A stretch of 64,000 bases of DNA from Jiella pacifica (GTDB lineage: Bacteria > Pseudomonadota > Alphaproteobacteria > Rhizobiales > Rhizobiaceae), in contig NZ_JAAAMG010000015.1 of the NCBI RefSeq assembly GCF_010500815.1, positions 62,001 to 126,000 of the forward strand, in the 5' to 3' direction. The notes below the pieces were generated by a model. It was given only the letters and a program-made list of their open reading frames with translations, was not told where the DNA came from and did no database searches. Shown here one piece after another: positions 1 through 64,000 of the stretch (position 1 is its first letter; each line of letters starts with the position of its first letter). A program made the translations under genes and the position numbers.

Positions 1-641
1 GCATCGACAAGGAAGATCGCGAACTCTCCTCCTACGACGTCCTGAAGGAAGACGCTTCGATCAGTCAGGCGGCGATGCGGACGGCCGTGCCGAACCTGTC
101 GATCATTCCCTCGACCATGGATCTTCTTGGCCTGGAGACGGAGATATCCGGCATCCACGGGCGGGCCTACCGGCTGCGCGACGCGCTGCATTTCCATCAG
201 CAGGAAGGCGCCGATTACGACTTCGTTCTGGTCGACTGCCCGCCCTCGCTCAACATCTTGACCATCAATGCCATGGCCGCCGCCGATGCCGTCCTGGTGC
301 CGCTGCAATGCGAGTTCTTCGCCCTCGAAGGCCTGTCGCAGCTCTTGCAGACGGTGGAGCAGGTGCGCGACAGCCTCAATCCGATGCTCGGCCTGCACGG
401 CATCGTCCTGACCATGTATGACAGCCGCAACAATCTCGCCGCCCAGGTGGTCCGGGACGTCCGCTCCTATATGGGCGAGCATGTCTACGACACGGTGATC
501 CCGCGCAACGTCCGGATCTCCGAGGCGCCTTCCTATGGGAAGCCGGCGATCCTCTACGACCTCAAATGCCCCGGCAGCCAGGCCTATATCCAGCTCGCCT
601 CCGAGGTGATCCGGCGCGAGGAAAGGCTCGTCGCCGCGTGA
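1..641 (+). CDS. parA: Chromosome partitioning ATPase ParA (5'-truncated by window edge)
   Basis: ParA/Soj-family ATPase that moves ParB-parS complexes during chromosome segregation. Only the C-terminal part, about 212 codons read in the frame starting at base 3, is present; the P-loop Walker A lies upstream of the window. Visible family features are the post-Walker segment (LSSYDVLKED, NLSIIPSTMDLLG), the Walker B-like DFVLVDCPPSLN, the PLQCEFFALEGLSQL segment and the C-terminal NVRISEAPSYGKPAI motif. The internal ATG at 75 is not the real start. It is followed 74 bp later by parB on the same strand, the usual parAB operon. Recognition is by motif; truncation is due only to the window border. 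Confidence 0.95.
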   Translation, partial: IDKEDRELSSYDVLKEDASISQAAMRTAVPNLSIIPSTMDLLGLETEISGIHGRAYRLRDALHFHQQEGADYDFVLVDCPPSLNILTINAMAAADAVLVPLQCEFFALEGLSQLLQTVEQVRDSLNPMLGLHGIVLTMYDSRNNLAAQVVRDVRSYMGEHVYDTVIPRNVRISEAPSYGKPAILYDLKCPGSQAYIQLASEVIRREERLVAA

Positions 642-715
642 GCCGGACGGACGGGACGGGGACGGGCGGCGAAGCGACGAACAAGGCGGTGCAGACGGAA
701 GATGGGAAGAGGCCA

Positions 716-1699
716 ATGACCGAAGACAGATCGCGCCAGAGACTGGGACGAGGCCTCGCCTCGCTGATCGGCGGCGGCGCCTCCGGCCCGTCCCGCCCGG
801 TCCCGGGCTTCGATCCGCAGCCGGCTACTCCCTCCGTGGCGCCCGAGCGGTCGGTGCCGATCGCCAGCATCACCCCCAATCCGCACAATCCGCGGCGCTA
901 TTTCCGCGAGGACGAGCTTGCCGAGCTCGCCGCCTCGATCCGCCAGCACGGCGTCGTCCAGCCGCTTCTGGTGCGCCCGCTCGGCAGCGACAGGAGCCGG
1001 TTCGAGCTCGTCGCCGGTGAGCGCCGCCTGCGCGCGGCCATCCTGGCTGGGCTATCCGAGGTTCCGGTGGTCCTGCGGGAGCTGAACGACCGCCAGTCGC
1101 TCGAAATCGCCATCATCGAGAACGTCCAGCGCGCCGATCTCAACGCCATCGAGGAGGCGCTCGGCTATCAGTCGCTGATCGACGAGCACGGCTATACCCA
1201 GGCCGATCTCGCCGAGATCCTCGCCAAGAGCCGCAGCCACGTCGCCAACACGCTGCGGCTGTTGAAGTTGCCGCCCGAGGTGCGGGCGATGGTCGAGGAG
1301 GGCGTCCTTTCGGCGGGTGCCGCCCGAACGGTGGTCACCGCCGACGATCCGGTGACGCTGGCAAAGCGCATCGCCTCGGAGAACCTGTCGGTGCGTGAGG
1401 CCGAGGCGCTGGCGCGCGATCCGGCGGCGGCCGAGGAAACGCCGAAGCAGGCGGCCCGCCGCCGCGGCCGCAAATCGGCCGAGACCGCCGAAGAACCCAA
1501 GAGCGAGGCGATCCTCGGCTATGAGCGCCGGCTCCGCGAGGCGACCGGCTTCGACGTGTCGATCGTCGTTTCCGGCGGCCGGCCGGTGGTCCAGTTCGAT
1601 CTCGACCGGGAGGCCGATCTGGAGGGGCTCGTTCGGCGCCTCGAGAATCAGGGCGGCTATACGGCGGGGTTCACCAGCCCGCGTTTGCGCTCGCTCTGA
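716..1699 (+). CDS. parB: Chromosome partitioning protein ParB
   Basis: ParB/Spo0J DNA-binding CTPase, 327 aa, that loads on parS sites and works with ParA. The N-terminal region has the lysine/arginine-poor linker after the RQRLGRGLASLIGG ParA-interacting motif, then the CTP-binding segments GERRLRAA (about residue 101) and ENVQRADLNAIEEA (about residue 137). A helix-turn-helix follows (YTQADLAEILAKSRSHVAN), and a C-terminal dimerisation domain ends the protein. Start at ATG 716 is chosen because AAGAGG lies just upstream and the motif MTEDRSRQRLGRGLASLIG begins there as in other rhizobial ParB proteins. Longer in-frame upstream sequence overlaps parA and looks non-coding. Candidate binding sites are listed at 6469, 17605, 27416 and 37331. 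Confidence 0.97.
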   Translation: MTEDRSRQRLGRGLASLIGGGASGPSRPVPGFDPQPATPSVAPERSVPIASITPNPHNPRRYFREDELAELAASIRQHGVVQPLLVRPLGSDRSRFELVAGERRLRAAILAGLSEVPVVLRELNDRQSLEIAIIENVQRADLNAIEEALGYQSLIDEHGYTQADLAEILAKSRSHVANTLRLLKLPPEVRAMVEEGVLSAGAARTVVTADDPVTLAKRIASENLSVREAEALARDPAAAEETPKQAARRRGRKSAETAEEPKSEAILGYERRLREATGFDVSIVVSGGRPVVQFDLDREADLEGLVRRLENQGGYTAGFTSPRLRSL

Positions 1700-1746
1700 A
1701 GGCGGGCGCCCAGGGGCGGCTGCTTCTGCTCCCGTCTGCTTGCCCC

Positions 1747-2144
1747 CTACCCTGCCCGATAGTCCTCGTCGGAGACCTGCTCCAGCCAATCGACGGCGCT
1801 GCCATCGACGCGTTCCTGAATGGCGATGTGGGCCATGCCGGTGGTCGCCGTCGCGCCGTGCCAGTGCCGCTCGCCGGGTGGAAACCAGACGACGTCGCCG
1901 GCCCGGACCGTCTCTTTCGCCCCGCCCTCCCGGCGCACTCAGCCGCAGCCGTCCGTGACGATCAGGGTCTGGCCGAGCGGATGGGTATGCAGGCGGTGCG
2001 GGCGCCGGGCTCGAAGGTCACCCGCGCCATGGCAACGCGCGCCGGCTCCGGCGGGCTGATCAACGGATCGAGCCGCACCCGACCGGTAAAATATTCCGCG
2101 GGGCCTTCGCCCGATGGCGTATCGCCGATGCGCTTGATCTCCAT
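1747..2144 (-). pseudogene. Cupin-domain protein, broken by a frameshift and a nonsense codon
   Basis: Reading from ATG 2144 the product starts [19 protein letters not shown] and continues to FEPGARTA, the start of a small (about 130 aa) cupin of the GrpB/carboxymuconolactone-associated type. Near base 1990 one base is missing: the codons for the expected Trp-His-Thr-His metal motif are read as Cys-Ile-Pro-Ile. Restoring one base recovers [17 protein letters not shown], after which TGA (1939-1941) replaces the expected Trp codon TGG. The reading frame then continues to the normal C-terminus ([19 protein letters not shown]). Two independent lesions argue for real decay, although sequencing error at both places cannot be excluded. 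It interrupts the parB-holA neighbourhood. Confidence 0.8.
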
Positions 2145-2412
2145 GGGTCGTCGCTCCTGCTGTCGCGGCCGGAATGGGGCCGCCTGGCCATGATAGATAA
2201 GGCGCAAATGGCGGGAGACACTGGCCGCATCGGCGAGTGCATGACAGGATGATCGTCGGCGCGGAGCGGTGCGCGGCCGGATTGACCGATCTGGAACGGC
2301 CGACCCTTTATCGCCGCGGCGAGCAGCGGTGTCGGCGATCGGTCCGAGGCCGAAGGGCAGAGGTGAGGCCGCATGACGGCGCAAATGAACACCCGGGCGT
2401 GGAAATCGACGC

Positions 2413-3381
2413 ATGACCGGAGCTATGACGCCGCCCGCGGCATCAAACCGTCAGCCTGACATGGCGGAAGCGACCGAGGCGGCCCGCACCCTCGCCCTGA
2501 CGGCGGGCGAACTCTCTTTGAACGTCGCCCCGACGGTCGGTGGCGCGATTGCCGCCTTTTCGGTTGGGGCGGTGCCGATCCTCCGCCGGACGCCGCCTTT
2601 GGCCCTTGCGGAGCGACGCGCCGGCCTTTGCGGCTCCTATGCGATGATCCCCTATTCCAACCGCATCGCCGACGCCGCCTTCGACTTCGGCGACGAGCGG
2701 TTCCAGCTCGCGCGCAATTTCGGCGACAACCCGCACAGCCTCCACGGCAATGGCTGGCAGCGGGCCTGGACGGTGGTCTCGGCCGCCCCCGACGCGGCGG
2801 TGGTCGCGCTCGACCATGATCCGCAGGAGAGCGCGGCAAGGGCCGCGGAATGGCCCTTCGCCTATCGCGGCGAGCAGCGCTTCGTCCTGACGCCGCAGGG
2901 CCTCGCGGTCACGCTTTGCCTGGAGAACCGCGACGACCGGCCCATGCCCGCCGGCTTCGGCCTCCACCCCTATTTCGACCGACCGGGCGCGTATCTGCGC
3001 TTTGCGGCGAGCCGCGTCTGGCAGAGCGACGGGCGCGTTCTGCCGACCGGGCGCATGACCGTGCCGCAATCCTGGGACTGCCGAACGATGCGCCGGGTGG
3101 ATGGTATCGGCGCGGTGGATCACTGCTTCGAGGGCTGGGACGGGACGGCCGAGATCGCCTATCCGGAGCGTCGCATACTGATCCGTATTAAAACCGATCC
3201 CGTGTTCGGCAAGCTGGTCGTCTTCCGCGCCGACGAACGCGACTTCTTTGCCGTCGAGCCGGTGAGCCACATGGTCGACGCGGTCAACCGGGTGGAAACG
3301 GGCGATCACGGGCTCCGGGTGCTGGCGCCGGCCGAGCGGATGGAAGGAACCGTCCGTTTCGACATCGAACGGCTCCCCTGA
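2413..3381 (+). CDS. Aldose 1-epimerase (galactose mutarotase) family protein
   Basis: 322-aa member of the galactose mutarotase-like fold. It shows the family pattern of a Pro-Tyr-Ser-Asn-Arg segment ([16 protein letters not shown]), an [12 protein letters not shown] motif holding a catalytic-type His, FGLHPYFDR with the second His, and the acidic [14 protein letters not shown] near the C-terminus that carries the general-base Glu. The predicted role is interconversion of sugar anomers in the cytoplasm; the substrate is not defined by sequence. Start codons at 2413, 2425 and 2461 are all possible; 2413 is used because the later ones lack a well-spaced ribosome site. It stands alone between the cupin pseudogene and the convergent holA. 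Confidence 0.85.
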
Positions 3382-3515
3382 TCCGAGGCTTCCTTACCTG
3401 GCATGATCGGCGACAGTCGGGCTTGTGGGTCGATCCCTCGCGCCAGGAGGCGGGGGGCAGGACGCCACATGTGGATGCCACGCGCTGACAGGCGCCCGGG
3501 CGCGAGGCCGCGGCC

Positions 3516-4562
3516 TCAAAGCCGCCCGCGGGCCCGCAACCTTGCGGCCTCCACCGCCGTGTCCATCAGCGTCTTGTGGGTGATGGTCAGCGCCAGGCCG
3601 GAATCCTTGCGGCTCGACAGGATGTCCGCCTCGATCGCCTGGACGCGGCGGTCGATCGCCGCCAGCGGCCAGGCATTGAGCGCCGCCTCCAGAGCCGGCT
3701 TGCGGCGGAAATGCGGGCGGCGGCGTTCGACCGCGCGGGCGACCGGCTCGCCATGCTTCTCGACGCTGTCGCGCAGCGCCTGCAACTGCTGGAAATAGCG
3801 CAGCAGCGCCTGATGCAGCTGGAAGGTCGCGGTGCCGGCCGTGGTCAGCCGGTCGATCAGATGCGGCAGGCGCTTGACCTCGCCGGAAGCGGCCGCGTCG
3901 ATCGCTTCGTCGAGCGCGTCGGCCGAGACGTCGCCGACGATCGCCGCCACGTCCTCCTCGGTCACGGTCGCCGTGCCGAGCGCATAGAGGCAGAGCTTCT
4001 TCACCTCGCCGCGCGAGGCGATGCGGTCCGCCCCGAGCCGGGCCTTCAACGCCTCGCGGGCCTCCCGGTCCATCGACAGGCCCGCAGCGGACAGCTCCTC
4101 GTCGATCATCAGGTCGAGCGACCGACCCTCGTCCTGATAGCAGGGCAGGGCCATGGCGTGGCGGCCGCGCTCGACATGGGTGCGAAGCCCGGCGCTCTTC
4201 TTCAGATCGCCCGCCTCGACGACGATCAGCGTCTCGGCGAGCCGCGTCCCCGCCAGCTCGCCGATCGCATCCGCCAGTGCACGGCCGGCTCCGGCCCCCC
4301 GCACCCGGACGAGACGCTTGCCGCCGAGCAGCGACAGCGTGTTCGCCTCGTCATAGAGCCGGCCGATGTCCTTCTCGATCTCGTCGGCCGACAGGGTGAC
4401 GGCGGAAAACGGGTCGGTCGGATCGACGCCGAAGGCCTTGGCGAGCTTGGCCGAACGCTCCGCGACGAGGCCGGTGTCCGGCCCGTAGAAGAGGACGACG
4501 GAGAAGGCGAAGTCCGGCCGATTGAGAAAGGCCTCGACTTCGCCGGCTTTCTTCTGGGCCAT
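3516..4562 (-). CDS. holA: DNA polymerase III delta subunit HolA
   Basis: 348 aa, the usual size of the clamp-loader delta subunit, which opens the beta sliding clamp during replication. The N-terminus (MAQKKAGEVEAFL, then VVLFYGPDTGLVAER) fits HolA, with the AAA-like region (LGGKRLVRVRG, ETLIVVEAGDLKKSAGLR), the central lid (ARLGADRIASRGEVKKLCLY) and a C-terminal collar domain (FQLHQALLRYFQQLQALR). Start 4562 is preceded by AAAGGA; an in-frame 66-codon upstream extension is rejected as it lacks family similarity. It is the last gene of leuS-lptE-holA on the minus strand, an arrangement conserved next to parAB in Hyphomicrobiales. Confidence 0.95.
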   Translation of the reverse strand: MAQKKAGEVEAFLNRPDFAFSVVLFYGPDTGLVAERSAKLAKAFGVDPTDPFSAVTLSADEIEKDIGRLYDEANTLSLLGGKRLVRVRGAGAGRALADAIGELAGTRLAETLIVVEAGDLKKSAGLRTHVERGRHAMALPCYQDEGRSLDLMIDEELSAAGLSMDREAREALKARLGADRIASRGEVKKLCLYALGTATVTEEDVAAIVGDVSADALDEAIDAAASGEVKRLPHLIDRLTTAGTATFQLHQALLRYFQQLQALRDSVEKHGEPVARAVERRRPHFRRKPALEAALNAWPLAAIDRRVQAIEADILSSRKDSGLALTITHKTLMDTAVEAARLRARGRL

Positions 4563-4680
4563 GGGGCGGGGTCCTTTCGTCGGCGATGGGGGCGGCAATC
4601 GAGCGGCCGGGAGCCCGCCCGTCGAGGGGGCAGGGGCTCGGCATGGCCCTTCGCTATCCTTGCGGCGGGGATGAACCAAT

Positions 4681-4706
4681 GACGACGAAGCCGCTGCTTC
4701 GTCGTC
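4681..4706. other. Perfect intergenic hairpin between lptE and holA
   Basis: GACGACGAAG and its exact reverse complement CTTCGTCGTC flank a 6-base loop. There is no U-run on either strand, so it is more likely an RNA-stability or attenuating hairpin in the lptE-holA transcript than a standard terminator. Confidence 0.5.
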
Positions 4707-4784
4707 ACGCAAAGCCCTGCCGCACCCCGCGTTCGCATGTCGGATGAGGGGCGCCGCCATCGGCCTCGCGCCCGCTCCGGCTCC

Positions 4785-5369
4785 TCACCCCGCGCTGCGC
4801 GAAAGCGACGAGGCGATGGCGATTTCGAGCTGGGCGGCGAGCTGTTTGCTGGCCTCTTCGCGGGCGTTCTTCAGCGCCCGCTGGCTGGCATAGAGCTGCA
4901 CCGTCTGATCGTAGGGGACCGTCGCCGACCGCTCGCCCGTGGCGACCACGACGCGGTCGGAAAGGCGGACCAGCCGATACTTGGCCCTTTCGACGTAGAT
5001 CACCGAGCGCGAGACGCCATCGCTCTGCACGACCACGCCCCGGGCCTTGCCCGTCACCTCGAGATGAAGCTCGTAAAGCGGGTCGGAGACCGGTGTGCCG
5101 CGATTGAGGCGGAACAAAAGCTCGTTGCGCACCAGCTGGTCGGTGCGGGTATCGGCCTCGGTGATGGCGATGCGCCCGGCATAGGGCAGCCGCATGGCGC
5201 CGGCGCCGACATCGGTTCCGCCCACCCCGTGGGTGCCGTAGAGCGGCCCTGCGGTACAGCCGGCGAGGAGCGCGGTGCCGAGCAACGCCGCCACGAACGT
5301 CCGGCGCGGAGAGGGGGCGGACAGGCCGCCCTTCGGAGCGGCGCGACCGGCGCGATCAGACGACGACAT
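4785..5369 (-). CDS. lptE: LPS-assembly lipoprotein LptE
   Basis: 194 aa. A signal peptide is followed by the lipobox LLAGC (Cys near residue 38), so this is an outer-membrane lipoprotein. The mature part begins GPLYGTHG and contains segments typical of rhizobial LptE ([20 protein letters not shown]). LptE plugs and helps assemble the LptD barrel that inserts lipopolysaccharide. The gene overlaps the 3' end of leuS by 14 bp, so the two are translationally linked, and it precedes holA. The sequence is poorly conserved as usual for LptE; synteny and the lipobox carry the call. Confidence 0.88.
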
Positions 5370-7977
5370 TGACGATTCTCCCCGGCACCACCACCAGGCG
5401 TCTGGGCGCCTGGCCGGCCAGCGCGGCGACGACGAAATCGAGCGCCAGCACGGCCTTCTCGATGTCAGCTTTGCCGGCGTCCGCGGGCAGGGTCAAGTCG
5501 CCTCGCTTCTTGCCGTTGATCTGCACCGGGAGTGTGACCTGATCGTCAGCCAGAAGGCTCTCGTCGACCTGCGGCCATGGCGCCGAGGCTGCGAGGCCGG
5601 CGCCGCCGATCGCCGCCCAGAGGCTTTCGGCGAGATGCGGCATCATCGGCGCGACGATGCGTGCGAGCATCGACATGGCTTCGCGGGCGGCTCCCGCCTG
5701 GCTCCGATCGGCCGGGTTCACCTTGGCGAACGACGCCGCCAGCTCGTTGACGAGTTCGTGGACCCGGGCGATCGCCTTGTTGAAGGCGAGGCGCTCGATG
5801 TCGTCGGAGACGCCGGCGACGGTACGGTGGGCCGCCTTGCGGATCTCGAGGGCGAGGCCTTCACTGCCCGGTGCCGGAACCTTGCCGTCCGCCGGACCGA
5901 GCTTGCCGGCGGTTTCTGTGACCAGCCGCCACAGCCGCTGAACGAAGCGATGGGCGGCCTCGACGCCGGCCTCCGACCAGATCACGTCGCGGTCCGGCGG
6001 GGAGTCGGACAGGACAAACCAGCGGGCCGTGTCGGCGCCATAGGAGGCGATGATGTCGTCCGGATCGACGACGTTCTTCTTCGACTTCGACATCTTCTCG
6101 ATGCCGCCGATCTCGACGGCGGCGCCGGTCGACAGGCGGGTCGCGACGCGCTTGCCGTCCGCCTCTTCGATCCGCACGTCCTCCGGCGGCAGCCATTCGC
6201 GGCCGTCCTTGTAGGTCTCGTGCACCACCATGCCCTGGGTGAACAGGCCCTTGAACGGCTCGTCGAGATCGAGATGGCCGCATGCCCGCATCGCCCGCAC
6301 GAAGAAGCGCGAATAGAGGAGATGCAGGATCGCATGCTCGATGCCGCCGATATACTGGTCGACGGGGAGCCAGGCATTGGCCGCCTGCGGGTCGGTCGGC
6401 TCGTCGGTGTGAGGTGCAGTGAACCGCGCGAAATACCACGAGGAATCGACGAAGGTGTCCATCGTGTCTGTTTCACGTGAAGCATCGCCGCCGCATTGCG
6501 GGCAGGTGGCCTTTCGCCAGGTCGGGTGCCGGTCGAGCGGATTGCCGGGCTTGTCGAAGTCGATGTCGTCGGGGAGCTTGACGGGCAGGTTCTCGCGCTT
6601 CTCCGGCACGACGCCGCAGGCGGCGCAATGCAGGACCGGAATCGGGCAGCCCCAATAGCGCTGGCGCGAAATCCCCCAGTCGCGCAGGCGATAGTTCACC
6701 TTGCGGCTGGCCTGGGGCGCGCCGAAGAGCTCAGTCGCTTCCAGCTTCGCGGCGACGGCGTCGAAGGCCTCGTCCGGCGTCTTGCCGTCGAGAAACTGCG
6801 AATTGTAGATCGTGCCGTCCTCGACATAGGCCTTGTCCGCCACGGAGAACGCCACCGGATCCTCGTGGGGCGGCAGGACGACGGGTCTCACGGGAAGATT
6901 GTATTTGCGGGCGAAGTCGAGATCGCGCTGGTCGTGGGCCGGGCAGCCGAAGACTGCGCCGGTGCCGTATTCCATCAGGACGAAATTGGCCACATAGACC
7001 GGCACGCGCCAGCTCGCGTCGAGCGGATGCACCGCCTCGATCGTCGTCCTGTAGCCCTTCTTTTCGGCCGTCTCGATCGCTTCGGCGGTGGTGCCGGTCT
7101 TGCGGGTCTCGGCGATGAAGGCGGCGAGCTCGGGATCGGTCCCGGCGGCCTTCTGCGCCAGCGGGTGGTCGGGCGCGACCGCGATGAAGGACGCGCCGAA
7201 GAGCGTGTCCGGCCGGGTGGTGAACACCGTCACGTCGCTGGAGCCCTCGGGCGCGGTGCCCTCCGCCAGCGCCCAGCGCAGCATCAGGCCTTCCGACTTG
7301 CCGATCCAGTTCTTCTGCATCAGCCGAACCTTTTCCGGCCACTCCGGCAGCCGGTCGAGGGCGGCCGCGAGGTCGTCGGCAAAGTCGGTGATCTTGAAGA
7401 ACCACTGGACGAGTTCGCGGCTCTCCACCTCGGCGCCGGAGCGCCAGCCCTTGCCGTCGATCACCTGCTCGTTGGCGAGCACCGTCATGTCGACGGGGTC
7501 CCAGTTGACCTTCGACTTCTTGCGATAGGCGAGGCCCTTGTCCAACATGTCGAGGAACAGCATCTGCTGGCGATGGTAGTATTCGACGTCGCAGGTGGCG
7601 AATTCGCGCGACCAGTCGAGCGACAGCCCCATCGATTTCAGCTGTTTGCGCATCGTGTCGATGTTCTGGTAGGTCCATTTCGCCGGATGGACCTTGTTCT
7701 GCATCGCGGCGTTCTCGGCCGGCATGCCGAAGGCGTCCCAGCCCATCGGGTGCAGCACGTTGAAGCCCTTCGCCCGCTTGTAGCGCGCCACCACGTCGCC
7801 CAGCGCATAGTTGCGCACATGGCCCATGTGGATGCGGCCCGACGGGTAGGGGAACATCTCCAGGACGTAGTATTTTTCGCCCGCCGCATCAGTCTTGGTC
7901 TCGAAGAGCTTCGCCTCGGCCCAGGCGGACTGCCATTTCGGCTCGGCGGTGCGGGGATTGTAGCGTTCGGTGGTCAT
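5356..7977 (-). CDS. leuS: Leucyl-tRNA synthetase
   Basis: 873-aa class I aminoacyl-tRNA synthetase that charges tRNA-Leu. The HIGH signature appears as [12 protein letters not shown] near residue 50. The zinc/editing domain follows, with [16 protein letters not shown] near residue 501, and the KMSKS loop is [16 protein letters not shown]. The C-terminal anticodon-binding region ends in [22 protein letters not shown]. The start [16 protein letters not shown] at 7977 is favoured because it matches the rhizobial start; an ATG three codons upstream is also possible. The coding sequence contains a parS-like palindrome at 6469-6484 that encodes part of the conserved RET of the editing/zinc region. 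lptE overlaps its stop. Confidence 0.98.
6469..6484. promoter_or_regulatory. parS-like ParB-binding site inside leuS
   Basis: TGTTTCACGTGAAGCA matches 15 of 16 bases of the well-known bacterial parS consensus TGTTTCACGTGAAACA. It sits 4.8 kb downstream of parB. In the leuS reading frame it encodes Ala-Ser-Arg-Glu-Thr using TCA and CGT codons, which look uncommon in this GC-rich sequence. Confidence 0.85.
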
Positions 7978-8394
7978 GTCGGGCATCTCGTCGGAATGTC
8001 GGCGCGGGAGCAGGGAACGCTCCGTCTGAAAGCTCCGCAAGGGGTTATCCGGGCCTACGCGAAAGCGCAACGCCGGCCTTCCCAAGCCGCACTCCAGCTC
8101 GCATAAATGACGTCAGTGAAGGCAGAAGCAGAAGCGCCGAGGCCAGCCGGCGCTGCCGCGGAGGATGAGGCCCCGCGGCCGTGGCAACGGCTTTGTCTTC
8201 ATTCGGAGTGACTGTGATGTGGCTCCTACCACTGACTGTCACGCTTAGAGTGAAACGGACCCGAAGCGGCTGGCTGGTCGAACTCCGGGTCCAGATCATC
8301 ACCTGAGCGAGAGGCGTCGGGGCAATTGCCCCGGCGCCCACTCCGACAAGATAGAACGGAACTCTTTCCGCATCAAGAAAGCGCGACCCCAAGC
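7978..8394. other. 417-bp divergent intergenic region (leuS / yggS)
   Basis: No convincing gene is seen. The stretch is the divergent upstream region of leuS and yggS and must hold both promoters. No clear -35/-10 pair, T-box-like or other leader structure could be assigned by eye. Confidence 0.4.
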
Positions 8395-9072
8395 ATGACG
8401 ACGACAGATCAACTCAGCGGCTACGACGACGTCCGGCAACGCATCGCCAAGGCCGCCGCAAGTGCCAACCGCCCCGCCGACGCCGTCACCCTCGTCGCGG
8501 TCTCCAAGACTCATGGCGAGGAGGCGATCCTGCCGGTCATCGAGGCCGGGCAGCGGGTGTTCGGCGAGAACAAGGTGCAGGAATCGCAAGGCAAGTGGCC
8601 GGCGCTGAAGCAGCGCTTCCCCGATATCGAACTCCGGCTGCTCGGGCCGCTGCAGTCCAACAAGACGGCGGATGCCGTGGCGCTGTTCGACGTGATCGAG
8701 AGCGTCGACCGGGATAAGATCGCCCGCGAGATCGCCAAGGAGATGAAGAAGCAGGGCAGGGCGCCGCGCCTCTACGTCCAGGTCAATACCGGCGAGGAGC
8801 CGCAGAAGGCCGGGATCATGCCGACCGAGGCCGTCGCCTTCGTCGAGCGCTGCAGGACGGAGCACGGGCTCTCCATCGAGGGCCTGATGTGCATCCCGCC
8901 GGCGGAGGAAAATCCCGGCCCGCACTTCGCGCTTCTGAGGAAGTTAGCCGGCGAAGCAGGTGTTGAAAAGCTGTCCATGGGCATGTCAGGCGACTTCGAG
9001 ATCGCCGTCGAGATGGGCGCGACCTCGGTGCGCGTTGGCTCGGCGATTTTTGGAGCGCGGGATTACCGGTGA
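8395..9072 (+). CDS. YggS family pyridoxal-phosphate homeostasis protein
   Basis: 225 aa, a normal length for the YggS/PROSC/PLPBP family, a single-domain TIM barrel that binds PLP and keeps free PLP and amino-acid balance. Family motifs are LVAVSKTHGEEAI with the PLP lysine (about residue 38), FGENKVQESQGKW, LLGPLQSNKTADAV (usually HxxGxLQ.NK), VQVNTGEEPQKAG, GLMCIPP and LSMGMSGDFEIAVEMGATSVRVGSAIFG. Start 8395 (MTTTDQLSGYDDV) is chosen because the family N-terminus begins there; the upstream in-frame extension is unlike the family. It is transcribed divergently from leuS. Confidence 0.95.
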   Translation: MTTTDQLSGYDDVRQRIAKAAASANRPADAVTLVAVSKTHGEEAILPVIEAGQRVFGENKVQESQGKWPALKQRFPDIELRLLGPLQSNKTADAVALFDVIESVDRDKIAREIAKEMKKQGRAPRLYVQVNTGEEPQKAGIMPTEAVAFVERCRTEHGLSIEGLMCIPPAEENPGPHFALLRKLAGEAGVEKLSMGMSGDFEIAVEMGATSVRVGSAIFGARDYR

Positions 9073-9208
9073 AGGCACACCCATGATTCTCCACGGCCGA
9101 TCCTGGCCGAAGGCCGTCCGCGCCAGGCCGACGGTCCCGCTAAGCCCGACGCAACGGTGAGGGTGCGCCGGCTTTGCGGGAACCCCGGGAAAGCGGTTGC
9201 CGCGCCGT

Positions 9209-11443
9209 CTACCACGTATAACGCAGCGTTCCACGCACGGTGCGGCCGTCATTGTAGTAGGCGGTGTCGCTGAACGTATCGACATGGGCGACAGTGCGCT
9301 TGTCGAAGATGTTGGTGGCGTTGACCTGCAGCGTGGCGGTGTCGGTGATCTTGTAGGTCAGCGCCGCGTCGACCGTGGTGCGGGCATCGAGGTCGATCGT
9401 GTTGGCGTCGTCGGCAAAGCTCGGGCCGAAATAGCGCAGGCCAGCGCCGAGCGTCAGGTCGCCGAACATGCCTTCGCCGGGGATGGTGTAGTCGGCCCAG
9501 ATCGAGGCGAGGTGCTCGGGCACGAGCTGCGGGCGGTTGCCGGCATTGCCGAGGATGTCCTCCTCGATCTCGGCGTCCCAGTAGGAATAGGCGAGGGTGA
9601 GGTTCATGCGGTCGTCGAGGGCCATCTTGCCCTCCAACTCGACGCCGCGGACATTGACCTCGCCGAGCTGATACTGCGCCGTGAAGTTCGGGTCCCACTG
9701 GGTGACGTTCGACTGGGTGAGGTCGAAGAGCGCCAGCGTGAACAGGGCGTCGACCGCTTCCGGCCGGTACTTCGCGCCGACCTCGTACTGCGTGCCTTCC
9801 TGCGGCTCTGCCGGGGCGGCCAGGAAGGCGCGGCTGGTGCCGATCGGCTGGAAGGATTCGGAGTAATTGGCGTAAAGCGATACCTCGTCGGTGGCCTTGT
9901 AGGTCAGGCCGAGCCGGGAGGTGAAGGCCTCGTCGGTGACGGCGTCGGTCCCCTGCGAGAGGAAGCCGCCGCCATAGTCGTAATCGTAGTCGTTGGTCTG
10001 CTCGACGTGATCGTAGCGGCCGCCGAGCGTCAGGATCCAGCGCTCGTCGATGGTCAGCTCTTCCTGGGCGTAGAGGCCGACGATCTCGATCTCGGTGTTG
10101 TCGATGAGCTGGCGGTAGGGGACGACGCAGCCGCGGCCGCAATGGCTCGGCTTGGTGATGTCGATCGGGCTCGCCGTGCCGTCGTCGCGGGTCTCGGTGA
10201 TGTCGTAATGCGAATAATCGAGGCCGATAAGGGTGCGGCTGTCGAATAGGCCCAGCGACGCGTCATATTGCAGCTGGTTGTCGATCAGGAAGCTCTCGCT
10301 CTTGCCGTAGACGCCGAGGGAGGAGCGGGCGATGCTGCTGGAGCCTGAGACCAGGGGCGAGCCCGGAAAGACCGATTCGTAGGTGAGGTCGAGATTGGTG
10401 TAGCGGGCGTTCGAGCGGACCTCGAGGCCATTGTCGAAATCGTGGCTGAACAGCCAGCCGATGTTGAACTCCTCGGTGTCCATGGCGTCGTAGTCGCTCT
10501 CGCCCAGGAACGTATCGGGATCGATGCCCGAGCCGAAGGGGATGCCGTGGGAGGTGTTGCCTTCGCGCTTGTTGTAGTCGCCGAGGATGGTGAGGCTGGT
10601 GGCGGCGTCGGGACTCCATGTGAGGGCCGGCGCGACATAGAGGCGGTCGTCCTGGGTGAAGTCTTCGCCGTTGTTGCCGTCCTGCCATTTGGCGGTCATG
10701 CGGTAGGACCAGTCGCCGGTGGCCGTCAGCGGCCCGCCGAAATCCGTCCCGGTCTCGATGTGGCCGTCGCCGAAGCTGGTATAGACCTCGCCGAAAGCCT
10801 GGTCCTGCGGCCGCTTGCTGATGGCGTTGACGAGGCCGCCCGGCCCGTTCAGCCCGAACAGCGTCGAGGTCGAGCCCTTCAGGACCTCAAAGCGCTGGGC
10901 GCCATAGGGCTCGATCCGGCTGCCGGTGAAGTTCCAGTTCCGGTTCGGCAGGCCGTCGCGATATGTCCCGTAGTTGGACTGGTAGAAGCCGCGAATGAGA
11001 TAGAAGTCGTAGCGGTCGTCCGAGCCGTAGATGTCGGAGGAAACGCCGGCGGTATAGGCGAGCACCTCGTCGAGATTGTCGACGCCGCGCTGGCGCATCT
11101 CCTCTTCGGTGACCACCGAGACGGCCGCCGGCACGTCGAGAATGGGCGTGTCGGTCTTCGAGCCGACGGCGGTATCCCCAGCGACGATGGTGGCGTCGGG
11201 ACCGACGGCGCCGCCGGTTCCGCCGTCGATGACGACGGTGTCGAGGTCGATCTGGGTGACCGGCGCGCCGGCATCCTGGGCGAGCGCGAGACATGGCTGG
11301 ATCAGGCCGAGCGCCGTCCCACAGGCGAGAAGGGCGGCCGTGCCGCGAGGCCGGCGCATGCCCCCGTGGCGGGCGGCATGCCCCGCCTTGCGCCCCCGAA
11401 ATGACCTGTCGCCTGCCCTGGCCTGCCGCTCTTCATGTTCCAT
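9209..11443 (-). CDS. TonB-dependent siderophore receptor
   Basis: 744-aa outer-membrane receptor of the FhuA/ferrisiderophore class that imports Fe(III)-siderophores with energy from TonB-ExbBD. After a charged N-terminal stretch comes a signal sequence (GTAALLACGTALGL... with cleavage likely after LALA). The plug domain contains TPILDVPAAVSVVTEEEM, YLIRGFYQ and RFEVLKGSTSTLFG; a 22-strand barrel follows, ending in the canonical aromatic terminus RGTLRYTW. GAGGGG 8 bases before ATG 11443 supports that start, giving an unusually long n-region; the ATG at residue 29 (11359) is an alternative. It is divergent from an AraC regulator (11813), a common pairing in siderophore uptake. The siderophore is unknown. 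Confidence 0.92.
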   Translation of the reverse strand: MEHEERQARAGDRSFRGRKAGHAARHGGMRRPRGTAALLACGTALGLIQPCLALAQDAGAPVTQIDLDTVVIDGGTGGAVGPDATIVAGDTAVGSKTDTPILDVPAAVSVVTEEEMRQRGVDNLDEVLAYTAGVSSDIYGSDDRYDFYLIRGFYQSNYGTYRDGLPNRNWNFTGSRIEPYGAQRFEVLKGSTSTLFGLNGPGGLVNAISKRPQDQAFGEVYTSFGDGHIETGTDFGGPLTATGDWSYRMTAKWQDGNNGEDFTQDDRLYVAPALTWSPDAATSLTILGDYNKREGNTSHGIPFGSGIDPDTFLGESDYDAMDTEEFNIGWLFSHDFDNGLEVRSNARYTNLDLTYESVFPGSPLVSGSSSIARSSLGVYGKSESFLIDNQLQYDASLGLFDSRTLIGLDYSHYDITETRDDGTASPIDITKPSHCGRGCVVPYRQLIDNTEIEIVGLYAQEELTIDERWILTLGGRYDHVEQTNDYDYDYGGGFLSQGTDAVTDEAFTSRLGLTYKATDEVSLYANYSESFQPIGTSRAFLAAPAEPQEGTQYEVGAKYRPEAVDALFTLALFDLTQSNVTQWDPNFTAQYQLGEVNVRGVELEGKMALDDRMNLTLAYSYWDAEIEEDILGNAGNRPQLVPEHLASIWADYTIPGEGMFGDLTLGAGLRYFGPSFADDANTIDLDARTTVDAALTYKITDTATLQVNATNIFDKRTVAHVDTFSDTAYYNDGRTVRGTLRYTW

Positions 11444-11812
11444 GATTCAGCCCCTCACTGTCGTCCCCGACCCTCATGCGACGGAGCCTTGTCGCCCGCC
11501 GCGCCGGTCCGTTCGTCCCCGCCGGCAGCCGGAAAGTCCGGACCCCACGCTTTTTCGAGCGACCTGCGGACGGTGGACGCTGCTCGATCGCAGCCGCGTT
11601 TCGATAACTTGATAGTGATTGTCCGGTATTGTAGTTTTGGCCGTCTTTGTAGGAATCCCCGGCGGGTTCCCTGTCTCGCCCGACGCCCTGTGGCTTCGCC
11701 GCCACTGTCGCCGGCAGGGCCGGCCGAGCATTGAGAGGAAGGATCGAGACTTGCACCCGCCCGCGATCCAACCGGCCCGGCATCGGCCCGGCAGCACAGG
11801 CGGTTCACCGCG
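11444..11812. promoter_or_regulatory. 369-bp divergent control region (siderophore receptor / AraC)
   Basis: No gene. An AT-richer patch around 11600-11645 within otherwise GC-rich DNA is the likely promoter/operator area for the receptor. I could not assign a Fur, RirA or Irr box with confidence. Confidence 0.4.
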
Positions 11813-12733
11813 TTGAGCTTTCGCCATTCCATGCACTGCCGCACCGAGGGCATCCGGCCCATCGAGCCGGTCCGATGGCGAAGCCTCGAGGGAATTGCCG
11901 GCGTCTTCTGGGTGGCGGAGGGGCGGCCCGGGGCGACGGGCTACTACCTGTCCCCCGATCCGAGGATCGTCGTCTTCTTCAACGACGTTTCCTCGCACAT
12001 CCGCATGTGCAACCACGAAGGCCGTCCGCCGTCGCAGTATCGTCCGATGACGCGGGCGATCTACGTGCCCGCGGGCGTGCCGCTGTGGACGGATTTTACC
12101 GGCATGCACCGCTTCTCGCATCTGGACCTGCATGTGCATCGCGACCGGATGCTGCGGTTCCTGGCGCCTTCACTGGGCCGTTCGGCCGCCCATGCAGCCC
12201 TGCGACGGCCGGCGGAGATCGCCGATGTCGGCCCGGTCGAGACGCTGGCGACGTTGCTCGTCAAGGAGTTGTCCGACCCGGCGAGGCACGGCGTCTATTG
12301 CGAAAGCCTCGTCGGCAGCATCGCTTCGGCCCTCCTCGACATCCCGATGGAGACGGCCGAAACCGCAAGCGGGGCAACCGAAAGTCGCAGGCTCACCGAG
12401 GCGCAGATGGACCGGTTGATCGCCCGGATCGACGCCGAAGGCGGCCGGCGCCTCACGGTCGCGCAGATGGCGGCGACGGTCGGCCTGTCCGAAAGCTGGT
12501 TCACCTCGCTGTTCAAGGCGACCACCGGGCAGACGCCACTGCAGTGGCAGCTGGCGCATCGGATCGCCCTCGCCAAGCAGCTTCTCTTGAGCAGCGATCT
12601 GACCGTCGCCGGCATCGCCTCGCAGCTCGGCTTCACCGACCAGGCCCATTTCACCAAGGCCTTCCGGCAGATTGCCGCGGAGACTCCCGCAGCCTGGCGC
12701 CAGGCGCGGCGGGCCACCGAACGCGAGCGGTAG
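11813..12733 (+). CDS. AraC-family transcriptional regulator
   Basis: About 306 aa with a C-terminal AraC/XylS double helix-turn-helix: LTVAQMAATVGLSESWFTSLFKATTGQTPLQW then VAGIASQLGFTDQAHFTKAFRQ. The N-terminal 200 residues are a ligand or sensing region with a cupin-like segment (RAIYVPAGVPLWTDF). The coding start is uncertain: TTG at 11813 has GGCGG upstream, and ATG at 11831 is the next choice. Orientation opposite the siderophore receptor suggests it activates that gene in response to the imported ferrisiderophore, as known for AraC-type regulators such as PchR; this is inference. Confidence 0.88.
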   Translation: MSFRHSMHCRTEGIRPIEPVRWRSLEGIAGVFWVAEGRPGATGYYLSPDPRIVVFFNDVSSHIRMCNHEGRPPSQYRPMTRAIYVPAGVPLWTDFTGMHRFSHLDLHVHRDRMLRFLAPSLGRSAAHAALRRPAEIADVGPVETLATLLVKELSDPARHGVYCESLVGSIASALLDIPMETAETASGATESRRLTEAQMDRLIARIDAEGGRRLTVAQMAATVGLSESWFTSLFKATTGQTPLQWQLAHRIALAKQLLLSSDLTVAGIASQLGFTDQAHFTKAFRQIAAETPAAWRQARRATERER

Positions 12734-12874
12734 AGACGGCGGCTGAGGTCGAAGCAGGCCGCGGCCTCAGGCGCTCAAACGACGGCTTTACGTCGTGACC
12801 ATGCTCTTTCGTCCTGTCGCGGCAGGATGACCGCACCATATGGCCGCTCATAACGCGAGCGAGCCGGGGGCAGG

Positions 12875-13948
12875 GTGAAAGACAGGGTCGAGGTCGAACT
12901 CACCAAGCGCGCGACGATCGTCACATCCGTGGTTCTGGCGATGACGGCGACGGTCGCGCTGGTCTGGGCGGCGGCCGGCGCGCTTCTGATGATTTTCGGC
13001 GGTCTGCTTCTGGCCGCGATCATCGCCGCGCTCGCTCGTCCGCTGCAATGGGCCGGGCTGTCGCGCGGCTGGGCCTTCGGCATCGTCATTGCCTTCCTGT
13101 CCCTGGCGATCGCCGGCGGGCTGTTCTACGGCGGGCTGACCCTCGTCAGCCAGTTCAACGAGCTGTGGAATCAGCTGCGCGAACAGCTTCAGGCGTTGGC
13201 AAAGACCATGGCCGACATGGGCATCGGATCGGGCGGCGAGGGCGGCAGCGGCTCCGAGGACAGCGGCGAGATCGGCCTCGACACGCTGCTGCCCAACCCG
13301 TCCGGCATCTTCTCCTCGGCCTCCCGGGCGATGTTCTCGGTGCTCGGTACCCTCGGCAACGTCTTCATCGTCGTCTTCATCGCGATCTTCCTCGTCGTCC
13401 AGCCGGAGCTCTATCGGCACGGCATCGTCAGCCTGTTTCCGCCGTCGAAGCGCAAGCGCCTCGACGAGACCCTCGGCGCTGCGGCGGACGAACTGGTTCT
13501 CTGGGTCTGCGGGACCGGGATATCGATGGTGATCGTCTTCGTCGTCACCTGGATCGGCCTCATACTGATCGGCATGCCGAGCGCCTTCGTCCTGGCGCTG
13601 CAGGCCGGGCTTCTGGCCTTCATTCCGACCCTCGGCCCGTTCATCGCCGGTATCCCCATCGTTCTCGTCGGTCTGTCGGAATCGCCGTCGATGGCGTTGT
13701 GGGGGCTCGGCGTCTACATTCTCGTCCAAGGGGTGGAGAGCAACGTCTCCCAGCCGATCGCCCAGCGCTACACCTCGGCGCTGCCGCCGGCGCTGACGCT
13801 CGGCTCGCAGGCGGTCTTCGGCGTCCTGTTCGGCACGCTCGGCATCGCGCTCGCCGTGCCGCTGGTCGCCGTCCTGATGGTCTTCGTGCGGGAGCTCTAC
13901 GTGAAGGATACGCTCGGCGGGGCCTACGGGGAAAAGACCACGACATAG
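12875..13948 (+). CDS. AI-2E transporter (PerM) family membrane protein
   Basis: 357 aa, integral inner-membrane protein. Hydrophobic segments occur at about residues 15-32, 35-60, 65-90, 155-175, 210-235, 240-265, 275-295 and 305-335, the DUF20/AI-2E exporter pattern. Family segments include FIPTLGPFIAGIPIVLVGL and VESNVSQPIAQRYTSALPPALTL. The extramembrane loop at about residues 108-135 is Gly/Ser/Glu rich. Members are described as exporters of autoinducer-2 or other small solutes or Na+/H+ antiporters; the substrate here is not inferable. It begins with GTG at 12875. No operon partner is evident. Confidence 0.88.
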   Translation: MKDRVEVELTKRATIVTSVVLAMTATVALVWAAAGALLMIFGGLLLAAIIAALARPLQWAGLSRGWAFGIVIAFLSLAIAGGLFYGGLTLVSQFNELWNQLREQLQALAKTMADMGIGSGGEGGSGSEDSGEIGLDTLLPNPSGIFSSASRAMFSVLGTLGNVFIVVFIAIFLVVQPELYRHGIVSLFPPSKRKRLDETLGAAADELVLWVCGTGISMVIVFVVTWIGLILIGMPSAFVLALQAGLLAFIPTLGPFIAGIPIVLVGLSESPSMALWGLGVYILVQGVESNVSQPIAQRYTSALPPALTLGSQAVFGVLFGTLGIALAVPLVAVLMVFVRELYVKDTLGGAYGEKTTT

Positions 13949-14031
13949 GCAGCCTGCCTGATCTTTCGTCTTGCGACGGCAGGACCCCGCGGCCTAAATC
14001 GCCGTCTCGCCCGCAGTGCAGGAGCCTTGCC

Positions 14032-15063
14032 GTGAAATTGCCGATGAAATCCCTCGCCGCCGCCGGCCTTGCCGCCCTCGCCCTGCCGGGCTCGGCCGCA
14101 GCGCAAGCTCCCGCCGAGCCCTACGCGCCGAAGGTCGTCGTCGTCTCCATGTTCGAGCACGAAGCGAAGAACTGGCGGAAGAACGAGGCGCTCGACCAGA
14201 CGATCGCCGTTCCTGGCCTGTCGCAGGCGTTTCCGGACCTCTCCTGCAGCGAGGCCGGCCTTTGCCTCGTCACCACCGCGATGGGCTATGCCAACGCCGC
14301 CAGCTCGATCGCGGCCCTCGTCTATTCCGACAAGCTCGACCTGTCGCGGACCTATTTCCTGATCGCCGGCATTGCCGGGGTGGATCCGGCAGACGGGACC
14401 ACCGGCTCGGCCCACTGGGCGCGCTACGTCGTCGACGGCGGCCTGATGTGGGAGATCGACGGACGCGAGGCGCCGGAAGGCTGGACTTCGGGGCGCTTCG
14501 GCTTCTTCACGAAGGAGCCGGGCGAAAAGCCGAAATCGGTCTATGGCACCGAGGTCTACCACTTGAACGAGGCCCTGACCGAGAAGGCATACCAGCTCTC
14601 CAAGAGCGTCGAACTCGCCGACGACGAGAAGGCCGCGGCCTATCGCAAGAATTACGAAGCGGCGCCCGCCAATGGTGCGCCCATCGTGTCGATCTGCGAC
14701 ACCGTCTCGGCCGACACCTGGTGGCACGGCAAGTCGTTCAGCGACGCGATGAACGAATGGGCGAAGCTCCTGACCGACGGCAAGGCGAACTACTGCACCA
14801 CCCAGCAGGAGGACAACGCCACGCTGACGGCGCTTTCCCGGGGCGCCGAGATGGGCCGGATCGACATGGACCGCATCGCCGTCCTGCGCACCGCCTCCAA
14901 TTTCGACCAGCCCTATCAGGGCCAGGCGCCCGACGCCTCGCTCAACGCCCAGTCCGGCGGCTTCGGCATCGCGCTCGAGAACGCCTATCGCGTCGGCTCG
15001 AAGCTGACGGACGCGATCGTCGGGAACTGGGATGCGTGGAAGGACGGCGTACCGACGAAGTAG
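14032..15063 (+). CDS. Periplasmic purine nucleoside permease (NUP) family protein
   Basis: 343 aa with a signal peptide (KSLAAAGLAALALPGSAAAQ, cleavage near residue 25). The mature protein has KVVVVSMFEHEAKNW, SCSEAGLCLVTTAMGYANAA and FLIAGIAGVDPADGTTGSAHWARYV, resembling the nucleoside phosphorylase-like NUP family (PF06516 type). It may bind or process purine nucleosides in the periplasm. GTG 14032 is chosen because AGGAG lies 7 bases upstream; an ATG five codons in is an alternative. It is convergent with the small secreted protein gene at 15143. Confidence 0.85.
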   Translation: MKLPMKSLAAAGLAALALPGSAAAQAPAEPYAPKVVVVSMFEHEAKNWRKNEALDQTIAVPGLSQAFPDLSCSEAGLCLVTTAMGYANAASSIAALVYSDKLDLSRTYFLIAGIAGVDPADGTTGSAHWARYVVDGGLMWEIDGREAPEGWTSGRFGFFTKEPGEKPKSVYGTEVYHLNEALTEKAYQLSKSVELADDEKAAAYRKNYEAAPANGAPIVSICDTVSADTWWHGKSFSDAMNEWAKLLTDGKANYCTTQQEDNATLTALSRGAEMGRIDMDRIAVLRTASNFDQPYQGQAPDASLNAQSGGFGIALENAYRVGSKLTDAIVGNWDAWKDGVPTK

Positions 15064-15142
15064 GGTGGCGTTCCTGCCGGCGCCGATCGAGCGCCGCCGG
15101 CAGGTGCTGCAGCGTCGCCTGCCCCAACCGGGCCCTCTCACT

Positions 15143-15637
15143 TCACTCGTCGGAATAGTCCTGCGGACCCTCGGAAAGGAAGGTCTGGAGCGCCTTCTGG
15201 CCTTCGGCGGTCGTCTCGATATCCGCCGATTCGGCGCCGGTCGTGGTTTCGGCGTCGGGCATCGTGCATTTCGGCGAGAGCGTCGTTCCCCAGGCGTTGA
15301 AGACCACCGACGTCGTCGTCGAGGGCGTATAGGTGAGGTTGTCGGGCGAGCAGGTGACGGTCTTGCCCAGCACGGCCTTGACCACCACCGAATAGGGCGT
15401 GCCCTGGACCATCCCTTCGACCGGCAGGGCGATGCAGCGCGTCTTGCCGATCGGGAAGCTGGACGACCAGTCGGTGCCCTGGCCGACCTTGACGCCCATC
15501 CAGGCGGCATAGCCGGCGCCGACCAGAAGATTGACGCAGGCGGCCGACTGGGCCGCGGCGGGCGCTGCGCCAAGCGTCGACGCCCCGAACAATGCAGCGG
15601 CTGCGACGCCGGCGGATGCGATGCACTTGCGGTTCAT
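15143..15637 (-). CDS. Secreted protein of unknown function with four cysteines
   Basis: 164 aa, not recognised. ATG 15637 follows GGGAGAA at proper spacing. Residues 1 to about 31 form a signal peptide ending AAPAAAQS. The mature part has four Cys (contexts SAACVN, KTRCIA, TVTCSP, SPKCTM), an even number suggesting two disulfides in the periplasm, and otherwise Thr/Val/Gly-rich beta-like sequence. An acidic tail (QDYSDE) ends the protein. The region upstream of the start (about 15640-15720) is AT-rich and is probably its promoter. It lies alone between NUP and DUF1761 genes. Confidence 0.75.
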   Translation of the reverse strand: MNRKCIASAGVAAAALFGASTLGAAPAAAQSAACVNLLVGAGYAAWMGVKVGQGTDWSSSFPIGKTRCIALPVEGMVQGTPYSVVVKAVLGKTVTCSPDNLTYTPSTTTSVVFNAWGTTLSPKCTMPDAETTTGAESADIETTAEGQKALQTFLSEGPQDYSDE

Positions 15638-15933
15638 CGTTGTGTTCTCCCGTAAAGTGATGCCCGCATAGATTGCATGCAATGCCGAAAAAATACAATC
15701 CTTGTTTGTAAAATTATGCTGGGACAATTCGACGAACGCTGTCGCCGCGGGCTTGCCTGATCGTCGGCAATGCCCCTTTCGTCGTTTCCGCATGGCTTGC
15801 ACGCAACGCCGGGGAGCCGACAGGAGCGTCGCCACGAAGACTACCGGCCGCGTACCGCCGGCGCTTCCGGAAACGAAGCCTTGGCTGGCGCGTTGCGCAA
15901 GACGTCCGACTACAGCCCGACAGGAGTCGTTTC

Positions 15934-16332
15934 ATGGGTTTTGCCGCCGCCGCCAATCCGCTGACCTGCCTTCTTGCCGCAGCCCTCGCCTTCGGCTTCG
16001 GCTTTGTCTGGCACCGGATGTTCGAGAAGCGCTGGATGACGGCGCCGGGCTATCGCGGCAAGCCGGCCCTGAAGATCGCGCCCCTCGTCATCGTCTTCAT
16101 CGCCTATTTCGTCATTGCCGAGATGCTCTCCGGCATCACCGCGCATATCGGCGGGATCACGCTCGGCAACGCTCTCACCAACGCCGTCCTCGCCTGGGCC
16201 GGCTTCGTGCTGACGACGATGGTCGTCGACCATTCCTACGAGGCGCGGCCGCGCAAGCTGACGCTGATCAATGCCGGCCACTGGCTCGGCGCCTTCGTCA
16301 TCATGGCGGTGGTGATCGGCCTGATGGGCTGA
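15934..16332 (+). CDS. DUF1761 family membrane protein
   Basis: 132 aa with four predicted transmembrane segments (about residues 5-25, 47-68, 75-97 and 110-130). [15 protein letters not shown] segment after the first helix and a central WAGFVLTT match DUF1761, small integral proteins of unknown function. AGGAG precedes the ATG by 8 bases. It stands alone upstream of acs with a 154-bp gap, so probably a separate unit. Confidence 0.85.
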
Positions 16333-16486
16333 CGGCCTCGCCCTTCTCCCGGCGGGACCGGGACACGAGGCGGACCCCGGCGAAAGTCTAACCCATCGTC
16401 AACTGGACCTGCCGGGGTGCTTCGTCCTAAATCTCTTTCGGGAGACCGCCGTCAGGGCGGCAAGGCATGAAACCGGGAGGAAGACG

Positions 16487-18436
<1,950 letters not shown>

Positions 18437-18478
18437 CGGTCGACACGAACGATTCGTGCCGTGGTGCGTTGAAACGAA

Positions 18479-18509
18479 AGGCCTGGGCCGTATCCGCCCG
18501 GGCCTTTTT
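18479..18509 (+). terminator. Intrinsic terminator after acs
   Basis: AGGCCTGGGC and GCCCGGGCCT form a 10-bp stem (one G-T pair) around a 7-base loop, followed by TTTTT. It lies about 40 bp after the acs stop and 70 bp before the next start. Confidence 0.85.
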
Positions 18510-18576
18510 CATGCCGCAGGCCTCCGTGAACGGCGCCGGGTGGCCGATCGAAACGCTCGACGAAGAGGCCACGGCC

Positions 18577-19650
18577 ATGACGCGGAACCCCTACCATTCC
18601 GGCCCGATCTCCGACCATTTCGACGGCACGCGCTTCTTCAATCCTGGCCAGCCACGGACCGATCGGCGGTTCAAGGACCTCCTCAAATGGCAGTTCAGCG
18701 GCGAGCGGGCGAAATGGCCCGACCATCTGCCGGTCGAGCCGGCGACGCCCGCGGCCCGTGTCGCGGGGCTGAGGGTGACGATGGTCGGCCATGCCAGCGT
18801 GCTGATCCAGGTGGCGGGGCTCAACGTCCTGACCGATCCGGTCTGGTCGGATCGCGTCAGCCCCTTCAGCTTCGCCGGTCCAAAGCGGGTCGCAGAGCCG
18901 GGCGTCCGCTTCGAGGACCTGCCGCCGATCGACCTCGTCCTCCTCTCGCACAACCACTACGACCACTGCGACGTCGCGACGCTTGAGCGACTTCACACGG
19001 AACACCGCCCGAAAGTGATCACGGCGCTCGGCAACGACACCCTGTTGTCGCGGACAATCGCCGGCATCGACGTCGTCGCCGGCGACTGGGGCGACGAGAT
19101 CGCGTTCGGGGAACAGCCGATCGGTGCGATGGGCCGACCAGACGCTGCGCCTGTCGACGCGTCGGGCGGTGGAGCGGGCGATCGGGCGAGTAAGGCCCAG
19201 CGAGCGGCGATTGCCATCGTGCCGGCCCATCACTGGAGCCGCCGCGGGTTCAGCGACACGCGCATGTGCCTGTGGTGCGGCTTCGTCCTCAAGGCCGGGG
19301 GGCGAACCGTCTACTTCGCCGGCGACAGCGGCTATGGCGGCGGACGGATCTTTCGCGACATCGGCGAAAGGCACGGCGCGCCGGATCTGGCGCTGATCCC
19401 GATCGGCGCCTATGCGCCGCGCTGGTTCATGGAGCCCCAGCATATGAACCCCGAGGAGGCGGTGAAGACCTTCGTCGACGTTCAGGCCCGGCAGGCGGTC
19501 GGCATCCATTGGGGAACGGTCCAACTGACCGACGAACCCGTTGATGAGCCGGCTAATATGCTGGTGCGCCATCTTTCAGACGCTGGAATTCGCGCCGACC
19601 GCTTTCGTCCGCTGACGCCCGGCGAGAGCCTTGACGTCGGCGAGACGTGA
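18577..19650 (+). CDS. Metallo-beta-lactamase-fold hydrolase, NAPE-PLD/UlaG-like
   Basis: 357 aa. A zinc-binding SHNHYDHCD (HxHxDH) motif lies near residue 127 and the upstream VTMVGHASVLIQVAGLNVLTDP segment is typical of the NAPE-PLD/UlaG-like branch. Later metal ligands are VPAHHWSRRG, FAGDSGYG and GIHWGTV. The N-terminal SGPISDHFDGTRFFNPG is characteristic of bacterial NAPE-PLD-like enzymes, which cleave phosphodiester or lactone bonds; the substrate is unknown. ATG 18577 with GAAGAGG upstream is preferred over in-frame sequence that would overlap the acs terminator. Confidence 0.88.
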   Translation: MTRNPYHSGPISDHFDGTRFFNPGQPRTDRRFKDLLKWQFSGERAKWPDHLPVEPATPAARVAGLRVTMVGHASVLIQVAGLNVLTDPVWSDRVSPFSFAGPKRVAEPGVRFEDLPPIDLVLLSHNHYDHCDVATLERLHTEHRPKVITALGNDTLLSRTIAGIDVVAGDWGDEIAFGEQPIGAMGRPDAAPVDASGGGAGDRASKAQRAAIAIVPAHHWSRRGFSDTRMCLWCGFVLKAGGRTVYFAGDSGYGGGRIFRDIGERHGAPDLALIPIGAYAPRWFMEPQHMNPEEAVKTFVDVQARQAVGIHWGTVQLTDEPVDEPANMLVRHLSDAGIRADRFRPLTPGESLDVGET

Positions 19651-19774
19651 CGAGAGCCGGAATTCAGGGGGGCTGAACCCAGCCGGGAGAGCGGTTGGTC
19701 AGCCGCTGGACGAGCATCGACTATCCGCCAAAATCTCAACATTGCGCGAAGCTGACGAAAATTGCGGCAGGCTC

Positions 19775-19803
19775 TTGCGTTGCCTGATTCTGCGCACCAT
19801 ACT
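19775..19803 (+). promoter_or_regulatory. Candidate promoter of the 25-aa peptide gene
   Basis: TTGCGT and CATACT are separated by 17 bases and lie about 38 bp upstream of the peptide start codon. Spacing and position fit a housekeeping promoter, with a short leader of about 30 bases. The hexamers are not perfect, so the assignment is tentative. Confidence 0.45.
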
Positions 19804-19824
19804 CTTCCTCGTGTTCAACGAAGC

Positions 19825-19839
19825 GAAAGGAGGTGATCC
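19825..19839 (+). promoter_or_regulatory. Exceptionally extended Shine-Dalgarno
   Basis: GAAAGGAGGTGATCC is complementary over 15 bases to the 3' end of 16S rRNA (…GGATCACCTCCTTTC). Most genes in this window pair 4-6 bases. It ends one base before ATG 19841, so the SD spans almost to the start codon. Confidence 0.85.
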
Positions 19840-19840
19840 A

Positions 19841-19918
19841 ATGTCGAGTGATTGTCTGAAGCCGGTTGGGTCTTTGATTCTCGGTGTCACGATGGAGCAG
19901 TCTCCTCGCTTCGCCTAA
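19841..19918 (+). CDS. 25-residue peptide with full-length anti-SD complement (unknown)
   Basis: Small ORF starting MSSDCLKPVG, with a middle SLILGVT and ending MEQSPRFA, then TAA. Function is not recognised. Support for it being real is contextual: a plausible promoter at 19775, an SD complementary to 15 bases of 16S rRNA, and a strong intrinsic terminator 55 bp after the stop, making a self-contained unit of about 200 bp. The peptide has a single Cys at residue 5 and a short hydrophobic middle (SLILGV), too short for a membrane span. It could be a translated small protein, a leader peptide for regulating the transcript, or a small RNA whose SD-like element titrates ribosomes. Confidence 0.6.
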   Translation: MSSDCLKPVGSLILGVTMEQSPRFA

Positions 19919-19973
19919 GAATTGCAGACGCCGACAACGGTCTCTGACGACCGCCGGCTGATGCCCATCACGG

Positions 19974-20005
19974 GGCCGCTTTCCTGACAAGGGAAGCGGC
20001 CTTTT
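19974..20005 (+). terminator. Intrinsic terminator of the small peptide unit
   Basis: GGCCGCTTTCC pairs with GGGAAGCGGCC (11 bp, one G-T) around the loop TGACAA, followed by TTTT. It is one of the strongest hairpin-plus-U-run terminators in the window. Confidence 0.88.
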
Positions 20006-20352
20006 GATTGTTGAACGGTCCTCTCCGGGCTCGGAGCGCCCGCTTTCGGTGACCAGGGACGCTCTCCCGGCATGGCTGCTGCCCGGCAGCCCTTTTGCCG
20101 CGACGAGGCTGCCGAGCCCGGCGGTGGCTGGATGCGCCGACCCGCCGAGCCCTTGGCTGGACCTTGCCCACGGCCCCTAAGGCGCCGCGTCACGACCGTC
20201 CGACCTGCGAAGGCGTAATCCGAGGATCAGAGGATCGAGCCGCGACCGGACGTGGGACGGCCCATTCCGTTGCCGGAGCGGGCCGCTTCATGTCGTGCCG
20301 CGTGGCGGCTGCAGGTCGCGATGGCCCGACCCCGAAGGGCCGGGCACCGACG
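20006..20352. other. 347-bp intergenic, no gene seen
   Basis: GC-rich DNA downstream of both the small peptide terminator and the convergent PRC-barrel gene. I see no conserved ORF, hairpin with U-run or other structure that I can support. Confidence 0.4.
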
Positions 20353-21282
20353 TCAGTTCGCCGGAGCGGTCGCGGGCTGCGAGGCATCGCCCGCGGCCGG
20401 ATCAGTGGGCGCGGCAGCGTCGTCCGCGGCATCATCCTCGCCCTCGGGCTCGCCATAGGCCGGCGCATCCTCGAGCTGTTCGCGCGAGACGTTGAGGACG
20501 ATGCGGTCGGGCAGGTTGTCGTCGCCGACCACCGGCTCCTCCGGCGCGGCCGCAGGCGCGGGAGCCGCACCGCCAGCCGTGCCTCCGGCCATCCCGGTTC
20601 CACCGGCCGTGCCACCCGCCATGCCGGTGCCGCCGGCCGTGCCGGAGGAGGCGCTGGCCGCGGCATTGACTTCTTCCTCTGTCTTCAGCCCCTCGGTCTT
20701 GCCCGGGCCGAATTCGAGGGCGCTCATCGAGACGGCGACGTCCTTCTCGCCGATGCCGAGGAAGCCACCGACGCCGACCAGCACCGCGATGACCTTGCCG
20801 TCCTCGGAGACCAGCACATCGGTGATCTCGCCGATGCTCTCGCCCTGGGTGTCGTAGACGTCCTTGCCGTCGAGATCCGTGACGCGCCAGGCTCCCGTCG
20901 GCGGAACCGTCACCAGCGGACCGCTATCGGCCATCGTGCTGTCCGAAGAGGCGGCGCTGTCGGTGGTGGCGCTGTCTGCCGGGGCAGCGGCGCCGTCGGC
21001 CGGAGCGGTGCTGCTGTCCGCGGCACCAGAGGAGCCCATCGAGCCCGCCGACGAGCTGGAATCCGGCGTATCACTCATCGTGCCGGCGTCGCTGCCGCCC
21101 GCGGTACCGGCGTCGGAATCGCTTGCAGGTGCGGTGTCCGTGGACTGGGGGGTCGTGGTGTCGGACGCTGCAGGGGGCGTGGTCTCGCCGGCGGCCGGCG
21201 GCGTCGTGCCGGAATCCTGGGCGTAGGCCGAAAGCGGCAGGGCAACGCCGGCGAGGAGGCTGATGAAAATTGACTTGCGCAT
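20353..21282 (-). CDS. Secreted PRC-barrel domain protein with low-complexity linkers
   Basis: 309 aa. Signal peptide (MRKSIFISLLAGVALPLSAYA, cleavage before QD). Residues about 24-120 are Thr/Ser/Ala/Asp/Gly-rich linker. A PRC-barrel domain follows at about 128-190 (LDGKDVYDTQGESIGEITDVLV, GKVIAVLVGVGGFLGIGEKDVAV). A second low-complexity part has two tandem copies of GGTGMAGGTA, and an acidic region (EPEGEDDAADDAAA) ends the protein. PRC-barrels in secreted rhizobial proteins are of unknown function and may bind or tether envelope components. The tandem repeat could vary in copy number between strains. Confidence 0.88.
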   Translation of the reverse strand: MRKSIFISLLAGVALPLSAYAQDSGTTPPAAGETTPPAASDTTTPQSTDTAPASDSDAGTAGGSDAGTMSDTPDSSSSAGSMGSSGAADSSTAPADGAAAPADSATTDSAASSDSTMADSGPLVTVPPTGAWRVTDLDGKDVYDTQGESIGEITDVLVSEDGKVIAVLVGVGGFLGIGEKDVAVSMSALEFGPGKTEGLKTEEEVNAAASASSGTAGGTGMAGGTAGGTGMAGGTAGGAAPAPAAAPEEPVVGDDNLPDRIVLNVSREQLEDAPAYGEPEGEDDAADDAAAPTDPAAGDASQPATAPAN

Positions 21283-21698
21283 GATCGAAGTCTCCCGATT
21301 GGTTATCGAACCGGGAAATTTCCTTGGCCGCTTTCCCGTTCCTTCACGCTTTGTGTGTCTTGGTTACAAGACCATTGGCGATGCGGCGAGCCGGCCGTCG
21401 ATGACAGACGCTTTCGATCCCTTCGCAGGTGCGGAAAGCCATTCAAAAAGCTCGCCGGACTGAAAGTTGCGCTGCACAACCGCCGGTCCGCCTCCGAACC
21501 CGAGGCGCCGCTGCTTCGATCACGAAACGTCTCCCCGAGTCGGTGTGCGGTAAAGCGCCGGTCTCGGCGCGAGGTGCGGCACGTCGCACAGTCGCCTCCG
21601 TTGCGATCTTTCTCCGACTCCACGCCAGCCCCCGATACCCGTCGGTGCTGAGCCTCTTGCGAGCGTGAAGCGACCGACCGTTTCATTCGCGCGGGGCA
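21283..21698. other. 416-bp intergenic, promoter side of the PRC-barrel gene
   Basis: Non-coding by eye. An AT-richer stretch near 21330-21370 on the upstream side of the PRC-barrel gene may hold its promoter; no clear consensus pair or operator was found. Confidence 0.35.
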
Positions 21699-22514
21699 TC
21701 AAATGTCTTCGTCTTCGGCAAGCCAGGCGACGTGCCGCGCCACCGAGCGTTCGAAGATCTCCCGCCCCTCGGCCGCAACCACCCGGCCCCAGAAGGCGCC
21801 GTAGACCGCCTCGAACGGGACGCCGTCGAGCGCCGCCTCGATCCGGCGGACGGCCGGCACGCCAAGCGGAATGAAATTCGGATAGCTGCGCATGAAGCCG
21901 AGCCGGTCGCAGCCCGGCGTCACCTGCAGGATGTCGCCGGACAGGATCGCCCCTTCGCCCCGATGAGCGTCCGCCAGATGGAGGACCGTGCCGCCGGCGA
22001 AATGCCCGCCGCAGCGAATGAGTGTCGCACCCGGCAGGAGTTCGCGGCGGTCGCCCTCCCAGAGGCGCACGTGCTCGCCCGGGTTCATCACCCATTGCCG
22101 GTCCTTCGCATGGATGTGGACCGGCACGTCGAAGGCGGCCGCCCATTCGGCCATGGTCGAGTAATAATGCGGGTGGGAGATGGCGATCGCCGCAAGGCCG
22201 CCGAGGCCTTCGATCACCGACACCAGTGCCGGGTCGATCAGCGGGATCATGTCCCACAGGATGTTGCCGGCGGGCGTTCTGACGAGGAGCGCCCGCTGGC
22301 CGATGGCGAAATGCGGCGTCATGCCGATGCCGAGGAATTCGCCGTCATGGGAAACCACCGCACGGTGCCCCGCCTGCATCGCCTCGAAGCTCGTCCAGCC
22401 CTGGCCGGTCGGCGGCACGAACTGGCGTTCGTCCTGGCAGATCGGGCAGGCGGGCGGCGGCGCGTCAGAGGGTGGATACTGGGTGCCGCAGGCGGTGCAG
22501 AGAAACGAGGTCAT
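21699..22514 (-). CDS. MBL-fold hydrolase with N-terminal zinc ribbon
   Basis: 271 aa. The first 28 residues form a rubredoxin-like zinc ribbon (CTACG and CPIC pairs). The rest is a metallo-beta-lactamase fold with ISHPHYYSTMAEW (first motif in which the usual HxHxDH is HPHYYS, so the Asp-His part is absent), VLHLADAHRGEGAILSGDIL and later elements. The altered HxHxDH suggests non-standard metal binding. Start 22514 (MTSFLCTACGTQY) is chosen as the zinc ribbon begins there. Substrate unknown; monocistronic and divergent from the small membrane protein gene at 22715. Confidence 0.82.
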   Translation of the reverse strand: MTSFLCTACGTQYPPSDAPPPACPICQDERQFVPPTGQGWTSFEAMQAGHRAVVSHDGEFLGIGMTPHFAIGQRALLVRTPAGNILWDMIPLIDPALVSVIEGLGGLAAIAISHPHYYSTMAEWAAAFDVPVHIHAKDRQWVMNPGEHVRLWEGDRRELLPGATLIRCGGHFAGGTVLHLADAHRGEGAILSGDILQVTPGCDRLGFMRSYPNFIPLGVPAVRRIEAALDGVPFEAVYGAFWGRVVAAEGREIFERSVARHVAWLAEDEDI

Positions 22515-22714
22515 GCGGGAGATGCCTTTCGGGCGCGAGGGAAAGGGCGGCCGCCGCCGGGGCCGTAGGACCGAAATATCGTCGCGCCGGGAAGCAAGAC
22601 GAGGGTTTCGTTGCGACGGGATGCCGGCCACCCGCCGTCAAGCCGCTCTCGGGGCCTGCGAGCGCCGCGATCTCGAGGTGACAAGGTCGCGGCGATCTGG
22701 CATCGGTGACGGCC

Positions 22715-23113
22715 ATGCAGAGCCTGCGCCGCGTTCTGGAGGATCGTCTGTCGGCGGCCGCGATCGCGCTGATCGCCGCCTGCCTCATGCTGTTCCAGGC
22801 GATCGCCGGCCAGGCGGCCGAGATCGGCGCGGCGACCGGAAACGCCACGGGTGTCATCTGCTCGGCGGCGCTCGGCCCGACCATCTCCAAGGCCGGCAGC
22901 GAAGAGCGTCAGGGCGCCGCGCTCTGCGCCGAATGCTGCGCCGTCTGCCAATTGTCGCAGTCGCTCGCCCTGATCGCGCCGGTGATGCCGCCGGCGGAGC
23001 CGATCCGCCTCGTCGCAAGCCGAACCCTGGCATTGGCGCCGCGCGGCCCGCCGCCGCTTCCTGCGCCGCGCGAAAAGAACGCGCCGACGCGCGGGCCGCC
23101 GATCCTGTCCTGA
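22715..23113 (+). CDS. Small secreted/membrane protein, DUF2946-like
   Basis: About 132 aa. One hydrophobic N-terminal helix (AAAIALIAACLMLFQAIAG), then a Cys-rich CAECCAVCQLSQSL segment and a Pro-rich C-terminus. The hydrophobic start plus Cys cluster and the position directly before a PepSY-TM gene resemble DUF2946, small proteins often next to TonB receptors or PepSY proteins in metal uptake. Start could be GTG 22706 or ATG 22715. The gap to the PepSY gene is 71 bp, so co-transcription is likely. The family call is moderate. Confidence 0.6.
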   Translation: MQSLRRVLEDRLSAAAIALIAACLMLFQAIAGQAAEIGAATGNATGVICSAALGPTISKAGSEERQGAALCAECCAVCQLSQSLALIAPVMPPAEPIRLVASRTLALAPRGPPPLPAPREKNAPTRGPPILS

Positions 23114-23184
23114 CATGTCGCCGCCCTGCCGGGCCGATCCCGCGCGGGCTTGCAGCTCATTTCATTCCTGTCAGGACAATCTCG

Positions 23185-24561
23185 ATGACCGATGTCAGCC
23201 TCGGGCGGACGAAGGACGGCGCTGCCGCGCGTTCCGCCACCGATCTCTACCGCGCCGTCTGGCGATGGCACTTCTATGCCGGCCTCCTGGTGCTTCCCTT
23301 CCTCGTCTCGCTGGCGATCACCGGTGGGCTCTATCTCTTCCGCGACGAAATCGACGCGATCGTCCATGCCGATCTGAAGCGGGTGGAGATCGCCGAGGGC
23401 GCGGCACCCGTGGCGCCCTCGGCCATGGTCGCGGCGGCGCTCCGTGCAGTGCCCGGCACGGCGGTGAAATATACCGACCCGACCGATCCTGGCGCCTCCG
23501 CCGAGATCACCGTGGCGACGGCGGAGAAGGGCAAACTCGCCGTCTATGTCGATCCCTACGACGGCAAGGTGCTCGGTTCGCTGCCGGACCGGGGGACGGT
23601 GATGTGGACCATCCGCACCCTCCACAGCCTGAAATATTTCGGCACCACCGCCCGCACTCTGATCGAGATCGCCGGCGGCTGGGCGATCCTGCTCGTCGGC
23701 ACCGGCCTCTATCTCTGGTGGCCGCGAGGCAAGGGCGGCGGCGTCGTCACCCTCCGCGGCGCGCCACGAAACCGGATCTTCTGGCGGGATCTCCACGCCG
23801 TCACCGGCCTCTTCGTCGGCGGCTTCATCGTCTTCCTCGCCGTCACCGGCATGCCCTGGTCGGGCGTCTGGGGCGGCAAGGTCAACGAATGGGCGAACGG
23901 CAGCAATTTCGGCTATCCGTCGGGGGTCCGCACCGACGTGCCGATGTCGGACGTCAAGCTCGCGGAGACCGGCCAGACCACATGGTCGTTGGAACAGGCG
24001 AAGCTGCCGGCCTCGACCGCGCCGGCGACCGCCGATCCGACGCCGATCGGCATCGACCGGGCGATCGCGGTGGTCGAGAAACTCGGGCTTCACCGCGGCT
24101 ATGCGCTTGCCTTGCCGGCGGGCGCGACGGGGGTCTACACCGCCTCGGTCTATCCTGACGACCTCTCGCAGCAGCGCGTCGTCCATCTCGATCAGTATTC
24201 CGGCAAGCCGCTTCTCGACATGAGCTATGCCGACTACGGGCCGCTCGGCCGGGCGCTGGAATGGGGGATCAACACCCATATGGGCCAGGAATTCGGCCTG
24301 TTGAACCAGATCGTCCTGGCGCTCGCCTGCCTCGCCATCGTGGTGATGTCGGTCGCCGCCGGCGTGATGTGGTGGAAGCGCCGGCCGAAGGGCTCGCTCG
24401 GTGTGCCGCCCTTGCCGGCCGATGCCCGCGCCTTTCGCGGGGTGATCGCGATCCTCATCGTCGGGGGCATCGTCTTCCCGCTGGTCGGCCTGTCGCTGCT
24501 GGTGATGCTTGTCCTCGACGTCGGCTTCATCCGGACGATGGCGCGCTCGACGGTCGGCTGA
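23185..24561 (+). CDS. PepSY-associated TM protein (ferrisiderophore reductase-like)
   Basis: 458 aa with four transmembrane helices (about residues 33-53, 157-176, 205-227, 372-395 plus a C-terminal span near 425-450) typical of the PiuB/FoxB-like PepSY_TM family. Family elements are YRAVWRWHFYAGLLVLPFLV, GGLYLFRDEIDAIVH, TLHSLKYFG, FWRDLHAVTGL and NTHMGQEFGLLNQIVL, whose His residues may bind heme. Such proteins reduce ferric siderophores in the inner membrane. The start at ATG 23185 is chosen over far-upstream in-frame sequence that antisense-overlaps the MBL gene. A symmetrical hairpin lies just downstream. Confidence 0.88.
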   Translation: MTDVSLGRTKDGAAARSATDLYRAVWRWHFYAGLLVLPFLVSLAITGGLYLFRDEIDAIVHADLKRVEIAEGAAPVAPSAMVAAALRAVPGTAVKYTDPTDPGASAEITVATAEKGKLAVYVDPYDGKVLGSLPDRGTVMWTIRTLHSLKYFGTTARTLIEIAGGWAILLVGTGLYLWWPRGKGGGVVTLRGAPRNRIFWRDLHAVTGLFVGGFIVFLAVTGMPWSGVWGGKVNEWANGSNFGYPSGVRTDVPMSDVKLAETGQTTWSLEQAKLPASTAPATADPTPIGIDRAIAVVEKLGLHRGYALALPAGATGVYTASVYPDDLSQQRVVHLDQYSGKPLLDMSYADYGPLGRALEWGINTHMGQEFGLLNQIVLALACLAIVVMSVAAGVMWWKRRPKGSLGVPPLPADARAFRGVIAILIVGGIVFPLVGLSLLVMLVLDVGFIRTMARSTVG

Positions 24562-24578
24562 GGCGATCTTGAACGTCG

Positions 24579-24611
24579 AAGGGGCGGGCTCTGCCTTCGA
24601 GCCCGCCCCTT
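24579..24611. terminator. 13-bp perfect hairpin between convergent genes
   Basis: AAGGGGCGGGCTC and GAGCCCGCCCCTT pair perfectly around a 7-base loop. It lies between the plus-strand PepSY gene and the minus-strand esterase gene, so it probably serves as a shared transcription stop; U-runs are short. Confidence 0.75.
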
Positions 24612-24654
24612 GGCGATGATGTCCGTCGTCCGGACCGCCCGTCGGGGCAGGGCG

Positions 24655-25476
24655 TCAGCCCTTGATGAAGGCCTCGACGTCGGCATTGAAGCGCTGGGGA
24701 TCGACCTGGGCGAGGCCGTGGGAGCCGCCCTCGTAGATCTTCAGCGTTCCATTCGCGACGATCTCGGCGCTCAGCTTGCCGGAGGCCGCGATCGGCACGA
24801 TCTGGTCGTCGTCGCCGTGGATGACGAGCGTCGGCACGGTGATCGCCTTCAGATCCTCGGTGTAGTCCACCTCCGAGAATTCGCGGATGCAGGCATATTG
24901 CCCGACGATGCCGCCGGCCATGCCCTGGGCCCAGAAGGCGTCGCGAAGACCCTTGCTGTCCGTCGCGCCGTCGCGGTTGAAGCCGTAGAACGGCGTGGTG
25001 AGATCCTGATAGAACTGGGAACGGTTGTTGGCGACGCCGTCGCGGATGCCGTCGAACACCTCGATCGGCGTTCCGTGCGGATTGGTGTCCGACTTCAGCA
25101 TGACCGGCGGCACTGCCCCGACGAGCACCACCTTGGCGACCCGTCCATTGCCGTGGCGGCCGACATAATGCGCCACCTCGCCGCCGCCGGTCGAATGGCC
25201 GATCAGGACGATGTTCTTCAGATCGAGATGCTCGATGAGTTCCGCCAGATCGTCGGCATAGCGATCCATGTCGTTGCCGGTGAAGGGCTGGGCCGAGCGG
25301 CCGTGTCCGCGGCGGTCATGGGCGAGGACCCGGTATCCGGCCGCGGCGAAATACAACATCTGCGCATCCCAGGCGTCGGCCGACAGCGGCCAGCCGTGCG
25401 AGAACAGGATCGGCTGCCCGGTGCCCCAGTCCTTGTAGAAGAGTTCGACGCCGTCACTGGTGGTGAATGTGGTCAT
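24655..25476 (-). CDS. Alpha/beta hydrolase, non-heme chloroperoxidase/esterase type
   Basis: 273 aa, typical of the chloroperoxidase F/arylesterase family. The oxyanion segment [11 protein letters not shown], the nucleophile elbow [10 protein letters not shown] (Ser about residue 96), catalytic Asp in [12 protein letters not shown] and His in GGSHGLAQ are all present. These enzymes hydrolyse esters and can perhydrolyse or detoxify organic peroxides. The start at 25476 (MTTFTTSDG) has GGAG six bases upstream; an in-frame ATG two codons earlier overlaps that GGAG. It is divergent from ohrR, with two operator palindromes between, suggesting OhrR control instead of the usual ohr gene. Confidence 0.9.
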
Positions 25477-25505
25477 GTCCATCTCCGCGCTCTGATTTCG
25501 TTCAC

Positions 25506-25529
25506 GATTAAATCGTGCGCGATCTAAAT
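25506..25529. promoter_or_regulatory. OhrR-type operator 1
   Basis: Imperfect palindrome with halves TTAAATCG and CGATCTAA around TGCG. It is closest to the esterase start. Sequence and position match the OhrR/MarR AT-flanked palindromes seen near organic-hydroperoxide genes. Confidence 0.7.
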
Positions 25530-25560
25530 AGCCGAAGGCGATCGAGACGTCAAGGGTTGC

Positions 25561-25584
25561 GATTCAATCGCGCGCGATTTAATT
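25561..25584. promoter_or_regulatory. OhrR-type operator 2
   Basis: Palindrome with core AATCGCGCGCGATT and AT-rich flanks, 22 bp upstream of ohrR. Shares half-sites with operator 1, so one protein probably binds both, allowing divergent and auto-regulation. Confidence 0.72.
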
Positions 25585-25605
25585 ACCGCCGATAAGGAGC
25601 GCGAA

Positions 25606-26058
25606 ATGCCGAACGATGTCGAACGGGCGGACGAACTGGCAGATTTCCTCTGCTTTTCGGTCTATGAGGCGGGTCACGCCTTCAACCAGCTCTACCGCGA
25701 GTTGTTGGCCGAACTCGGCCTGACCTATCCGCAATATCTCGTGATGACGCTGCTCTGGCGCCGCGACGACCGGTCGGTGAAGGATCTCGGCCTCAAGCTG
25801 GGCCTGGCGTCGAACACCCTGACGCCGCTATTGAAGCGGCTCGAAAGCAACGGGCTGATCGGCCGCCGCCGCGACCCGGCGGACGAGCGCTCGGTGCGGA
25901 TCGTCCTCACAAAAGCCGGCCGCGATCTGAAGGCGCGGGCCAAGATCGTCCCGGAGCGGGTGGCGGAGGCGACCGGGCTGACCCAGGCCGAACTCGCCGA
26001 ACTGGCCGAAACCTTGCGCCGGCTTCGCTCGACGCTTTCCGAACGGGCGCCCGGCTGA
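25606..26058 (+). CDS. ohrR: OhrR-like MarR-family organic peroxide sensor
   Basis: 150 aa winged-helix repressor. LADFLCFSVYEAGHAFNQLYRELLAE fits OhrR, in which the conserved Cys (residue 16) is the peroxide-sensing thiol, and LGLTYPQYLVMTLLW is a family hallmark. The DNA-binding region is VKDLGLKLGLASNTLTPLLKRLESNGLIGRRRDPADERS. AAGGAGCG precedes ATG. It presumably represses the divergent esterase and itself through the two palindromes; oxidation of Cys16 would relieve this. No ohr gene is seen in the window. Confidence 0.9.
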   Translation: MPNDVERADELADFLCFSVYEAGHAFNQLYRELLAELGLTYPQYLVMTLLWRRDDRSVKDLGLKLGLASNTLTPLLKRLESNGLIGRRRDPADERSVRIVLTKAGRDLKARAKIVPERVAEATGLTQAELAELAETLRRLRSTLSERAPG

Positions 26059-26128
26059 GACGATCGTTCCTCGGACGGTGGAAGTCCGTCGCGCTCGCCC
26101 GCGCATCTCTGCCCGGCAGCCGTCCGGC

Positions 26129-27403
26129 TCAGGCGTAGAGATCGCGCCGCGTCGGCGGTAGGCCGCTCGGGCCCTTGGCGCGTTTCGAGGCAAGCGTCTG
26201 GTAGATGAGCAGGCCGCCGCGCTCAAAGCCCAATGAGACGCCGGCGAGATAGAGCAGCCAGAGACGGGCCTTGTCCTCGCCGGCGATGGCCGACGCCTCG
26301 TCCATGCGCGCCAGCAGCCGGTCGTGCCAGAGCCGGCAGGTGCGGGCATAATGCTCGCGCCAGTTCTCGACGTCGTGGACCTCGAAGCGATGCTTCTCCA
26401 GGAACTGCGCCGAATGGCCGACATGGTCGAGCTCGGCGCCGGGGAAGATGTAGCGGATGATCGCCGCATATTCCTTGGTGCCTTGCCGAAACTTCTTTTC
26501 GGTCTCCTTGGCCGGCCGGGTGATGGCATGGTGGAGATAGAGCCCGTTCGGCCGCAGCAGCTTGCGGACGGCGGCGAAATAGGCGTCGTGCCTGTCCCAG
26601 CCGACATGTTCGAACATGCCGATCGAGGCGACCTTGTCGAACTGGCCGGTCAGTTCCTCGAAGGGTTTCAGCTCGACGGTGACCTTGTCGGCCAGACCCT
26701 TGGCGGCGATGCGCTCCTTTGCCAGATCGAACTGCGCCTGGCTGAGCGTCACGCCATGACCGGAGACACCGTAGTTCTCCGCCGCGTGGATCAGCAGCGC
26801 GCCCCAGCCGCAGCCGATGTCGAGGAAGCGCTCGCCGGGTTTCAGCCGCAGCTTGCGGCAGATCATGTCGAGCTTGTCGACCTGCGCCTTGTCGATGTCC
26901 TCGTGCCAGCCGTCGAAATAGCCGCAGGAATAAAGCATGCGGGTGTCGAGGAAGAGCCGGTAGAAGTCGTTCGAGACGTCGTAGTGGAACTGGATCGCCG
27001 CCTTGGACGAGCCGCTGGCCGCGGCGTCCTCGCCGGAGGCGGGACCCTTCGTCTTCGCCCGCCGCGACAAAGCGTAGAGGGAAGGCAGGGCGGCGGCGAC
27101 CTTCAGCTTGTCGATCCGCTTCATCGCCGCCTTGGTGCGGATGTCCGGCCGGGCGGCGGCGAGATCGAAGATCGTCCCGTGCTCAACGTCGATCGCCTTC
27201 GACATCCACAGGCCCACGGCGGTGGCGATGTTCGGGCTGACGGCGAGGCGGGCGATCGCGGCGGGATCGTTGAGGGCCAGCACAGGGCCGCCCGTCGTCG
27301 GCCCGAGCCACTCGCCGTTCCACAGCCGGACGGCAATCTTCGGTTCGAGCGCGGCGACCACGTGGCGCACGAGATCCGCCAGTTTCTCCTCGCCACTCGC
27401 CAT
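26129..27403 (-). CDS. cfa: Cyclopropane-fatty-acyl-phospholipid synthase family methyltransferase
   Basis: 424 aa. The C-terminal part is a class I SAM-dependent methyltransferase: FLDIGCGWGALLIHAAE (motif I, about residue 193), GVTLSQAQFDLAKER and FDKVASIGMFEHVGW. The IQFHYDVSNDFYRLFLD and MLYSCGYF segments are hallmarks of Cfa, which adds a methylene to unsaturated membrane phospholipid acyl chains. The N-terminal domain is as in rhizobial paralogues. GGAGCAG precedes the start. A parS-like palindrome lies 13 bp upstream of the start codon, so it overlaps the leader of this gene. Confidence 0.92.
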   Translation of the reverse strand: MASGEEKLADLVRHVVAALEPKIAVRLWNGEWLGPTTGGPVLALNDPAAIARLAVSPNIATAVGLWMSKAIDVEHGTIFDLAAARPDIRTKAAMKRIDKLKVAAALPSLYALSRRAKTKGPASGEDAAASGSSKAAIQFHYDVSNDFYRLFLDTRMLYSCGYFDGWHEDIDKAQVDKLDMICRKLRLKPGERFLDIGCGWGALLIHAAENYGVSGHGVTLSQAQFDLAKERIAAKGLADKVTVELKPFEELTGQFDKVASIGMFEHVGWDRHDAYFAAVRKLLRPNGLYLHHAITRPAKETEKKFRQGTKEYAAIIRYIFPGAELDHVGHSAQFLEKHRFEVHDVENWREHYARTCRLWHDRLLARMDEASAIAGEDKARLWLLYLAGVSLGFERGGLLIYQTLASKRAKGPSGLPPTRRDLYA

Positions 27404-27415
27404 TCGATCTGCTCC

Positions 27416-27431
27416 GATTTCACGTGAAACT
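27416..27431. promoter_or_regulatory. parS-like site upstream of cfa
   Basis: GATTTCACGTGAAACT contains the perfect 12-bp palindromic parS core TTTCACGTGAAA and matches 13 of 16 consensus positions. It is the only one of the four candidates outside a coding sequence. Confidence 0.75.
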
Positions 27432-27606
27432 GTTCGCCTTGCCGTGGCTTATCGCGCCGGTGGCGGCGGTGCAATTGCCGCGGGCTGGGGCCGCGCGCTC
27501 CTCGCCGCAGGCCCTACAAGGTTTACGCATTTGGTCGAGAGACGGTCGCAGCCATGCCACGGGCTCAGGCGGGCAGACTAAAATTGGCCGAAACCGTCGA
27601 AATTGC

Positions 27607-27734
27607 GTCATCCTTGGGCTTGTCCCAAGGATCTATTGCCGGCTCAACGACAGAATCCGAGCAGAATGGCCCTCTTCCGCGAGGCGCACAACAATCAACC
27701 TGCAGTAGATCCTCGGGACAAGCCCGAGGATGAC
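27607..27734. repeat. MITE-like palindromic element with 33-bp inverted ends
   Basis: Bases 27607-27639 and 27702-27734 are inverted copies differing at only three positions. Each copy is itself a hairpin: ATCCTTGGG/CCCAAGGAT and ATCCTCGGG/CCCGAGGAT with 5-base loops. The GTCATCC(T/C)(T/C)GGGCTTG type palindrome is a dispersed repeat familiar from alphaproteobacterial genomes; identity to a named family was not verified. The 62-bp interior has no ORF. Confidence 0.75.
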
Positions 27735-27960
27735 GACGCGGTGATGTGAGCGGCTGAACGATCACATGTCTTAGCGGTTCGATTGGGCTGGAGCCAGCAT
27801 CCGCATCGAGCGATCATCCGGCGAGAAGTGTGAATGCGGTAGCCGCAGGCCAGCGGATGAATTTTCGGCAATGGTGCTGGCGGCAGGTGACCCGGCTCTA
27901 TGTTGCATTGCACAAGAACCGCGACAGCGAAGTGGTTCCCCCAAACGAGAGGACGCCGCC

Positions 27961-28530
27961 ATGCGCCTGCCCCTGATCGCGCCTGCCGATCTCACCGCCG
28001 AGCAGAAGCCGCTCTACGACGACATGAAAGCCGGCATCTCCAGCAACTTCAACGCCTTCGAGGCCGTGCGCGAGGACGGCGCGCTGATGGGGCCGTGGAA
28101 CCCCTGGCTGCACGAGCCGAAGATCGGCGGCGCCATATGGGCGCTGACCAAGGCGATGTCGATGGAGGCGACGCTTCCGGACAATGCCCGACAGATCGCC
28201 ATTCTCGTCACCGGGGCCCATTTCAACGCCGCCTACGAGATCTACGCTCATGTCGCCGTCGCCGAGAAGGAGGGGATGACCGACGAGCGGCTGTCCACCC
28301 TCGTCGCCGGGGTCAAGCCGACCGGGCTGGAAGGCGGCGAGGAGGTCGCCTACGACGTCGCCTGGGCTCTGCTCAACGGCGGCGGCATCCTGCCGCGCCC
28401 GACCTATGACCTGGCGGTGAAGACCTTCGGCCAGCATGGCGCGAGCGAGCTGATCTATCTCGTCGGGCTCTACAGCCTGGTGTCGGTGACGCTGAATGGC
28501 TTCAACGTGCCGGTTCCCGAGAAGGACTGA
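27961..28530 (+). CDS. Carboxymuconolactone decarboxylase (CMD) family protein
   Basis: 189 aa. AILVTGAHFNAAYEIYAHVAVAEKEGMTDERL matches the CMD/AhpD fold region, but the peroxidase Cys-x-x-Cys of AhpD is absent, so it is a non-peroxidatic member. The protein resembles gamma-carboxymuconolactone decarboxylase-like proteins of unknown role. ATG 27961 is preceded by GAGAGGA. Convergent with the secreted nuclease gene at 28572. Confidence 0.88.
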   Translation: MRLPLIAPADLTAEQKPLYDDMKAGISSNFNAFEAVREDGALMGPWNPWLHEPKIGGAIWALTKAMSMEATLPDNARQIAILVTGAHFNAAYEIYAHVAVAEKEGMTDERLSTLVAGVKPTGLEGGEEVAYDVAWALLNGGGILPRPTYDLAVKTFGQHGASELIYLVGLYSLVSVTLNGFNVPVPEKD

Positions 28531-28571
28531 GCCGACCAAGCAAAGGCTTCTGGCACCGGCTGGCCGGCGCG

Positions 28572-29087
28572 TCAGCGGCGGGCAAGCGCGAGGGCGGACG
28601 GATCGTCGCCGTGCAGCGCGCCGCTGCGCAGATCCGCATCGGCGCACCAGTTGCGGCGCTTGCCGCCTTTGTAGGGGGCGACGAGCCCTTCCTTCAGGAG
28701 GGTCCGCGCGAGATCGTCATTGCCCTTGGCCGAAAGTCTGGCCAGGACGCGGCCGAAATACTTGTCGCCCGAAACGTCGCTGAGGCGCACCTCGCCGGCG
28801 CCGACGAGCTCCGTCAGCCGCGCCGTCGCGCGGGCGGCGGCGGCCTTTTCGGCCGCGCATTTGCCCCGCTTTTCCGGCGCGTCGATGCCGCGCAGCCGCA
28901 CCGCGACATGGACGCTCTGCATCGGCCAGACGAAGGCCTCGACCTCGACCGTGTCGCCGTCACGCACCTTGACGACGTTCGCCGCGACGGGTCCGGCGAT
29001 CTCGCGCTGATAGGCGGCCTCGCCCGCCAGCCCCGGGCTGGCGGCGGCGACACATCCTATGAGGGCAAGGTACGCGATTGCGCGCAT
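28572..29087 (-). CDS. Secreted staphylococcal-nuclease (SNc) domain protein
   Basis: 171 aa. Signal peptide (MRAIAYLALIGCVAAASPGLAG). The thermonuclease fold shows VVKVRDGDTVEVEAFVW, VRLRGIDAPEKRGKCAAEK (catalytic Arg and Glu region) and DKYFGRVLARL (second Arg). A C-terminal GLVAPYKGGKRRNWC follows. Such secreted Ca-dependent nucleases degrade extracellular or periplasmic nucleic acid. It lies convergent with the CMD gene and upstream of the sdhAF4-like gene. Confidence 0.9.
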   Translation of the reverse strand: MRAIAYLALIGCVAAASPGLAGEAAYQREIAGPVAANVVKVRDGDTVEVEAFVWPMQSVHVAVRLRGIDAPEKRGKCAAEKAAAARATARLTELVGAGEVRLSDVSGDKYFGRVLARLSAKGNDDLARTLLKEGLVAPYKGGKRRNWCADADLRSGALHGDDPSALALARR

Positions 29088-29272
29088 CGGGTCGATGCTC
29101 CGGTTGAGAACATCTTCCTATGTATGCGGCGACGCTCGATTCGGCAAGACTGCGAGATTCACAGTGCCGAGATGGGATTGTCGACGGTATGGAGGGCGGG
29201 CGAAAGAACGACTCGGTGGAGTTATAGGATGTTCACCCTACAACCCCCGCGAGCTGCCGGTTGCGGGCGATC

Positions 29273-29542
29273 TCAGAAGTCCGAGATGATGCCGTTCTTC
29301 TCCCAGTCGCCGTAGCGGATGGGTTCCGGGCCGTTTCGGCCATTCACCTCTTTCGGCATGTCTTCGGGATGAACGGTTTCGGCCGCGCGCTTGCGACGGC
29401 GTTCCTCCGCCTCGGCGAGCGCCCGCTGTGCCGCCTGGGTGAGCTGGCGGCCGCCATGGCTTCCCGGCTGTTCGGAGGAAAGGCGCATCCGATCGAGGAT
29501 ATCGTCTTCCCGATCGACCTTGCCGCTCCTGTCGTCGCTCAT
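29273..29542 (-). CDS. Succinate dehydrogenase assembly factor 4-like (DUF1674)
   Basis: 89 aa. The conserved DUF1674 C-terminus NGRNGPEPIRYGDWEKNGIISDF is present; in mitochondria the family helps assemble the flavinylated SDHA subunit. The N-terminal half is charged and variable (SEQPGSHGG, AEAEERRRKRAAE). It is commonly found beside htpX/rsmB in rhizobial genomes, which fits the plus-strand block starting at 29791. The role in assembly is inferred from the family. Confidence 0.85.
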   Translation of the reverse strand: MSDDRSGKVDREDDILDRMRLSSEQPGSHGGRQLTQAAQRALAEAEERRRKRAAETVHPEDMPKEVNGRNGPEPIRYGDWEKNGIISDF

Positions 29543-29790
29543 CGCCGTTGTCCTCGATGCGGGGTGAATGGTTTTCGCCCCTCACATAGTCGGTGGCGGC
29601 GCGGCGCCAAAGCCCCGATCGGCCTGAAAATCGACATGACGGCGACCTTCGACAGGCAGCCGCCGGCCGCCGGGCAATTCGGAGTGACTCCGACGAGACT
29701 TTGCTAATATTGAAGCGCGGCCGCGAAAACCCCAGATTTCCGGCAATCGGGCGCAATTCGCCCCTGAACTTCTGGGACGCGGGGTCTCGC

Positions 29791-30900
29791 ATGAGCACGA
29801 TCAAGACGGCGATGCTGATCGCCTTTCTCACCGCCCTCTTCATGGGCGTCGGTCTTTTGATCGGCGGGCGCGGCGGCATGATGATCGCGCTGGTCATCGC
29901 GCTCGGCATGAACCTCTTCGCCTATTGGAACGGCGACAAGATGGTTCTGAAGATGTATGGCGCGCGGCAGGTCGATGCCCGCACGGCGCCGGAATTCTAC
30001 CGCATCGTCGAGGGGCTGGCGGGCCGCGCCGGCCTGCCGATGCCGCGGGTCTTCGTCATCGACAGCGATCAGCCCAACGCCTTCGCCACCGGCCGTAATC
30101 CGCAGAACGCCGCCGTAGCGGCCAGTACGGGGCTTTTGCGGACGCTGAGCGAGGAGGAGATCGCCGCCGTCATGGCCCATGAGCTCGCCCATGTGGAGAA
30201 CCGCGACACGCTGACCATGACGATCACCGCGACGCTGGCCGGTGCCATCTCGATGCTCGCCAATTTCGGCATGTTCTTCGGCGGCAGCCGCGACAACAAC
30301 AATCCGCTCGGCTTCGTCGGCGTCCTTGTCGCGATCATCGTCGCGCCGCTGGCGGCGATGATGGTGCAGATGGCCGTCAGCCGGACGCGCGAATACGAGG
30401 CCGACCGGCGCGGCGCCGAAATCTGCGGCGAGCCCAGGTGGCTCGCCTCGGCGCTCGGCAAGATCGCCGGCGCGGTGCGCCAGCGGCCCAACTGGAGCGC
30501 CGAGCGCAATCCCGCGACGGCCCACATGTTCATCATCAATCCCCTGAACGGTCAGCGTATGGACAGTCTGTTCTCCACCCATCCGGCGACGGAAAACCGC
30601 ATTGCCGCGCTGAACCAGCTGGCGGCCGAGATGGGTGGCGGGGCTCTCGGATATGAGCGCCAGGAGCGGCTCGGCCGGGACCGGGCTGGCAGCCGGGCGG
30701 TCGCCGCCGACGGACGCGGGCCGCGGGCGCCATGGGGAAGGGCGGCTTCCGGCGGCGCCAAGGCCGGCCCCTGGGATGGACGGCCCTATGACCCGAGCAA
30801 GGACGACGACGATGACAAGCGGCCTGGACCGTGGGGCCGCGGTGGCACCGGCCGAGGCCCGTCGGGCAATCGTTCGTCGCGCAAGGGGCCCTGGGGTTGA
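29791..30900 (+). CDS. htpX: Membrane protease HtpX
   Basis: 369 aa. M48-family zinc metalloprotease of the inner membrane that degrades misfolded membrane proteins. Two N-terminal membrane helices (about 6-28 and 30-45), the HELAH motif in [14 protein letters not shown] (about residue 131), two further helices (about 145-170, 180-200) and the Glu ligand in [15 protein letters not shown] follow. The C-terminal 75 residues after [21 protein letters not shown] form a Gly/Arg/Asp/Pro-rich tail of low complexity, longer than in E. coli HtpX. ATG 29791 is the family start ([19 protein letters not shown]). Confidence 0.95.
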
Positions 30901-30941
30901 GCGCGGGGAAAGGGTCGCATCCGAAAGACGGGGCAGGCAGC

Positions 30942-32327
30942 ATGAAGGCAGCGACCGGGCGCGGCGGCGGCAAGGCCGCTCGCCCTCACACCCCTCGCGA
31001 CGTCGACGACCGACCGGGGCTCGCGGCCCGTCAGGTGGCGGCGCGGCTCATGGCCGCCGTCATCGACAAGCAGACCTCGCTCGACGGCCTGACCGACGCC
31101 GCGACCGGCCACCCGCATCTGCGCCAGCTGGAGCCGCGGGACCAGGCGCTGGTCAAGGCGATCCTCACCTCGGCCCTGAGATTTCGCGGCACCATCGAGG
31201 CGGAGATCGCAGCAAGGCTCGAACGGCCGCTGCCTTCGGGCGCGGCCTCGCTGCGGCATGTCCTGCATGTCGGCGCGGCGCAGATCCTCTGCCTCGACGT
31301 GCCGGATTCGGCGGCGGTCGACCTCGCGGTCGCCAGCGCCAATGCCGATCCGCGCGCCGCGCGCTTTTCCGGGCTCGTCAACGCCGTCCTGCGTCGGATC
31401 GCCCGGGAGGCGAAGCGCCTGCCAGACCTTCAGGCCGATCCGCGCCAGAACTGCCCGGATTGGCTGTGGGGCCGGCTCGTCGAACAATACGGCTCGGAGC
31501 GCGCCGCCGGCATCGCCGGCGCCCATCTCGCCCGCGCGCCCATCGACCTGACGGTGAAAACCGACGTGCGAGGCTGGGCGGCGCGCCTCGGCGGGCGGGC
31601 GATCGGCACTCATTCGGTGCGGCTCGCCGCGATCGAGGGCCCGATTTCGGGGCTCGACGGCTTCGAGGCGGGGGAATGGTGGGTGCAGGACGTCGCCGCG
31701 GCGCTGCCCGTCCGGCTGTTCGGCGATGTGGCGGGCAAGCGCGTCGCCGATCTGTGCGCGGCGCCGGGCGGCAAGACGGCGCAGCTCGCTGCCGCCGGCG
31801 CCCGCGTGACGGCGCTCGACCAGTCGTCCTCCCGCATCCGGCGGCTGAAGGAAAATCTCGGGCGCCTCGGCCTTTCCGCCGAGACGCTGACCGGCGACGT
31901 CATGGCGTTCGAGCCGGACCAGCGCTTCGAGGCGGTGCTTCTCGACGCGCCCTGCTCGTCGACCGGCACCATCCGCCGCCACCCGGACGTTGCCTATACC
32001 AAGGACGATGCGGAGATCGACAAGCTGGCCGGCCTTCAGCTGCGCCTTCTGACCCGGGCGGCGGATCTCGTCGAAGCCGGCGGCATGCTCGTCTTCGCCA
32101 ACTGCTCGACCGACGGGCGGGAGGGGGAAGACGTCGCCCGCGCTTTCCTGCAAGCGCGGCCAGACTATGCGCTTGAGCCGGTCGCTCCGGCCGAGCTCGA
32201 AGGCTTCGAATTCGCCGTCTCGCCGGCAGGGATCCTGCGCACGACGCCCGAGATGCTGGGCGGCGGCGAGGCGGGCGGCGGGCTCGACGGCTTCTTCGCC
32301 GCAAGGTTCAGGCGCGAAACAGCTTGA
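30942..32327 (+). CDS. rsmB: 16S rRNA m5C methyltransferase RsmB (NOL1/NOP2/sun)
   Basis: 461 aa. N-terminal NusB-like RNA-binding region (RQVAARLMAAVIDKQTSLDG, LNLRQLEPRDQALVKAIL type motif) and a C-terminal SAM-dependent methyltransferase: VADLCAAPGGKTAQLAAAGARVTALDQSS (SAM site), VLLDAPCSSTGTIRRHPDVAY (catalytic Cys) and FANCSTDGREGEDVA. Start 30942 (MKAATGRGGGKAA) has GGGGCAGG upstream and follows htpX by 41 bp, so co-transcription is likely. Modifies 16S rRNA cytosine in ribosome biogenesis. Confidence 0.93.
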   Translation: MKAATGRGGGKAARPHTPRDVDDRPGLAARQVAARLMAAVIDKQTSLDGLTDAATGHPHLRQLEPRDQALVKAILTSALRFRGTIEAEIAARLERPLPSGAASLRHVLHVGAAQILCLDVPDSAAVDLAVASANADPRAARFSGLVNAVLRRIAREAKRLPDLQADPRQNCPDWLWGRLVEQYGSERAAGIAGAHLARAPIDLTVKTDVRGWAARLGGRAIGTHSVRLAAIEGPISGLDGFEAGEWWVQDVAAALPVRLFGDVAGKRVADLCAAPGGKTAQLAAAGARVTALDQSSSRIRRLKENLGRLGLSAETLTGDVMAFEPDQRFEAVLLDAPCSSTGTIRRHPDVAYTKDDAEIDKLAGLQLRLLTRAADLVEAGGMLVFANCSTDGREGEDVARAFLQARPDYALEPVAPAELEGFEFAVSPAGILRTTPEMLGGGEAGGGLDGFFAARFRRETA

Positions 32328-32613
32328 TTTTCCCTACGGTCGCGGCTCACATTCCCTTGCGGTAGTCACGGGACTTAAGGGTTTGTTTACCCTATTGGCA
32401 GAAACTTGGCGCAAGACGAGCCGCGAGGGATCCTTACCGGGCCCGCGCGGTACCGCCGCAGCGCGAGGAACGGACCGGATCTTCGGCACCGACGACGCGT
32501 CGTGTGAATGAGGAGCGTCCTTTGTGCGTCCCGTCGGGCGCACGGCGCTAGGCCGCCCGGGCACGACGTCGCGGGAGCCCGGCCGGGCTGAGCATGGGGT
32601 GATCGGAGTGTCG

Positions 32614-34302
32614 ATGTCCTTGGCGGACAAGCCGCAGATCGCGGTTCTGACGATTCAGGAGGCCTGGCGCCGCCTTCGCCGGCGGCTGCGCAACGGGCCG
32701 ATCCATCGTCTGCGCTTTTCCGGCGCCGGCCCCGATCGTCTCGCCGTGGTGCCGCCGACCTTGTTTCAGGGCGATCCGTTCATTGCCGAGGCGATCTATG
32801 GCGGCCGCTTCCTCTTCGCCGGGCGACTGGTGGAAGCCGGCCGCGGCTCGATCTTCCAGCTTGCACCGCCGACCGCAGAGTTCGCCGCCGAGCTGCACGG
32901 TTTTGCCTGGCTTTCCCACCATGCGGCCGCCGCCGACGCGCTGTCCGCGCAGAACGCCCGCGCGCTGGTTGCCGACTGGCTCCGCTTTTCCGCTGGCCGT
33001 CTCGGCGGCGCGGCCTTCGAGCCGGAAGTGGCGGCGCGGCGGGTGATCGCCTGGCTGAGCCATGCGGACCTTTTGCTCGGCTCGGCCGAATACGATTTCT
33101 ATCGTCGGTTTTTGAAGAGCCTGACGATCCAGACCCGCTATCTGCGTTCGATCGCCCAGGAGGCGCCGGTCGGCCTGCCGCGGCTGACGGTGCGCATGGC
33201 GCTCGCTCTTTCCGCACTCTGCCTGCCGGGTCCGTCGGGGAGGATGCGGGCCGCAGCCCAGCAGCTCGCCGACGAGCTCGACAGGCAGATCCTGCCCGAC
33301 GGCGGCCATGTCAGTCGCGATCCGGCGGCTCTGGCGACGATCCTCGGCGACCTTCTCCCGATCCGCGAGACGCTGCAGGGCCAGGGCCAGCCGGTGCCGA
33401 AGGGGATCTACTCGGCGATCGACCGGATGCTGCCGGCGCTGCGCTTCTTCCGCCACACCGACGGCACGCTGGCGCTGTTCAACGGCACCGGCTGCTCGAA
33501 CATGCAGCTGATGGCGGCGCTGATGCGCTTCGACGAGACCCTCGGCGAACCGCTGTCGCATGCGCGCCACTCCGGCTACCACCGCCTTGCCACAGGCGGC
33601 ACCGTGGTGATCGCCGACACCGGCTGCCCGCCGCCGGTGGCGCTGTCGCGCAACGCCCATGCCGGGACGCTGGCCTTCGAATTGTCCTCGGCGGCGGCGC
33701 GGATCGTCGTCAATTGCGGCTCGCCGCAGGCGGGCCAGGCGGCGCTGAAGCGGCTCTCCCGCTCGACGGCGGCCCATTCGACGGTGACGATCGGCGACCG
33801 TTCCTCCTCGCGCTTCGCCGGCCAGCCGCATCTCGACCGCTTCCTCGGCTCGCCGCTGGTGCCCGGCCCCACCAACGTCCAGCTGGACGAAATCGTCGGC
33901 GAAGGCGATCGCACCACCGGTTTCGAGGCGACCCATGACGGCTACGACCGCGACCTCGGCTACCTCCACACCCGCCGCCTCGAACTGGAAAACGACGGCT
34001 GGACGCTGTCTGGCCGCGACCGGCTTACCCCGACCCGCAGGCCGCGGGGGCGGGAGGAAGCGCGCGAGGCGGCGCTACGCTTTCATCTTCATCCGCAGGT
34101 CAGCGTCGAGACGATCGGCGACATCGCGCGGCTGTCGATGCGCGGCCAGACCTGGCGTTTTGCCGTGGATCGGCCGTTCACCATCGAAGATTCCATTCTG
34201 TTCGCCGACAGTTCCGGCCCGCGCCGGACGCTGCAAATCGTCGTCACCGTCGATCCGGGCCTGACGCCGGAGATTTGCTGGAGCTTCGAACGCCTGTCCT
34301 GA
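32614..34302 (+). CDS. Heparinase II/III-like protein
   Basis: 562 aa. It follows the alginate-lyase/heparinase II/III layout: an N-terminal (alpha/alpha) toroid with HGFAWLSHHAAAADALSAQNARALVADW, YLRSIAQEAPVGLPRLTVRMALALSALCL and LFNGTGCSNMQLMAALMRFD, then a beta-sandwich with HAGTLAFELSSAAARIVVNCGS and RSTAAHSTVTIGD. GGAG is 6 bases upstream of ATG 32614. The neighbourhood rsmB-heparinase-purH is conserved in Hyphomicrobiales; the polysaccharide substrate is not known. No signal peptide is evident. Confidence 0.88.
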   Translation: MSLADKPQIAVLTIQEAWRRLRRRLRNGPIHRLRFSGAGPDRLAVVPPTLFQGDPFIAEAIYGGRFLFAGRLVEAGRGSIFQLAPPTAEFAAELHGFAWLSHHAAAADALSAQNARALVADWLRFSAGRLGGAAFEPEVAARRVIAWLSHADLLLGSAEYDFYRRFLKSLTIQTRYLRSIAQEAPVGLPRLTVRMALALSALCLPGPSGRMRAAAQQLADELDRQILPDGGHVSRDPAALATILGDLLPIRETLQGQGQPVPKGIYSAIDRMLPALRFFRHTDGTLALFNGTGCSNMQLMAALMRFDETLGEPLSHARHSGYHRLATGGTVVIADTGCPPPVALSRNAHAGTLAFELSSAAARIVVNCGSPQAGQAALKRLSRSTAAHSTVTIGDRSSSRFAGQPHLDRFLGSPLVPGPTNVQLDEIVGEGDRTTGFEATHDGYDRDLGYLHTRRLELENDGWTLSGRDRLTPTRRPRGREEAREAALRFHLHPQVSVETIGDIARLSMRGQTWRFAVDRPFTIEDSILFADSSGPRRTLQIVVTVDPGLTPEICWSFERLS

Positions 34303-34374
34303 GGGGCGGGCGACCCGGCAACGGCCGGCCGGCGGGGCTGGATCTCGCCGGCAGGAAGCCCACTTGCCGGTTCC

Positions 34375-34593
34375 ATGACCGTCCGCGCGTTCCTCTTCCT
34401 CGCCGCACTCGTCCCGCTGGTCGGCCTTGCCGGCTGCGGCGGGATGAACCGCGCCGTGACCGCTTTGCCGAAGACGTTCGACGACCTCGGGGAGAAGACC
34501 GCGCGGCTGCGCGGCGCGGGATCCGGGGATGATTCACGCCCGGTGCGGCAGGAATCGGCGGGCCGGCGCGACGATCCTGCTTCCTCTCGGTGA
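34375..34593 (+). CDS. Small predicted lipoprotein
   Basis: 72 aa. N-terminal hydrophobic signal followed by a lipobox LAGC (FLFLAALVPLVGLAGC), then a short hydrophilic mature part (GGMNRAVTALPKTFDDLGEK). Homology is not recognised. It fits a small outer-membrane or inner-membrane lipoprotein between the heparinase-like and kup genes; the start is ATG 34375 after a GC-rich gap. Confidence rests on the signal and lipobox only. Confidence 0.5.
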   Translation: MTVRAFLFLAALVPLVGLAGCGGMNRAVTALPKTFDDLGEKTARLRGAGSGDDSRPVRQESAGRRDDPASSR

Positions 34594-34827
34594 ACCGAAT
34601 GCCGGGACGAACGTTGCTGCGCTCGTAAATCCTGCTTCCAATCCCTAGATCGTGACGAGGAAAGGGTCTATCGACGCCCCGCGGATGAACGGGGCGATGC
34701 CCGACGAGGCCGGTCCACCGACGGCTGCGACGCCGCTTCCCGCGATACCCCCACAAGTTCCGACGATTTCGGGCCGCCCAAAGCGGGTCGCCCCTGTAAC
34801 GGAGTACGGCCGCCCGGCCGCTCGATC

Positions 34828-36747
34828 ATGATCGACACCCCCATCGGCGGGTCGAAGACCGCACCGGTCTCCAGGCTCGGCCAGCATTCCAGCCGGCAGA
34901 TGACGCTCACCCTCGGCGCCCTCGGCGTCGTCTTCGGGGATATCGGCACGAGCCCCCTCTACGCCTTCAAGGTCGCCATCGACGCCGCCGGTGGCCCCAC
35001 CCCGGAAGCGGTCTTCGGCGTCCTGTCGCTGATCGTCTGGGCGCTCGTCCTCGTCGTCACGGCGAAATATCTGTTCTGGATCCTCAGGGTCGACAATGCC
35101 GGCGAGGGCGGCATCCTGGCCCTCGCCGCGCTGCTGCGGCTCGACCGGCCGCGCGGGCTGAAACCGCACACGGTCGTCCTTCTCGCCATCGCGCTGGCGG
35201 GCGGGGCGCTGCTCTTCGGCGATGCGGTGCTGACCCCCGCGATCTCGGTGCTCTCGGCCGTCGAGGGGCTCGGCGAGATCACCACCAGCCTCGATCATCT
35301 GATCGTGCCGGTGGCGCTCGCCATCATCGTCGGCCTGTTCGCCGCCCAGCTTCTCGGGGCGGGGCGGATCGGCAAGGCCTTCGGGCCGGTGATGCTCGTC
35401 TGGTTCGCCATGCTGGCGATCTCCGGCGGCATCCAGATCGTCAAGGTGCCGGCGGTGCTGGAGGCGGTGTCGCCGCATTACGCCCTGTTCTATCTCGTCG
35501 GCCATCCGGCCACCGCCGCGGCGATCTGTGGCGCCGTCTTCCTGGCGGTGACCGGCGGCGAGGCGCTCTATGCCGATCTCGGCCAGTTCGGCCGGCAGGC
35601 GATCACCCGCGCCTGGGTCTTCGTCGCCTTTCCGGCCCTCATCATCAACTATTTCGGCCAGGGCGCCCTGGTCCTCTCCGGGACTGCCGTCGGCGAGAGC
35701 ACCTTCTACGGCCTGTTCGGCGGCGCCGTTCTGCCCTTCGCGGTGGTTCTGGCGACGCTCGCCTCGATCATCGCCTCCCAGGCGGTGATCACCGGCATCG
35801 CCAGCCTTGCCAGCCAGTCGATGCGGCTCGACTTCCTGCCGTCGATGCGGATCCGCTATTTCTCGGCCACCAATCCGCATGATCTCCTGGCGCCGGGGGT
35901 CAACACCCTGGTCGGGGTCTGTACGGCCATCGTCGTCCTCTCCTTCGGCTCGTCGGATGCTTTGTCCAACGCCTATGGCATCGCCGTCGCCGGCGCGATG
36001 GCGAGCACCACGGCGCTCTATCTCGCCTACCGGCTGCAGCAGAAGGGCCGGGGCGTCTGGCGCGTCGTCTCGATCGCCGTAACGGTGCTTTTCCTGCTCC
36101 TCGACGTCGCCTTCGTCGCCGCCAATCTCGGCAAGATCGAGGGTGGAGGCCTCTTGCCCATCGGCCTTGCCGCCGCGGTGGTCTTTCTCGCCGTGTCCTG
36201 GCGGTTCGGCCAGATGCGCATGGGAACGCTGCAGGAGGGCGACGAGCAGGACCTGCGCGACTACATCAAGGCCTGCGGCAACCGGCCGCCGACGACCCAG
36301 CGGGCGGCGGTCTTCCTGGTCCGACGCGGCGCCAGTGTGCCGCGGGCCCTGGCGGAGCTCAACGAACTGACCGAAACGCGCTTCGCCAAGACGATCCTCG
36401 TCAGCGTCAGGACCTGGGCAATCCCGCGGGTGTCGCAGGACGAGCGGATCCAGCGCACGCAGATCCGGCCGGGGCTTTCGCGGATCGTCGTCAGCGTCGG
36501 CTACATGCAGCGCATCAACCTGCCCTCGCTGATCGCCGCCGAGCTCCAGGGCCTCGGCGTCGATCCGGACGAGTCGGTCTACATCGCGGGGCTGGAGCGC
36601 CCGGTGCCGCCGCCGCTCTTCGCCAAGCCGGAGGGGTTGTTCCTTGCCGCCTATGCGGTGATGGCGCGGCTGGCGCTGCGGCCGCCGGACCGCTTCATGC
36701 TGCCGCCCTCGCGCACCCTCGAAGTCGGCATGCCGCGCTATCTGTGA
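34828..36747 (+). CDS. kup: Potassium uptake permease Kup
   Basis: 639 aa, normal for Kup/TrkD low-affinity H+/K+ symporters. Typical elements are [21 protein letters not shown] (N-terminal TM1 signature), [32 protein letters not shown] and [14 protein letters not shown], and a C-terminal cytosolic domain begins near residue 440. About twelve membrane spans lie in the first 440 residues. The start ([14 protein letters not shown]) precedes the conserved first helix by about 25 residues. It sits 206 bp upstream of purH. Confidence 0.95.
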
Positions 36748-36953
36748 GGCGTGAGCGCCGGCGCGGCGCGCCGCGCGGGGCAGGGAAGGCCGCGAGGGCA
36801 TCGTCCGGCGCGCCCTCGCCATTGCCGCGACGCGGCGGGCCGACTATCAGGGGAAGAGATCCCGCGCGGGTTCCGCCGAGCCGCCGCCAAGGCCGGCGAT
36901 GCACCGAGCGCCGCGAAGACATCCACCGAGCCAGCCTGCCGAGGAAGCCTGCA

Positions 36954-38570
36954 ATGTCCGTCCAAGCCAACGCCACGCCGCTGCCCGACCGCGTCCGCAT
37001 CCGCCGCGCCTTGCTGTCGGTCTCCGACAAGACCGGACTGGTGGAATTTTCAAAGGGCCTCGCGGCGCTCGGCGTCGAACTGGTCTCGACCGGCGGGACG
37101 TCGAAGACCCTGGCGGAAGCGGGGCTCGCCGTCCGCGACGTTTCCGAGCTGACGGGCTTTCCGGAGATCATGGACGGACGGGTGAAGACGCTGCATCCCG
37201 GCGTTCATGGCGGCCTCCTTGGCATTCGCGGCGACGCGGCGCACCGGCAGGCGATGGACGAGCACGGCATCGCCGGGATCGACCTTCTCGTCGTCAATCT
37301 CTATCCCTTCGAGGAAACCCGCGCCTCCGGTGCTTCCCGTGAAACCATCGTCGAGAACATCGACATCGGCGGCCCCGCGATGATCCGCGCCGGGGCGAAG
37401 AACCACGGCTATGTCGCGGTCGTCGTCGATCCGGCTGATTACGGCGAGGTTCTCGCCGGCCTCGAAGCGAATGGCGGCGAGACCGACATCGCGCTGCGCC
37501 GGACGCTTGCCGGCCGCGCTTTCGCCCGCACGGCGGCCTATGACGCGGCGGTCTCCGGCTGGTTCGCCGAGAGCCTCGGCGAGACGACGCCGAAACGCAT
37601 CGCCATCGCCGGGGAACTCGCCGAGGCGCTGCGCTACGGCGAGAACCCGCACCAGTCGGCCGGCTTCTACCGGACCGGCGAAAGCCGCTCGGGCGTCGCC
37701 ACGGCACGGCAGCTGCAGGGCAAGGCGCTCTCCTACAACAACATCAACGACACCGACGCCGCCTTCGAGCTGGTCGGCGAGTTCGATCCCGCCCGCACGG
37801 CGGCCGTCGCGATCATCAAGCACGCCAATCCCTGCGGCGTCGCGGAAGGGGGCGATCTCGTCGCCGCCTACAAGGCGGCGCTCGCCTGCGATCCCGTCTC
37901 GGCCTTCGGTGGCATCGTCGCGCTCAACCGGCGGCTCGATGCCCGCACGGCGGAAGCGATCGTCAAGGTGTTCACCGAGGTGATCATCGCGCCCGAGGCC
38001 GACGACGAAGCGATCGCCATCGTCGCGGCGAAGAAGAATCTGCGTCTTTTGATCACCGGCGGGCTGCCGGACCCGCGCGCTGCGGGGCGCTTCGTCAAAT
38101 CGGTGGCCGGTGGGCTCCTCGTCCAGTCGCGCGACAATGGCGTCGTCGACGATCTCGATCTGAAGGTGGTGACCAAGCGGGCGCCGAGCGCGGCGGAACT
38201 GTCGGACCTGCGTTTTGCTTTCCGGGTCGCCAAGCACGTCAAGTCCAACACCATCGTCTATGCCAAGGGCGGCGCGACGGTCGGCATTGGCGCCGGGCAG
38301 ATGAGCCGGGTGGATTCGGCCCGGATCGCCGCCCGCAAGGCCGAGGATGCGGCCAAGGCGGCCGGCGCGGACAAGCCCGCCACCATCGGCTCGGTGGTTG
38401 CCTCCGACGCCTTCTTCCCCTTTGCCGACGGCCTCTTGTCGGCCGTTGAGGCGGGCGCCACGGCGGTCATCCAGCCGGGCGGCTCGATGCGCGACGACGA
38501 GGTCATCGCCGCGGCCGACGAGCACGGCCTCGCCATGGTGCTGACGGGCATGCGGCATTTCCGGCATTGA
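36954..38570 (+). CDS. purH: Bifunctional AICAR formyltransferase/IMP cyclohydrolase PurH
   Basis: 538 aa, full-length PurH catalysing the last two steps of IMP synthesis. N-terminal IMP cyclohydrolase ([60 protein letters not shown]) and C-terminal AICARFT with [44 protein letters not shown] and [21 protein letters not shown] is upstream of ATG 36954. A weaker parS-like site at 37331-37346 encodes A127-S-R-E-T131. Longer upstream in-frame sequence is shadow. Confidence 0.97.
37331..37346. promoter_or_regulatory. Weak parS-like site inside purH
   Basis: TGCTTCCCGTGAAACC matches parS at 13 of 16 positions, but the central CACGTG is CCCGTG, so it may be only a degenerate site. In frame it encodes Ala-Ser-Arg-Glu-Thr, as in leuS and acs, and lies about 10 kb from the previous site. 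Confidence 0.45.
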
Positions 38571-38688
38571 AACGCGGCTGGCTTTCGGTGCCAGGCGGGA
38601 GACGGAAGGGCGGACGCGTCGGCGTCTTGCCCTGGGTCTCGAAATCGGACGGGCGCTCGGTGGTGTCAGGGAGGTCCTTGCCCCGCTA

Positions 38689-39327
38689 TCAGGGCGCGAT
38701 TTTCGACGCCGTTCGCAAGGCGGGGGTTCTGAAGTAAATGTCGGCGACCTTGCATTTCAGCCCGAAATCCGGAAGCGCGATCTCGTCGTCCGGCGAATCG
38801 TAGCGTGACTCGATCCAGCCCTGATCGGTTCGGATCAGGGCCATCACCGCTATCTCGCTCTGGTCGACCACGAGGATCGCCATGCAGGATGGCAGATTTC
38901 GGTACCCCTCGAGCTTGATGTCGATCTTCGGGCGAGCAGATCCGGCGATGGGCTTTCGATCGCTCGGGCTGACGACTTCCACCGCAAGATGACAGGTTGC
39001 CGTGCTGGTGAGGCCTTCCTGGAGGTCGGCCTCGTCGAGGACGGCGACGTCCGGGACGTAGTTGCCGCCTCCCACGATGCCGGCCGCTTCCATGACGATC
39101 GTCACTTCCCTGCAGGCGAGCAGATCCGGAAGGACGTTCGCCAAGGCATCGTTGAGCAGGCGTTCGATGTTCGAGGCGATGACCGAGTGAGGAATGGTGG
39201 GCGTGGCTTGCATGACGAAAAGCCCGTCGATCAGTTCCCACGTTTCTCCTTCGGGCCTGCTTGCCACGAAGTCGTCGAATGTCGATGCCGAAAGATGCTC
39301 TGGCATGGATTGTGACGGCAATCCCAT
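38689..39327 (-). CDS. Uma2-family (DUF820) putative endonuclease
   Basis: 212 aa. Restriction-endonuclease-like fold: YVPDVAVLDEADLQEG, ATCHLAVEVVSPSDRKPIAGSARPKIDIKLEGYRN (ExK-type catalytic region) and an N-terminal ETWELIDGLFVMQATPTIPHS. Uma2 proteins are common and of unsettled function. GGGAGG lies 8 bases before ATG 39327 (MGLPSQSMPEHLS). It is convergent with purH and shows no obvious partner. Confidence 0.85.
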   Translation of the reverse strand: MGLPSQSMPEHLSASTFDDFVASRPEGETWELIDGLFVMQATPTIPHSVIASNIERLLNDALANVLPDLLACREVTIVMEAAGIVGGGNYVPDVAVLDEADLQEGLTSTATCHLAVEVVSPSDRKPIAGSARPKIDIKLEGYRNLPSCMAILVVDQSEIAVMALIRTDQGWIESRYDSPDDEIALPDFGLKCKVADIYFRTPALRTASKIAP

Positions 39328-39575
39328 GACCGGACCTCCCTGGTGACCCCGTTCCGTCATTCGTTAGCACGACGCGGTTGTCGCGTCGCGATCAGATGTT
39401 CCGTTGGGCCGAGTGTCGGTCCTACGCCCGTCTCGCCTCGGCGCTGGCGCGCGATATCGGCGTCCTAGACTCCGCAGCGAGACGGGCGCGGTGCAAGGAG
39501 ACGGCTCAATCCGCCGGAAGCGCTTTCGCGCGTTTCGTGCAGCGACGCCCTTCTAAAAAAGGCGAGAAGTCGTCC

Positions 39576-39956
39576 TCAGGCCAGCACCGTTTCCGGTTCC
39601 ATGAAGCGCTTGAGGACGGCGTCCAGCGCCGCCCGGTCGAAGGGCTTGTAGAGGTAGCATTCGACGCCGGCCCGTTTCAGCCGGGTCATCAGTCCGAGAT
39701 TGGCCTCGACGATCATCGCCACCAGGTGGGTGGAGCTTCCCGCCCGTTCGCGCACCGCCTTGATCTCCTCGACGACCGCCTTGTCGCGGGCGCTGACGCC
39801 GACGACGAGGATGTCCGGGGCGCCGTGGTTGTCGATCCAGGCCAGGGCCTCGCCCGGCTTTTCCAGCGTGTCGACGTCGAGACCCTCGCGGCTGAGCAGC
39901 CGGAAGGCGATCTTGCGGATGACCGGCGCCTCGTCGATGATCAGACAGGTCTTCAT
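39576..39956 (-). CDS. Degenerate single-domain receiver protein beside chpT
   Basis: 126 aa. MKTCLIIDEAPVIRKIAFRLL matches the N-terminus of CheY-like receivers found next to chpT in rhizobia. The acidic pair is Asp-Glu, the usual phosphoacceptor Asp position (in ILVVGVS) is Gly, and the switch Thr/Ser position appears replaced (LVAMIVEAN), while the conserved Lys remains (YLYKPFD). It should not be phosphorylated in the normal way and may act as a protein-binding pseudo-receiver. It is 253 bp downstream of chpT on the same strand. Confidence 0.8.
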   Translation of the reverse strand: MKTCLIIDEAPVIRKIAFRLLSREGLDVDTLEKPGEALAWIDNHGAPDILVVGVSARDKAVVEEIKAVRERAGSSTHLVAMIVEANLGLMTRLKRAGVECYLYKPFDRAALDAVLKRFMEPETVLA

Positions 39957-40209
39957 GGGCTCATCCTTTCGACACGGCCGGGCTGGTTCGCGATCCCTCC
40001 AGGTGGAAGACGGCCACCCGAAGCCACGGCGGCATCGGCGAGACACCCCGGCGGTGGCAGCGAAAGAGCGCGGCCGGCTTCGGAGTGGAATCGCCCGCCC
40101 CGGCAACGCAACGTAACCCGACGGCTTTTCCGAATGGTTGAGAGAAACGGCTAACGTTGGGTAAAATCCGGCCGGTATTCCGGATGGCAGGGCGACGGCG
40201 CCCGCGGGC

Positions 40210-40893
40210 CTATGCGGCCGGCGCGGGACCCGGCCCGGCGGGCTCGTTTGCGGTCGCGGCCGCCTTGGGGCCGATCTTGAAGACGACGCGGTCGTCGGTC
40301 TTCTCGTAGGTCACGGCGAGGCCGGATTCCTCGGCGAGGAACAGCGTGTAGTAGGGCTGGATCGCCTGGGCGTCCATCGCCTCCTCGCCCATGGTGCCGT
40401 CGAGCATCGCGACGAGCCGCTGCTGCATCCGGATCCGGTCGCCGGTCGCGGTGATGGTGGCGCCGAAGGGTTCGATGCCGTCGATCTGGACGTGGACCTT
40501 GCCGCCGCGGCTGATCGAGGCGCTCGCCATGACGATCAGGTTGAGGACGATCTTGGCGCAGTTCTTCGGAACGTAGCCCGGCTCGCCCTCCCAGACGAGG
40601 CTCGGTTTCTCGTGCTCCATGTAGCCGGTCGCCACCGTCTTGGCGTCGTTGAGGTCGATCATCGCGGTCTGCGAGCCGGCGGCGCCGAAGGCGATCCGGG
40701 CGAACTGCAGCTTGGCGACCGCCGACTTCAGCGACGAGCGGACGAGCTGCATCGATTCCTTGTCGCCCGGCATGTCGTCGAGGAGTTCCAGCCCGCTCTG
40801 GATGCCGAAGACCGGCGAGATGATGTCGTGGCAGAGGCGGCTCGACAGGAGCGCCGCAAGATCGGCCGCGGAGATGGGAGGCAGGCTGGTCAT
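40210..40893 (-). CDS. chpT: Histidine phosphotransferase ChpT
   Basis: 227 aa. LSSRLCHDIISPVFGIQSGLELLDD carries the phospho-accepting His in the CHD motif of ChpT, which relays phosphate from CckA to CtrA and CpdR in alphaproteobacterial cell-cycle control. The C-terminal half is a degenerate GHKL-like fold (NCAKIVLNLIVMASASISRGGKV). It ends in an Ala/Pro-rich tail. Start 40893 (MTSLPPISAADLAAL) is preferred; MIRQF at 40947 is possible. It is divergent from eipA, and ctrA is 5.5 kb away on the same strand. Confidence 0.88.
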   Translation of the reverse strand: MTSLPPISAADLAALLSSRLCHDIISPVFGIQSGLELLDDMPGDKESMQLVRSSLKSAVAKLQFARIAFGAAGSQTAMIDLNDAKTVATGYMEHEKPSLVWEGEPGYVPKNCAKIVLNLIVMASASISRGGKVHVQIDGIEPFGATITATGDRIRMQQRLVAMLDGTMGEEAMDAQAIQPYYTLFLAEESGLAVTYEKTDDRVVFKIGPKAAATANEPAGPGPAPAA

Positions 40894-41161
40894 GGTCGAA
40901 CCGTCCGCTGGTTGGGCGATTTTCGTCTGATCGAATTGGCGAATCATCGCCCGTGATGTTCCTCGACCATGATTCCAAGGCGGGTGGCCGTCAACCGAGC
41001 CCGGGCGAAACGCGTCGAAGCGCCGCCACGAGATCGAGAAACGTCACCTTCTCGACGGTTCGTTAGTGTTTCGGAAACCACGATCGGCGCAAAATGCGCG
41101 AAAGCGGGATTTTGACCGCGTTTTTCGCCGAAACGATCAATCCTCGCGAAAGGAATGGATC

Positions 41162-41752
41162 ATGCGCTCGATCGTCGGAACGTTTCGCAGCCTCGCCGCC
41201 GCGGCCCTCATCGGCCTTGCGGCGACGACCGGCTCCACCGCTCCCGCCACCGCCCAGGTCGCGGCGCAGGAAGGCTACACCATGGACGAGGTGGTCGGGA
41301 CCGGCCACCGCTTCTTCGGCACCACCTCCGGCGGCCTCGCCCAGCTGCTCGAGCGGGCCTTCCAGAGCTACGGCCTGCCGAACGGCTACATCCTCGGCCA
41401 GGAAGCGGCCGGTGCCTTCTTCGGCGGTCTGCGCTTCGGCGAGGGCACACTCTACACCAAGAATGCCGGCCAGCGGCGGATCTTCTGGCAGGGGCCGTCG
41501 CTCGGCTTCGACGTCGGCGGCGACGGGGCGCGGACGATGATGCTGGTCTACAACCTGCCCAGCATCGAATCGGTCTATGGCCGCTTCGGCGGGGTTTCCG
41601 GCAGCGCCTATCTGGTCGGCGGGCTCGGCATGACGGTGCTCGCCCGCGACAACGTCCTGCTGGTGCCCGTGAAGACGGGCGTCGGGGCGCGGCTCGGCCT
41701 CAATCTCGGCTATCTGAAGTTGACCCCGATGCCGACCTGGAATCCGTTCTGA
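41162..41752 (+). CDS. eipA: Periplasmic DUF1134 protein, EipA homologue
   Basis: 196 aa. Signal peptide to about residue 31 (ALIGLAATTGSTAPATAQ). The mature part is a DUF1134 barrel: YTMDEVVGTGHRFFGTTSGGLAQLLERAF, GLRFGEGTLYTK and GGSGS-like YLVGGLGMTV. Brucella EipA is a CtrA-regulated envelope-integrity protein adjacent to chpT and ctrA, and the same neighbours recur here. AGGAATGG precedes the ATG. I could not see a clear TTAA-N7-TTAA CtrA box in the 268-bp divergent gap with chpT. Confidence 0.9.
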   Translation: MRSIVGTFRSLAAAALIGLAATTGSTAPATAQVAAQEGYTMDEVVGTGHRFFGTTSGGLAQLLERAFQSYGLPNGYILGQEAAGAFFGGLRFGEGTLYTKNAGQRRIFWQGPSLGFDVGGDGARTMMLVYNLPSIESVYGRFGGVSGSAYLVGGLGMTVLARDNVLLVPVKTGVGARLGLNLGYLKLTPMPTWNPF

Positions 41753-41884
41753 TTTCGGGGGGCCGCGGCGTGACGCATTCACCATAGCGAGTTGTCTTTA
41801 TTGCGCAGGAGGGCGCCAGGACGCGCATTTGGCGAGCTTTTGCTCTATATGTCGGGGTGAAGGACGAGAACCCCCGGATATGAG

Positions 41885-43222
41885 ATGATCGCCACCGCCC
41901 TGACCTTCGTGTTCGGCTTCCTCGCGGCGACGCTGATCGCGCTCGTCGTCTCGCCGCTATTCTGGTCGCGGACGCGCCGTCTCGCGCTGAGAGAATACCA
42001 AGCCAGCATTCCCGCTTCCGCCCGGGAGGTCCGCGCCAGCCTCGACCACGTTCGGGCCGAAGCGGCGCTCACCGCCCGTCGCCGCGAGATGAAGGCCGAG
42101 GCCGAGATCGAGAAGGCGGCGCTCGCCCGCATCGAGGCGGGACGGCTGGCGGGGGAAAACGCCGAACTGCGGGCGCGCAATGCGGCGCTCTCGGGTACGC
42201 TCGGCGATATGAGCGGTGAACTCCGGGACGCCAGCGAACAGCTCGCCCTGCGTGATGAAGAGATCGAGGAGCTGGGCGCCGAATTGCGGGCTCTTTCCCA
42301 CGATTTCGACCTGAAATCCGACGAACTCGAGGCGCTCGACGCCCGCTTTGCCGACCTCGGCGCGATCGCCGACGAACGCCGGGCGACGATCGAGGAGCAG
42401 GACTTGCGGATCGAGGAGCTGTCCGACGCGCTGCGCGAGGCCGAACGCGAAAGACGCGAGGCCGGCAAGGCGCTCGAGCGCCTGCGTAGCGAGGCAGGTG
42501 TGCTCGAGGCGCATCTCGCCAAGGAGCGGAACGCCGTGAAGCGCCTCGACGACAAGGTCGCCCGGCTGACCGGCCAGCTGGCCGAGCGGGACGAGCAGAT
42601 CGCCCGGCTGCTCGGCGAGGCGGCGAGTTCGGCAGCCGCGTATTCCTCCGACGACCATGCCGAGGTCGAGGCCGCGGAAGCCTTCCGCCTCGACGAGGGC
42701 CGGAATCGGCAGGGCGAGGGGCGCCTCCAGGTGCGGCCCGCCATCCGCCCCGCTTTCGGTCGCAGGAGCGACGAAGCCGCCGCGCCTGCGAGCCGGCATG
42801 GAGAGACAGGACGAGAACCCGCCGGAAAAGCAGTCGAAGAACCCGAGGGCGACGTCGCGATCGCCGCAGAGGGCCCTGCATCGCCGGCGCTTTCGCCGCA
42901 ACCTGCCGGTCCCAAGGATCGGCCGAATGCGAACCGCGAGCCGGAGCCCGTCCCCTCCCTCGCCATGCGGCTCGGCCTGCCCGAACGGCCGGAATTTGCC
43001 GACGATCTCGGTGATGGCGAGCTGCGCGACAAGGTCGGCGAACTTGCGGCGAAGGTCGTGGCGCTCACCGCCGAGCGAGAAGGCGCACGCTCGCCGCTCG
43101 ACGCCATCCTCGATGCCGAAGCGACGATGGCGATGCCGCGGCGGCACGATGCCGCCGGCCCGTCGCTGGCCGAGAGGGTGCGGCGGCTGCGCCAGGAGGC
43201 GCGCGATCACGCCGCCGAATAA
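41885..43222 (+). CDS. Membrane-anchored long coiled-coil protein of unknown function
   Basis: 445 aa. One N-terminal membrane span (MIATALTFVFGFLAATLIALVVSPLFW) is followed by about 200 residues of heptad-rich coiled coil (EAEIEKAALARIEAGRLAGEN, ELRDASEQLALRDEEIEELG, RREAGKALERLRSEAG). Residues about 250-345 are Pro/Ala/Glu/Arg-rich and disordered. The C-terminus has a short conserved-looking block (LGDGELRDKVGELAAKVVAL, AGPSLAERVRRLR). It could be a scaffold protein in cell-envelope or division organisation; this is inference from architecture. It overlaps the convergent RNA methyltransferase gene by 16 bp. Confidence 0.85.
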   Translation: MIATALTFVFGFLAATLIALVVSPLFWSRTRRLALREYQASIPASAREVRASLDHVRAEAALTARRREMKAEAEIEKAALARIEAGRLAGENAELRARNAALSGTLGDMSGELRDASEQLALRDEEIEELGAELRALSHDFDLKSDELEALDARFADLGAIADERRATIEEQDLRIEELSDALREAERERREAGKALERLRSEAGVLEAHLAKERNAVKRLDDKVARLTGQLAERDEQIARLLGEAASSAAAYSSDDHAEVEAAEAFRLDEGRNRQGEGRLQVRPAIRPAFGRRSDEAAAPASRHGETGREPAGKAVEEPEGDVAIAAEGPASPALSPQPAGPKDRPNANREPEPVPSLAMRLGLPERPEFADDLGDGELRDKVGELAAKVVALTAEREGARSPLDAILDAEATMAMPRRHDAAGPSLAERVRRLRQEARDHAAE

Positions 43223-44073
43223 AGCCGCGACAACACGATCGCCGCACTCGTCGCGACGTTGAGGCTGTCGATGCCGGGCGCCATCGCGATCCGGGCCGTC
43301 TCCGTCTGGGCGAGAAGCGATTCGGGGAGCCCTCGGCCCTCGCTGCCGAGGAGAAGCGCCAGCCCTTCGCCGGGCTTCAGCTCGGCAAGGTCGACCGTGC
43401 CCCGCGGCGACAGGGCGATCGGGCGATGACCGGAGCGCTCCAGAGCCTTCCAGATCGCCTGAACGTCGGCACCATGGTGGAACGGCAGCGTCAGGGCCGT
43501 GCCGACCGAGACGCGGATCGCCTTGCGGTAGAGCGGATGGCACGACGCTCCGTCGAGGAGGAGGCCGGACGCGCCGAAGGCGGCGGCGTTGCGGAACAGG
43601 GCGCCGACATTGTCGTGGTTGGCAAGGCCGATGGCGACGACAAGCGGGGCGCCCGCACGCCGCGAGCGCGCGAGAAACTCCGCCAGTTCGGCCGTCTCCC
43701 CGCCATCTTTCGCCGACTCTCCGGCACGTTGCCGGGCGTTGCGATCGACGGCATGGGCGAGGACGCCGCGATGGATGGCAAATCCTGCCACCGTGTCCAT
43801 GACCGCGCGTTCGGCGGCGAAGATCGGCACGTCGTGCGGGACCAGCGCCAGCCGGTCGGCGATCCCCGCGACACGGCTTTTCAGGAGGAACAGGCTGGTC
43901 GGGCGGAAGCGTTCGGAGCGCAGGAGATGATCGAGGACGACGGTGCCCTCGGCGATGAAGCCGCTGCGGGCGACGAGATCGCGCTCGCGGATGTCGAGAT
44001 AGTCGGCGATGCGGGGGTCGGCGGCATCGTCGATGTCGACGAGGCGGGCGGCGAGGTCGGGCGCAAGGGTCAT
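43207..44073 (-). CDS. TrmH-family (SPOUT) RNA methyltransferase
   Basis: 288 aa. Motif 1 VAIGLANHDNVGALFRNAAAFGASGLLLD, motif 2 LALLLGSEGRGLPESLL and motif 3 MAPGIDSLNVATSAAIVLSRL form the knotted SAM-binding site of SpoU/TrmH 2'-O-ribose methyltransferases. The N-terminal segment (FIAEGTVVLDHLLRSERF) is an RNA-binding L30e-like domain. RNA target (tRNA or 23S rRNA) is not determinable. Tail overlaps the coiled-coil gene antisense by 16 bp. Confidence 0.93.
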   Translation of the reverse strand: MTLAPDLAARLVDIDDAADPRIADYLDIRERDLVARSGFIAEGTVVLDHLLRSERFRPTSLFLLKSRVAGIADRLALVPHDVPIFAAERAVMDTVAGFAIHRGVLAHAVDRNARQRAGESAKDGGETAELAEFLARSRRAGAPLVVAIGLANHDNVGALFRNAAAFGASGLLLDGASCHPLYRKAIRVSVGTALTLPFHHGADVQAIWKALERSGHRPIALSPRGTVDLAELKPGEGLALLLGSEGRGLPESLLAQTETARIAMAPGIDSLNVATSAAIVLSRLYSAA

Positions 44074-44401
44074 GGTTTTTTCCTACGGCATCGGCGTCGT
44101 AGAATTAAGAGCCTGCCGGCAACCGGCACCGGCTCATCCCGCCCCACCTGCCGATCTCTCGCCCACGGAGATCAGGCAGCTTCGCAGCTCGCGCCCGTCA
44201 TCCGGCCGCCGATGGGCGTGGCAACGGTTGAAGGCGCGCTGAAACCCATGCGCGAGATCGATCTCCCCCTTGCGGGGGAGAGGCTCGGCAGGGCAGGAGG
44301 GGAGAGTTTGCCGGGGCGCCGCCGCTCGACCGAGGACGCGCGCATCCGCTCCACGTCGCGGCGCCGCGCGGGCGCCGGACGCGTCATCGAAAGGCGAGAC
44401 C
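44074..44401. other. 328-bp intergenic region before hisA
   Basis: No gene seen. It separates the divergent RNA methyltransferase and hisA genes and is likely to hold both promoters; no specific motif assigned. Confidence 0.35.
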
Positions 44402-45139
44402 ATGATCCTGTTTCCGGCAATCGATCTGAAGGACGGCGCCTGCGTGCGCCTGAAGCTCGGCCTGATGGACGAGGCGACGGTCTACAATCCCGATCCGGCC
44501 GGCCAGGCGAGAGCCTTTCACGACGTCGGCTTCTCGCATCTCCACGTCGTCGATCTGAACGGCGCCTTTGCCGGCCAGGCGATGAACGAGCCCGCCGTCG
44601 ACGCCATCCTCGCGGCGGTCGGCCGCGACATGAAGGTGCAGCTCGGCGGCGGCATCCGCACCATGGCGGACATCGAGCGCTGGCTGGAAAAGGGCCTGTC
44701 GCGGGTGATCCTCGGCACCGTCGCGGTCCGCGAGCCGGAACTCGTCCGGCAGGCGGCCGGGCGGTTTGCCGGCCAGATCGCCGTCGGCATCGACGCCAAG
44801 GGCGGCAAGGTGGCGGTCGAGGGCTGGGCCGAGACCTCCGAACTCACCGCCATCGATCTCGCCAGGCGCTTCGAAGACGCCGGCGTCGCGGCGATCGTCT
44901 ACACCGACATCGACCGGGATGGCATCCTGTCCGGTATCAATTGGGAATCCACTATCGAACTGGCCGAGGCCGTGTCGATCCCGGTGATCGCCTCCGGCGG
45001 CCTCGCCTCGATCGCCGACGTCGTCCGCCTGAAGATGCCGGATGCCGCACGGCTCGAAGGCGCGATCTCCGGCCGGGCGCTCTATGACGGAAGCCTCGAT
45101 GCCGGCGAGGCTCTGCGGGTGCTGGCGGGCGAAGGCTGA
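44402..45139 (+). CDS. hisA: Phosphoribosylformimino-5-aminoimidazole carboxamide ribotide isomerase HisA
   Basis: 245 aa (beta/alpha)8 barrel of histidine biosynthesis. [15 protein letters not shown] carries the catalytic Asp near residue 8, [17 protein letters not shown] is the first phosphate-binding loop, and [13 protein letters not shown] has the second catalytic Asp; [15 protein letters not shown] is the second phosphate loop. The start ATG 44402 precedes MILFPAIDL. Notable because no other his gene is next to it here; hisB/H/F/E are usually neighbours. Confidence 0.95.
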
Positions 45140-45220
45140 GGCGCGGCGCGGGTCGTTCCTTCCGGCGAGCCGAAACGAGCGGTCTTCTGGCAAATTGCCG
45201 TGACATCGGCCTGTCCGATC

Positions 45221-45247
45221 ATTAGATTAGAATAATTCCAATCTAAT
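45221..45247. promoter_or_regulatory. Irr/ICE-type palindromic box upstream of mbfA
   Basis: ATTAGATTAGAAT and ATTCCAATCTAAT flank one base and form a 27-bp palindrome with a single mismatch. The core TTAGAAT-A-ATTCCAA resembles the Irr iron-control element, TTAGAA and TTCTAA half-sites. It lies 47 bp before the mbfA start. Confidence 0.75.
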
Positions 45248-45293
45248 CGCGTCCGGCCTGAGCTTGGGGCCTGCCGCCATGGTGAGGCAGCCG

Positions 45294-46286
45294 ATGTTTT
45301 CCTTCACGCCCCCGTCCTTCGCGCCCGGCCGCCGCCGGTTTGCCGACCTGTCGGAACGCGAGATCCTGGCGCTGGCCATCTCCGCCGAGGAGGACGACGG
45401 GCGCATCTATGACGGCTATGCCGAAAGGCTGGAGGCCGACTATCCGGCCACCGCCAAAGTGTTTCGCGAAATGGCGAAGGAGGAGGACGGCCATCGCCGG
45501 GCGCTGATCGCCGAGCACGAGCGGCGCTTCGGCCCGACGATCCCGCTGATCCGGCGCGAGCACGTCGCCGACTACGTCTCCCGCCAGCCGGTCTGGCTGG
45601 TCGAAAATCTCGGGCTGGAGCGCATCCGCACCGAGGCCGAGCGGATGGAGAAGGACGCCGCGCGCTTCTACGAGATGGCGGCGCAGCGGGCGGGCGATGC
45701 CGGCACGCGTCGGCTGCTCGGCGATCTGGCGGCGGCCGAGCGCGAGCACGAGCACCGGGCCGAGGTGCTGACGGAGGAAAACCTTGCCGGCGAGGACCGC
45801 GCCGAGGAGGACAGGACGGCCCGGCGCCGGCTGATCCTGACATGGGTGCAGCCGGGGCTTGCCGGGCTGATGGACGGCTCGGTCTCGACCCTCGCGCCGA
45901 TCTTCGCGACGGCCTTTGCCACGAAGGACCCGCACACGACGCTGCTTGTCGGCCTCGCCGCGGCGGTCGGCGCCGGCATCTCGATGGGCTTCACCGAGGC
46001 CGCCCATGACGACGGCAAGCTCTCGGGCCGCGGCTCGCCGATCAAGCGCGGCCTCGCCTCCGGCATCATGACCACCGTCGGCGGGCTCGGCCATGCGCTG
46101 CCCTATCTCATCCCGGACTTCTGGACGGCGACCACCATCGCCTTCGCCGTCGTCTTCCTGGAACTCTGGGCGATCGTTTGGATCCAGCACCGCTTCATGG
46201 AGACGCCGGTGATGCGCGCGGCCGTCCAGGTTGTCGTCGGCGGGGCGCTGGTGCTGGCCGCCGGCACGCTGATCGGCGGCGGCTGA
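45294..46286 (+). CDS. mbfA: Membrane-bound ferritin MbfA (ferritin-like + VIT1/CCC1 domain)
   Basis: 330 aa. The N-terminal four-helix di-iron domain (ISAEEDDGRIYDGYAERLEA, FREMAKEEDGHRRAL, EKDAARFYEMAAQ, LAAAEREHEHRAEVL, with ExxH-type ligands) is fused to a C-terminal VIT1/CCC1 membrane domain (MDGSVSTLAPIFATAFATKD, GISMGFTEAAHDDGKLSGR, PYLIPDF). Rhizobial MbfA exports iron and is regulated by Irr. Start 45294 has GAGG at good spacing; the upstream palindrome supports Irr repression under iron limitation. Confidence 0.9.
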   Translation: MFSFTPPSFAPGRRRFADLSEREILALAISAEEDDGRIYDGYAERLEADYPATAKVFREMAKEEDGHRRALIAEHERRFGPTIPLIRREHVADYVSRQPVWLVENLGLERIRTEAERMEKDAARFYEMAAQRAGDAGTRRLLGDLAAAEREHEHRAEVLTEENLAGEDRAEEDRTARRRLILTWVQPGLAGLMDGSVSTLAPIFATAFATKDPHTTLLVGLAAAVGAGISMGFTEAAHDDGKLSGRGSPIKRGLASGIMTTVGGLGHALPYLIPDFWTATTIAFAVVFLELWAIVWIQHRFMETPVMRAAVQVVVGGALVLAAGTLIGGG

Positions 46287-46314
46287 CCGGGGAGGGCAGG
46301 GGGCTCGCCACATG

Positions 46315-46347
46315 AAAAACGCCGCACCTCTCGAGGAGGCGCGGCGT
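46315..46347 (-). terminator. Terminator of ctrA (minus strand)
   Basis: ACGCCGC and GCGGCGT plus an inner CCTC/GAGG pair form a hairpin; on the minus strand it is followed by a T-rich run (GTTTTTC). It lies 45 bp after the ctrA stop and 28 bp after the mbfA stop on the other strand. Confidence 0.75.
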
Positions 46348-46391
46348 CTCTTAACTTGCGGAAAACCGGCCGCAGCGGCGGCCGGGGGATA

Positions 46392-47081
46392 TCAGGCGGC
46401 GACCTCTTCCGGTTCCCGCAGCACGTAGCCGCGACCCCAGACGGTCTCGATGTAGTTCTTGCCGTCGGCGGCCGTCGCTAGCTTCTTGCGCAGCTTGCAA
46501 ATGAAGACGTCGATGATCTTCAGTTCCGGCTCGTCCATGCCGCCATAGAGGTGGTTGAGGAACATTTCCTTGGTCAACGTCGTGCCCTTGCGCAGCGAAA
46601 GCAGCTCGAGCATCGCGTATTCCTTGCCCGTGAGATGCACCCGCTGGCCGGCCACCTCAACGGTCTTGGCGTCGAGATTGACCAGAAGGTCGCCGGTGTG
46701 AATCACCGACTGGGCATGGCCCTTGGAGCGGCGCACGATGGCGTGGATGCGGGCGACCAGCTCGTCCTTGTGGAACGGTTTGGTCATGTAGTCGTCGGCG
46801 CCGAAGCCGAGGCCGCGGACCTTGTCCTCGATCCCCGCCATGCCCGAAAGGATCAGGATCGGCGTCTTGACCTTCGAAAGCCGGAGGGTCCGCAGAACCT
46901 CGTAGCCGGACATGTCCGGCAGATTGAGATCGAGGAGGATGAGATCGTAGTCGTAGAGCTTGCCGAGGTCGACGCCCTCTTCGCCGAGATCGGTCGTATA
47001 GACGTTGAAGCTCTCAGATTTCAGCATCAACTCGATGCTCTGGGCGACCGCGCTGTCGTCTTCGATCAAAAGAACGCGCAT
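46392..47081 (-). CDS. ctrA: Cell-cycle master response regulator CtrA
   Basis: 229 aa, typical CtrA. The receiver has [19 protein letters not shown], the phosphoacceptor Asp in [19 protein letters not shown], and [12 protein letters not shown]. The winged-helix output domain has [50 protein letters not shown] and ends [15 protein letters not shown]. It is controlled by CckA-ChpT phosphorelay and controls cell-cycle genes. chpT lies 5.5 kb away. TTAACC-type boxes upstream suggest autoregulation. Confidence 0.97.
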
Positions 47082-47166
47082 CAGAAAGTCCTCTCAGCCA
47101 GCCGAGCCGAACCCGGGAAATTCGGCAATGCATTTTTTGTCATCGTTTGGCCCAAACTGGCACTGA

Positions 47167-47349
47167 ATGGTTAACAAATCCTCCTGGCCCTTCATGGACC
47201 CGGATCGCGGGGGGACCGCGATCCGACATTGGGTCCGGCGAAGCACCCGAGCCCATGGTCCGCACCGCGGGACCGTTTGGCTTGGATCGGTTTACCCTGC
47301 CTTAAACCCTCGACCCTATGATTAACCGTGCGCGTAAACAGACGGTTAA
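47167..47349. promoter_or_regulatory. CtrA-box cluster between ctrA and fliJ-like gene
   Basis: Three candidate motifs: TTAACCAT on the minus strand at 47167-47174 (86 bp upstream of ctrA), TTTA-N7-TTAA at 47291-47305 (a one-base variant of TTAA-N7-TTAA), and an inverted pair TTAACCGT (47322-47329) and ACGGTTAA (47342-47349) with 12 bp between. They cover the full divergent promoter region. Confidence 0.6.
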
Positions 47350-47438
47350 GGGCATAGGCCACGAGCCTTGCCCGAAGCCGTCAAACGCGGAGTTCCAACG
47401 TGCCCTGCCTGGCAGGGCCGTGAGTTGAGGGTGTGTGC

Positions 47439-47807
47439 ATGAAACGCGACAACATGGTGCGGCTGACGCGCTTCAAGGTGCTGGAAAAGCGCCGTCAGGT
47501 CGAACAGCTCGAGCTCATGATGCAGGATTTTTCGCGGATGGCCGGGGAACTGGATGCGCAGATCATCAACGAGGAAAAGAAGTCGGGGATAACCGACATC
47601 ACCCATTTCGCCTATTCGACCTTCGCCAAGGCGGCGCGCCTACGGCGCGACAATCTGCAGAACTCGGCCAAGGACCTGAAGGTCCAGATCAACGCTGCAC
47701 GGCTTTCGCTGGAGGAGGCCGAGGCCGAGCTCGAACATGCCGAGAAGATGGAGCAGCGCGACGGCCTGCGCGACGATCACGAGACGCGGCGCTCGGCGAT
47801 CGCCTGA
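47439..47807 (+). CDS. FliJ-like coiled-coil protein
   Basis: 122 aa, almost wholly alpha-helical and charged with heptads (KRRQVEQLELMMQDFSRMAGELDAQI, ARLSLEEAEAELEHAEKMEQRDGL). It resembles FliJ, a flagellar type III export chaperone and ATPase regulator. A FliJ-like gene beside ctrA is frequent in Hyphomicrobiales. ATG 47439 has GAGGG upstream. Flagellar function cannot be proved because no other flagellar gene is in the window. Confidence 0.8.
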   Translation: MKRDNMVRLTRFKVLEKRRQVEQLELMMQDFSRMAGELDAQIINEEKKSGITDITHFAYSTFAKAARLRRDNLQNSAKDLKVQINAARLSLEEAEAELEHAEKMEQRDGLRDDHETRRSAIA

Positions 47808-47942
47808 GAGGCGAGACATCTTGCAGCCGAAAGCGCGGCCGGATGGCGGCGCGACGTCAGATCGCGCCGCGCCCGCCGGCGCGTCGTCCCTGTCGGCGGC
47901 GCCGGAGAAAAACCGGCTGCTCCCGGGCGGAGCCCGGCTTCC

Positions 47943-48398
47943 TCACCACTTCTTGTAGGGCAAGAACTTTCCGGTCATTTCGACCTTCACCCGGTCGCCC
48001 TTCGGATCCTCGACCTTCGAGACGACCATGTCGAAATCGATCGCCGACATGATGCCGTCGCCGAATTTCTCGTGCACCAGCGCCTTGAAGGACGGACCGA
48101 AGACTCCGGCGATCTCGTAGAGCCGGTAGATGCAGGGATCGGTGGGCACGTCCCGGCTCCAGTCCTTGCTCGGGCATTCCTGCAGCTCCTCGACGGCCGC
48201 CTCGGGCAGGTCGAGCAGCCGGCCGAGGATCTCGGCCTTGTCGGGCGGGCAGGCGCCCATGCCGGTGGCGACCATGTGGGTCCAGATCGGCGACATGCCG
48301 AGCTCGGCGGCGATTCCCTCCCAGGTCAGTTTCTTGCGTTTCTTCTGGGCGAGGACGAGGGCGGTGACGTCGTCGCGGCTCATGATGTCGGTTGTCAT
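47943..48398 (-). CDS. cynS: Cyanate hydratase (cyanase) CynS
   Basis: 151 aa, normal for cyanase, which converts cyanate and bicarbonate to CO2 and carbamate (then NH3 and CO2). N-terminal helix-turn-helix-like domain (KKLTWEGIAAELGMSPIWTHMVATG) and the catalytic domain with Arg and Glu in CIYRLYEIAG and Ser in GIMSAIDFDMV. It is the last gene of the nirB-nirD-nirC-kinase-cynS run on the minus strand, so a nitrogen-scavenging role is supported. Confidence 0.95.
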   Translation of the reverse strand: MTTDIMSRDDVTALVLAQKKRKKLTWEGIAAELGMSPIWTHMVATGMGACPPDKAEILGRLLDLPEAAVEELQECPSKDWSRDVPTDPCIYRLYEIAGVFGPSFKALVHEKFGDGIMSAIDFDMVVSKVEDPKGDRVKVEMTGKFLPYKKW

Positions 48399-48438
48399 CG
48401 AAAAATCTACTCCTTCACGGGTTGCGGTCGAGGCGGAA

Positions 48439-50436
48439 TCATCCGGCGAGCAGAAGGCCGGCCAGGACGATGACGGCGACGGCGAGGACGGTCGAGACCG
48501 CCTGCCAGAAACGGACGGGATCCCGCATGGCCAGCGGCTGGCGCTCGCGCGGGGTGAAGGCGGGGTTCGGATGGGAGAGGTCGTGGACGAATTCGGCGAC
48601 CTCGGCGTAGCGGCGGGCGGGGTCGATCGAGACCGCCTTCCTCAGCGCCCCCGCGACGAAGTCGGGAACGTCGCGGTCCTCGTCTGCGGCCGGCCGATAG
48701 GCGAGGCGGCGCTGCTCGCGTGCGGTGCGGGTTCTCGCCAGCGCTGCCCCATAGGGCAGGCGCCCGGTGAGCATGTGATAGGTCAGCACACCGAGGGAGA
48801 AGACGTCGGAGCGCACCCGCCCGACCTCGCCGCAAAGCTGTTCGGGCGCGGCGAACTGCAGCGCGCCGGCCGCCGGCGTGTCGAGCGCGACGGGTCTCGC
48901 CTCCTCGACGCCGGCGACCCTCGCGGCGCCGAAATCGACGAGCACGGCGCGGCCTTCGCCGTCGATCATGACGTTTTCGGGCCTGAGATCCTGATGCACC
49001 ATCTCCTTGCGATGCATCGCCTGGAGGCCCTTGGCGACGTCCGCGACGATCCGCCGGACCTCGGCGAGAGGCATGTGCGACCTCTCGTCGAGAATGGCGC
49101 GGAGGGTACGGCCTTCGAGCAATTCCATCGCCGTGTAGAGCGCCGAGCGCGGCCGCTGGCGGGGGAGCGTCCGCATGCAATGGCGGCTGGAGAGCCGCGC
49201 GGCGATCCATTCCTCCATCAGCAGGCTGCGACGGGCGGACGGATCGTCGCGAAGCTCCGAGGCGAGGAACTTCAGCGCCGCGCGCTCCCCGGTCGCGGCG
49301 TCGCGGGCGGCATAGACGTGGCTGCGCGGGCCGATGTGAAGGCGGCGTTCGATCGCCCAGCCGTCGAAGGTCTCGCCCTCGCCGGGAATGACCGCCGGCG
49401 GTTCGAGATCGCCGCCCGCCAGCCATTCGCTGGCCTCGGCCTGGGGCAGCCGGTCGACGCGGAGGATCTGGACGGTGAGATTGTCGCGGCTGCCGCTTGC
49501 GAGCGCCTTGGCGGCGATCGCCTTCGCCGCGGAGCCCAGATCGGCGCCGGCTGCAAGGACGAGGGCGGCGAGTTCGGTGGGTGGCAGATGCTCGTGGACG
49601 CCGTCGGTGGTGAGAAGAAAGACGTCGTTCTGGCGAAGCGGCAGGGCGCGATAGTCGATCTCGACATTCGGCGCCATGCCGAGCGCCTTGGAGAGATAGC
49701 TCTCTGACGACGAGAGAATCAGCCGGTGATCTTCGCTCAGGGGCTCGAAGGTCTGCCCCGAAAGCCGGCTGATCCGGGCGTCGCCGACATGGAAGAGATG
49801 CGCCGTCCGGCCTTTCAGGACGAGCGCGCTGAAGGTGGTGACGTGGCCGCGATCGGGATCTGGGCCGTCGGGGCCGAGGCCGGAGCCCGCGTCGAGACGG
49901 GCGGCGCGGCGGGTCTCTGCATGCAGCCAGGCATTGGCCGCGTCGATGACCCGGCTCGCCGAATGGCGGACGCTCCAGGCCTCTGAGGTGCAGTAATAAT
50001 CGGTGAGGAAGCTCTTCACCGCGGTTTCGGCGGCGACGCGGCCGTGGCGCGAGGAGGAAATGCCGTCGGCGATGGCGACCGCGATGCCCTTGGCGGACAA
50101 AGCCGCGCCGCGCGGCACGACGGCGCCGTAAAAATCCTGGTTCGCCGGCTTGGCGCCGGCCTCGGACCAGCCGCCGAGAGAGACGGCGAGGGTGTCGATG
50201 GCCGGGTTCGCCGGGTCTTCGGTTTGGCGCGGGACCGCGTGCGCGACCGGATCGGCAGGCCGCTCCTCGGGCCGTTGTTCCGATCGCCGCTCGGTCCGGC
50301 CTCCAGTCCGACCGTCGCCGGCCGGTGGTCCACCGGGGGGCGGGCTTTTGTCGGGCTTCGGCGCGGCCGTTCTTCCCGCCGGTCCGTCGGACGGCGGGAA
50401 GATCTCTTGGAGGGAGCGCAGCAGCGGGCGGGTCAT
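48439..50436 (-). CDS. Fused PP2C phosphatase / Ser-Thr kinase in the nitrite operon
   Basis: 665 aa. N-terminal PP2C-type phosphatase (about residues 80-300: KPANQDFYGAV, IAVAIADGISSS, FHVGDARISRL, LTTDGVHEHL, SRDNLTVQILR), then a kinase domain (AALKFLASELRDD, VHQDLRPENVMIDGEGRAVLVDFGAARV, APEQLCGEVGRVRSDVFSLGVL). The final 20 residues are a TM anchor (LAVAVIVLAGLLLAG). A similar fused kinase lies in nas clusters of Pseudomonas (for example beside nirB/nirD). The first 70 residues are Pro/Arg-rich. It may tune nitrite uptake or reduction. Confidence 0.9.
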   Translation of the reverse strand: MTRPLLRSLQEIFPPSDGPAGRTAAPKPDKSPPPGGPPAGDGRTGGRTERRSEQRPEERPADPVAHAVPRQTEDPANPAIDTLAVSLGGWSEAGAKPANQDFYGAVVPRGAALSAKGIAVAIADGISSSRHGRVAAETAVKSFLTDYYCTSEAWSVRHSASRVIDAANAWLHAETRRAARLDAGSGLGPDGPDPDRGHVTTFSALVLKGRTAHLFHVGDARISRLSGQTFEPLSEDHRLILSSSESYLSKALGMAPNVEIDYRALPLRQNDVFLLTTDGVHEHLPPTELAALVLAAGADLGSAAKAIAAKALASGSRDNLTVQILRVDRLPQAEASEWLAGGDLEPPAVIPGEGETFDGWAIERRLHIGPRSHVYAARDAATGERAALKFLASELRDDPSARRSLLMEEWIAARLSSRHCMRTLPRQRPRSALYTAMELLEGRTLRAILDERSHMPLAEVRRIVADVAKGLQAMHRKEMVHQDLRPENVMIDGEGRAVLVDFGAARVAGVEEARPVALDTPAAGALQFAAPEQLCGEVGRVRSDVFSLGVLTYHMLTGRLPYGAALARTRTAREQRRLAYRPAADEDRDVPDFVAGALRKAVSIDPARRYAEVAEFVHDLSHPNPAFTPRERQPLAMRDPVRFWQAVSTVLAVAVIVLAGLLLAG

Positions 50437-50458
50437 CGTCTTTGCGACGCCTCTCGCC

Positions 50459-51304
50459 TCACTCGGCCGGCTGGGCCAGCGGGCTGACCGGGCCGGCGGC
50501 GTTGCGAGCCTGCTTCGTGCCGTAGTGGGTCGAATAGAGCGTCGCGCCGACGAAGGTCAGGCCGCCGACGATGTTGCCGATGATCGTCGGGATCTCGTTG
50601 AAGAGGAAATAGTCCATCCAGGTGAACTGGCCGCCGAGGATGATGCCGGACGGGAACAGGAACATGTTCACGATGGAATGCTCGAAGCCGAGATAGAAGA
50701 ACACCAGGATCGGCATCCACATGGCGACCACCTTGCCGGTCACCGAGGTCGACATCATCGCCGCGACCACGCCGGTCGAGACCATCCAGTTGCACATCAC
50801 GGCGCGGATGAAGAGCGTCAGCATGCCGCCGAAGCCGGCCGCCGCATAGCCGAGCGTGCGGCCCTCGCCGATATGGCCGATCTTCTGGCCGACGGCGTCG
50901 GGCTCCTGCGTGAACCCCATGGTGAAGATGATCGCCATGAACAGGGCGACGGTCAGCGCACCGGCGAAATTGCCGAGGAAGACCAGGCCCCAGTTGCGGG
51001 CGAGGCCCTTCATGTCGCAGCCCGGCCGCTTGTCGAGGAGGGCGAGGGGCACGAGGGTGAAGACGCCGGTGAGGAGGTCGAAGCCGAGCAGGTAGAGCAT
51101 GCAGAAGCCGACCGGGAAGAGCAGCGCGCCGATCAGCGGATTGCCGGTGTTGACCGTGATCGTCACGGCGAAGGCGGCGGCGAGCGCCAGGATCGCGCCG
51201 GCCATATAGGCTCTTATCAGCGTGTCCTTGGTGCTCATGAAGATCTTCGCCTCGCCGGCGTCGACCATCTTGGTCACGAATTCCCTGGGTGCGAGATATG
51301 ACAT
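50459..51304 (-). CDS. nirC: Formate/nitrite transporter (FNT) family, NirC-like
   Basis: 281 aa, six membrane helices, FNT family (FocA/NirC). Family segments are GNPLIGALLFPVGFCMLYLLGFDLLTG, GNFAGALTVALFM and FYLGFEHSIVNMFLFPSG, the last holding the conserved His-Asn of the pore. Position between nirD and the kinase in the nitrite reductase run supports a nitrite channel function. Gap to nirD is 156 bp; to the kinase 22 bp. Confidence 0.9.
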   Translation of the reverse strand: MSYLAPREFVTKMVDAGEAKIFMSTKDTLIRAYMAGAILALAAAFAVTITVNTGNPLIGALLFPVGFCMLYLLGFDLLTGVFTLVPLALLDKRPGCDMKGLARNWGLVFLGNFAGALTVALFMAIIFTMGFTQEPDAVGQKIGHIGEGRTLGYAAAGFGGMLTLFIRAVMCNWMVSTGVVAAMMSTSVTGKVVAMWMPILVFFYLGFEHSIVNMFLFPSGIILGGQFTWMDYFLFNEIPTIIGNIVGGLTFVGATLYSTHYGTKQARNAAGPVSPLAQPAE

Positions 51305-51460
51305 CGTGTCGAATTCCCCTGCTTGAAGTTGATTTTGGTCGTCGGTCTCACGCGCGAGGGGCGGTTCCCCCGCCGTCCTGGCGCCGGTCCTCCCCCACGG
51401 GTGTCTCGCCGCTGTCTCTGCGGGCTGTGCGCTTCCCGGCCCCAGAGCGGGGACTTGCCG

Positions 51461-51811
51461 TCATTCGGCGGCTTCCCGGATGGCTGCCGCCTCGTCTTCG
51501 AGCGAAAGCTCGATCACCTCGGTGAGCGGATCGACCCTGGTGGCGAAGACGCGCACCCGGCCTTCGTCCGGTCCGCGCATCTCGCCGCTCTTGAGCGAGA
51601 TCACCGCGTTGTGGAGCGGGCAGGTGACCGAGGAATCGTGGACGATGCCCTGGGACAGCGGCCCGCCCTTGTGGGGGCAGCGGTCCTCGGTGGCGAAGAT
51701 CCGGTCCTCGGCCGTGCGGAACACCGCGATGCGGCCGAAGGGGGAATTGACGCAGCGGGCGCCGCGCCGCGGAATGTCGGTGACGAGGCCGATCCGGTGC
51801 CAGTCGCTCAT
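51461..51811 (-). CDS. nirD: Nitrite reductase small subunit NirD
   Basis: 116 aa Rieske-like fold. The [2Fe-2S] ligands appear intact: RCPHKGGP (Cys-x-His) and CPLHNAV (Cys-x-x-His). GGRKVRVFATRV-like strands end in LSLEDEAAAIREAAE. NirD is the small subunit of assimilatory NADH-nitrite reductase. It overlaps nirB by 4 bp (ATGA), so it is translationally coupled. Confidence 0.93.
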   Translation of the reverse strand: MSDWHRIGLVTDIPRRGARCVNSPFGRIAVFRTAEDRIFATEDRCPHKGGPLSQGIVHDSSVTCPLHNAVISLKSGEMRGPDEGRVRVFATRVDPLTEVIELSLEDEAAAIREAAE

Positions 51812-54261
51812 TCGGCGGCCTCCTGGAACGGGATGTCGGCCATCGGCTTGAACTCGTGGCTCGCCATGCCGCCGCTCGCCCGGTCGGCCCAGGGATCGCG
51901 TTGGGAGAACTTTTGGCTGTAGATGAAGCGGTCGAAATAGACCCGGCGCTTCGCCGGATCGTCGACGACGGCCGCCTTGATCGACGCCATGCCGACCCGC
52001 TTCAGCCATTTGTAGATGCGCTCGAGATAGTGGCCCTGCTCGCGATAGAGCTGGACGAGGGCGACGATCATCTCGAGCGCCTCGTCCTCCGTCTTCACCT
52101 GGGTGAGGACCTCGGTGCCCTTGATGTCGAGGCCCGCCGCGCCGGCGAAGTGGATCTCGTAGCCGGCGTCGGTGCAGATGACGCCGACATCCTTGCACGT
52201 CGCCTCGGCGCAGTTGCGCGGGCAGCCGGAGACGGCCATCTTCACCTTGGCCGGCGTCCAGGAGCCCCACATGAACCGTTCGACCCGGACGCCGAGGCCG
52301 GTGGAATCCTGCGTCCCGAAGCGGCACCAGTCGGTGCCGACGCAGGTCTTCACCGTGCGCAGCGCCTTGCCGTAGGCGGCGCCCGAGACCATGCCGGCGG
52401 CGTTGAGATCGGCCCAGACGGCGGGCAGGTCCTCCTTCTTCACGCCCAGCATGTCGATGCGCTGGCCGCCGGTGCATTTGACCGACGGGATCTGGAACTT
52501 GTCGACCACGTCGGCGATGGCCCGGAGCTCCTGCGACGTCGTCATGCCGCCCCACATCCGTGGGACGACGGAATAGGTGCCGTCCTTCTGGATGTTGGCG
52601 TGGACGCGCTCGTTGATGAAGCGCGACTGGTCGTCGTCGACATATTCGCCCGGCCAGTCGGCGAGGAGATAGTAGTTCAGCGCGGGCCGGCATTTGGCGC
52701 AGCCGCAGGAGGTCTTCCATTCGAGCTCCTGCATGACCTCCGGGATCGACTTTAGAGTTTTGGCGACGATCAACCGGCGCACGTCGGCATGGGAGAGGTC
52801 CGTGCAGCCGCACATCGGCTTGACGGCCTGCGGGTTGAACGCATCGCCCAGGGTCAGCGCCATCAGCTGCTCGACGAGGCCGGTGCAGGTGCCGCAGGAG
52901 GAAGAGGCCTTGGTATGGGCGCGGACCTCGTCGAGGGAGGTCAGGCCCCTGGCGCTGATCGCCCCGGTGATCTTCGACTTGCAGACGCCGTTGCAGCCGC
53001 AGATCTCCGCATCGCCCGGCAAGGCGGCGACGGCGGCGATCGGATCGAGCGGGGAGCCGCCCTGGTAGGACTGGCCGAAGATCAGCGTTTCTCGCATCTC
53101 CGAGACCGGCGTCTTTTTCTTCATCAGGTCGAAGAACCAGGCGCCGTCCGCCGTCTCGCCGTAGAGCACCGCGCCGATGATGCGGTCGTCCTTGACCACC
53201 AGGCGCTTGTAGACGCCGGCGGAGGCGTCGCGCAGGACGATCTCCTCGCGGTCGTCGCCCTCGGCGAAATCGCCGGCGGAGAACAGGTCGATGCCGGTGA
53301 CCTTCAGCTTGGTCGAGGTCACCGAGCCGAGATAGCGGGATTCGCAGGGCCCGCAGAGCTGCGAGGCGACGACCTCGGCCATCTCGTAGAGCGGCGCGAC
53401 GAGGCCGTAGCACTGGCCGCGATGTTCGACGCATTCGCCGAGCGCGAAGATGTCCGGATCCGACGTGCGCATGTCGTCGCCGACTTTGATGCCGCGCCCG
53501 ACGTCGAGCCCGGCCGCCTTGGCGAGATCCGTCGAGGGCCGGATGCCGACGGCCATGACGACGATCTTGGCGTCGATCACCGTGCCGTCGTCGAGCTTCA
53601 CGCCCTCGACCTTGTCCTCGCCGAGGATGGCGTGGGTGTTGGCCTTGGTGACGACGTCGATGCCGCGCGCCTTCAAGGAGCGCTCCAGGAGATAGCCGGC
53701 GGCGGGGTCGAGCTGACGCTCCATCAGCGTCGGCATGAGATGCAGGACGGTGACATCCATGCCGCGCATCTTCAGACCGGCCGCGGCTTCGAGGCCGAGC
53801 AGGCCGCCGCCGACGACGACGGCGCGGCCGCCGGTGCTTGCGGCTTCCAGCATCGTCTCGACGTCGTCGAGGTCGCGATAGGTCAGGACGCCGGTAAGGG
53901 TGGAGCCGGGGATCGGCACGATGAAGGGGTTGGAGCCGGTGGCGACGATCAGCTTGTCGTAGGGGGCCGTGGTCCCGTAGGCGGCCGTAACGGTCCTGGC
54001 CGCCCGGTCGATCGTCTCGACTCGCTTGCCCTTGTGGAGCGTGACGCCGTGAGACGCGTACCAGGCGTCGTCATGGGTGACGATGTCCTCGTAGGTCTTT
54101 TCGCCGGACAGGACCGGCGAGAGCATCAGCCGGTTGTAGTTGACCCGCGGCTCGGCGTTGAAGATCGTCACCTCGTACTGGCCGGGGGCCTTTTCGAAGA
54201 GGTGTTCCAGCGCCCGGCCGGGTGCCATGCCGTTGCCGATGACGACGAGTTTTTCAGGCAT
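51808..54261 (-). CDS. nirB: NADH-dependent assimilatory nitrite reductase large subunit NirB
   Basis: 817 aa, full length. N-terminal FAD/NAD(H) domain (VVIGNGMAPGRALE; VVVGGGLLGLEAAAGL; IFALGECVEHRG). Central BFD-type [2Fe-2S] domains (CGCNGVCKS, SSCGTCTGLV, CGCAKCRP). The C-terminal siroheme/[4Fe-4S] module shows TCVGTDWCRFG and SGCPRNCAEATCKD. Reduces nitrite to ammonium with NADH. nirD is the next gene. A 556-bp leader carrying an ANTAR-controlled terminator lies upstream. Confidence 0.97.
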   Translation of the reverse strand: MPEKLVVIGNGMAPGRALEHLFEKAPGQYEVTIFNAEPRVNYNRLMLSPVLSGEKTYEDIVTHDDAWYASHGVTLHKGKRVETIDRAARTVTAAYGTTAPYDKLIVATGSNPFIVPIPGSTLTGVLTYRDLDDVETMLEAASTGGRAVVVGGGLLGLEAAAGLKMRGMDVTVLHLMPTLMERQLDPAAGYLLERSLKARGIDVVTKANTHAILGEDKVEGVKLDDGTVIDAKIVVMAVGIRPSTDLAKAAGLDVGRGIKVGDDMRTSDPDIFALGECVEHRGQCYGLVAPLYEMAEVVASQLCGPCESRYLGSVTSTKLKVTGIDLFSAGDFAEGDDREEIVLRDASAGVYKRLVVKDDRIIGAVLYGETADGAWFFDLMKKKTPVSEMRETLIFGQSYQGGSPLDPIAAVAALPGDAEICGCNGVCKSKITGAISARGLTSLDEVRAHTKASSSCGTCTGLVEQLMALTLGDAFNPQAVKPMCGCTDLSHADVRRLIVAKTLKSIPEVMQELEWKTSCGCAKCRPALNYYLLADWPGEYVDDDQSRFINERVHANIQKDGTYSVVPRMWGGMTTSQELRAIADVVDKFQIPSVKCTGGQRIDMLGVKKEDLPAVWADLNAAGMVSGAAYGKALRTVKTCVGTDWCRFGTQDSTGLGVRVERFMWGSWTPAKVKMAVSGCPRNCAEATCKDVGVICTDAGYEIHFAGAAGLDIKGTEVLTQVKTEDEALEMIVALVQLYREQGHYLERIYKWLKRVGMASIKAAVVDDPAKRRVYFDRFIYSQKFSQRDPWADRASGGMASHEFKPMADIPFQEAAE

Positions 54262-54484
54262 GGGCGAAAGGCTCCATGGATTGACGGCTTGGATCGGTTG
54301 GCCGAAGGGATCGCGCGACCGCGGCAGAAAGGGCCGTCAGCCCGATTCCGGCCTCTTGCCTGAAGCCGACGAGCGGCCCTGCGATGAAGCAACGACGGAT
54401 GATCACGGCCAGGATCGGCATTCGGCAAAGCTCTCCCGTCGCCGGGCGTAGAAACGCACCGGCCTGGTGAAATTTTGGACAAAG

Positions 54485-54552
54485 AAAAAGGCTGCCCGAC
54501 CCTTCTCGTCACGACCCCTGGTCTGTGACGGTGCAAAGAAGTGTCGGCAGCC
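54485..54552 (-). terminator. Intrinsic terminator in the nirB leader
   Basis: Minus-strand RNA: 5' arm GGCTGCCGAC (54543-54552) pairs with GTCGGGCAGCC (54490-54500), then TTTTT (54485-54489). A nested hairpin with arms CGTCAC and GTGACG lies between. The 5' arm overlaps ANTAR hairpin P2, so it is the switchable attenuator. Confidence 0.85.
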
Positions 54553-54580
54553 TTGCCAGTGACGCCCGCCTTTGGACGCC
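54545..54580 (-). promoter_or_regulatory. NasT-type ANTAR RNA element (P1-P2 hairpins)
   Basis: P1 (54561-54580) has a 7-bp stem GGCGTCC/GGGCGTC with hexaloop AAAGGC. P2 (54545-54558) has TGGC/GCCG with hexaloop AAGGCT. Both loops have A at position 1 and G at position 4, the signature bound by ANTAR proteins. Two bases link them. P2 overlaps the terminator arm, fitting antitermination. Confidence 0.8.
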
Positions 54581-54817
54581 GAATGTTTCGAGACGACTCT
54601 GATCGCCTCACGGCATAGTGTTAGAACAGCTTGCAGCCCTTCGCAATGCGGAAGAGGCCATTTTCGCGAGTTTTTTAGGCTTTTCTATTACATGCACAAA
54701 ATATCGTCATTTTGGAATCGGATCGAGCAGCCGGGGCGCCCATGATGTAGGCATCTGCCTTGCGGGGCATCCAAGTCTCGCCTTCCAACCCATCCGACAC
54801 GCGACGAGAGCGGCGGC

Positions 54818-55942
54818 TCAGTCCTCGGCGTCGAACAGTCCGGCCGGCCGCTCGCCGGCTTCCTGCGAGGCGTCGCTGTCCGCGGCGAAACCCATCGCCA
54901 CGTCGAAGAGGGCCGGCGAAAACGTCTCGTCGGCGATCCTGAGGCCCGCATCGGAGAAGGGCGCGTCGCCCCAGCGGGCCATCTGGCGATAGAGCCAGCG
55001 GCCGTGGCGGGGTTCGGGGCGGTTGGCGCCGCCGCCGGCGAACACCATGAAGTCTGCGATCGCGCGGAAACGGCCCGGCGCCGTCTCCAGCCGGCCGGCA
55101 AGGCCTGGCATCAGCGCCGCCTCGTCGACGTCGATCCGCTCGGGCCCGGCGAGGAGCCTGGCAAGGCCATCGAAATTTTCCGGGTCGGCGCACCAGGCGG
55201 CAGCGTCGCAGAGCGCCCGGACGAGGTTCGACAGCGTCTCGGGATTTTCCTCGGCGAAGGCCCGCCGGACGCCGAGTACCTTTTCCGGCCCGCGCCGCCA
55301 GATCTCCGCCCGGCTGGTGACGATCCGGCCTGCCTTGCGTTGCACCGCGATCGTGCCCCATGGCTCGCCGGCGCAAAAGCCGTCGATGCCGCCACCGGCC
55401 AGCGCGTCCGGCATCAGCGGCGGCGGGACGACGGTGATCTCGACGTCCTTCTCCGGCACGATGCCGCAGGCGGCGAGCCAGTAGCGAAGGTCGTAGTTGT
55501 GGCTCGAATGGGGATGGACGACGGCGAGCCGCAGCGGCGCCTCGCCGGCCTCGACGCGGCGCCGCACCACGGCCGCGAAGGCGCGGCCGGCGCTCAGCGG
55601 CGCCCTGTCGAAATCGCCCGGCGCGCTCTGGTCCATCGTCTCGGCGACGGCGTTGGATACGGTGATGCCGTTGCCGCCGAGCGCCAGCACCATCGGCGCC
55701 AGCATCGGCACGGGCAGGGGCCCGAGGCCGAGATTGGCGGCGATCGGCATTGGCGCCAGCATGTGGGCGCAGTCGAACTGGCCGACGCCGATCCGGTCGC
55801 GGACCGTCGCCCAGGAGGTTTCCCGCTGCAATGAGAGGAAGACGCCGCGCTCCTCGGCAAAGCCCTTTTCGACGGCGGCGATCAGGACGGCGCTGTCGAG
55901 CAGCGGGACGTAGCCCGCGCGGATGAAACTCGGCCCGGCCAT
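54818..55942 (-). CDS. nasS: NasS nitrate/nitrite sensor (NrtA-like periplasmic-fold protein)
   Basis: 374 aa NrtA/CmpA-like solute-binding fold but no signal peptide (MAGPSFIRAGYVPLLDSAVLIA), so cytoplasmic, as for NasS. Segments VGQFDCAHMLAPMPIAANLGLG, HPHSSHNYDLRYWLAACGIVP and GGIDGFCAGEPWG fit nitrate-binding members. NasS binds NasT and releases it when nitrate or nitrite is bound. Start overlaps the nasT stop by one base (TGATG). Confidence 0.92.
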   Translation of the reverse strand: MAGPSFIRAGYVPLLDSAVLIAAVEKGFAEERGVFLSLQRETSWATVRDRIGVGQFDCAHMLAPMPIAANLGLGPLPVPMLAPMVLALGGNGITVSNAVAETMDQSAPGDFDRAPLSAGRAFAAVVRRRVEAGEAPLRLAVVHPHSSHNYDLRYWLAACGIVPEKDVEITVVPPPLMPDALAGGGIDGFCAGEPWGTIAVQRKAGRIVTSRAEIWRRGPEKVLGVRRAFAEENPETLSNLVRALCDAAAWCADPENFDGLARLLAGPERIDVDEAALMPGLAGRLETAPGRFRAIADFMVFAGGGANRPEPRHGRWLYRQMARWGDAPFSDAGLRIADETFSPALFDVAMGFAADSDASQEAGERPAGLFDAED

Positions 55943-56532
55943 CAGTCGTCTCCGAGAAGGGTGTAGGCGGAGACGAGGCTGGCGGCGACCTCGCCGATCC
56001 GGCGGTTCTCGTTCATCGCGGTGCGGCGCAGCAGCTTGTAGGCGCCCGCCTCGTCGAGCTTCTTGGCCTTCATCAGGATGCCCTTGGCGCGGTCGATGGT
56101 CTTGCGCTCGGCGAGCTCGGACCTTGCTTCGGCGAGCTCGCGCGAGAGGCGGCTGACCGCGTTGAAGCGCGAGATCGCCATTTCGAGGATCGGCTTGATC
56201 CGCTCCTTCTTCAGCCCGTCGACGACATAGGCCGAGACGCCGGCCTCGATCGCCGCCTCGATCTCGGCGGTGTCGGAGCGGTCGACGAACATCGCCATCG
56301 GCCGCTTCACCACGCGTGAGACCTGGAAGAAATGTTCGAGCTGGTCGCGATTGGGGTTTTCCAGATCGACGACGATGACGTCGGGTTCCAGCATCTCGAT
56401 CCGCTTCACCAGCCCGGCGACCGTGGTGACGACCGACACGTTGCCGTAGCCGGCCTCCCGCAGGCCTTCCTCGATGATCGAGGAGCGCAGGCCATTGTCG
56501 TCGACGAGGAGGATCGTGAGCGGCTGCGGCAT
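55942..56532 (-). CDS. nasT: NasT ANTAR antiterminator
   Basis: 196 aa. N-terminal receiver-like domain (LTILLVDDNGLRSSIIEEGLREAGYG, VIVVDLENPNRDQLEHFFQ) and a C-terminal ANTAR RNA-binding domain (RKTIDRAKGILMKAKKLDEAGAYKLLRRTAMNENRRIGEVA). NasT binds the two-hairpin RNA in the nirB leader to prevent termination when freed from NasS. Start 56532 (MPQPLTILLVDDN) is chosen; longer in-frame sequence precedes it. nasS follows with a 1-base overlap. Confidence 0.93.
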   Translation of the reverse strand: MPQPLTILLVDDNGLRSSIIEEGLREAGYGNVSVVTTVAGLVKRIEMLEPDVIVVDLENPNRDQLEHFFQVSRVVKRPMAMFVDRSDTAEIEAAIEAGVSAYVVDGLKKERIKPILEMAISRFNAVSRLSRELAEARSELAERKTIDRAKGILMKAKKLDEAGAYKLLRRTAMNENRRIGEVAASLVSAYTLLGDD

Positions 56533-56660
56533 GCGGGGAATATTGCACCTGCGAAAATCAAATGCGCAACGGCAAAAAAGCCGGTCGTGCGCTACGGCCG
56601 CAAGCGTCTCGCCGGCACTCCCCGCGGCGACCGACCGTCTTGCCGCGAAAAACACCGGGC

Positions 56661-56674
56661 TTGATCCCGATCAA
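56661..56674. promoter_or_regulatory. Perfect FNR/FixK box
   Basis: TTGATCCCGATCAA equals the TTGAT-N4-ATCAA consensus of FNR/FixK regulators. It is 54 bp upstream of adhA and far from the divergent nasT start (129 bp), so it most likely activates adhA-usp under low oxygen. Confidence 0.85.
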
Positions 56675-56727
56675 TGTTCCTGCCGCTGCCGGCTCTAGTC
56701 TGGGTCCAACCGAATGGAGTTTCCGAC

Positions 56728-57801
56728 ATGACCCAGATGATGAAAGCCGCCGTCGTCCACAGGTTTGGCGAGCCGCTGGTGCTTGAAGACGTCGCCGTGC
56801 CACGGCCAGGCCCGGGCGAGGTCCTGGTGAAGGTCGCGGCCTGCGGCGTCTGCCACACCGATCTCCACGCCGCCGAGGGCGACTGGCCGGTCAAGCCGAC
56901 GCTGCCGTTCATTCCCGGCCACGAAGTGGTCGGCACCGTCGCGGAACTCGGCGCGGGCGTCAGCGAACTCGCGCTCGGCGACCTCGTCGGCGTGCCCTGG
57001 CTGCACGATGCCTGCCGGGCCTGCGAATATTGCGAGACCGGCTGGGAAACCCTGTGCGAGCACCAGCACAACACCGGCTACAGCGTCAACGGCGGCTTTG
57101 CCGAATACGTCATCGCCGCGGCCCCCTTCGCCGCGCGCCTGCCGGCCGGCGTCGATCTGGCCGCGATGGCGCCGATCCTGTGCGCCGGCGTCACGACCTA
57201 CAAGGGGCTGAAGGAGACCGACGCCAAGCCCGGCCAATGGGTGGCGATCTCGGGCATCGGCGGTCTCGGCCATGTCGGCGTGCAATATGCCAAGGCAATG
57301 GGGTTCAACGTCGTCGCCCTCGACATCGCGGCGGACAAGCTGGAACTGGCCAAGCGCGACGGCGCCGACGTCGCCATCGACGCCTCGGCGCCGGACGCGG
57401 TCGAGAAGGTTCTCGAGGTCACCGGCGGCGGCGCCCATGGCGTCCTCGTCACGGCGGTTTCCGTGCCGGCCTTCAACCAGGTGCTCCACATGGTGCGTCG
57501 GCGCGGCACCGTCAGCCTCGTCGGACTGCCGGCCGGCGAGTTCCCGACGCCGATCTTCGACGTCGTCCTGAAGCGCATCACCGTGCGCGGGTCGATCGTC
57601 GGAACGCGGGCCGACCTCGACGAGGCGATCGCCTTCGCCGTCGCCGGCAAGGTGAAGAGCCAGGTTCGAACCGCCCCGCTCGACGCGATCAACGACATCT
57701 TCGCGGATCTGAAGTCCGGCAAGATCGAGGGCCGCGTGGTCCTCGACATCGATATCGCCGGGGCGACGCGACAGGCCGCGTCAACGCCCCACGCCGCGTG
57801 A
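56728..57801 (+). CDS. adhA: Zinc-dependent alcohol dehydrogenase (AdhP-like)
   Basis: 357 aa MDR-family enzyme. Catalytic zinc site CGVCHTDLHAAEGDWP (Cys, His) and GHEVVGTVAELG; structural zinc CRACEYCETGWETLC; Rossmann motif AISGIGGLGHVGVQYAKAMG and following ADKLELAKRDGADVAID for NAD(H). Interconverts primary alcohols and aldehydes. The FixK/FNR box upstream suggests microaerobic control. usp follows 16 bp later, so they form an operon. Gene symbol is by similarity only. Confidence 0.92.
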   Translation: MTQMMKAAVVHRFGEPLVLEDVAVPRPGPGEVLVKVAACGVCHTDLHAAEGDWPVKPTLPFIPGHEVVGTVAELGAGVSELALGDLVGVPWLHDACRACEYCETGWETLCEHQHNTGYSVNGGFAEYVIAAAPFAARLPAGVDLAAMAPILCAGVTTYKGLKETDAKPGQWVAISGIGGLGHVGVQYAKAMGFNVVALDIAADKLELAKRDGADVAIDASAPDAVEKVLEVTGGGAHGVLVTAVSVPAFNQVLHMVRRRGTVSLVGLPAGEFPTPIFDVVLKRITVRGSIVGTRADLDEAIAFAVAGKVKSQVRTAPLDAINDIFADLKSGKIEGRVVLDIDIAGATRQAASTPHAA

Positions 57802-57817
57802 ACACCGGGAGAAGAGC

Positions 57818-58645
57818 ATGTATCGGACCATCCTCGTCTGTCTCGATTCCGCCGAGCGCGTCGATCGGCTGCTCGACGTCGTCCTGCCGATCGCCGAGAA
57901 GCACGCGGCCCATGTCGTCGGGCTGCACGTGACGCCGAGCGCCCTCGCAGATCTCGCCACGGAGATCTCGGTCGAATATCTGGAGGAGACGCGCAAGTCG
58001 CTGCGTCATGCCGCCGATGCGGTCCGGGCCGCCTTCGAGGCGCGGGCGGCCGCCACCGACGTTTCAATGGAATGGCGCTGCGAGGAGCCGGTCGCCCCGG
58101 ACTATGCCCGGGCCGTGACCCGGCATGCCCTGTGCGCCGACCTCGTCGTCGTCGCCCAGTCGCACACGTCGGAATGGTACGGCGGCGGGCTGGTGACCGA
58201 CGTCCTGTTCGAGACCGGCCGGCCGATCCTCTTCGTGCCCCGGGAGGGACGCTACGCCACGGTGGGCGAGCGACCCGTCGTCGCCTGGAACGGGACGCGG
58301 GAATCGGCCCGCGCCGCCTTCGACGCGATCCCGCTTCTGTCGGCGGCCGAGCTCGTGCGGGTCATCGCCGTCGATCCGCATCGCAGCGATGCCAAGACGG
58401 GGCTGGCGCCCGTCGGCGATCTCGCCGCGGCGCTGGCGCGCCATGGCCTGAAGATCGAACAGAATATCACCCACAGCGGCGAAATCGCCGTGGCGGACGC
58501 GCTGTTGAACTATCTCGCGGACGTCGGCGCCGACCTCCTGGTCATGGGCTGTTATGGCCATTCGCGCATCCGCGAGATGCTGTTCGGCGGCGTCACCCGG
58601 AAGATCCTGCAGCAGATGACCGCACCGGTGTTGATGTCGCGATAA
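57818..58645 (+). CDS. Tandem-domain universal stress protein
   Basis: 275 aa with two UspA domains: first starting MYRTILVCLDSAERVDRLLDV and ending GRPILFVPREG; second WNGTRESARAAFDAIPLL to LLVMGCYGHSRIREMLFGGVTRKIL with the Gly-x-x-Gly-x-x-x ATP-loop near the C-terminus. USP proteins respond to oxygen limitation and stress. It is the second gene of the adhA-usp unit under the TTGAT-N4-ATCAA box. Confidence 0.92.
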   Translation: MYRTILVCLDSAERVDRLLDVVLPIAEKHAAHVVGLHVTPSALADLATEISVEYLEETRKSLRHAADAVRAAFEARAAATDVSMEWRCEEPVAPDYARAVTRHALCADLVVVAQSHTSEWYGGGLVTDVLFETGRPILFVPREGRYATVGERPVVAWNGTRESARAAFDAIPLLSAAELVRVIAVDPHRSDAKTGLAPVGDLAAALARHGLKIEQNITHSGEIAVADALLNYLADVGADLLVMGCYGHSRIREMLFGGVTRKILQQMTAPVLMSR

Positions 58646-58884
58646 GCAAAGCCGGGTGGGCGGATCGTAATCCGGTCCTGCCCTGATATCGGCGATAACA
58701 CCGCACCGGGAGGGGCAGAGGTCTGGGGCGGCGACGCGTCAGGCCTCAATTTGCATTGCCGGAGGGGTGCCGTCTGCGACGCCTCTCGTCATCGCCGGCC
58801 AGACTGAGCGGGGCATCAGGCGCATTGGCCCTGGTTCGCTCGCGGATGACGGGCGGTGTCGCCGTCGTCCGGCCTGCGCGCCGA

Positions 58885-59046
58885 TCAGACGTAGCGGTCG
58901 AACATCTCGCGGTTCAGGCCGAGGCGGCGCAGAGCGGCTTCCGGGGGCTTGCGGCCGGCCTCGAGCGCGGCGGCGCAATGGCGGGCTGCCCGAACGTCCC
59001 CGAAGAAATCGACGACACCGGCGACGAAGCCTCTTTGACGTTTCAT
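58885..59046 (-). CDS. Small 53-aa basic protein (DUF1127-like C-terminus)
   Basis: 53 aa, MKRQRGFVAGVVDFFGDVRA then ARHCAAALEAGRKPPEAALRR LGLNREMFDRYV. The C-terminal pattern (acidic-basic helix, Pro-x3-Leu-x2-Leu-Gly-x4-Phe) resembles small rhizobial proteins of unknown function that include DUF1127-type members. ATG 59046 has AAGGAC 8 bases upstream. Nothing next to it suggests a role. Confidence 0.65.
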   Translation of the reverse strand: MKRQRGFVAGVVDFFGDVRAARHCAAALEAGRKPPEAALRRLGLNREMFDRYV

Positions 59047-59285
59047 TTTTGAAGTCCTTGTCAAGTTCGATTGTCCTTGAAGATAGACTTCGGACCTCAC
59101 GGCTTGAAGCGACGATCGTAGGGTTCTGCCATGCGATAATCGCATGTCTGTCGCTGCCGGTTTGTTAGGAAAGCATAGGGTGCCGTCTCGCGCACGGTGG
59201 CCAAGACGCTGTGCAAGGCCGCCGCCCCGCGATGAGTGCTCTTCGATTCGACCTCGCTCCGACTTCGGTGGTCGGGCCTCGGCGA

Positions 59286-61667
59286 TCAGTCTTCGGAAAT
59301 GACGGTCGAGACCGCCAAGCGCTTGGCGAGGGGGCCGATCGGCTCGGGCCTGCCGAAGAAATAACCCTGTGCCAGGCAAATGCCCGTCGCGGCGATCGCC
59401 TCGACCTGAACCTGGCTCTCCAGCCCCTCGGCGACGACCGTAAAGCCGATGCGCTCGGCGAGGTGCTGAACCAGTTCGACGATCGAGCGCGAGGCGTCGT
59501 TCTCCAAGATGACGCTGGCGAAGCTGCGGTCGATCTTGACCTTGTCGAAGGAATAGGTGGCGAGGTAGCCGATCGAAGCGTAGCCGGTGCCGAAGTCGTC
59601 CAGCGAAAAGCGCACGCCCAGGGCCCTCAGTTCCGCCATCGTCGCCAGCGTCTGTTCCGTATCGTCGACGAGGACGGATTCGGTGAGCTCCAGCTCGAGC
59701 CGCTCTGCCGGCACATGCCGGTCTTCGATGATCGACCGTATCGCCGCGACGAGGCGCCCGGGCTGGCGAAACTGCATGGGCGAGACGTTGATCGAGACCG
59801 ACACTTCGCTCGGCAGCCGGACGATGTCGGCGGCGGCGCTCCTCAACACCCATTCGCCGAGATCCGAGATCAGGTCGCTGCGCTCGGCGATGGGGATGAA
59901 TTCCGCCGGCGAGATGCGGCCCTTGGCCGGATGGTTCCACCGCAGCAGCGCTTCGAGGGCGACGACCCTGCGAGAAGCGATCTCGACGATCGGCTGGTAG
60001 TGAACTTCGAATTGCCCGCTCCCCAAGCCCTCGCGCATCTCGTTTTCGAGTTCGGTGCGGCGCTTGAAGGAAGATGCCATTTCCGGCTGAAATTGGCTGG
60101 CGCGGTTCTTGCCGGTGGTCTTCGCCTCGTAAAGCGCCAGGTCCGCGGCGGTCATCAGCGAATCGCCGTCGAGGCCGTGTCTGGGGCCGATGGCGATGCC
60201 GATGCTGGCGCCGATCGTGAACTTGCGGTCGCCAACGATGACCGGCGGGGCGAGCGCCAGCATCAGGCGTTCGGCGGCAGCGAGGCTGATCTCGCCATCG
60301 GCGGAGGGAATGATCGCGACGAACTCGTCGCCGCCGAAACGCGCCAGGAAGTCGGTCTGCCGGAAGGCCGAACGGATACGCTTGGCGATCGCGACGAGCA
60401 CCTTGTCGCCGACGCCGTGGCCGAGCGAATCGTTGACCGTCTTGAAGTCGTCGAGATCGATGTAGAGGATCGCGACCGAGCCGATGCCTTCCCTGAAGCC
60501 CGGACCGATCGACGCCAGCATGCGGTCGAGTTCGTGACGATTGGCAAGGCCGGTCAATGGATCGGTCCGTGCCAGCGTCTCGATCTTCTGCTGGGTCAGC
60601 TTGCGCTCGGTGAAGTCCTCGGTGACGAGGAGGACGCCGCCCGTATCGGTTGGTTTGGCATGGACGAGCAGGGTCGAGCCGCACGGCGTCGTCAGTTCGC
60701 GGGCGCTGGTCGCCTGTTGCCTGAGGGTCCGGTTGACGTCCTGGCGGATCAGCGTCGCATCGCTGCGCGACAGGCGTCGGGCCTTGATAGCGCCGGCCAG
60801 CATCGCTTCGAGATCGTTCGTCTCGGCACCGACGCCGTAAAGGTCGCCATGGCGGTCGTTCTGAAGCTCGCACACGAGGCTGGCGTCGAAGGTGACGAGG
60901 CCGTGGGTCATCGAACGCAGCGCCAGATGGGCCTGTTCGGCATGCTTGCGCGAGGACGCTTCCTTGTCCTGCGCGGCCGCGCTGGCGTCCGCCAGGGCCT
61001 TCAGATTGCGGTTCAGCGACAGGACGATGACGAAATTCGTCATCATGTAGAGGATGATGAAGATCGCAATGGTCCGGTAGCTGGGCTGGTTCGACCGTTC
61101 CAGCGCCACCATCATCGGGATGCACAGGCACAGGACCTGGATTATCACGTATTTCGGCCTCGCCGCGTTGCGAGCGACATATCCGGAGGCGAAGGCCACG
61201 GCGGCGATCACATTGAGGATCTGCACGGCGGGCAGCGTCGTTGCGGCGATGGCGTGAAAGCAGCAGATGCCCTGCAGCACGGCAAATAGCGTCGCGCCGA
61301 TCTGGAATTCGAGATCCCAGCGCCGGAGCGCTTGGTGACCCTCCCCCTCGTGGCAGGCGAGACGATAGCGCACGAGCGTCGCCATACGTCCCAGAAGCAC
61401 GAGGATCGCGATGGCGGCCAGCGCCGAGAACGTCCCGTCGCCGGTCCATTGCCAGGAGATCAGCATCACCAGGATGCCGACGGCATTCGAGAGGACGATC
61501 GAGGCCGGAGAAGAGAACAGCGAGGCGACGAGAATGCTCTCTCGCGACGCCGGAACGCCGCGTCGTTCTTGCGTCGGTTGGCGGCTCGTCTTCTCCGTCT
61601 CCGCAGGCCGCGAGGCGAAATGACCGTTCGTTGGGATCGACACCGCCCGTCCATCATGGTGAGCCAT
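59286..61667 (-). CDS. Membrane GGDEF-EAL cyclic-di-GMP enzyme
   Basis: 793 aa. About six N-terminal membrane helices (residues about 45-235) of a MASE-like sensor, a PAS-like region (about 265-370), a GGDEF domain with intact RFGGDEFVAIIPSAD and an EAL domain with VALEALLRWNHP, then DDFGTGYASIGYL and VAEGLESQVQVEAI, so both catalytic motifs look competent. Start 61667 (MAHHDGRAVSIPTNG) has AAGGTG 7 bases upstream. It lies next to an RpfF-like crotonase, suggesting diffusible-signal to c-di-GMP linkage. Confidence 0.93.
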   Translation of the reverse strand: MAHHDGRAVSIPTNGHFASRPAETEKTSRQPTQERRGVPASRESILVASLFSSPASIVLSNAVGILVMLISWQWTGDGTFSALAAIAILVLLGRMATLVRYRLACHEGEGHQALRRWDLEFQIGATLFAVLQGICCFHAIAATTLPAVQILNVIAAVAFASGYVARNAARPKYVIIQVLCLCIPMMVALERSNQPSYRTIAIFIILYMMTNFVIVLSLNRNLKALADASAAAQDKEASSRKHAEQAHLALRSMTHGLVTFDASLVCELQNDRHGDLYGVGAETNDLEAMLAGAIKARRLSRSDATLIRQDVNRTLRQQATSARELTTPCGSTLLVHAKPTDTGGVLLVTEDFTERKLTQQKIETLARTDPLTGLANRHELDRMLASIGPGFREGIGSVAILYIDLDDFKTVNDSLGHGVGDKVLVAIAKRIRSAFRQTDFLARFGGDEFVAIIPSADGEISLAAAERLMLALAPPVIVGDRKFTIGASIGIAIGPRHGLDGDSLMTAADLALYEAKTTGKNRASQFQPEMASSFKRRTELENEMREGLGSGQFEVHYQPIVEIASRRVVALEALLRWNHPAKGRISPAEFIPIAERSDLISDLGEWVLRSAAADIVRLPSEVSVSINVSPMQFRQPGRLVAAIRSIIEDRHVPAERLELELTESVLVDDTEQTLATMAELRALGVRFSLDDFGTGYASIGYLATYSFDKVKIDRSFASVILENDASRSIVELVQHLAERIGFTVVAEGLESQVQVEAIAATGICLAQGYFFGRPEPIGPLAKRLAVSTVISED

Positions 61668-61784
61668 TATGCCGCACCTTAGAACGTAGATATTAACGCT
61701 TGGCTGAAAGGAGATGGAAAGGCCACGAGAATTCATGAACCTTGCAGCCAGTGGCCAGGCGCTTGTCCCGCGCCCGGCGGACGC

Positions 61785-62702
61785 TCATCCGAGGACCCGG
61801 GCGAGCAGGCGCTGCTGGGCCTGGATGATGCGCTGAAGCCGGGCGGTCTCGGCCTCGCTCAGAGCGAGCATGTGCTCGACCCAGGCCGCGCCGGCAATCG
61901 CCAGTTCGCTCGCAAGGTCTGGTGCCATCCGATCGAAGGCGGTGGCGATGGCGATGCGCGAGCGCCGGCTCGAGGCCGATTTCGTGCAGAACTCGCGCAC
62001 CCACATGGCACTGGCGCCGTCGCCGACGACGGCTTCGAGCGCGCCTTTCCCGTAGAATTCCGCTGCGGTGAAATTCCGGCCCGACAGGAGCATACGCTCC
62101 GCCTCCACGGCCCCGATCCGGCGGGTGAGGATCGGCGCGGCGGCGATCGGAAAATGATTGTAGTTGATCTCGGGATAACAGAACGTCGCCGATTCCTCGG
62201 CCACCATGACGTGACACGCCCGGGCCGGATCGATGCCTCCGCCGAGTGCCCGGCCATGCACGGCCGCAACGGTGGCGAAATGGCCGCCGAAACCGGTGAG
62301 GTTGCCCTCGATCACGGCGCAGGCCGTCTCGGCATAGCGGACGAGACCGCCCCGGTCGCGCCTGGCGAGACAATCGAGATAGTAGTCGAGATCGCCCCCC
62401 AGCGAGAAGGCCGGTCCGGCGGTGCGATAGGCAACCACTTCGACCGGCATCGGCTCACCGGCGTCGATCATCGACCGGAGCGCCCTTTGAACCCGCAATA
62501 CGCTGTCGACCAGAGGCAGGGTGAAGACCGGCTTCGGCTCCGGATGCATGACGAACCACAAGAGCCGGTGCTGCTCTTCGAACATCAGCTGGAGCTGGGG
62601 CAGGGGGCCGGTCCGGTCGACGATGCGGTCGACGATTTGCGAAGCGGCGCAAGATGCCGCAAGACCTCCGTGGCTGGTATCGGCTAGATGAACCTGCGAC
62701 AT
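61785..62702 (-). CDS. RpfF-like crotonase (possible DSF-type signal synthase)
   Basis: 305 aa enoyl-CoA hydratase fold with the RpfF pattern: FVMHPEPKPVFTLPLVDSV, AFSLGGDLDYYLDCLARRDRGGLVRYAE, VHGRALGGGIDPARACHVMVAEESATFCYPEINY. Of the two catalytic Glu of RpfF, the second is kept (CYPEINY) and the first position is Asp (GGGIDPA). It could be a fatty-acyl signal synthase or a hydratase with changed activity. Start 62702 has GGAG upstream. The divergent-free upstream region holds an inverted ATGTTAA/TTAACAT pair. Confidence 0.8.
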   Translation of the reverse strand: MSQVHLADTSHGGLAASCAASQIVDRIVDRTGPLPQLQLMFEEQHRLLWFVMHPEPKPVFTLPLVDSVLRVQRALRSMIDAGEPMPVEVVAYRTAGPAFSLGGDLDYYLDCLARRDRGGLVRYAETACAVIEGNLTGFGGHFATVAAVHGRALGGGIDPARACHVMVAEESATFCYPEINYNHFPIAAAPILTRRIGAVEAERMLLSGRNFTAAEFYGKGALEAVVGDGASAMWVREFCTKSASSRRSRIAIATAFDRMAPDLASELAIAGAAWVEHMLALSEAETARLQRIIQAQQRLLARVLG

Positions 62703-63018
62703 CGGTACAATCTCCACGCGACGGATGACCAATGTTAAACTCTACAATCGCAGTCTGTAAAATTGCAATCTAATATAAGGTTAACATACGGGCCTTCGGT
62801 AAGGTTTTCTCAACCATGTCGCCGGGCCTGGGCCTGCGCACGTCCGTTGCTGGTGGGCGAGAAGATTCTCCGCATCCCTCGATCCAACGTGCCGATGTCG
62901 AGGGCGACCGCAGGCCAGCCTCGCCCCGGCAGCGGTTCTTTGCCGCGCCTCCGGGCATCGGGCATCGGGATCCGTTCGGCCGGTCGCGGGCGTCGGGGCC
63001 GGCGACCGGCCGGCGCCG
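62703..63018. promoter_or_regulatory. 316-bp region upstream of the RpfF-like gene with an inverted repeat
   Basis: ATGTTAA (62732-62738) and TTAACAT (62781-62787) form an inverted pair 42 bp apart around a markedly AT-rich stretch (62739-62780). It is upstream of the rpfF-like gene on the minus strand and holds its promoter. No gene is seen. Confidence 0.55.
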
Positions 63019-63936
63019 TCAGAAGGTCTTGGCGCCGTTCACCGGCAGCCTGATCCCGTAGAGGGACGTGGTGCCGCAGACATAGAGATAATTGCGCTTG
63101 GGGCCGCCGAAGCAAAGATTGGCGACGACTTCGGGAACGCGGATCTTGCCGATGAGCGTTCCGTCCGGATCGTAGCAGTGGACGCCGTCGGCGGCGCTCG
63201 TCCAGACCCGGCCGGCATCGTCGAGCCGCAGTCCGTCGAAGAGGCCGCTGGTCGAAACGGCGAAGACCTCGCCGCCGGACAGCCGCCCCTCGTCCGACAC
63301 GGCGAAGCGGCGGATGTGCCGCGGGCCGTCCTCGACATGGGTCGCGCCGGTGTCGACGATGTAGACGTGGCGTTCGTCGGGGGAGAAGGCGATGCCGTTT
63401 GGCTGGACGAAGTCGTCGGCGACGACGACGAGACTGCCGTCCCGCGGATCGAGGCGGAAGACGAGGCTTCCCGCCTGTTCGCTGTCGCTGCGGTGGCCCT
63501 CGTAGTCGCTGTCGATGCCGTAGGTCGGGTCGGTGAACCAGATCGTGCCGTCGGATTTCACCACCACGTCGTTCGGGCTGTTCAGCCGCTTGCCGTCATG
63601 GCGATCGGCGAGGGTGACGATCCGACCGTCGAACTCGGTGCGTGAGACCCGCCGGCCGCCGTGCTCGCAGCTGACCAGCCGGCCGGCCCTGTCGACGGTG
63701 TTGCCGTTGGAATGGCCGGCCGGCTGGCGAAACACCCCGACCGTGCCGGTGCATTCGTCGTAGCGCAGCATCCGGTCGTTCGGGATGTCCGACCAGACGA
63801 GCGAGCGGGCGGCGGGAAAATAGGCCGGCCCCTCGGCCCAGCGGCAGCCGGTGAACAGCGTGTCGAGCCGCGCGGTCGGCACGAAAAGGCGCGAGAAGCG
63901 CCCGTCGAGAATTTCGAAAATCCCTGAATTCGTCAT
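63019..63936 (-). CDS. SMP-30/gluconolactonase/LRE family protein
   Basis: 305 aa six-bladed beta-propeller. The family segments CRWAEGPAYFPAARSLVWSDIPNDRML (Glu ligand), HSNGNTVDRAGRLVSCEHGGRRV, LNSPNDVVVKSDGTIWFTDPTYG (Asn ligand) and VDTGATHVEDG... LFDGLRLDDAGRVWTSA are present and match calcium/zinc lactonases that open sugar lactones. The start ATG 63936 begins MTNSGIFEILDGRFSRL. Its neighbours give no substrate clue; the 63937-64000 edge holds no complete gene. Confidence 0.9.
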   Translation of the reverse strand: MTNSGIFEILDGRFSRLFVPTARLDTLFTGCRWAEGPAYFPAARSLVWSDIPNDRMLRYDECTGTVGVFRQPAGHSNGNTVDRAGRLVSCEHGGRRVSRTEFDGRIVTLADRHDGKRLNSPNDVVVKSDGTIWFTDPTYGIDSDYEGHRSDSEQAGSLVFRLDPRDGSLVVVADDFVQPNGIAFSPDERHVYIVDTGATHVEDGPRHIRRFAVSDEGRLSGGEVFAVSTSGLFDGLRLDDAGRVWTSAADGVHCYDPDGTLIGKIRVPEVVANLCFGGPKRNYLYVCGTTSLYGIRLPVNGAKTF

Positions 63937-64000
63937 CGCTGCATCCTCCCGCTCGTATCGCCCGCGTCTCCCGGCGCGGCGCTGCCGTCGAAGGTGGTCT

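Follow-up and report, generated by a model that had tools for sequence, protein, structure and literature searches.

A short RNA gene of Jiella pacifica with a Shine-Dalgarno sequence matching the whole 16S rRNA tail, and its relatives in Alphaproteobacteria

Why does a reading frame of 25 codons carry a Shine-Dalgarno (SD) sequence that pairs with the whole 3′ tail of 16S rRNA? The locus lies in a 64,000-nucleotide stretch of Jiella pacifica DNA, analyzed at its full length and called the window here. The first-pass annotation had described a compact unit whose SD greatly exceeds what one peptide needs and had offered a ribosome sponge, a translation reporter, or the leader of a regulated unit as its role. 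The compact unit was borne out. It spans positions 19774 to 20003 of the plus strand, on which all of its features lie, and holds promoter-like hexamers, a leader, the SD, the open reading frame (ORF), and a terminator in that order. Its fold beats 200 of 200 dinucleotide shuffles (z = −3.2).

The docking site and its surroundings

The SD GAAAGGAGGTGATCCA (19825 to 19840) is a perfect complement of the host’s own 16S 3′ tail, as read from the 16S gene of the same genome (locus L002), and it is 16 nt long rather than the 15 first counted. The 25-codon ORF MSSDCLKPVGSLILGVTMEQSPRFA (19841 to 19918) follows directly, from an ATG at 19841 to 19843 to a TAA at 19916 to 19918, and its start and frame are kept in relatives. 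An intrinsic terminator of 14 pairs, then TTGATTG, closes the unit (19972 to 20003), in agreement with the strong terminator of the annotation. Upstream of the SD, a conserved A/C-rich leader GTTCAACGAAGC (19813 to 19824) is the probable 5′ end region of the RNA, and transcription probably starts there; in up to 131 relatives found by our covariance model, this leader has an A at −7 in 95% and an A at −3 in 81%. A promoter is plausible at 19774 to 19803, where CTTGCG (19774 to 19779) and CATACT (19798 to 19803), 18 nt apart, can be read from the sequence, and the layout repeats in genus members. This part of the annotation held only partly, however, since a generic sigma-70 scan called no site at the element and, by loose rules, just 65 of 139 relatives have both hexamers.

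The pairing with 16S rRNA stands out at every scale that we considered. A search of the 5.77-Mb genome for the 15-mer, with up to one mismatch, returned nothing but this site and the antisense strand of the 16S gene. At −30.6 kcal/mol, the SD was the best partner of the 16S tail among 127,964 windows covering both strands of the 64 kb; the next separate site reached −21.8 kcal/mol, and the mean of all windows was −5.8 (standard deviation, 2.7). Within the class, 26 of 289 genomes carry the exact SD-plus-NTG pattern, and none carries the reversed control. Genome uniqueness, pairing-energy rank, and the reversed-pattern control together rule out a chance origin of the SD.

The docking site also looks selected for 16S pairing when its substitutions are followed through the family, because these mostly keep the pair, as 16S pairing predicts. 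Of 65 SD changes inferred across 131 model-found RNAs, 52 preserve the pairing by G-U and 13 disrupt it; at SD positions 2 to 12, 22 of 26 preserve it. The tree was built from the RNA itself, which makes these event counts approximate. For positions 2 to 12, the binomial probability of so many pair-keeping changes is 5e-11 against an expectation of 0.23, which, like the 0.25 also used, is our own assumption. At the five G sites within positions 2 to 12, where no wobble is possible, we found one change among the 131 sequences. Left out of this set are L220 and L229, three RNAs whose start lies one base off, and six whose SD contains an additional A. A guide for 16S processing was considered as well and rejected: complementarity ends at about the mature tail, and just ahead of the SD the sequence does not extend the match into the 16S trailer. 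That comparison was made by eye between L001 and L002 of one genome, with the mature 3′ end placed where we take it to be.

Family members, neighbors, and look-alikes

We aligned 25 RNAs of the window’s type (alignment A1) and built a covariance model, R1, from them. With E values up to 0.001 accepted, R1 matched 42 of 61 relatives; at order level it found 171 of 297 genomes, and at class level 71 of 289. Conservation of the SD-terminator layout in relatives, which had been set as a test, was thus found in 171 of the 297 order genomes; the other 126 have no member detected by R1, being either without one or with one that escaped. These counts are lower bounds, since the stricter filters lose weak matches. 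R1 also includes the SD and start and could overlook members whose SD is absent or strongly altered. In the other direction, some class-level matches, counted by E value, cover only 25 to 41 genome bases. Matches come one per genome, except for G012, whose two lie at C1:805101-805258 and C1:2921947-2922080.

The sequences examined differ in how they were obtained. For the order, we picked 80 stretches by eye to spread over its groups and added 30 further loci; at class level, the start region was read in 5 of 30 loci, and the start of L345 is shifted. The model-found set of 140 is partly dependent on its sources, with 13 RNAs identical to A1 rows and 26 identical to pattern-found loci. The exact SD pattern of the first searches is present in 61 of the 140 and absent from 79, and the 172 loci found by pattern include plainly other genes, e.g., L089 and L142. 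By these sequence matches, the window unit is a member of a large RNA family that is widespread in Alphaproteobacteria.

Rfam already files one branch of this family, judging from sequence homology, as the caulobacter sRNA CC2171 (RF01867). The window matches that model at 34.0 bits (E = 1.7e-05 on 601 bases) against a gathering cut-off of 75, and no hit in the window reaches gathering level. Among 19 family loci, 18 match RF01867 at an E value of 0.05 or less, and 4 reach its cut-off, namely L013, L015, L019, and L023. R1, built without these four, scores them at 44.5, 45.7, 27.0, and 40.2 bits, respectively. Homology of the window unit to accepted RF01867 members is therefore found through intermediates, while its direct score stays below the gathering cut-off. 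CC2171 was the only convincing Rfam family in the window, and the 19 relatives gave one further match, to a Brucella sRNA model and far under its cut-off.

The genes around the unit bear on whether it is a leader. An acetyl-CoA synthetase gene (16487 to 18436, plus strand) lies near the unit, the upstream neighbor encodes a metallo-beta-lactamase-fold protein (plus strand), and the downstream neighbor encodes a PRC-barrel protein on the minus strand. Around the window’s relatives, 10 loci have the lactamase-fold gene and 11 have an AMP-binding (acs-like) gene, and neighborhoods recur within groups. A transcription attenuator or leader of a downstream gene would fit the order of a short ORF, a structured region, and a terminator. 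However, by heuristic gene calls just 45 of 105 loci have a co-directional gene after the terminator, no constant gene follows, and the next gene in the window is on the other strand. We consider this reading highly improbable, and the suggested leader of a regulated unit is likewise unsupported.

Loci of the Rhodobacterales type have one ORF cluster upstream (34 loci) and a second that is mostly downstream (33 loci); one fragment of each was tested, giving Vut_1 for the upstream and RF-1 for the downstream cluster. The RF-1-domain ORF, e.g., at L029, is downstream and on the same strand in 31 of 33 ORF rows. It is presumably ArfB-like, and a link to ribosome rescue is possible.

Outside the Alphaproteobacteria, the SD and start pattern with up to one mismatch occurred in 21 of 150 Phycisphaerae genomes, the known center genome included, and the reversed control was not found. 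Of the 21 sequences read, 17 have an ORF of 6 to 19 codons, a different upstream part, and in many cases, by eye, a terminator-like hairpin; L318, L332, L337, and L338 do not fit the layout. L319 to L331 and L333 to L336, from the class of G618, show a tail-long SD, a GTG, and an ORF often with GACTGTA..AGGGGCTGC. To the eye, these look-alikes also have a GC-rich hairpin upstream, a terminator-like hairpin, and a helix across the ORF end that seemingly changes on both sides. The resemblance may reflect shared ancestry or convergence. Of 143 Gammaproteobacteria genomes, 2 carried the pattern, including the center genome, which had been chosen for its match.

A few stray units use similar parts. 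At L094/L340 (SAR92 cluster) and L134, a terminator-like hairpin lies about 30 nt after the SD and a GTG, and the frame reaches it without meeting a stop, which gives these units the look of a non-stop mini-mRNA. L071 (Lujinxingiaceae) and L088 (Myxococcales) combine the SD with 15-amino-acid ORFs of the form VxxxCxYTAGEVVxF and have a second SD-like stretch within the ORF. At L084 (Azospirillum), L121, L135, L060 (Geminicoccaceae), and L012, ORFs of 57 to 59 amino acids with signal-peptide-like N termini follow this SD and start; the 5′ part of the RNA has possibly been reused there to drive a protein.

Reading frame, peptide, and helices

All 142 distinct model-found loci that we read have an ATG or GTG at the start, shifted by one base in three. 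In the 140 that were counted (105 ATG and 35 GTG), the first in-frame stop always falls at codons 14 to 33, and the other two frames are interrupted by a stop ahead of codon 14 in 73 and 103 of these RNAs. L220 and L229, which the locator missed and which are outside the 140, fit the start and stop range too. The pattern held in 130 representatives from the model-found and pattern-found loci, whose ORF bodies share less than 70% identity: all 130 reach their first in-frame stop at codons 14 to 33, compared to 36% of shuffles. A stop within nt 18 to 60 occurs in frame in 3 of the 130, off frame in 63 and 28, and in 37% of shuffles. The Rhodobacterales type is nearly stop-free in all frames (0, 2, and 1 of 35) and is therefore uninformative on this point.

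If the 14- to 31-amino-acid peptide were the product, with the SD giving high expression, this conserved start, frame, and length would be expected, as would strings such as VSRxxLERGVGT or MSSDCLKP, which some clades retain. The substitutions argue otherwise. Counted from codon 7 onward in 53 close and independent pairs, pN/pS was 0.84 in frame and 0.85 and 0.76 off frame, and changes were spread evenly over the codon positions (76, 93, and 85). From codon 2, the values were 0.77 in frame against 0.90 and 0.73, leaving room for a weak constraint on the N terminus of the peptide. Moreover, the P3 motif described below is read in another frame in 7 of the 83 RNAs with this motif in the ORF. Conservation of the start, frame, and stop region was thus found and purifying selection on the amino acids was not. 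The pN/pS values and the P3 frame changes rule out a peptide gene as the main reading, and we hold a small-protein gene in general to be quite improbable. The reading frame looks selected, and the peptide does not. A frame kept with no constraint on the peptide is most simply explained if ribosomes have to initiate here and translate to about codon 25, with the peptide free to drift.

RNAalifold, unprompted, placed a long-range helix (P1), an inner hairpin (P3), and the terminator on A1. P1 pairs the start of the ORF with the strand directly 5′ of the terminator; in the window, its 5′ strand is at 19848 to 19855 (ORF nt 8 to 15, codons 3 to 5) and its 3′ strand, which abuts the terminator, is at 19964 to 19971. 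P3 is the hairpin GGAG-CAGT-CTCC within the ORF (19894 to 19905), whose CTCC arm can also face the SD. In the 25 chosen RNAs of A1, P1 and P3 cells were paired in 81.5%, compared to 69.0% after shuffling, and covariation was 0.447, compared to 0.240 in shuffles (0 of 500 reached it) and at most 0.168 in slid controls. A1 comprises 25 of the 49 MSS-type loci; some loci with odd layouts or misplaced terminator calls were left out, and the omissions include L003, L007, L033, and L049, where P1 fitted poorly, so this test leans toward structure.

A permutation test of P1 that involves no choice of loci gave the same answer in most groups. Own partners beat permuted ones in the 49 MSS-type loci (z = −7.3; 0 of 5,000 permutations), in 44 VSHC-type loci (z = −4.3; 0 of 5,000), and in 16 other loci (7 of 5,000), and the test was null in 35 Rhodobacterales-type loci (2,015 of 5,000). 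Compensatory changes across the aligned sequences thus support both P1 and P3. In the window itself, P1 has five contiguous pairs and one more, and the minimum-energy fold of this single sequence pairs the 3′ strand of P1 with GUGAU of the SD, not with codons 3 and 4.

The body of the RNA carries a weaker complement of its own SD, with mean z values against shuffles of −1.34 (102 RNAs), −1.05 (38 RNAs), and −1.79 (35 RNAs). For the window RNA, SD-to-body pairing amounts to −14.3 kcal/mol, compared to −28.4 kcal/mol with the 16S tail. One candidate partner, P2, is TTGGGTC at 19866 to 19872, a 16S-tail-like element that can pair with GATCCAA of the SD and start. With related sequences included, the corresponding GGATC-like element is fully paired in 152 of 259 RNAs, compared to 33% after shuffling. 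Where SD position 16 is A, the facing base of the element is T in 55, C in 14, G in 27, and A in 13; where it is G, the counts are C 22, T 10, G 2, and A 2 (Fisher’s test on T and C, p = 4e-06, related sequences again included). These associations are suggestive of P2 pairing between the SD or start and the body.

An enrichment of anti-SD-like sequence in the body is also what a base-pairing, dual-function sRNA would show, in which exposed segments such as CCUCC, located in P3 or close to the terminator, bind target SDs and the ORF controls their exposure. An A/C-rich 5′ end and a terminator fit sRNAs of the Hfq type. Anti-SD loops are known in other rhizobial sRNAs (PMC3927594). We saw no conserved single-stranded seed across the clades, however, and regard this reading as decidedly unlikely.

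The ribosome sponge of the annotation is stronger. In this reading, translation is a side effect, and all that the long SD does is sequester 30S subunits, for instance during starvation or in stationary phase. The 16-nt pairing and its G-U-tolerant conservation agree with it, and the P1 core, which begins at ORF nt 8, would hinder accommodation of the mRNA. Yet a sponge needs no open frame, and the kept frame and stop position are left unexplained; a single gene per genome would also have to be expressed very highly to titrate ribosomes. The sponge survives as a rival that we consider unlikely.

Favored reading and known systems

We favor a free-standing, translated, structured RNA that acts via ribosome capture or occupancy, and we judge the chances for and against it to be about equal. 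The sponge misses the frame, the small protein misses the absence of amino-acid constraint, and the leader misses a constant target gene. The comparative sequence evidence backs the family, selection for 16S pairing, P1 and P3, the kept start and frame, and the unconstrained peptide. From these we infer transcription and translation in the cell, an exchange between two forms, and an output.

In the proposed mechanism, the unit would encode a structured, free-standing RNA about 190 nt long. Its 5′ arm would base-pair with the single-stranded tail at the 3′ end of mature 16S rRNA and in this way capture 30S subunits. Once bound, the ribosome would initiate at the ATG or GTG and translate the short ORF, the product being irrelevant and ribosome occupancy the working step. 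An initiating ribosome would cover the SD and the 5′ strand of P1. Since this strand is within the initiating footprint, P1 and initiation should be mutually exclusive, and P1 and the weaker internal anti-SD pairing would form only while ribosomes are not loading. Loading of 30S would then open the RNA and a shortage would close it, a switch that could report or buffer free initiation capacity. Candidate outputs are a 30S decoy, altered RNA stability, or the release of a pairing site. The translation reporter of the annotation comes close to this ribosome-gated RNA.

More broadly, and with more doubt than assent on our part, this might be a class of RNA genes that use translation but not its product. 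Such a small mRNA would capture the 16S tail, keep its frame open just for ribosomes to pass along it, and gauge or buffer the free 30S subunits; the class would be widespread in Alphaproteobacteria and have a look-alike in Phycisphaerae. It is an open question how free ribosomes are sensed in cells, and the routes known so far mostly run via small nucleotides and proteins. If the reading is true, pairing with the whole 16S tail, a weaker internal copy of that tail, and a frame kept without its peptide would make this RNA a direct RNA gauge of free ribosomes. It also follows that conservation of an ORF alone is no proof of a small protein. Model organisms exist in these clades, which makes the reading testable.

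CC2171, which a Caulobacter paper of 2008 reportedly describes, shares with the window RNA the common 5′ block CGAAAGGAGGUGAUCCAGUGUC and the terminator, and it is filed in Rfam as an sRNA gene. The part of the Rfam 15 paper at hand gives one additional covarying pair for it. In the openly licensed literature, as covered by titles, starts of abstracts, and passages and including the sequence GGAGGUGAUCC, the 16S complement, the ORF, and P1 of the CC2171 family are undescribed; that the 16S complement and ORF are new to the literature is not thereby proven. Likewise, the available parts of Bradyrhizobium and Sinorhizobium meliloti sRNA papers hold no clear counterpart of the unit, and those of a survey of coding sRNAs (PMC5521070) do not mention it.

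Three described systems come nearer. In the accessible text on Mesorhizobium huakuii, where 19 annotated sRNAs were detected by sequencing, MH_s33 has a table row with RF01867 and a second coordinate set of 215 nt, taken to be the RNA-seq product (PMC5596092). MH_s33 is a family member by this listing, and that text contains no study of its function or of an ORF (PMC5596092). The rnTrpL RNA of S. meliloti resembles the window RNA as a short sRNA with a translated ORF, in its case of 14 codons (PMC10117765, as far as available). However, rnTrpL is leaderless, stems from the trp attenuator, and makes a functional peptide, whereas the window RNA has a tail-long SD and an unconstrained peptide (same portion of PMC10117765). 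Finally, the extended SD–anti-SD pairing of Staphylococcus aureus indicates, in the part of the report available, that ribosomes can hold a longer-than-usual SD duplex (PMC13009471). There, the extension amounts to two extra pairs on ordinary mRNAs (PMC13009471, same part), whereas the window RNA offers 16 contiguous pairs.
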